A DNA stretch of 21,967 nucleotides, taken from a virus. Numbering within the stretch: position 1 is the first letter of the stretch; each line of letters begins with the position of its first letter. A program made the translations under genes and the position numbers. The DNA is taken from the IMG/VR virus record IMGVR_UViG_3300042345_000167, positions 1 through 21,967 of that record. One strand, 5' to 3'. The notes under the pieces were generated by a model, which was not told the origin of the DNA, did not search any database, and saw nothing but the letters and a program-made list of their open reading frames with translations. Shown here in pieces: positions 1-21,967 of this stretch.

Positions 1-55
1 AGGCGTCATTGACTTGGATGCCGAATGGGGTTGCAAGGTTTTTCTTGATAGCCAT
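1..55 (-). CDS. 5' end of a phage virion-module gene (partial)
   Basis: Only the first 18 codons are inside the window, reading MAIKKNLATPFGIQVNDA from an ATG at 55-53. The rest lies beyond base 1. It is the next gene downstream of the tailspike in the same leftward operon, with 9 bases between the tailspike stop and this ATG; GGAAT just upstream is a weak ribosome site. Openings of this type (MAIKK...PFGI.V.DA) are common in small phage structural or tail-accessory proteins, so a virion-related role is inferred from position and style only. No domain can be assigned. Confidence 0.6.
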   Translation of the reverse strand, partial: MAIKKNLATPFGIQVNDA

Positions 56-64
56 GGTAATTCC

Positions 65-1735
65 TTATCCAAAGTACGGTTCAATATCTTCCAGCGTTAG
101 GACAAACGTCTGGTTGTCGGGATCGCTTGCGCTGGTTGAAACGTTGACCACCTGAATGACGGCAGCGTTCACCGCATCGTCCTTAGCGTAAAAGGTATAA
201 CTTTGATTGGACGGGATGGTTGAGTAAACCGGGCGCCCCCATACCGTCGTTGTGGGCTTGCAGCCATCAACCGTAGCAGCGTACACGGCGCCAGCATTGG
301 CGCTAATTGAACCAAAGTTGTACGTGACGTTAATGCGAAACTTGAGGAACGAATTGACGTTGGTTGGGGTCACGGCGCCGGTTGACGGGTCGTCCGTGTT
401 TTCCCACGTAATCATCTTCGGCCAGTTCTTGGCGATGTTGTCCTTAACCCAATAATAACTGTCGCCGGTAGCCAACTGTTCACAAATGTTCACAAACCCA
501 GCCGTTCCTGCCGTGGCATCGGAAATGGCCGTGTTGTTGCGAACGCTGATATTGGCGATCTGCGAGTTGGCGTTCAGGTAAGTATCGTCACCGGCCAAAA
601 TCACGCCGGAGAGGCTAGAAGTCACGTTGCGACGAATGAACGTGTTGTTTTCGATGTAAATGTCCGAACCGTTCAAAATGTAGATATTCGGCGGCAGCGC
701 AGCCGTTACCGACAAGTTGTCGTCAAATGTATTGTTTCGAATCGTAACGCGAGTCGTCGCATACGAAGTCGGCACTAACTGCTCGCCAACCAAAATGGTG
801 TGGACGGCGTTAGCGCGGTTAGTAAACGAGTTGCCCTCGACCAGCACGTTAGTACAGTTGGCCGAGTCAGAGGTAACGTGGGCAATTTCAAGGCAGCAAT
901 CTTTGCACTGCGAAAACTTGTTGCCGATAAACGACACGTTGGATGAACGAGCAATTACCGCTGCGGATCGAAAACTACCGTCACCCGTGGTGAATCGGTG
1001 TTTGCGAATGACGTTGTTGGCAATGACGTTATTGCAGTTCGTGCCAGAGGCTTGGTAAATGCTGTGCCGGTCGCAGTTCTCGATAGTGTTATCAAAGATG
1101 TGCGAGTCGGTCGTGTTGGGGATATGGATGCCGTAGCCAGAGCCGGACACCGTACCCGGAATATCTTTCAGAATGTTGGCGTACACCATCGCACGCGTCC
1201 ACGTTCCCGAAGGGAAAGCGTTGAGCGAGATGCCGACGTTAATCTGCGTAATGTTTAGATCATGAAACCGCGTGTTGCTAATGGTCTGCCCAGAAGCAGC
1301 ACCGATAGCCGTTTGGCCGTAACCCGAGTTGTTCTCGCCAACCAGCGTCAGGCCGTCGATTTCAATGTCATCGCAAGTGCCTACCAACTGAAAAATGTAT
1401 GCGCCAGAGGGGGCGCTTGAAAGGAACACGCGTCCCTTGCCCGTAATGCGAATACGAGTTTTGTTCGTAATTGTCAGGCTGGCATTGACCAGATAGTTGC
1501 CGTTCATCTCCAGCGTATCACCTGCCGACAACGCGGTCAGGGCGGCTTGCAAAGCAACCGTATCGTTAGCAACGCCGTTACCTACCGCGCCGTAGTCTTC
1601 CGGCGTGATGACGTTACGAATCTGCTGAAGAGTCGCCTTAACCGTCGTTCCGCTCTCAACAACCGGAATCAGGCTAGTGCCCGGAATCGGATCGGTAGCC
1701 GAGACTAATTGTGAAATCTTAACGGTCGTAGCCAT
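65..1735 (-). CDS. Tailspike / tail fibre with pectate-lyase-type beta-helix
   Basis: A 556-aa protein expected to be a receptor-binding or polysaccharide-degrading tailspike on the virion surface. Residues 1-42 form a short N-terminal module (KISQL...LIPVVESGTTVKATLQQI) like those that attach phage fibres to the tail. Residues 43-70 (EDYGAVGNGVANDTVALQAAL) match the entry strand of the Pectate_lyase_3 right-handed beta-helix family, where the usual text is DYGAvGDGvtDDTaAiq. Residues 80-430 are rich in repeated N-I-x-V-x-N-N-T/I turns typical of the stacked coils. The last ~100 residues (FRINVTYNFGSISANAGAVYAATVDG onward) look like a beta-rich trimerisation or tip domain. It starts at an ATG 4 bases from the preceding gene. 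The active site, and whether it cleaves capsule, cannot be read from sequence alone. Confidence 0.85.
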   Translation of the reverse strand: MATTVKISQLVSATDPIPGTSLIPVVESGTTVKATLQQIRNVITPEDYGAVGNGVANDTVALQAALTALSAGDTLEMNGNYLVNASLTITNKTRIRITGKGRVFLSSAPSGAYIFQLVGTCDDIEIDGLTLVGENNSGYGQTAIGAASGQTISNTRFHDLNITQINVGISLNAFPSGTWTRAMVYANILKDIPGTVSGSGYGIHIPNTTDSHIFDNTIENCDRHSIYQASGTNCNNVIANNVIRKHRFTTGDGSFRSAAVIARSSNVSFIGNKFSQCKDCCLEIAHVTSDSANCTNVLVEGNSFTNRANAVHTILVGEQLVPTSYATTRVTIRNNTFDDNLSVTAALPPNIYILNGSDIYIENNTFIRRNVTSSLSGVILAGDDTYLNANSQIANISVRNNTAISDATAGTAGFVNICEQLATGDSYYWVKDNIAKNWPKMITWENTDDPSTGAVTPTNVNSFLKFRINVTYNFGSISANAGAVYAATVDGCKPTTTVWGRPVYSTIPSNQSYTFYAKDDAVNAAVIQVVNVSTSASDPDNQTFVLTLEDIEPYFG

Positions 1736-1738
1736 TAC

Positions 1739-2101
1739 TTACTCCTTGGGGACAACGACCCAAGACTGCTTGTCTTCATCCCACGAATACATCTCGCCAT
1801 CTTCTGGCATCGGCACCGGAGCCTGCCATTGGGCATTGGCATCTAATACCCAAGACGGATACGGCTGCGGCGCTACAAAGGCGTCAATGTCAGCGCGATA
1901 AGTGTAGCCGATACCCGCGTAGTTCTTGCGAACATTGCCGTTGTAACTGGTTTGTTTCCAGTTACCGCCAAGCAACTTCTGGCAGAACGCCACGCCGATG
2001 CTTTCTACCTCGTTGCCGTTAGCGTCAGACGTATCCTTGTTGTCTACGACGATGACGCGCAGCACAACATTGTTTGAATCCAATTCAGCGAAATGTGCCA
2101 T
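1739..2101 (-). CDS. Conserved phage protein, 120 aa, function unknown
   Basis: A soluble acidic protein without signal peptide or membrane segment. It has the order MAHFAELDSNNVVLRVIVVDN at 1-21, then GVAFCQKLLGGNWKQTSYNG at about 36-55, then RKNYAGIGYTY and PYPSWVLDANAQWQAPVPMP in the C-terminal half, and ends in a Trp-rich YSWDEDKQSWVVV motif. This arrangement is one I recognise from many uncharacterised proteins of aquatic phages, where it sits beside tail-fibre genes as it does here, between the tailspike and the ParB-like protein. The many aromatic residues and short strands suggest a small beta-rich virion accessory or fibre chaperone; this is inference. The start is an ATG 9 bases downstream of the preceding stop codon. 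Confidence 0.8.
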   Translation of the reverse strand: MAHFAELDSNNVVLRVIVVDNKDTSDANGNEVESIGVAFCQKLLGGNWKQTSYNGNVRKNYAGIGYTYRADIDAFVAPQPYPSWVLDANAQWQAPVPMPEDGEMYSWDEDKQSWVVVPKE

Positions 2102-2110
2102 AACTTTTCC

Positions 2111-2488
2111 TCAATTCGGGCAAAACTCTTTGATCGTCGTGTGGGCGCATAACGCCCGTGCCTGTTTATCCGTTCGTACATGGTACGCAGAAATGTGCGA
2201 GTAACCTAATTTCACCGCTACCCACACCCTTTTGTGTCCCATATACACCCGTAATATCTCTTTCCTCAAACTCTCCTTGTCGGGCAGCGCCGGATTTGGG
2301 TCGGTCTGGTACTGCTCGTAAGGCGAGTAAACAATGATCGGATGCACCATGCCCCGCTGCTGGATGTCGGCCTTAATGACAGGCAAAAAGACTTCCGGCA
2401 GTTTGTGCATGAAGATTCCTAAATCCGATAACGCATACTCCGCATAAAACTGTGGAAAATCGTTACGCTGCGCCTTGAGTATTCTCAA
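2111..2488 (-). CDS. ParB/Srx-like fold protein, 125 aa
   Basis: Residues 34-50 (FLPVIKADIQQRGMVHP) followed by IIVY, and residues 81-100 (VYMGHKRVWVAVKLGYSHIS), reproduce the core of the ParB N-terminal / sulfiredoxin-like fold: a helix, a G-x-x-x-PIIV strand, then G-x-(K/R)-R with a following helix in which A-x-x-L-G precedes a strand. In that family the GxxR segment binds nucleotide or phosphate. Here it reads GHKR. The usual ParB HTH domain is absent, so this is not a partitioning ParB. The start is a problem: no ATG precedes the fold, and the likely start is TTG at 2488, overlapping the oxygenase gene by 26 bases. The next ATG, at 2410, would lose the first 26 residues. It may act with the neighbouring oxygenase. 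Confidence 0.65.
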   Translation of the reverse strand: MRILKAQRNDFPQFYAEYALSDLGIFMHKLPEVFLPVIKADIQQRGMVHPIIVYSPYEQYQTDPNPALPDKESLRKEILRVYMGHKRVWVAVKLGYSHISAYHVRTDKQARALCAHTTIKEFCPN

Positions 2489-3080
2489 GATGCAACGCCG
2501 TTAAACTGCTCTCGTCCCCGACGTATCCCGCTGGAAACGTGTTAAATGCCAAAGATACTCGATCATCGCCTTGCACGGTTTCTACCATGTGCGTGAGGCT
2601 TGACGGGAACAGCATCAAATCGCCAGCGCCAACCTCAAACCACCACGAATCGCTGTTGTAGAGGTTGTAGTTGTCGGTTGGCAGTTTGATCTGCTGATAG
2701 CCGTCTTTGTAAAAGTAAATCTTGTCTCGTTCACGGGCAGCCTTGAGGTAAAGCACCCCAGACACAAACGAGTTGGGATGCGCGTGTTTGTGGTGGTACT
2801 GACCGGCCTTGGTGTAGTTCAGCCACGATTGCGTCAGGCGCAGCGTAACGTCGTGTTTCGGCGCATAGATAGAGCGCAGATACTCGTTGACGCTGGCTTC
2901 GGCAAACGCCTTGAGGCTTGCCATCGTGTCGTGACGCAACACATAGCGGTCATCGCTAGTCGTGTTGCCCATGTTGCTATGCGTCGGCTGCTCGTCCACA
3001 AACGCCATTTCCTCGGCGGTGTAGTCCCGTCCAAGTTCAAACTTAGCGACAGCCGTCGGAAAGAGGTTGTATGTAATCAC
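2463..3080 (-). CDS. 2OG-Fe(II) oxygenase family protein
   Basis: A 205-aa protein of the putative 2-oxoglutarate/Fe(II) dioxygenase group often annotated TIGR02466 in phages. The double-stranded beta-helix core is visible. QSWLNYTKAGQYHHKHAHPN at 84-103 gives candidate iron ligands His99/His101. FVSGVLYL follows at 105-112. GDLMLFPSSLTHMVE at 153-167 gives the distal His164, and DRVSLAFN at 173-180 carries Arg174, the expected 2-oxoglutarate contact. Such enzymes hydroxylate protein or nucleic-acid substrates; the substrate is unknown here. The start is GTG at 3080, chosen because it forms a GTGA overlap with the stop of the 82-aa gene. Its position among fibre genes suggests action on a virion protein, but this is inferred. 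Confidence 0.85.
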   Translation of the reverse strand: MITYNLFPTAVAKFELGRDYTAEEMAFVDEQPTHSNMGNTTSDDRYVLRHDTMASLKAFAEASVNEYLRSIYAPKHDVTLRLTQSWLNYTKAGQYHHKHAHPNSFVSGVLYLKAARERDKIYFYKDGYQQIKLPTDNYNLYNSDSWWFEVGAGDLMLFPSSLTHMVETVQGDDRVSLAFNTFPAGYVGDESSLTALHLENTQGAA

Positions 3081-3321
3081 GCAACCGCCTTTTCAATCTG
3101 GGCAACGTAATCGTCAAACGCAGCCTGCTGCTCGGGTAACAGGATCGTCGGCACCGCGTCCTCAAGTTCTTTGATCTTTTCAATCGTGAACATGATTTCA
3201 TCCCACGACGGTTTGGGTCGGGGGTCTTCCCAGCGGGTAATCTCGCGGTTGCTGATTTCCCACTTTGCGCCGGGGCGAAGCAAGTGCATCGCCGTATCAA
3301 TGCCCATGAGTTGATAGGTTT

Positions 3322-3325
<4 letters not shown>
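3077..3325 (-). CDS. Conserved phage protein, 82 aa
   Basis: A small acidic helical protein. The motif DPRPKPSWDEIMFTIEKIKELED at about 34-56 is characteristic of a family found next to tail-fibre genes in many phages, and resembles small tail-fibre assembly or accessory proteins. Residues 43-80 are predicted to be two amphipathic helices. The ATG at 3325 overlaps the stop of the glycine-rich gene as ATGA, and its own TGA overlaps the GTG of the oxygenase, so all three are probably translationally coupled. No catalytic motif is visible. A fibre-assembly role is inferred from position and size only. Confidence 0.75.
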
Positions 3326-5748
<2,423 letters not shown>

Positions 5749-5751
5749 GGC

Positions 5752-6468
5752 TTAACTCACGTTGCCGTTAATAACGCAAACCGTACCTGATAAGAACAGT
5801 ATTGTCGCCACGCCTCTTGTAGCCAATGACACCGTAGCCTTGTCCGCATCCGTACCCGCGATATACGCCGTCGTAATCGTGCAAGTAATCGTGATAGCGC
5901 CCGAGGTGTTGTTGAAGATAGACACCACATCGCCAGCCGCAAATGTCGCATCGGGAATCGTGATGGAGCCAGAAGCGCCGACCTCGATGAACTTACCCAC
6001 ATCGCCGGTAGCCAACGAATACGAAGTCGTCTTAGCCGATCCAGACTGCGGGATGTTGCGGAAACCAACGCTGAAGTTCTCATCCGGCAGCGTCACGGTA
6101 CGCGCAGCAGACGGGCCGCTAAACGTAATGACTTGCGTAAATACCGGCACCGTTGTGTTGGCATCCGGCAGCGTCATCGTGCGGCTGGCAGATAACGTCG
6201 TCGGGGTCAGCGTGACAGCATACGAACTCGTACCGCCAGCGCGACCAGCCAACACCACCGCGTCCTGCGTAGCAGCAGCCTCAGAGCGTACCGCACTCGC
6301 AGCGCGGAACGTCTGAGCAGCGGTAAAGGTATTTGCCGTGCCGGTGACAAGACCGAGCAAGTTAGTGCCGGTCAGTTTGTAGTTAGCGCCGGAGCGAGCA
6401 ATGACGTATTCGTCTCCTGCTTGCGCCGGGGCGCCAGATGCTAATGCACTAATCTTTGTGTCGGCCAT
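5752..6468 (-). CDS. Tail-fibre-like structural protein, 238 aa
   Basis: The N-terminus (MADTKISALASG....AGDEYVIARSGANYKLTGTNL) has the same plan as the N-terminus of the 556-aa tailspike, suggesting a shared attachment module. Residues 45-58 (TANTFTAAQTFRAA) are a typical fibre-shaft phrase. Two related strand motifs, TMTLPDANTTVPVF and TVTLPDENFSVGF, follow at about 97-134. The C-terminal part (FIEVGASGSITIPDATFAAG, then SIFNNTSGAITITC) resembles the small beta-sandwich heads found in many phage fibre and neck-decoration proteins. It is probably a virion surface protein that connects to or partners the adjacent glycine-rich adhesin, 3 bases downstream. The start is an ATG that fits this module exactly. 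Confidence 0.8.
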   Translation of the reverse strand: MADTKISALASGAPAQAGDEYVIARSGANYKLTGTNLLGLVTGTANTFTAAQTFRAASAVRSEAAATQDAVVLAGRAGGTSSYAVTLTPTTLSASRTMTLPDANTTVPVFTQVITFSGPSAARTVTLPDENFSVGFRNIPQSGSAKTTSYSLATGDVGKFIEVGASGSITIPDATFAAGDVVSIFNNTSGAITITCTITTAYIAGTDADKATVSLATRGVATILFLSGTVCVINGNVS

Positions 6469-6471
6469 GAT

Positions 6472-6645
6472 TTACTCCAATTCGATCTTGCTGCTGTCTT
6501 CAAGCAGCACAAATGAGTCGTCTTCAAGCAACAAGAAGTTACCACTGGGCGGCGTCGGGGCAGTTGCTTGTTTCCCCAAAGCAATGGCGGAGCCTAGCCC
6601 TACGGCTACTCCATTCTGCACAGCAACGCCGTAAAAAGCGCCCAT
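6472..6645 (-). CDS. Small phage protein, 57 aa
   Basis: The ATG at 6645 shares bases with the stop of the 100-aa gene (TAATG), and the stop lies 3 bases before the ATG of the fibre-like gene, so it fills the gap exactly. The N-terminal half is hydrophobic and small-residue rich (GVAVQNGVAVGLGSAIALG at 6-24), which could be a membrane-interacting or beta-strand segment. The C-terminus is acidic with an imperfect repeat (LLLEDDSFVLLEDSS, about 38-52). Short acidic LLLEDD-type tails are seen in small proteins beside phage fibre genes. The function is unknown. Confidence 0.7.
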   Translation of the reverse strand: MGAFYGVAVQNGVAVGLGSAIALGKQATAPTPPSGNFLLLEDDSFVLLEDSSKIELE

Positions 6646-6947
6646 TAGTTTCCGCTAATCGGCTTGGCGTACAAAGTGCCGCTAGAAGAAACCTGAATCG
6701 CTGATACGCGCCAAGGACCGCCTGTCCCTTGCGGTACAGAAAACGGAATCGGCACGTTAGCAGGAATCGGCGTGCTGCTAGTCGTTGCAGTCACCCCGTT
6801 GCCGATGGTCACATAGGCGTCGCTTGTCGTCCAAACCAACAAAGCCTGAACGCCAGCGTCCCAAGTTCCCGTAGACCCGGCAGTGCCAGAATAAGAGGCA
6901 GTCTTGGCCGGGAACAGACTGTCGTCTAACGGAATAAGTAATTGCAT
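6645..6947 (-). CDS. Conserved phage structural-module protein, 100 aa
   Basis: A Ser/Thr/Gly-rich, probably all-beta protein. The central phrase AYVTIGNGVTATTSSTPIPANVPIPF and the terminal PWRVSAIQVSSSGTLYAKPISGN form a pattern I have seen in uncharacterised proteins of phage head-tail regions. There is no signal peptide or catalytic motif. It starts at an ATG 10 bases after the ferritin-like gene and is coupled through TAATG to the 57-aa gene. Its composition and position between portal-side genes and fibre genes suggest a small virion or decoration protein; this is inference. Confidence 0.75.
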   Translation of the reverse strand: MQLLIPLDDSLFPAKTASYSGTAGSTGTWDAGVQALLVWTTSDAYVTIGNGVTATTSSTPIPANVPIPFSVPQGTGGPWRVSAIQVSSSGTLYAKPISGN

Positions 6948-6957
6948 CGTCTATACC

Positions 6958-7320
6958 TCAAGCCAAGAATTTCAGTTTGTAAATCGTAGACAGATATAAG
7001 CCAAATATGGCATCTAACAGGTTTTGCAGCGTCGTGTCGTCTTTACTGACGACTTTATACCGCATTTCCTCAAGTTCCTTAAGTTCCTTTTCCAAAAAGT
7101 CAAGTACGTTGTTTGACTTCTGGGCAGATGCGAGGGCAATCGGGCCGATCAGCCCGTGCCGACCCTGATACGCCTCGGCAAAGTCGTCTGCGAGGGGAAT
7201 AATGCCCTCGTAGAACTTCTGTAGCGCCTTGTGCTTGGCGTAGTTACGGGTATTCAAATGCGTAGAATGGGTCACATCCCGCGCTAAAAATAGCCGTCCG
7301 ATAAAGACTTCGCAGGTCAT
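6958..7320 (-). CDS. Ferritin-like (DUF5856-type) protein, 120 aa
   Basis: An all-helical protein. Residues 9-52 (FIGRLFLARDVTHSTHLNTR onward to DDFAEAYQG) resemble the first two helices of Dps/ferritin-like proteins, with His17, His21 and a second-helix D-x-x-E (DDFAE) spaced as in that fold. Residues 60-100 form two further helices. The group resembles the Pfam family DUF5856, common in phages and of unknown function. Whether it binds metal is open, since a full di-iron set cannot be confirmed. Its ATG overlaps the stop of the portal gene (ATGA), so it is made together with the portal, and a virion or DNA-protection role is conceivable. Confidence 0.65.
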   Translation of the reverse strand: MTCEVFIGRLFLARDVTHSTHLNTRNYAKHKALQKFYEGIIPLADDFAEAYQGRHGLIGPIALASAQKSNNVLDFLEKELKELEEMRYKVVSKDDTTLQNLLDAIFGLYLSTIYKLKFLA

Positions 7321-9500
7321 TGCGGCGGTAACTCCATCGGCATTTGCGGTGGCATTTCCATCGGCATTTCAGCCTCTCTAGGGGCCGGGGCTACAAGGTC
7401 ATTAGAGGACAGCATCCCGCTAATTGTGCCCATTACGATGTCTTGAATCTGCTCTTCGGACATGCCCGCCTGAACCGCGCTGATACGCTTGGTTTCGGCG
7501 TCATACGCCTTGATCTGCGCTTCCTGCTCCTTGATTCGCAGTTCCGTCGCTTCCATAGACTGCGAGACGTTCTGAAGCATCTGGAACATCTGATCCATCT
7601 CAGCGCCCATCGCTTCAATCTGCTGATTAGCAGCCTGCAACGCTGGGTCTTCGTCAGGATCGGAGAGCAACTTCGGATCAATCGTCTTAGCAAGACGCTT
7701 GGCAATTTCCTGCGCACCCGGCCAATCCATGTTCTTGACGAACAGGTCGCCTGCCACACCCCAAAGGTTTGGGTTGGCTTGCAGGATTTGCGACATCGCG
7801 TCCATCGCCTCTTGGCGCTTGGTCATGTAGGACGGGCCAGTCGTGACGGCTACGTCGTACTTACCAACGGACGGGTTGTAGATCTTCTCGATGACTACGC
7901 CAGCCTGATCCATCAACTTGCGGACAGGCTCTTGCTGCATAGGGTCAATACGCACCGTCGAGGTTTCCCCGTCGATGCCGATGATGCGAGCGATACGCTG
8001 GGTATCGTAAATCTTCGGAATCAAGTCAACGAGTTGACGCGTAACGTAGCGGATAGCGCGGGCAAGGTTATCTACGTAATGATATGACCCCGTATCGCCC
8101 TGACGTTCACGCGCCAATATGGCCCGACCCGAGCGCTCGTTAGACGTGGCGCCAAGGCTAGAGTCATAGTAGCCCGTCGTAGACTTAATGTCGTCCGACG
8201 CGCCCATCTTAGCCTGAATAAGCCCCGTTTGTGCAAGGGGTGGGGCGGCACGTTGGGGCAGCGGCAGCATGTTGCCAGCGCCGTCCGTAACGTCAGGATT
8301 GACCTCCAAATACGGCCAGTTCTGGGTATTGGCGGTCTTCCACTGATGCTCGTATCCCTCGAACTGCCCACCGTAGCCGATAAACGGCGCTTTGGGGGCC
8401 AAGGCAAGCATTTCCGCCTCTTGGGATACCCAGTAGTTGTACATGCGCTGCGCGTCTTTAGCGTTACGCACAAGGCCGCTGATGTAGATACGGCCTTCTA
8501 CTTCGTATTCGTTGCCGACCACGCGGACAACCGGAATAGACTTACCCGGCCACTCCTGCTCTTCCAGCACCTCATAGCCGTTCGTCTTCATCCACTTAAT
8601 CTTGCGGATGTCTACGTCACGGGTGCGAACAGGGGCGAGGCCCATGGCCTCCATCTGCGCGGCTTCGGGCGAGTCGGCGTAGGCGGTCATGCCGCCCGGA
8701 TACAGGTTTAACTTCGCTTTTTCATAGTAAGCGTAGAAGTATTCCGCAATCCGTACTGAATCGTCGGTAATCCACTGCGCCAGATTCTCGTCACCAATAC
8801 CACGGCTCTGGATCGACGAGATGGGTTCGGCGTCAGGAAAATGACGCTCAAACTCCTCACGGGGCATGTCCTCGGTTATGAAACACCATTCTGCATCGGC
8901 TCCGCACGGGTCTTGGATATGCGGGTCCATATATACCGAGAACGAGTTACGAACGCGAGCAATACGGATGTCTTGGTCAAACGAATCCGGGTCGCAATAC
9001 TCGGTCAAAATGCGGATATAGCCTTCGCCATACGTGACCTGATTCTCACAGGCGGTGTCGTAGGCAACGTCGGCATCCGAAATGTACTCGATATGCCGGA
9101 CGATACCGTCAAACACCTCGGCAACTTCAATGTCTGCCTTGTCATCAACCGGGATAACCTTACCCGCAGGTCGGTTCTGGCGCTGGTCGTTCGTGACCTG
9201 CCGGACGTGCTGGGGCAGTTTGTTGATGGTGAGGCAAGGACGAGCGTTAATCGTCTGACCCTGCACTGCGCCACGGGTGGCTAAGACTTCCTGCGGCCAC
9301 TGCCAGCGGTTATCTGGAGAACCCGCCATAAAGCGCAGGTCGTCCAGTTCGCTGTCCCGAGACTCGCTATAAGCCGTCAGGGACAACTGCATCCGGGTAC
9401 GCGCTTGAGCGAGGATATCGCCCGTACTACGCGCACGGCGGCTCTCGGGCGTATTAGCCACCTGAGCCGCGCCCTTCATCCCTGTCGGGTCTTTAGCCAT
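7317..9500 (-). CDS. Portal protein, P22-type
   Basis: The 727-aa product is nearly the same length as the P22 portal, the dodecameric ring at one capsid vertex through which DNA enters and leaves and to which the tail attaches. Supporting segments are FMAGSPDNRWQWPQEV at about 57-72, then INARPCLTINKLPQHVRQVTND and RQNRPAGKVIPVDD near 85-125, the YGEGYIRI strand near 155, FSVYMDPHIQDPCGADAEWCF near 188, and GYYDSSLGATSNERSGRAI near 445. The long helix near 640-690 (rich in Q/E/K with IEAMGAEMDQMFQML) would be the C-terminal barrel-type region, and the end is Met/Pro-rich. The ATG at 9500 overlaps the stop of the 45-aa gene as TAATG. Confidence 0.93.
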   Translation of the reverse strand: MAKDPTGMKGAAQVANTPESRRARSTGDILAQARTRMQLSLTAYSESRDSELDDLRFMAGSPDNRWQWPQEVLATRGAVQGQTINARPCLTINKLPQHVRQVTNDQRQNRPAGKVIPVDDKADIEVAEVFDGIVRHIEYISDADVAYDTACENQVTYGEGYIRILTEYCDPDSFDQDIRIARVRNSFSVYMDPHIQDPCGADAEWCFITEDMPREEFERHFPDAEPISSIQSRGIGDENLAQWITDDSVRIAEYFYAYYEKAKLNLYPGGMTAYADSPEAAQMEAMGLAPVRTRDVDIRKIKWMKTNGYEVLEEQEWPGKSIPVVRVVGNEYEVEGRIYISGLVRNAKDAQRMYNYWVSQEAEMLALAPKAPFIGYGGQFEGYEHQWKTANTQNWPYLEVNPDVTDGAGNMLPLPQRAAPPLAQTGLIQAKMGASDDIKSTTGYYDSSLGATSNERSGRAILARERQGDTGSYHYVDNLARAIRYVTRQLVDLIPKIYDTQRIARIIGIDGETSTVRIDPMQQEPVRKLMDQAGVVIEKIYNPSVGKYDVAVTTGPSYMTKRQEAMDAMSQILQANPNLWGVAGDLFVKNMDWPGAQEIAKRLAKTIDPKLLSDPDEDPALQAANQQIEAMGAEMDQMFQMLQNVSQSMEATELRIKEQEAQIKAYDAETKRISAVQAGMSEEQIQDIVMGTISGMLSSNDLVAPAPREAEMPMEMPPQMPMELPPQ

Positions 9501-9637
9501 TACTTGCCCTTCTTACCGGCTTTACGCTTAACCGAATACGCGATGGCAACAGCCTGCTTAACGGGCTTGCCAGCCTTCACTTCAGCGCGAATGTTCTTGC
9601 GAAAAGCCCCCTTAGAGGCGGACTTTACGAGAGGCAT
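9500..9637 (-). CDS. Small basic protein, 45 aa
   Basis: The protein starts [20 protein letters not shown] and continues with [16 protein letters not shown] and a Lys/Gly tail. It is strongly basic. The phrase GKPxKQAxAIAYSxKR is a familiar signature of tiny proteins encoded beside phage portals. Both ends are locked by TAATG junctions with the 61-aa gene upstream and the portal downstream, which is strong support despite the small size. A nucleic-acid-binding role is suggested only by charge. Confidence 0.8.
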
Positions 9638-9822
9638 TAACGCATACCCCGTTTCATCGGAGTCGGTCGAAAATCAACCGCAGTGCGGATCATGTCCTCG
9701 TTAACGCGCTTTGGCATACGCGGAGCAGGCATACGGGGCTTCTGCATCCGGCTGTTTTGGATCATGTCACCGACTGTTGCGCCGGGAGACACGCCGATTG
9801 GTCCGGGTCGTCTGTTGTACAT
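9637..9822 (-). CDS. Small basic Pro/Met-rich protein, 61 aa
   Basis: The sequence is low-complexity and basic, rich in Pro, Met and Arg, and probably disordered. The segment [10 protein letters not shown] at about 15-24 and the terminal [13 protein letters not shown] correspond to PTVGDLIKNS and IKTWTDYKPTVKG in the 73-aa neighbour, so the two look like diverged tandem copies. It lies 5 bases downstream of that gene. The junction with the 45-aa gene is TAATG. The function is unknown; it may be a short virion-associated or portal-accessory peptide. Confidence 0.7.
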
Positions 9823-9827
9823 AAGGA

Positions 9828-10049
9828 TTACTTCTTTTTTCCTTTAACAGTCGGTTTGTAGTCCGTCCAAGTCTTAATTAAGCCACTAGCATCCGGCATC
9901 GGAGCGGGCTTAACGCTTGGCTTAGGAATATCAGGCATTTTGGCCGCTTGTTGGGAATTTTTAATCAAATCTCCGACGGTTGGCATTTTTGCGGGGCTTG
10001 CGTTTGCCATCCCCTTTTCGAGCAACTTTTTTCTCTGCTCTGCGTTCAT
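9828..10049 (-). CDS. Small basic protein, 73 aa, paralogue of the 61-aa neighbour
   Basis: The N-terminal helix (MNAEQRKKLLEKGM) is followed by PTVGDLIKNS, a Pro/Lys-rich linker (MPDIPKPSVKPAPMPD) and IKTWTDYKPTVKGKKK. The framework TVGD-I-NS ... I-T--D-(K/R)PT is shared with the 61-aa protein. It is Lys-rich and ends in KGKKK. There is no catalytic motif. It lies in the string of small basic genes between the terminase and portal, suggesting a packaging, head or DNA-binding role; this is inference. Confidence 0.7.
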   Translation of the reverse strand: MNAEQRKKLLEKGMANASPAKMPTVGDLIKNSQQAAKMPDIPKPSVKPAPMPDASGLIKTWTDYKPTVKGKKK

Positions 10050-10054
10050 GCTTT

Positions 10055-10228
10055 TTAGCCTTTTTTGGAGGATTTGGCGGGTTTTCGGGCGGTAAGGGCT
10101 GACTTTCTGAAATTGGCAGCCGTTGGAGCGCCCTTAGAACCCGGTTTACGCATCTTTTCGCCCGATCCCGCAGCGATTCGAGCGCGTTTAGCATGAATAT
10201 TTGCATAGAGACCCTTTTTTGCAGCCAT
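10055..10228 (-). CDS. Small basic protein, 57 aa (MAAKKGLYANIHAKR family)
   Basis: The reading frame gives MAAKKGLYANIHAKRARIAA, then GSGEKMRKPGSKGAPTAANF, then a Lys/Arg tail ending AKSSKKG. GLYANIHAKRxRIAAGSGEKMRKPGSKGAP is a phrase I recognise from small phage proteins beside terminases. A longer overlapping frame (9961-10242) is a shadow of it. The ATG at 10228 lies 1 base after the stop of the 86-aa gene. The protein is highly basic with no cysteine. DNA or RNA binding is suggested by charge only. Confidence 0.8.
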   Translation of the reverse strand: MAAKKGLYANIHAKRARIAAGSGEKMRKPGSKGAPTAANFRKSALTARKPAKSSKKG

Positions 10229-10229
10229 T

Positions 10230-10490
10230 TCAGCATTTCCATCGTTTTAAAGATGCTTTAGCGCGTTCGGCTGGCCCCTTGGCGTTGCGAACGACCCCTT
10301 TCATGCGGGCGCAAAACGACTTTTTACGTCCTGCGTCCGCTTTTGTCTTCGGACTGGGCGCCGGAGCCTTCAAATTAGACCCCGTTGCACGATTATATTT
10401 TGCACGGCCTTTCGCGGTCAATCCCGCCCCTCTTGACACGGACTGCTTTTCTCCTCTACCAACTGAGAGGCTGACAGACTTCTTAGCCAT
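10230..10490 (-). CDS. DUF6321-like basic protein, 86 aa
   Basis: The start at 10490 (MAKKSVSLSVGRGEKQSVSR) is chosen because its ATG shares bases with the large-terminase stop (TAATG), the junction type used repeatedly in this operon. An upstream ATG at 10505 would add five residues inside the terminase gene. The body has GLTAKGRAKYNRATGSNLKAP and, near the C-terminus, KKSFCARMKGVVRN and LKRWKC. These match what I remember of the phage DUF6321 family (KGRxxYNxxTGSNLKAP ... KSFCARM ... LRKWxC). The function is unknown. The paired Cys residues and high charge suggest a compact nucleic-acid-binding fold. Confidence 0.8.
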   Translation of the reverse strand: MAKKSVSLSVGRGEKQSVSRGAGLTAKGRAKYNRATGSNLKAPAPSPKTKADAGRKKSFCARMKGVVRNAKGPAERAKASLKRWKC

Positions 10491-12019
10491 TAGGCACCCA
10501 TCCAAGTGTTAATCATGCCGCTATCGCGGCTAACAGTAACGGTACGCGCTCGTTCGCGGTATTCGCGGTGCGCCACTGGATACGCAAACGTAACTGCGAT
10601 GGCATCGGCAGCGTCAGGCGATGCAAGGCCACGCGCCTTCATGTCTTTCTTCGACTCCAGCAAGATGGAGCCAGAGGAATTAATTTTCTGTTTTGGCCCT
10701 GTCAGGTCAGCCTTTAACTGCCTATCATTGGGTAGCGCAGCGTCTTTCAGCCACGATTTCATTTCGCCCCACAACTCTGCACGCTTGTTCTGCCACATAG
10801 CCGGGGTCTTGGACTTCCATCCGAAGTTAACGCCACGCACTACCTTATAGCGCTGCTCTTTCAAGCGATCAAGGATGCCGTAGCCTAATCCGCCTTCGTC
10901 GAGGACGACGAGTGTGGGTTGGTACTCTTCAATCGCGTCGATAACTCGGCCAACAATCTCCATCGTGTCTTCTCCTTTGAAGCGCTTGATGGCGATGATG
11001 TCTCGACCTTTGCGGACGGCGATAACGGTCGAGTCCGCTCCGCTGCGAGCCGGATCGACTCCAATAACAATAGGCGCCGTCTCATCCTTGTACTTGCTAC
11101 GCGACATCGCCAAATCCACAAGGCTTGGCGGTATGAATTGATCGTCACCTTCTGACGGAAACTCGCCATAAACTTCTACTTTTGCTTGGGGTGAGTCGAT
11201 GCCGTATTCGTCGATGATCTGTTGATACACCGACTTATCGGTTTCTTCAACGGTGCGAGCGTCAATGTTGCGGGTGTTCCAGAACGCACGCTTAGAGTGG
11301 AACGCCTCGAAGAAGTAGCCCTCGTTACGACGGGGGTTGCTAAACGACAGCCAGAAACGGTGCGGGGTGTTTTCCGTAAAAAAGCCTGCCGTCACCGACC
11401 AGATGGGGTCAGGGATACCGCTGGCTTCGTCGAAGATCACCATAACGCCGTCGAAGTTGTGGACACCGGCATACGAGTCGGGGTTCTCTTCGGACCACAG
11501 ACGACCCTCAACAGACCAGTAACGAGTACCTTTCTTAAGGTCACGCTCAACGAGTTCGGCAAGCCACTTAGCGGGCATCACGCGGGTAGCGCTAATTTCA
11601 AACCAATGCGAGTTGATGAGGAGCGCTGCCCACTTAGTAATTTCTGCCCATGTGATCGAGCGTAACTGCGCTTCCGAGTTAGCCGACACAATGGTCGTCG
11701 AGCCTATGCGAGTACTCAGCATCCAGAGGATAAGCCACGACACCAACGCAGACTTACCGATACCGCGACCGGAAGCCGTTGCCATACGCAGGACTTCGTA
11801 GGAAGTGGCGGTCTTATTCTTCGCAGTGTGGGCGGCGATATCGCGCAGGATTTCCCGCTGCCACTTACGCGGACCCTTGAAGTGTTCTAAAGGCGTACCT
11901 TTCTGGCCCCAAGGGAAAGCGAGTAGCACGAAAGCCTCTGGGTCGTCCTTAATCACGGGCGACCAGAGTTTGCTCATCAGCAACTCTTCTTCTTCGGGGC
12001 TATAGATCGGCTGTTGCAC
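10490..12019 (-). CDS. terL: Terminase large subunit
   Basis: A 509-aa DNA-packaging motor ATPase with nuclease. Walker A is ASGRGIGKS at 82-90. Walker B is VMVIFDEAS at 192-200 with Asp197/Glu198. The coupling motif SFSNPRR is at 225-231. The RNase H-like nuclease starts at about 316, with acidic residues Asp322 (GVDPARSG), Asp374 (VVLDEGGLG) and Asp469/Asp472 (SPDAADAIAV). The length fits the family. The start is GTG at 12019, preceded by AAGGA at good spacing; the next ATG, at 11977, is less well supported. It overlaps the small-terminase gene by 20 bases. The protein acts at the portal during head filling. Confidence 0.95.
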   Translation of the reverse strand: MQQPIYSPEEEELLMSKLWSPVIKDDPEAFVLLAFPWGQKGTPLEHFKGPRKWQREILRDIAAHTAKNKTATSYEVLRMATASGRGIGKSALVSWLILWMLSTRIGSTTIVSANSEAQLRSITWAEITKWAALLINSHWFEISATRVMPAKWLAELVERDLKKGTRYWSVEGRLWSEENPDSYAGVHNFDGVMVIFDEASGIPDPIWSVTAGFFTENTPHRFWLSFSNPRRNEGYFFEAFHSKRAFWNTRNIDARTVEETDKSVYQQIIDEYGIDSPQAKVEVYGEFPSEGDDQFIPPSLVDLAMSRSKYKDETAPIVIGVDPARSGADSTVIAVRKGRDIIAIKRFKGEDTMEIVGRVIDAIEEYQPTLVVLDEGGLGYGILDRLKEQRYKVVRGVNFGWKSKTPAMWQNKRAELWGEMKSWLKDAALPNDRQLKADLTGPKQKINSSGSILLESKKDMKARGLASPDAADAIAVTFAYPVAHREYRERARTVTVSRDSGMINTWMGA

Positions 12020-12488
12020 GTTCGTCCTTCAGCGTCAGGGTTTGCGCGGGTTCATGCGCTAATTGATCCGGCGTAGCGTCAAATACGCGGCCCGCCAAGA
12101 CGCGAGATTCTGCCTCTTGCAGCGCGGCGACAATACTAATCTGGGATTTAATGTCCACTTGGACTTGTTGCTTGGCGACCCATCCGTGAAGGTGGGTAAG
12201 CAGGGCGAGGGCTGCCTTGCTATCTCCCTCAAGCGCGGCAGAGCGCAATTGAGTCGCCGCCTCAACCTCAGAGTCCGCACGACCTTTCCCCTCGGCGACC
12301 GCAGCCGCGTTATCTAACTGGCAAAGTCTACGGTACTCGACGGGCAGCAACCCTGCCGCAAAGGCCAAGGCGTCACCCTTTAGCCCGAGTTTGGCGGCGT
12401 CGTAAATCTTTTGCAGAACCTCCGGCGATGCCTTCAGTTCACGGGGCGCAAAAGGAATGGACTTAAAGGATTCTGTTACGAGGTTCAT
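12000..12488 (-). CDS. terS: Terminase small subunit
   Basis: A 162-aa protein directly upstream of and overlapping the large subunit. Residues 19-58 (from ASPEVLQKIYDAAKLGLKGD through LLPVEYRRLCQLD) form a helix-turn-helix like those that recognise pac/cos DNA. The middle has the small-subunit phrase EVEAATQLRSAALEGDSKAA, followed by LLTHLHGWV. The C-terminal part (IKSQISIVAALQEAESRVL) is a helix likely to contact the large subunit or oligomerise. The ATG at 12488 is preferred to a TTG at 12572, which would overlap the upstream Cys-rich gene by 110 bases; the chosen start overlaps it by 26. Assignment rests on position plus HTH. Confidence 0.75.
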   Translation of the reverse strand: MNLVTESFKSIPFAPRELKASPEVLQKIYDAAKLGLKGDALAFAAGLLPVEYRRLCQLDNAAAVAEGKGRADSEVEAATQLRSAALEGDSKAALALLTHLHGWVAKQQVQVDIKSQISIVAALQEAESRVLAGRVFDATPDQLAHEPAQTLTLKDERATADL

Positions 12489-12666
12489 ACCGGAACTCTT
12501 TGCCAGAACAGGCGGGAACGTCAGACATCCAACCGTGGTGGGTGGCATGGGCACACCAGACCTTCTCAGCAACCTTAGTCACCTCAGCAGCCCAGAAGCA
12601 AGAGCGGCATACCAGAGACTTGGCAGCAAACTCTAACCACTCTGCCTCAGACATCTGTATCGGCAT
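12463..12666 (-). CDS. Cys-rich putative zinc-binding small protein, 67 aa
   Basis: The first gene of the leftward late operon. It has C20-x2-C23-x14-C38-x14-C53 plus His40, His43 and His44 (phrases CRSCFWAAE, WCAHATHHGW, PACSGKEF), a plausible zinc-knuckle layout. N-terminal residues 5-18 (MSEAEWLEFAAKSL) form a helix. The start is the ATG at 12666, with an in-frame ATG four codons later and a TTG at 12702 also possible; no clear ribosome site separates them. It overlaps the small terminase. It may bind DNA or be a packaging accessory, but I do not recognise the family. Confidence 0.65.
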   Translation of the reverse strand: MPIQMSEAEWLEFAAKSLVCRSCFWAAEVTKVAEKVWCAHATHHGWMSDVPACSGKEFRYEPRNRIL

Positions 12667-12858
12667 ACCGAGACTGTAACAGAAGGTTTGGCGAGAGAAC
12701 AACGTGCAGGGTGATCCTGCCGGGAGGCCGCGATCTCCAACGTCCGTGGAGCCTGTGTGCCGAGGCGGAAGCGTCTAGGGATACGTTTAGTGCCTTAGAT
12801 GATGGAATCCTTCCTTCAGTTACCTCTCGGTCGCTACCAGCGCATCTGGTCAGACGTT

Positions 12859-12892
12859 GCTAATAAAGGATAACGGTAAAAGGTTTATTAGC
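12859..12892. repeat. Perfect 9-bp inverted repeat
   Basis: GCTAATAAA at 12859-12867 and TTTATTAGC at 12884-12892 are exact reverse complements separated by 16 bases. A related GTTAATAAA follows at 12899-12907. It lacks a GC-rich stem, so a terminator is unlikely. A protein-binding dyad upstream of the late operon fits better. Confidence 0.7.
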
Positions 12893-12985
12893 GAAGAGCG
12901 TTAATAAAAAAAATTAAAAAGTTTTTGTGAGGGCATCGTAATCGTGACCGGTCAACCCCTGGCCCCACCCCCCCTGTTGTTTTGC

Positions 12986-13002
12986 CACAACACCCTGTTG
13001 TG
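12986..13002. repeat. Perfect 7-bp hairpin, CACAACA/TGTTGTG
   Basis: Arms CACAACA (12986-12992) and TGTTGTG (12996-13002) flank a CCC loop. The arms belong to the same TGTTG/CAACA word family as the repeats downstream, so this is probably part of the same binding array. Confidence 0.65.
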
Positions 13003-13068
13003 CGTGTACCACAACCCTAGACGCGAATGGTTATCGTTATGCGTAAGAGAATCGTTTGCAATACGTTA

Positions 13069-13154
13069 TGTTGCGTGGATGCAACACGTTGCGTTTATGC
13101 AACATGGCTACGTTGTGGCGTAGATGCAACAGTTAGTGTTGCGTGGATGCAACA
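13069..13154. repeat. Four iteron-like repeats (candidate origin)
   Basis: Copies of GCGTNNATGCAACA start at 13073 (GCGTGGATGCAACA), 13091 (GCGTTTATGCAACA), 13118 (GCGTAGATGCAACA) and 13141 (GCGTGGATGCAACA), spaced 18, 27 and 23 bases apart. Three are also dyads: TGTTGC / GCAACA at 13069-13086 and 13137-13154 with a 6-base GTGGAT loop, and GTTGC / GCAAC at 13088-13103. Direct repeats of this length next to an AT-rich stretch are the classic layout of an iteron-type replication origin or a multi-site operator. Which applies here is inference; no initiator gene is adjacent. Confidence 0.7.
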
Positions 13155-13185
13155 AAGGGAGGGAAAAGGTTAGCAAAGGGAGGGA
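13153..13185. repeat. Direct repeat CAAAGGGAGGGA, two copies
   Basis: Exact 12-base copies lie at 13153-13164 and 13174-13185, with starts 21 bases apart, two turns of the helix, immediately after the last iteron. Same-face binding of a dimer is possible. Confidence 0.7.
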
Positions 13186-13216
13186 GTTAGTAACCCGTAG
13201 CAGCGTCAGTCATTCC

Positions 13217-13260
13217 GTAGTCAAAATGACTACTAACAAAAACCCTATGCAGAACATAGG
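13217..13260. repeat. Two adjacent perfect 6-bp hairpins
   Basis: GTAGTC/GACTAC (13217-13222, 13228-13233; loop AAAAT) and CCTATG/CATAGG (13244-13249, 13255-13260; loop CAGAA) lie 10 bases apart. Neither is followed by a U-run, so they do not look like terminators. They may be extruded or bound elements of the control region. Confidence 0.6.
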
Positions 13261-13482
13261 TTTAGATCGTTGTAGTAAAAATTAGTAGGTTTTCTCCATA
13301 TTTGTTTTTATGTCATAACTTTTTTTGCAACCTTACTACTCTCTGTCTTTTTTACTAACAGTTACTATTTCTCCATGATTTTCAATAGTTTAGATGTTAG
13401 TAACTTTCACGCTAACTTTTAAATAGTGCTACTACGTTCACTAACGCAACAGATACCTAGCGTTTTGTGTATGTAACTTGTG

Positions 13483-13511
13483 TTGACAGCATCGACGCAA
13501 TAAGGTGTAAT
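13483..13511 (+). promoter_or_regulatory. Near-consensus sigma-70 promoter for the small-gene cassette
   Basis: A perfect -35 box TTGACA (13483-13488), a 17-base spacer, and a -10 box TGTAAT (13506-13511, one mismatch to TATAAT). Transcription should begin near 13518, giving a leader of about 30 bases before the ATG at 13548. The strength suggests early, host-polymerase-driven expression. It also shows that the in-frame GTG at 13467 cannot be the start of the first gene. Confidence 0.85.
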
Positions 13512-13547
13512 GCAATCGTTGACAACATAAACACGGAGCAACTAGCC

Positions 13548-13784
13548 ATGCAAACCACAGACTTCACCGGAACATACGATTACGAAAAAGAAGAGGCTTT
13601 ATGTGAGGCTAACTACCTCATTGAGCAGGTAGAGGATGGAAGTCTCACCATCGACCAGTTGCCGCTAAAAATCGAGCGTGCTCGCATTCATTGGCGAAAG
13701 TCTCTGAACAATCCTGAGTCATTCGCTGATTTTGACGCTCACTTCACCGCCACTCTTAACGCTTACATGGAGTCTGCAAAATGA
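13548..13784 (+). CDS. Hypothetical acidic helical protein, 78 aa
   Basis: The first gene behind the rightward promoter. The ATG at 13548 has GGAG 9 bases upstream. The product is acidic and mostly helical (YDYEKEEALCEANYLIEQVE at 10-29, then LPLKIERARIHWRKSL), with one Cys and no signal peptide. An upstream in-frame GTG is excluded because the promoter lies inside that extension. The stop TGA overlaps the next ATG (ATGA). I do not recognise a family. Its place at the head of an early cassette suggests a host-interaction role; this is inference. Confidence 0.75.
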   Translation: MQTTDFTGTYDYEKEEALCEANYLIEQVEDGSLTIDQLPLKIERARIHWRKSLNNPESFADFDAHFTATLNAYMESAK

Positions 13785-13921
13785 CCCACTTTCTAAACTC
13801 TGTCGTGTTCGTAGGCTTCACTCTTGCCTGTGTTGCCATTGTCATAGATTCCTTTACACTCGGAGCCGGTGGCATTACCGCCGCCGGTATCGCTGCTTTG
13901 ATCGACTACGTCCGCAACTAA
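13781..13921 (+). CDS. Small membrane protein, 46 aa
   Basis: Begins at an ATG overlapping the previous stop. Residues 4-23 (FLNSVVFVGFTLACVAIVID) form a convincing single transmembrane helix, followed by a Gly/Ala-rich hydrophobic segment (LGAGGITAAGIAALID at 27-42) and a short basic end. It could be an inner-membrane phage microprotein, for example a superinfection-exclusion or lysis-timing peptide, but no family is recognised. Support is the coupled start and the clear hydrophobic pattern. Confidence 0.65.
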   Translation: MTHFLNSVVFVGFTLACVAIVIDSFTLGAGGITAAGIAALIDYVRN

Positions 13922-13944
13922 TAACCAACTAGGAGAATCACAAA

Positions 13945-14133
13945 ATGAAAACCGAATTCTTGTTTCGTTTCGCGCCGTCGCCTGTTGCCATGGCTACTTA
14001 CGTAGAACGTCGCAGACTCGCGCAGATGCTCCGCGCTTATCGTGCCGACCGTCGCAAGTATCGCGTCTCGCGTATCGCTGACGGGTATAGCGTCACCTGT
14101 GGCTTTGCGAAAGCCATCATCTCTCGCATCTAA
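13945..14133 (+). CDS. Basic hypothetical protein, 62 aa
   Basis: An excellent ribosome site (AGGAG at 13931-13935) lies 9 bases before the ATG. The protein is strongly basic and Arg-rich. Residues 16-40 (ATYVERRRLAQMLRAYRADR and on) form a helix with many Arg, followed by KYRVSRIADGYSVTCGFAKAI. There are no membrane segments. It could bind nucleic acid or an acidic host protein; no family recognised. Confidence 0.7.
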   Translation: MKTEFLFRFAPSPVAMATYVERRRLAQMLRAYRADRRKYRVSRIADGYSVTCGFAKAIISRI

Positions 14134-14154
14134 TTACAAACGGAGAACTTAGCA

Positions 14155-14631
14155 ATGCAAAACAATCTATTGACGCTCTCGTGGAGCGTATCCCGTGGTG
14201 TTAACTCTTACGGATATAACATCTGCCGCCTTGACGATAGATACACCGGCAAGCGCTTCCGCACCTGTGGTGGTGGCTATGACATGGTCGGCAGTGTGTT
14301 AGGCCAGTGGCTCACCGAACGCTATCAAGACCGACTGCAAGCCATTGGTGACCGTGCTAGTTCTTACTACAGCAAGGCGGGAGGCTATAAGACTCACCGC
14401 CTAGCGGGGTCGTCCCTGCCTTTCGGAGATATTGACCGCGCCTACCATTACGGAATGACCCGAAACGATGACACCGGGCGTGTCAGTCTTGACGGCGCTT
14501 GCGGTGTGGAGACGATGCTAGGCATAGCCACGGCTATCGGCTTGCAGATTACCCGCAATAGCGACAAACGAGGCCGCACCATCGGTTTTTTTGTTACCGA
14601 TACCACCCAACCGTCGCAGGTAGCCGCATGA
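14155..14631 (+). CDS. Conserved phage protein, 158 aa
   Basis: The largest gene of the cassette, with GGAG 9 bases before the ATG. The N-terminal phrase SWSVSRGVNSYGYNICRLDD at 9-28, then GKRFRTCGGGYDMVGSVLGQWL, is one I associate with uncharacterised phage proteins that accompany small regulatory genes. The middle (LPFGDIDRAYHYGMTRNDD) is aromatic; the C-terminal helix (GVETMLGIATAIGLQITR) is amphipathic. It is probably cytosolic with an alpha/beta fold. No active-site signature is clear. The stop overlaps the next start as ATGA. Confidence 0.75.
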   Translation: MQNNLLTLSWSVSRGVNSYGYNICRLDDRYTGKRFRTCGGGYDMVGSVLGQWLTERYQDRLQAIGDRASSYYSKAGGYKTHRLAGSSLPFGDIDRAYHYGMTRNDDTGRVSLDGACGVETMLGIATAIGLQITRNSDKRGRTIGFFVTDTTQPSQVAA

Positions 14632-14813
14632 AAACCTTCGACGTGGTGCTCTTTACCTGCATCCAAGAGGTCGTAACCGTTGAGGCACGCGACGAGGACG
14701 ACGCTGCCGAGATCGCGCTTCAAATCGTAAAGGCGGGCTATACCGTCCACAGCGAATTGGATTGGGACGTTGAGGAAGTCAACATAGGAGACCCCGCAGA
14801 TGTCGCAGAATGA
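14628..14813 (+). CDS. DpnD/PcfM-like small acidic protein, 61 aa
   Basis: The layout is a strand FDVVLFTCIQEVVTVEA, an acidic helix start DEDDAAEIALQIV, and a final acidic strand, DWDVEEVNI. This resembles the DpnD/PcfM family of short proteins (strand - VEAxxExEAxxx - acidic strand), which occur in mobile elements and are of unknown function. The ATG overlaps the previous stop. The match is by pattern only, so the family call is moderate; the gene itself is well supported by coupling. Confidence 0.6.
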   Translation: MKTFDVVLFTCIQEVVTVEARDEDDAAEIALQIVKAGYTVHSELDWDVEEVNIGDPADVAE

Positions 14814-15009
14814 CCAGATTAGAGCCGCCCTAATTCTAGGGCGGTCACTCACCCCGCTCGATGCTCTGCAAGACTATGGATGCTTCAGGCTTGCTGCCCG
14901 TATCGCAGACCTACGCCGTGAGGGCATGGACATTGAGTGCATTAACGAAACGAAGAACGGCAAGCGATACGCTCGCTATCAACTGCGGAGGCCGTATGCG
15001 TCTGCATAA
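14800..15009 (+). CDS. Winged-helix HTH protein (HTH_39-like), 69 aa
   Basis: Residues 6-66 (QIRAALILGRSLTPLDALQD, then FRLAARIADLRREGMDIECI, then a K/R-Y-A-x-Y-x-L strand) match the small winged-helix domain seen in many phage proteins: an S/T-x-x-(D/E)-A-L helix, a R-L-(A/S)-x-R-I-x-(D/E)-L-R recognition helix, and a wing ending in A-R-Y-x-L. It probably binds DNA and may regulate this cassette. AGGAG lies 9 bases before the ATG. The gene overlaps the previous one by 14 bases. Confidence 0.75.
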   Translation: MSQNDQIRAALILGRSLTPLDALQDYGCFRLAARIADLRREGMDIECINETKNGKRYARYQLRRPYASA

Positions 15010-15118
15010 ACTCTGGCAACTAGGGTACTGGTACGCTCGCGGCCACGATTGGCGACACGTACCGCCCCCAAACTGGCGATCTAGCCGCGGTATCAACCCC
15101 CTTTCCGTTTACTGGTGA
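14996..15118 (+). CDS. Small Trp/Arg-rich protein, 40 aa
   Basis: The ATG at 14996 lies inside the end of the HTH gene and has a good ribosome site, GGAGG, about 5 bases upstream. The peptide reads MRLHKLWQLGYWYARGHDWR, then HVPPPNWRSSRGINPLSVYW, with six Trp in 40 residues. The longer frame from 14861 runs through the HTH gene and has no ribosome site. The dense aromatic and basic content suggests an interaction peptide; function unknown. Confidence 0.55.
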   Translation: MRLHKLWQLGYWYARGHDWRHVPPPNWRSSRGINPLSVYW

Positions 15119-15121
15119 TCT

Positions 15122-15331
15122 ATGGAAAAACCACACTTTCCAACCCTGCAAGAACTGGAGGCCATGTTTGCCGACGACGACACACCCTTGACCTACCGCG
15201 CACCCCCTGACCCTGCGCGGCTCCAAACGGCTGTGCGGGCGTTTATGAGCGCATGGGACGACGATTTGACGGTTAGGGAACTCGCGCCTTTCGTGGAGGA
15301 AGTGCGTCGAGCGTTGGAGGGGCGCCCGTGA
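15122..15331 (+). CDS. Hypothetical acidic helical protein, 69 aa
   Basis: Begins 3 bases after the previous stop at an ATG with a weak ribosome site. The sequence PTLQELEAMFADDD at 7-20 and ARLQTAVRAFMSAWDDDLTV near 32-51, then LAPFVEEVRRALEG, suggests three helices with acidic surfaces. The stop shares bases with a GTG start downstream (GTGA). No family recognised. Confidence 0.65.
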   Translation: MEKPHFPTLQELEAMFADDDTPLTYRAPPDPARLQTAVRAFMSAWDDDLTVRELAPFVEEVRRALEGRP

Positions 15332-15462
15332 CTGAGTTTCACGAACGATGGGGCTTGCAGCCTACTTATCCACGGCTGACCCGTTGCACCCGTCGTTATT
15401 GGGTTACGTATCTCGGGCGCTGTATTGATACCGCGAGGGCTACGCTATGGCGGGATTCTTAA
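15328..15462 (+). CDS. Small Arg-rich protein, 44 aa
   Basis: A GTG start overlaps the previous TGA (GTGA), the same junction type as two minus-strand gene pairs in this window. The product is MTEFHERWGLQPTYPRLTRC, then TRRYWVTYLGRCIDTARATL, ending WRDS; it is Arg-, Trp- and Tyr-rich with two Cys. The phrase RRYWVTYLGRCIDTARAT looks like a small DNA-binding wing or AP2-like strand pair, but it is too short to assign. The next candidate peptide starts inside its last codons. Confidence 0.5.
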   Translation: MTEFHERWGLQPTYPRLTRCTRRYWVTYLGRCIDTARATLWRDS

Positions 15463-15509
15463 TTGCCGTCGCTCTGACGGTACTTGCGTCGATATTGTTC
15501 GACGATTGA
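15447..15509 (+). CDS. Candidate 20-aa transmembrane microprotein
   Basis: An ATG at 15447, preceded by GAGGG at 7 bases, opens a 20-codon frame, MAGFLIAVALTVLASILFDD. This is one hydrophobic helix with an acidic end. It starts inside the 44-aa gene and ends 4 bases before the terminator stem, so it fits exactly between them. The small size makes it uncertain, but its hydrophobic pattern and ribosome site are better than chance would usually give. Confidence 0.4.
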   Translation: MAGFLIAVALTVLASILFDD

Positions 15510-15512
15510 ACG

Positions 15513-15536
15513 AGGGGGCGCAAGCCCCCTTTATTT
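15513..15536 (+). terminator. Strong intrinsic terminator of the small-gene cassette
   Basis: A 7-bp perfect stem (AGGGGGC at 15513-15519, GCCCCCT at 15524-15530) with a GNRA-type GCAA loop is followed by TTTATTT. It ends rightward transcription. Its tail overlaps the stop codon of the convergent helicase gene. In the minus direction the same stem has no U-run. Confidence 0.9.
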
Positions 15537-16856
15537 CACCATCTGCAAGTCTGGTTTGCCCTCAACCATCGCTCGAATGTCTGACTTGGTACGGTCGGCC
15601 AATTCAGGCGCAACCCACAAGTGTTTTGGGGTCTGATGCTCGCGGCTCATTACCCGGCCAATATCCTTCCAGCCGCTCTCCCGTAGTGCCACAAATAACG
15701 TCTCACGGGATGGTTTATGGCCGTCCGTACCTGCGGCAATACCAGACAGCACCTCCGACCACGGAGAGCCTATAACGCCTCTGGCGAAGACTCCGCGACG
15801 TTGCCGCACCATGTCAGCGATAAATGCCTCGCCGCCGCTCATGCCAAGATCAACCATCGCCAATTTCGCATCGGTCAATGGCGGTACGGCTCCGGGGTTG
15901 AACGCGCTAACGTCTCGCGCATCCAGATAACCCGCCACAGCCTCGAACCCGCCCTTGCCGTACCAATCCCACAGCCTCGCGGCCTCGTCGTCGGGTAGGC
16001 GTGGCGCTTGCGACCAGATGACGAACCAGCGCCTATCGTCAGCCGGTATCGTGATCGGCGCTCGGTCGTTACTGAAAGCCAGAACGAAGAGCCTGTTGAC
16101 CACATAGTACGGGTGCTGTTGCTTCTTATTGACCAGCAGCAACTCGGGCGGCGCAGCGATCACGGGCTTCAGGTTGTTTTCCATCGCCCTACGGTCATCG
16201 CCCTTGCGGTATCGAATCTCGTTTAGCACGATCACCTCGGACTCGTAGGTATAGCCCCACGAACCCGCGACCTCTTCAGCCCTAGCCACGGCTATGTTCT
16301 TCAGCGAACCGCCGCCAATAGACCACAGGAAAGGCGCCCAGAGCGTGTCCTTACCACCACCCGGCAAACCCGTGTGCAGCACGGCATGGTTTATCTTGCG
16401 GCTCGGGTTCTGGCGCTTGTACGCCATCACGTTCAAAACGTGTTCGCGCTCGAAGTCGGCAGGGATCATCCGGTGCAGGTGGTTTAGCCACAGCGACACA
16501 TCCGCGCTCGCTGCGGCTGGCCGTGAGTCCTTCCACTTATTGACGTAGCCCACCCCGGCTTTCTTCAGTAACTCGGTTTCACCCGGCGCATAGGTCAGGG
16601 CGTTAGCGACGTAACTACCCATGGCCGCCCGGTTCTCATCGAAGAACGTGGCCGCCTCAATGCGCCTAGCCTTGTTGTGTACGGAGTAGCACGGCGTGCC
16701 CCGAAACAGGGCGTTAAACGTTTGCCGGGAATAGTCTTGATGCGTCTTTACATCGAAAAACAGGTCGCCCTCGGCAACGTAAACGAATCGTTTAAACCAG
16801 TCAGCCGGTGCCAACTGCGATACATCACCATCCGCGAGACTTTCGTATTCATCCAT
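15531..16856 (-). CDS. SF3-like primase/replicative helicase (DUF5906-type)
   Basis: A 441-aa replication protein. Residues 1-110 resemble the linker preceding the helicase of phage primase-helicases (RFVYVAEGDLFFDVKTHQDY, TYAPGETELL). Walker A is GLPGGGKDT at 163-171. The Walker B-like strand is VIVLNEI at 208-214, with Asn-Glu instead of Asp-Glu. Sensor and arginine-finger type segments are VLAFSNDRAP at 258-267 and PADDRRWFVIW at 271-281. This is the arrangement of superfamily-3 helicases of the DUF5906/D5 type, which unwind DNA as hexamers. The N-terminus lacks a recognisable primase catalytic domain, so it may be helicase only. It is the last gene of the early operon. The start overlaps a 14-aa leader peptide. 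Confidence 0.8.
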   Translation of the reverse strand: MDEYESLADGDVSQLAPADWFKRFVYVAEGDLFFDVKTHQDYSRQTFNALFRGTPCYSVHNKARRIEAATFFDENRAAMGSYVANALTYAPGETELLKKAGVGYVNKWKDSRPAAASADVSLWLNHLHRMIPADFEREHVLNVMAYKRQNPSRKINHAVLHTGLPGGGKDTLWAPFLWSIGGGSLKNIAVARAEEVAGSWGYTYESEVIVLNEIRYRKGDDRRAMENNLKPVIAAPPELLLVNKKQQHPYYVVNRLFVLAFSNDRAPITIPADDRRWFVIWSQAPRLPDDEAARLWDWYGKGGFEAVAGYLDARDVSAFNPGAVPPLTDAKLAMVDLGMSGGEAFIADMVRQRRGVFARGVIGSPWSEVLSGIAAGTDGHKPSRETLFVALRESGWKDIGRVMSREHQTPKHLWVAPELADRTKSDIRAMVEGKPDLQMVK

Positions 16857-16893
16857 TGCATAACCCCACTATTCTGCTATTCTCACGGAGCAT
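16849..16893 (-). CDS. Candidate 14-aa leader peptide of the helicase gene
   Basis: An ATG at 16893 with GGAG 10 bases upstream opens MLREIV-like coding that reads MLRENSRIVGLCNG. Its TGA (16851-16849) overlaps the first codons of the helicase gene in another frame. The helicase ATG itself has only a weak GTGGGG upstream, so its translation may depend on ribosomes arriving from this peptide. Too short for composition tests. Confidence 0.4.
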   Translation of the reverse strand: MLRENSRIVGLCNG

Positions 16894-16909
16894 TGCGATT
16901 TTCTCCGTG
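16884..16909 (-). promoter_or_regulatory. Hairpin that can hide the leader-peptide ribosome site
   Basis: In the minus-strand mRNA, CACGGAG (16909-16903) and CTCCGTG (16890-16884) are perfect 7-bp arms around a 12-base loop. The first arm contains the GGAG ribosome site, and the loop ends in the AUG of the leader peptide. Folding would block initiation. A second 5-bp hairpin (16913-16925) lies just upstream. Confidence 0.55.
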
Positions 16910-16930
16910 TAATTCTCCTAGAGAACGTTC

Positions 16931-16956
16931 AGCCCCACTTCGGTGGGGCTTTTTTT
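16931..16956 (+). terminator. Strong plus-strand terminator between two minus-strand genes
   Basis: An 8-bp stem AGCCCCAC (16931-16938) / GTGGGGCT (16943-16950) with a UUCG tetraloop and six T (16951-16956) is an ideal intrinsic terminator for plus-strand transcripts. The flanking genes are both on the minus strand, where it is not followed by a U-run and would only be a hairpin in the helicase leader. It must end an antisense transcript or a small RNA. Confidence 0.85.
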
Positions 16957-17275
16957 ATGGACTGCCCATTCGTCGGTTGGCCGAAATGGTGCGCCATGTA
17001 TCGAGGACGATGCGCTCTGTCTCGCGCTTATTCGCCATCTTCGAGTACAGCGCCACGGCCGCACAGTATCGCTCATGCGCCTCTTTGGTGGCGTGGTGGG
17101 TCGCGGCAATCGCTTGCCGCTCCGCCACCGTACCCTCGGCATGAGTGAAGACGGCCTCACGGGTCGCCTTCCAGCCATACTCGGCACGCTCCATCTCAGC
17201 CTTTGCCAGCGCGCACGGCTCGTCTGTATCGACAAGATACCGCAACGCTTTCTCGGCTCTTTCTTCGCTAATCAT
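16955..17275 (-). CDS. Conserved phage protein, 106 aa, helical
   Basis: A family I recognise from phage recombination modules but cannot name. MISEERAEKALRYLVDTDEP at 1-20, then AKAEMERAEYGWKATREAVF, EGTVAERQAIA, and a C-terminal KRETERIVLDTWRTISANRR at about 83-102. The whole is a long helical hairpin with charged faces. It probably binds DNA or a replication partner; it lies between the SSB-like protein and the helicase. The ATG shares bases with the stop of the SSB-like gene (TAATG), and the stop codon overlaps the T-run of the terminator. Confidence 0.8.
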   Translation of the reverse strand: MISEERAEKALRYLVDTDEPCALAKAEMERAEYGWKATREAVFTHAEGTVAERQAIAATHHATKEAHERYCAAVALYSKMANKRETERIVLDTWRTISANRRMGSP

Positions 17276-17589
17276 TAGAAGCCCAACGGATCGTTAAGGT
17301 CAGCATTCGACCAATTATCTTCAGTCAATCCACCAGCAGGGGCGGCTTTCTTCGCCTGAACCTGTTTCGGATTGAACTTGAGCGCAAGATATTTCTTACC
17401 GCTCTTTGCGGTCTTCAATCGAGCGTCAATCCAATACTCGGTGCCACCAATCAGGCCGCTACCTTTGTAATCAGCGTCTTCGATAGTGTAAGTGTCGCCC
17501 GACGAACTCTTAACAGTGCGCGGTTCGCCCTTGTCTTCGTTTTTGAATACGGAACCCGTGTTCGGGCGGACTTCATAAGGCTTGTTCAC
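17275..17589 (-). CDS. SSB-like phage protein, 104 aa
   Basis: The body (NTGSVFKNEDKGEPRTV, SGDTYTIEDADYKGSGLIGG, TEYWIDARLKTAKSGKKYLA, LKFNPKQ) gives four to five strands in the order of a small OB-fold, with the opening NTGxxFKN found in short phage proteins of DNA-replication modules. A Lys/Ala/Pro linker follows. The C-terminus is acidic and ends in Phe (NADLNDPLGF), as in bacterial SSB and T7 gp2.5 tails that recruit partners. Binding of single-stranded DNA is therefore likely but inferred. GTG start at 17589, with AAGGAG 8 bases upstream and a GTGA overlap with the exonuclease. Confidence 0.6.
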   Translation of the reverse strand: MNKPYEVRPNTGSVFKNEDKGEPRTVKSSSGDTYTIEDADYKGSGLIGGTEYWIDARLKTAKSGKKYLALKFNPKQVQAKKAAPAGGLTEDNWSNADLNDPLGF

Positions 17590-18197
17590 AGGGTCATCTC
17601 CTTCAGTTTAGAAACTTTAGCATCCAACTCAGCCAAAAAATCAAATACCTCTTTCTCCAAAAGGGTGATGCAGTCTGTATCCCGTGGGATACGCAGCACC
17701 AGCAGTTGTAACTCCTCGGGCATCCTCGGATCGTATGAGACCCAATCGCACCAGTCCGTACCCGTGCAGGCCATCTGCCATTGCATTTGATAAAAATATT
17801 TTTGTGGCGGGTCACGCTCAAAGAGGTACTCGATGTGCGTAGCCGTAGACGGGCACTTGATCTCGACGCAGCCATTCACGCCAACCAATCCGTCAGGGCT
17901 GGCTCCTGCCATCTCGATTGCAGGGTGATTTATAAAGCCCACTTCGGTAACAAGTTCTCCCACCTTGGCGCTATAGGCGTCTCGGGCTGCGCCCTCCTGC
18001 TCTACGCCCCACTCCATAGCGGCATTGCTAAACCCTTCGGTCGGCCTGCCGGTCAAGCGTTCGCACACTAATTGCGCCATGTAGTTGTTGCGAGTCGCGG
18101 CGTAGCCGCTCTTCGTGCGTGCCACTACATCAGCCACCTTTGAGGCAGTCACCTTGCCCAGACGGGCGGCGCGCCATTCTGTTGTCCTTTGCTCCAT
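17586..18197 (-). CDS. YqaJ-type exonuclease (lambda Exo-like recombinase)
   Basis: A 203-aa PD-(D/E)xK nuclease. The typical family opening is EQRTTEWRAARLGKVTASKV at 2-21. The catalytic region has GASPDGLV with Asp102 and CVEIKCPS with Glu112 and Lys114, followed by the YFYQMQWQMACTG helix. It should resect double-strand ends to give 3' tails for the ERF annealing protein. The ATG at 18197 is chosen for the GGAGG 4 bases upstream and the TGATG overlap with the previous gene; the frame stays open 17 codons further upstream without a good site. Confidence 0.92.
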   Translation of the reverse strand: MEQRTTEWRAARLGKVTASKVADVVARTKSGYAATRNNYMAQLVCERLTGRPTEGFSNAAMEWGVEQEGAARDAYSAKVGELVTEVGFINHPAIEMAGASPDGLVGVNGCVEIKCPSTATHIEYLFERDPPQKYFYQMQWQMACTGTDWCDWVSYDPRMPEELQLLVLRIPRDTDCITLLEKEVFDFLAELDAKVSKLKEMTL

Positions 18198-18742
18198 CAC
18201 TCCTCCGATGAATACCATTGTGTTTGACGGTGTAAAAACGTCGGCCATTCAATTTTATTTGTGAACGAACGATCCTGAATCAACACATAATTAGTTGGCT
18301 GAGCGGTATATCGCCCATTAGCCAATTCCATAAAGTAAAACTCTTTCGCCTGAGTTGGTGTGGCGCTATACGCATCACCAATAGGGATTAACGTAAACAA
18401 ATAACGCCCAACAAAATCTTGATCATCACACCGAGCCATACCGTTTAACCCAACGAGATATGGATACTCAATTACGCTGAATTCGTAACCATAAGCGTTC
18501 CATCTCTGCGCTAGTGTCGCATCCCAAGCATCCTCGGTTTTACGCCATGCAATTTGATGCAGCGGTACGTTTCGGTAAACAGCGCCACACTCCAGTAGAA
18601 CGTGGCAACCAAATGCTCTTCCGGGATAGCAAGTCATTCCAAACCAAACCGCTTGCATCCAGTCATGCTGCCCAATTGCGTTCGGCTCAATCCAAACATA
18701 CTGATGCGTCTGTAATGCACCCGAATGCGCGTAAATTGCCAT
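18197..18742 (-). CDS. Hypothetical aromatic-rich protein, 181 aa
   Basis: A soluble protein unusually rich in Trp, Tyr, Phe and Cys, with likely strands throughout: HQYVWIEPNAIGQHDWMQAVWFG near 13-35, CHVLLECGAVYRNVPLHQIAW, YEFSVIEYPYLVGL, GRYLFTLIPIGDAYS. The C-terminal DRSFTNKIEWPTFLHRQTQWYS may be a capping helix. No catalytic signature was recognised. The coding sequence looks more AT-rich than the flanking exonuclease and ERF genes, suggesting later acquisition. It sits inside the recombination operon, two bases downstream of the coiled-coil gene, and its stop overlaps the exonuclease ATG. Confidence 0.75.
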   Translation of the reverse strand: MAIYAHSGALQTHQYVWIEPNAIGQHDWMQAVWFGMTCYPGRAFGCHVLLECGAVYRNVPLHQIAWRKTEDAWDATLAQRWNAYGYEFSVIEYPYLVGLNGMARCDDQDFVGRYLFTLIPIGDAYSATPTQAKEFYFMELANGRYTAQPTNYVLIQDRSFTNKIEWPTFLHRQTQWYSSEE

Positions 18743-18744
18743 TG

Positions 18745-18969
18745 CTAATCTTCTCCTGTCTCCATGAGACGTTTAAGTTCTCGACACTCGCGCTCAAGAC
18801 GCTCCATCTTTTCTGTAACTACAACAAGTCGGCTAGTTGCCTCGTCCCGTTGCTCCAATACGCGCCTCAACTTTTCGGCCAACGCTTGCGATAGTTCTGA
18901 CGAGTCAGGGATCGCCATGGTGTGACCGATAATTTCGTAGTCGGTCATTAGCGCGTAGTAAGGGGTCAT
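18745..18969 (-). CDS. Coiled-coil small protein, 74 aa
   Basis: The N-terminus (MTPYYALMTDYEIIGHTMAI) is followed from residue 24 by an uninterrupted acidic/basic helix (SELSQALAEKLRRVLEQRDE, then VVVTEKMERLERECRELKRL) with leucine heptads, a clear coiled coil of about 45 residues. It probably oligomerises. Its ATG overlaps the previous stop (ATGA). The family is common in phage early operons, but no function is known to me. Confidence 0.7.
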   Translation of the reverse strand: MTPYYALMTDYEIIGHTMAIPDSSELSQALAEKLRRVLEQRDEATSRLVVVTEKMERLERECRELKRLMETGED

Positions 18970-19190
18970 TGCAGTTCACCTTGCTTCCACAGCAGGTAGT
19001 CGTACTGCTTGATGCCACGGTGCAGCGCAGAGGCCATGTGCATGGGCTTTAGTCCCCACTCCTGCGCCAGCGGCTTATAGTTAATGCGCTTCTTGCTGGC
19101 TTTGGCATCGGCTTTACGCTCACGCAACACTTTGTACTGCTCAAACGTAATGCCGGGGTTGTAGCGCGATGGTTTAGTATAGGTTTTCAT
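18966..19190 (-). CDS. Small basic HTH-like protein, 74 aa
   Basis: Residues 35-62 (KRINYKPLAQEWGLKPMHMA and on to ALHRGIKQYD) look like a helix-turn-helix, with an L-A-x-x-W-G-L turn and a following A-x-H-R-G helix. The N-terminal half is Lys-rich (MKTYTKPSRYNPGITFEQYK). The start is the ATG at 19190, which limits the overlap with the 107-aa gene to 17 bases; an upstream ATG at 19232 would add 14 Cys/Arg-containing residues. Neither has a clear ribosome site. Possibly a DNA-binding regulator of the early operon. Confidence 0.6.
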   Translation of the reverse strand: MKTYTKPSRYNPGITFEQYKVLRERKADAKASKKRINYKPLAQEWGLKPMHMASALHRGIKQYDYLLWKQGELQ

Positions 19191-19497
19191 GTCCGGGCAC
19201 CCGATACCACGACAAAACAATCTTGGCCGCATCCCGATGATCTTTTATTAAGCGCAGGTCTTTGGCCTTGTTCTTCTCAAACACGCCGTTGGGGTACAAA
19301 CCCGACTCACGCTCTTTGATCATCTGTTCCATCATCTCAACGGTATTGGTCAGCGACCAAGCCACGATGTATGACTCAACATCACTTAGTATTTCTTTCA
19401 CTAGCCTCTGCTCCTTTACGCTGAGGCCAACTTGCCTTTCTTCTCGCTGAACAGGCTTAGATGCACCTTTCGCTCGTTTGCGTTTAGGCTTTTCCAT
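19174..19497 (-). CDS. Hypothetical basic helical protein, 107 aa
   Basis: A Lys/Arg-rich, probably disordered N-terminus (MEKPKRKRAKGASKPVQREE) leads into a helical body (LSVKEQRLVKEILSDVESYI, then VEMMEQMIKERESGLYP, then KDLRLIKDHRDAAKIVLSWY). It overlaps the ERF gene by 82 bases, which is long for this genome, but the helical pattern and in-order position support it. It could be a DNA-binding partner of the annealing protein. Family not recognised. Confidence 0.6.
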   Translation of the reverse strand: MEKPKRKRAKGASKPVQREERQVGLSVKEQRLVKEILSDVESYIVAWSLTNTVEMMEQMIKERESGLYPNGVFEKNKAKDLRLIKDHRDAAKIVLSWYRVPGHENLY

Positions 19498-19997
19498 ATT
19501 CCGTTTAACTCCTCGATAGTGGCTGCAAGTTGTACTGCCGCTTCAACGGCAGGATCGGTAGTGGCTGCGGCGACTTCATGCGTCTGCGAATCTGCATCGT
19601 TGTCGCCCTCGGTCGGGATGCAAAACGCTTGGAAAGCGGCGTACTTGTAGGCGGCAGACATGGCCTTGTTACTGGCCTTGTCGCCTGAGTCCATCGCCTC
19701 ACCTACGGTGATGACCGTGTGCTTGCTACCGTCTTCAGCGGCTACGAAATCAAACTCCACAGTCAGCGTGACGTAGAACAGCGCAGTGCCTTGTCGGTTC
19801 TGGCGCTCGATAACCTGTCGATCAGTGACGCGAGGCAAGATGCACAAGCCGTGCTTTGACAGCAACGGCGAGAGCGCACAGTACACAGCGTCGATGCCAC
19901 GGAAAGCGTAGCCCTGCGACTGGTTCTTGCTGTCTTTGCTGATGCCGATCTTGGATAGTTCGGCGGTGACAGCGGCAATCTTCTCGTAGACCTTCAT
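19416..19997 (-). CDS. erf: ERF-family single-strand annealing protein
   Basis: A 193-aa recombinase that anneals complementary single strands and, with the exonuclease in the same operon, supports recombination-dependent replication and circularisation. The ERF core is visible: GYAFRGIDAVYCALSPLLSKHG at about 29-50, FYVTLTVEFDFVAAEDGSKH near 74-93, and the family's hallmark GEAMDSGDKASNKAMSAAYKYA followed by AFQAFCIPTEGDNDAD at about 98-135. The C-terminal tail is Ala-rich and variable, as usual. The ATG at 19997 overlaps the stop of the 70-aa gene (ATGA). Confidence 0.93.
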   Translation of the reverse strand: MKVYEKIAAVTAELSKIGISKDSKNQSQGYAFRGIDAVYCALSPLLSKHGLCILPRVTDRQVIERQNRQGTALFYVTLTVEFDFVAAEDGSKHTVITVGEAMDSGDKASNKAMSAAYKYAAFQAFCIPTEGDNDADSQTHEVAAATTDPAVEAAVQLAATIEELNGIWKSLNANERKVHLSLFSEKKGKLASA

Positions 19998-20206
19998 TGC
20001 GGATTCCTCAGTTTGGCGGATGCAGCGTCAATCGCAGCAATGCACTCGGCAAACGCTTGGTGCAGTTTGAAAGCGCCTTCGGCTTCGATGCGGTTGAGTT
20101 CGTTTAAGCCTTCGATGACGTTGAAGGCGGCGTGTTCGGCGCGGCAGTGCAACTCCATGAGTCGGTCGCGTTCCTGCTCGGCCAAGATTTGATAATCGTT
20201 TTCCAT
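19994..20206 (-). CDS. First early-operon protein, helical, 70 aa
   Basis: Starts at the ATG at 20206, supported by GGAG 6 bases upstream; an in-frame ATG at 20218 and TTG at 20227 are nearly at the transcript start. The protein (MENDYQILAEQERDRLMELH and on, with FNVIEGLNELNRIEAEGAFK) is one long acidic helix or helical hairpin with a single Cys. It is the promoter-proximal gene of the leftward operon. No family recognised; it may be a small host-takeover or recombination accessory protein. Confidence 0.65.
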   Translation of the reverse strand: MENDYQILAEQERDRLMELHCRAEHAAFNVIEGLNELNRIEAEGAFKLHQAFAECIAAIDAASAKLRNPQ

Positions 20207-20219
20207 GTCTTTCTCCATC

Positions 20220-20232
20220 GGGGCCAATCCCC
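20220..20232 (-). promoter_or_regulatory. 5'-terminal hairpin of the early leftward mRNA
   Basis: GGGG-ATTGG-CCCC in the minus direction lies exactly where the leftward transcript should begin (7-8 bases after the -10 box), just before the ribosome site. A hairpin at the very 5' end usually slows 5'-dependent decay. Confidence 0.4.
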
Positions 20233-20239
20233 GAAGTGC

Positions 20240-20267
20240 AGTATACTCCCGTTGACGATCCTGTCAA
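20240..20267 (-). promoter_or_regulatory. Strong leftward early promoter
   Basis: In the minus direction: consensus -35 TTGACA (20267-20262), 16-base spacer, -10 TATACT (20245-20240, one mismatch). It drives the recombination operon from 20206 leftward. The -35 box is one arm of the dyad at 20251-20268, so a bound repressor would block it. Confidence 0.85.
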
Positions 20268-20268
20268 C
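20251..20268. promoter_or_regulatory. Operator dyad overlapping both -35 boxes
   Basis: GTTGACGATCCTGTCAAC has perfect 6-bp arms around a 6-base centre. Each arm contains TTGAC, the -35 core of one of the two divergent promoters. The Cro-like gene begins 20 bases away, making it the natural ligand; this is inferred. Confidence 0.75.
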
Positions 20269-20280
20269 ACCTGTTACTGT
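20252..20280 (+). promoter_or_regulatory. Rightward promoter of the cro-like gene
   Basis: -35 TTGACG (20252-20257), 17-base spacer, weak -10 TACTGT (20275-20280) rescued by an extended TG motif at 20272-20273. The start point would fall at about 20287, immediately before the ATG at 20288, so the mRNA may be leaderless. Confidence 0.6.
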
Positions 20281-20287
20281 GCAATCT

Positions 20288-20446
20288 ATGACACCGAAAC
20301 AACTACTGAAGATTTATGGTTCCCAGAGCGAGATCGCTCGGGCGTTGGGCGTAACCCGGCAGGCTGTGCTGCGCTGGTTCAAGGAAGACAAGATTCCTGC
20401 GTTGCGCCTGTACCAAATTCAATGCGTGCTGAAGGTCAATGAATAA
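20288..20446 (+). CDS. Cro-like transcriptional repressor, 52 aa
   Basis: A minimal helix-turn-helix protein. LLKIYGSQSEIARALGVTRQ at 6-25, then AVLRWFKEDKIPALRLYQIQ, has the same plan as P22 Cro (xxxxFGTQxAVAKALGIxxxAVSQW...IPxxxAYRLE): Ser13-Gln14 opens the first helix, Gly21-Val22 makes the turn, and Thr23-Trp30 is the recognition helix. It ends after residue 52, shorter than P22 Cro at about 61. The ATG at 20288 is set by the promoter; an upstream frame extension back to 20132 crosses the divergent promoter region and is not coding. It probably binds the dyad at 20251-20268. Confidence 0.85.
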   Translation: MTPKQLLKIYGSQSEIARALGVTRQAVLRWFKEDKIPALRLYQIQCVLKVNE

Positions 20447-20774
20447 TCCAGTTACGAATAGCACCGACATATCGTGGGCGTCACAGGCCAACGTGCGGTA
20501 TTGGGAAAGCGTCAAGCACGCGCCGTTTGGCAAACTGCGGTTAGCCGATGCGTACCTTGCTCGGATCGGCGTAGGCGACTGGCAGCAGCGTGCAGAGCGC
20601 ACCTCGTGGCTTAAGAACTACGTGGGTGACATCCTGCGGTCGCTGGACGATGCCACTGAGGCATATGGCGACCCGCACGTTCGGGGAATGGTGCGGGAAC
20701 TGTGGGGCGAGCCGGGTGTGACCAAGTTGAAGGCTAGGTGTAAACCGCACGAACCAACGACGAACAGGGGATGA
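20439..20774 (+). CDS. Hypothetical protein, 111 aa
   Basis: The ATG at 20439 overlaps the end of the cro-like gene by 8 bases. Helical segments with many Trp/Arg (WASQANVRYWESVKHAPFGK at 13-32, then RLADAYLARIGVGDWQQRAE, TSWLKNYVGDILRSLDDATE, RGMVRELWG) suggest a small globular helical protein, with a basic tail (KARCKPHEPTTNRG). It sits where lambdoid phages place cII or replication genes, but no similarity to these is seen. Function unknown. Confidence 0.7.
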   Translation: MNNPVTNSTDISWASQANVRYWESVKHAPFGKLRLADAYLARIGVGDWQQRAERTSWLKNYVGDILRSLDDATEAYGDPHVRGMVRELWGEPGVTKLKARCKPHEPTTNRG

Positions 20775-20778
20775 AGCA

Positions 20779-20967
20779 ATGGCATGGGGCAAAATCGGCG
20801 AAGAAAATCCAAACGCTACGATGACGGTTGAGATTGTGAAAAAAATCAGAAAGGCTCAAGCATTGCGTAATAAATTAACTGACAAATCATTAGCCCGCAA
20901 ATACGGAATTAGCCCAAAAGCGGTTAAGGATGTAATGGCTCGTAAACGATGGAAGCACGTTCCATGA
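20779..20967 (+). CDS. Stand-alone HTH protein (homing-endonuclease type), 62 aa
   Basis: GEENPNATMTVEIVKKIRKA at 7-26 followed by LTDKSLARKYGISPKAVKDVMARKRWKHV resembles the DNA-binding tail found beside HNH homing endonucleases (GExNxxAxLTxxxVxxIR ... LAxxxGVSxxxIxxIxxGxxWxHV). The HNH catalytic part is absent here. It may be a remnant or a regulator. AGGGGA lies 7 bases before the ATG, and the stop overlaps the next start (ATGA), so the two genes are coupled. The DNA is more AT-rich than upstream genes. Confidence 0.75.
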   Translation: MAWGKIGEENPNATMTVEIVKKIRKAQALRNKLTDKSLARKYGISPKAVKDVMARKRWKHVP

Positions 20968-21704
20968 TTCATTATCACGGAACACCCATGACCCCAATCG
21001 GCGACATGATTAAGTCGTTTGCGGCGCGACATGCAATGGTAAGTTACGAGCATCCGCAGCAAATTGAAATTGCAGCAGAGATTTGCCAGTCCGTTGTTTT
21101 AGACAACGGGGCATTCAGCGCGTGGCGTCAAAACAAGGCATATGATTTTTCCGGGTATGCAAATTGGGCCGAAAAGTGGATTCGACATCCCGCAGTTGAT
21201 TGGTGCGTGATACCGGACAAGATTGATGGCACTGAAAGCGACAATGACGCTTTGCTGCGAGATTGGGGATTACCGAAACATTCATCTGTTCCGGTATGGC
21301 ACATGCACGAGTCGTTGGATCGACTTGAGCGCCTTTTAGAATATCCTCGGATTGCCTTGGGTTCCTCTGGGGCTTATGCCAGCGTTGGAAACGATTTGTG
21401 GTGGAAACGTATTGCAGATGCAATGCGGGTGATTTGCGACGAACAAGGACATCCGAGGGTTAAATTGCACGGCTTGCGAATGTTGGACCCCGGTGTTTTT
21501 AGCAAGTTACCATTAGCCAGTGCAGATAGTTGTTATGTCTCACGCAACGTCGGCATGGATACGGCGTGGAAAGGGCCATATGCTATGACATCGCGCTACG
21601 TTCGAGCCGTATGTTTAATGGAGCGAATTGAACGTCACGCAAGTGCGGCGTACTGGTCGGAATCCGCAATAGCCGCTTATCAGAATTTTGAGTTATTTGG
21701 TTAA
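20964..21704 (+). CDS. TGT/DpdA-like TIM-barrel protein, 246 aa
   Basis: The ATG at 20964 is chosen for its ATGA overlap with the HTH gene; a frame start at 20949 lies inside that gene. Phrases in order: MIHYHGTPMTPIGDMI, VVLDNGAFSAW (Asp47), DWCVIPDKIDG (Asp85), VPVWHMHESLDRL (His113, His115), IALGSSGAYA, VKLHGLRMLDP, and LPLASADS (Asp188). This order (a D-x-G-x-F-S strand, an IPD strand, a GSSG phosphate loop, an LHGLR strand and a terminal SADS) fits the tRNA-guanine transglycosylase superfamily as seen in phage DpdA-type proteins that insert 7-deazaguanines into DNA. The zinc-binding CxCxxC of true TGTs is not seen. No preQ0 synthesis gene lies nearby, so the substrate is open. AT-rich composition suggests recent transfer. 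Confidence 0.65.
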   Translation: MIHYHGTPMTPIGDMIKSFAARHAMVSYEHPQQIEIAAEICQSVVLDNGAFSAWRQNKAYDFSGYANWAEKWIRHPAVDWCVIPDKIDGTESDNDALLRDWGLPKHSSVPVWHMHESLDRLERLLEYPRIALGSSGAYASVGNDLWWKRIADAMRVICDEQGHPRVKLHGLRMLDPGVFSKLPLASADSCYVSRNVGMDTAWKGPYAMTSRYVRAVCLMERIERHASAAYWSESAIAAYQNFELFG

Positions 21705-21706
21705 AG

Positions 21707-21967
21707 ATGCGCTACGCCAAACGTCGAGACAACAACCACACCGACATCGTAGAAGCCTTACGTAAGGCCAACTTCGAGGTCATCGACTACGCCTCGGCAG
21801 GGCACGACATCCCTGACTTGTTGGCCGTCAAGCCAATGCACGACGGTATGGCGTGGATTTGCTGGATAGAGGTCAAGGCCAAGGGTGGGCGGCTGTCAGA
21901 GGGACAGAAACGCTTTCAGGGGCTGTTCCAGCCTAGGGGCGAGTGGTACGAAGCCCGTGACCCGGAC
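21707..21967 (+). CDS. VRR-NUC / resolvase-like nuclease (3' end cut off)
   Basis: The first 87 codons are visible; the frame is open to the window edge. HTDIVEALRKANFEVIDYAS at 11-30, then GHDIPDLLAV with Asp37, ICWIEVKAKGGRLSEGQKRF with Glu55 and Lys57, and a C-terminal Q-x-x-F, give the D...ExK core of a VRR-NUC/Holliday-junction-resolvase type PD-(D/E)xK nuclease. It could process branched replication intermediates before packaging, fitting the exonuclease/ERF module. Starts 2 bases after the previous stop with only a weak ribosome site. Confidence 0.8.
   Translation, partial: MRYAKRRDNNHTDIVEALRKANFEVIDYASAGHDIPDLLAVKPMHDGMAWICWIEVKAKGGRLSEGQKRFQGLFQPRGEWYEARDPD

Follow-up and report, generated by a model that had tools for sequence, protein, structure and literature searches.

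Ten tiny phage genes in one operon, one half fixed and the other exchangeable, with shared sequences at the gene edges

Layout and coding status of the locus

The window analysed here is the whole 21,967-base stretch of the virus record IMGVR_UViG_3300042345_000167. As listed in Table 1, ten plus-strand frames, mostly overlapping or tightly packed, form one operon at 13548-15509 (hereafter the cassette), which is flanked by two minus-strand operons. The left-hand operon contains the late genes, among them terminase and portal, and the right-hand one the genes of the helicase, the YqaJ exonuclease and the Erf annealing protein. The start of the seventh gene, G, was set at the ATG at 14996, and the cassette counts given for I and J come from mechanical gene calling.

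Are all these short frames genes? Relatives in other contigs were found for all ten, and silent changes far outnumber amino-acid ones. Measured against the relatives, pN/pS is 0.41 for B, 0.21 for E, 0.18 for F, 0.27 for G, 0.27 for H, 0.13 for I and 0.07 for J, and it is 0.07 for A, 0.15 for C and 0.06 for D, the last three each on only two or three sequences. Purifying selection acts on all ten genes. Since they are kept in the relatives with mostly silent change, they are real, including the 20-residue J; an earlier note had described ten tiny plus-strand genes standing as their own unit between minus-strand operons, and such a unit is present with every frame coding. One might still suppose that the frames are largely spurious and their turnover an assembly artefact, as the genes are very short and the relatives are metagenome contigs. 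However, pN/pS is well below 1 in all ten genes, the same genes recur in separate contigs, and homologues of D occur in sequenced isolates as well, and I consider this explanation extremely improbable.

Table 1. Features of the cassette and its upstream region; fractions are the number of the 25 compared cassettes that carry the gene.
Feature	Position	Strand	Description
Four palindromes TGTTGCGTNNATGCAACA	13069-13154		Gap separating divergent operons
Putative sigma70-type promoter	13483-13511	+	TTGACA-17-TGTAAT; footprint against relative L002, pattern in relatives
Slot-1 leader CGGAGCAACTAGCC	13534-13547	+	With ribosome site; common to unrelated families in the slot
Gene A	13548-13784	+	78 aa, acidic, exchangeable slot 1; 3/25
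Gene B	13781-13921	+	46 aa, predicted membrane peptide (hydropathy), kept; 23/25
Gene C	13945-14133	+	62 aa, basic, Arg-rich, exchangeable slot 2; 3/25
Slot-2 leader CGGAGAACTTAGCA	14141-14154	+	Directly before gene D
Gene D	14155-14631	+	158 aa, apparently phage-only family, exchangeable slot 2; 2/25
Coupled D/E junction GGTAGCCGC-ATGA	14619-14631	+	Consensus GGGAGGCCGC-ATGA among unrelated families
Gene E	14628-14813	+	61 aa, acidic; 19/25
Gene F	14800-15009	+	69 aa, winged-helix DNA-binding protein (HTH_39); 25/25
Gene G	14996-15118	+	40 aa, basic; 25/25
Gene H	15122-15331	+	69 aa, acidic; 25/25
Gene I	15328-15462	+	44 aa, GTG start, Arg-rich; 23/25
Gene J	15447-15509	+	20 aa, predicted membrane peptide; 22/25
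Hairpin terminator	15512-15536	+	8-bp stem, GCAA loop, TTTATTT; z -4.2

Promoter, terminator and upstream palindromes

The hexamers TTGACA (13483-13488) and TGTAAT (13506-13511) are separated by a spacer of 17 nt, and the second ends 36 nt before gene A. In the comparison with the relative L002, both hexamers are fixed and the spacer has diverged. The pattern TT(G/T)ACA-17-T(A/G)TAA(T/A) is found in 19 of the 25 cassettes, some of which read TTTACA/TATAAA, and was absent from shuffled sequence; the first gene usually starts 34-45 bases downstream of it. A promoter scan passed over TGTAAT because it demands an A at the second base of the -10 hexamer. Thus conserved in place, the pair provides good evidence for a putative working sigma70-type promoter before gene A. 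The strength that the earlier note ascribed to this promoter is unsupported because the -11 A is missing, despite agreement at 11 of the 12 consensus bases. The terminator predicted at the other end is a GC hairpin on the 3′ side of gene J. It shares bases with the stop codon of the helicase gene, which converges on the cassette, and nearly all relatives retain the hairpin with other loops.

The TGTTGCGTNNATGCAACA palindromes have no other copies in the window, and their number was reached in 0 of 100 shuffles. They adjoin A+T-rich sequence and are conserved in relatives down to a helicase identity of 62%. Half-sites resembling them were seen at 12978-13015. The array may consist of candidate operators or replication-origin repeats. 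As for operators of the Cro-like gene, no copy of TGTTGCGTNNATGCAACA was found near 20291. A search for RNA families across the window returned none.

Products of the cassette genes

Among the ten products, only the winged-helix protein F has a named domain, Pfam HTH_39 (E 9e-14; 51.5 bits against a curated cut-off of 21.3). B and J reach 15-residue Kyte-Doolittle maxima of 2.96 and 2.81, respectively, and are predicted to be membrane peptides, and C (11 Arg in 62 residues), G and I are Arg-rich. The earlier descriptions of a winged-helix protein, of one or two membrane peptides and of Arg-rich peptides were therefore borne out. The label of a DpnD-like protein, attached to E, fell away: it is without support in Pfam, PHROG or NCBIfam. 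As a DpnD/PcfM candidate, E has no Pfam match to the family at E<=1, and its modelled beta-beta-alpha-beta fold (pLDDT 75, moderate confidence) is too general to decide. No homologue of E was found in GenBank phages. In Pfam, PHROG, NCBIfam and PADLOC models, no cassette gene matched a named anti-defence family, and no PADLOC model gave a hit.

Comparison among relatives

Relatives were collected by scanning IMG/VR with TerL and the helicase, and 25 distinct cassettes were compared, namely the window and 24 IMG/VR relatives whose helicases are at least 87% identical. Gene families were clustered with composition correction. Megablast found no near-identical GenBank phage.

The comparison revealed a locus of two parts: almost all cassettes retain B and the distal core E-J, while the proximal 1.2 kb is hypervariable. 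The aligned fraction is 0.04-0.41 at 13.5-14.75 kb and about 1.00 at 10.5-12.9 and 15.0-17.2 kb. The variable sites are two slots, one before B and one between B and E, which about 57 other families (by mechanical gene calls) fill across the relatives; 27 of these occur in two or more cassettes. Pairs whose helicase DNA is 93-95% identical often have less than one third of their non-core cassette genes in common. Because of these aligned fractions and the low sharing between close pairs, the cassette is judged half fixed and half exchangeable, a build invisible from one sequence alone. The neighbouring virion and replication genes stay colinear while the proximal gene content turns over fast, and thus an invariant locus tied to the virion genes, the outcome named beforehand as counting against a takeover role, is rejected. 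The turnover between related phages that the earlier note had proposed to look for was found in the proximal half; B and E-J are almost invariant, so the cassette is not simply a variable takeover island.

Gene E is absent from the six cassettes that carry a GP88 protein. In these six (L117, L122, L123, L126, L128 and L133), the GP88 protein is 264 aa long and B has diverged, which suggests that the cassettes with GP88 and those with E are two alternative haplotypes. The cassettes of more distant relatives encode GP88, DUF7249, DUF7227 or a DnaN-domain protein in the equivalent place; in the L040 and L062/L099 families, cassette proteins of 200-229 aa have a central DnaN (beta clamp) domain. 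MW202483, whose TerL is 70% identical, has a C5 DNA methyltransferase in its equivalent cassette, plausibly an anti-restriction gene. In eight relatives with helicases 61-66% identical (L040, L145-L149, L153 and L155), a homologue of F lies not in the cassette but just upstream of the helicase gene, on the helicase strand.

The position of F in these distant relatives favours a different explanation, in which the locus is mainly a module for regulation or replication support: the flanking operons or an origin would be under the control of F, the palindromes and the fixed core, and the variable genes would be near-neutral passengers. The conserved palindromes, the presence of F, G and H in every cassette compared and the replication-type genes in some cassettes, such as that of the DnaN-domain protein, point the same way. 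Against it, the variable genes A, C and D are not decaying, with pN/pS of 0.06-0.15 on two or three sequences each, and D is retained across unrelated phages. I regard such a module as unlikely.

Elsewhere in the same relatives, further strongly variable blocks were seen at 18251-18750 (aligned fraction 0.04), 20751-21750 (0.11-0.27) and 9751-10000 (0.23). The second block contains a protein (20949-21704) that matches PHROG 887, queuine tRNA-ribosyltransferase-like, at E 1e-60, and I presume that it may be a DpdA-like DNA-modification gene. An 808-aa glycine-rich protein with internal repeats is encoded at 3322-5748, where long antisense frames stem from base composition. No tyrosine integrase was found in ten relative records of 20.9-38.5 kb; a temperate life is still possible.

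Shared sequences at the gene edges

The joints, which appear ready for exchange, are the most interesting part of the cassette. When the same gene follows different upstream neighbours, the start codon itself has an identity of 0.78, the preceding 10 bases one of 0.52 and the sequence beyond 20 bases one of about 0.3. When it precedes different downstream neighbours, the stop codon marks a drop in identity from 0.82 to 0.43. Since identity falls at both codons, replacement is gene-precise, and by the same drop in identity the mosaic joints coincide with shared leader or junction sequence.

Two types of junction were found. In the first, unrelated gene families have a leader in common, CGGAGnAACTAGCC-ATG before B and CGGAGAAnCtAnCA-ATG after B. 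In the second, GGGAGGCCGC-ATGA, the last codons of the previous gene (often EAA-stop) are the ribosome site of the next gene. Gene D of the window illustrates both; CGGAGAACTTAGCA precedes its start, and at its end, in GGTAGCCGCATGA, gene E begins. Before the start, sequences of different families have an average identity of 0.39, whereas the value for 23 other window genes is 0.28 (p<=0.002). Because unrelated genes in the same slot share a leader or an ATGA overlap, an incoming gene would be translated at once.

Some of the sequence that the leaders share is no more than a good ribosome site. It may then be asked whether the leaders merely reflect selection for one strong type of ribosome site, the linkers playing no part in exchange and the mosaic arising by illegitimate or long-homology recombination, with selection purging joints inside genes. 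The core of every leader is indeed a Shine-Dalgarno sequence, and in phages, mosaic joints often fall at gene edges where no boundary sequence is present (PMC3029335). On the other hand, the conservation reaches past the ribosome site and includes the C-terminal EAA-stop codons of unrelated genes, and the other genes of the genome, at the identity of 0.28 given above, lack a shared sequence. This explanation is a serious one to which I give somewhat less than an even chance. The linkers could be kept by selection on translation, and at 10-20 bases they may not be long enough to direct recombination by themselves. Some joints could also be assembly chimeras because the relatives are metagenome contigs.

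Gene D and its family

At E<=0.01, 46 GenBank phage records contain a homologue of D; a few host labels among them look doubtful. The motifs TCGGGYDM and DGxxG are invariant across 21 aligned members. No plasmid relatives were found, and a pattern-based search, which divergent relatives could escape, confirmed no cellular relatives in species genomes. On these searches, the D family appears to be widespread and phage-only among the phage, plasmid and cellular collections covered.

By sequence, D has no solved relatives of note. Its model (pLDDT 87) has no match in the PDB at E<=0.001, and its matches among viral models are only to uncharacterised phage proteins. A resemblance to the retroviral integrase core was dismissed as noise, as it consists of short partial overlaps at E 0.2.

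In unrelated phages of Klebsiella, Salmonella, Aeromonas, Pseudomonas, Acinetobacter and Vibrio, the neighbours of D are again small genes of unknown function, arranged in runs. It is at or near the front of the run in Seifer, Season12 and Vibrio phage 1.049.O, the last of which has a membrane peptide gene immediately upstream of D. The unrelated phage L003 has D together with two other members of the cassette gene pool.

Discussion

The explanation that I favour, as a probable but by no means secure one, is that the cassette is an accessory operon for host takeover or counter-defence, built for the exchange of single genes and their immediate expression. In a podovirus-like phage, the operon would be read separately by the host sigma70 RNA polymerase, probably early, and its tiny genes would be linked in a chain by translational coupling. 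The fixed set (B and E-J, including the winged-helix F) would be a standing part of the phage programme, and exchangeable genes would occupy slots 1 and 2, on either side of B. Exchange would use the short linkers together with flanking homology and would probably depend on two proteins of the phage itself, the annealing protein Erf and the exonuclease YqaJ. In lambda, an Erf-family recombinase and its exonuclease recombine diverged sequence efficiently (PMC3945230), and since such a pair does so, Erf/YqaJ are a plausible agent here. The targets of the exchanged genes would be functions or defences of the host, and the turnover of these genes would be driven by the diversity of hosts.

The anatomy, turnover and gene company of the cassette fit an accessory cassette directed against host functions or defences. 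Of the host-takeover or anti-defence build proposed in the earlier note, the proximal turnover, the sigma70-like promoter and the gene company stand; counting against it, there is no match to a named anti-defence family, and about half of the cassette, namely B and the distal part, does not turn over. A fuller version is that of a plug-in operon with standard junctions, in which an annealing recombinase swaps tiny counter-host genes and D is a phage-only effector with a new fold; this I put forward tentatively, as possible but doubtful.

How does this arrangement compare with known systems? The early regions of lytic phages devoted to takeover or anti-defence, such as that of T7, consist of small, mostly unknown genes behind a promoter for the host polymerase. 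The cassette resembles the T7 early region in its small, mostly unknown genes and its predicted host-polymerase promoter, but half of its genes are invariant, and an early or anti-host role would be an inference here. The Chi-like Klebsiella phage Seifer and Salmonella phage Season12 likewise have a plus-strand run of small genes with membrane peptides and a D homologue near the front, and the run faces a minus-strand operon as the cassette does. However, their backbone is unrelated, and the remaining genes are not homologous to those of the cassette. In the literature on hypervariable early regions, nothing was found directly on the arrangement of the cassette.

The start-associated sequences (SAS) of cluster K mycobacteriophages are a conserved ribosome-site sequence just 5′ of many small-gene families and rare elsewhere (PMC3203893). 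The cassette is similar in having a conserved ribosome-site sequence before the starts of several gene families. The cluster K sequence GGGATAGGAGCCC was not found here, the consensus of the cassette being CGGAGnAnCtAnCA or GGGAGGCCGC-ATGA. Judged from these sequences, the cassette leaders work like the cluster K SAS but are not members of them. Unlike the SAS, they lack extended inverted repeats and follow slots, there is a second type in which the start overlaps the previous stop, and genes are replaced one by one at the leaders.

Boundary sequences at the module joints of lambdoid phages (Clark 2001; Susskind and Botstein 1978, both as cited in PMC3029335) were proposed as sites of homologous recombination, and the cassette resembles them in its short conserved sequences at gene joints. 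The cassette differs from the lambdoid boundaries in that one linker recurs from joint to joint along a single operon and serves at the same time as a ribosome site and as C-terminal codons.

With these comparisons, the known variability of small phage genes can be cast as a testable rule of slots, standard junctions and a gene pool recognisable by its linkers. Short accessory genes that escape similarity searches could be located by means of the linkers. The D family is flagged as an unstudied candidate effector across phages of six host genera.
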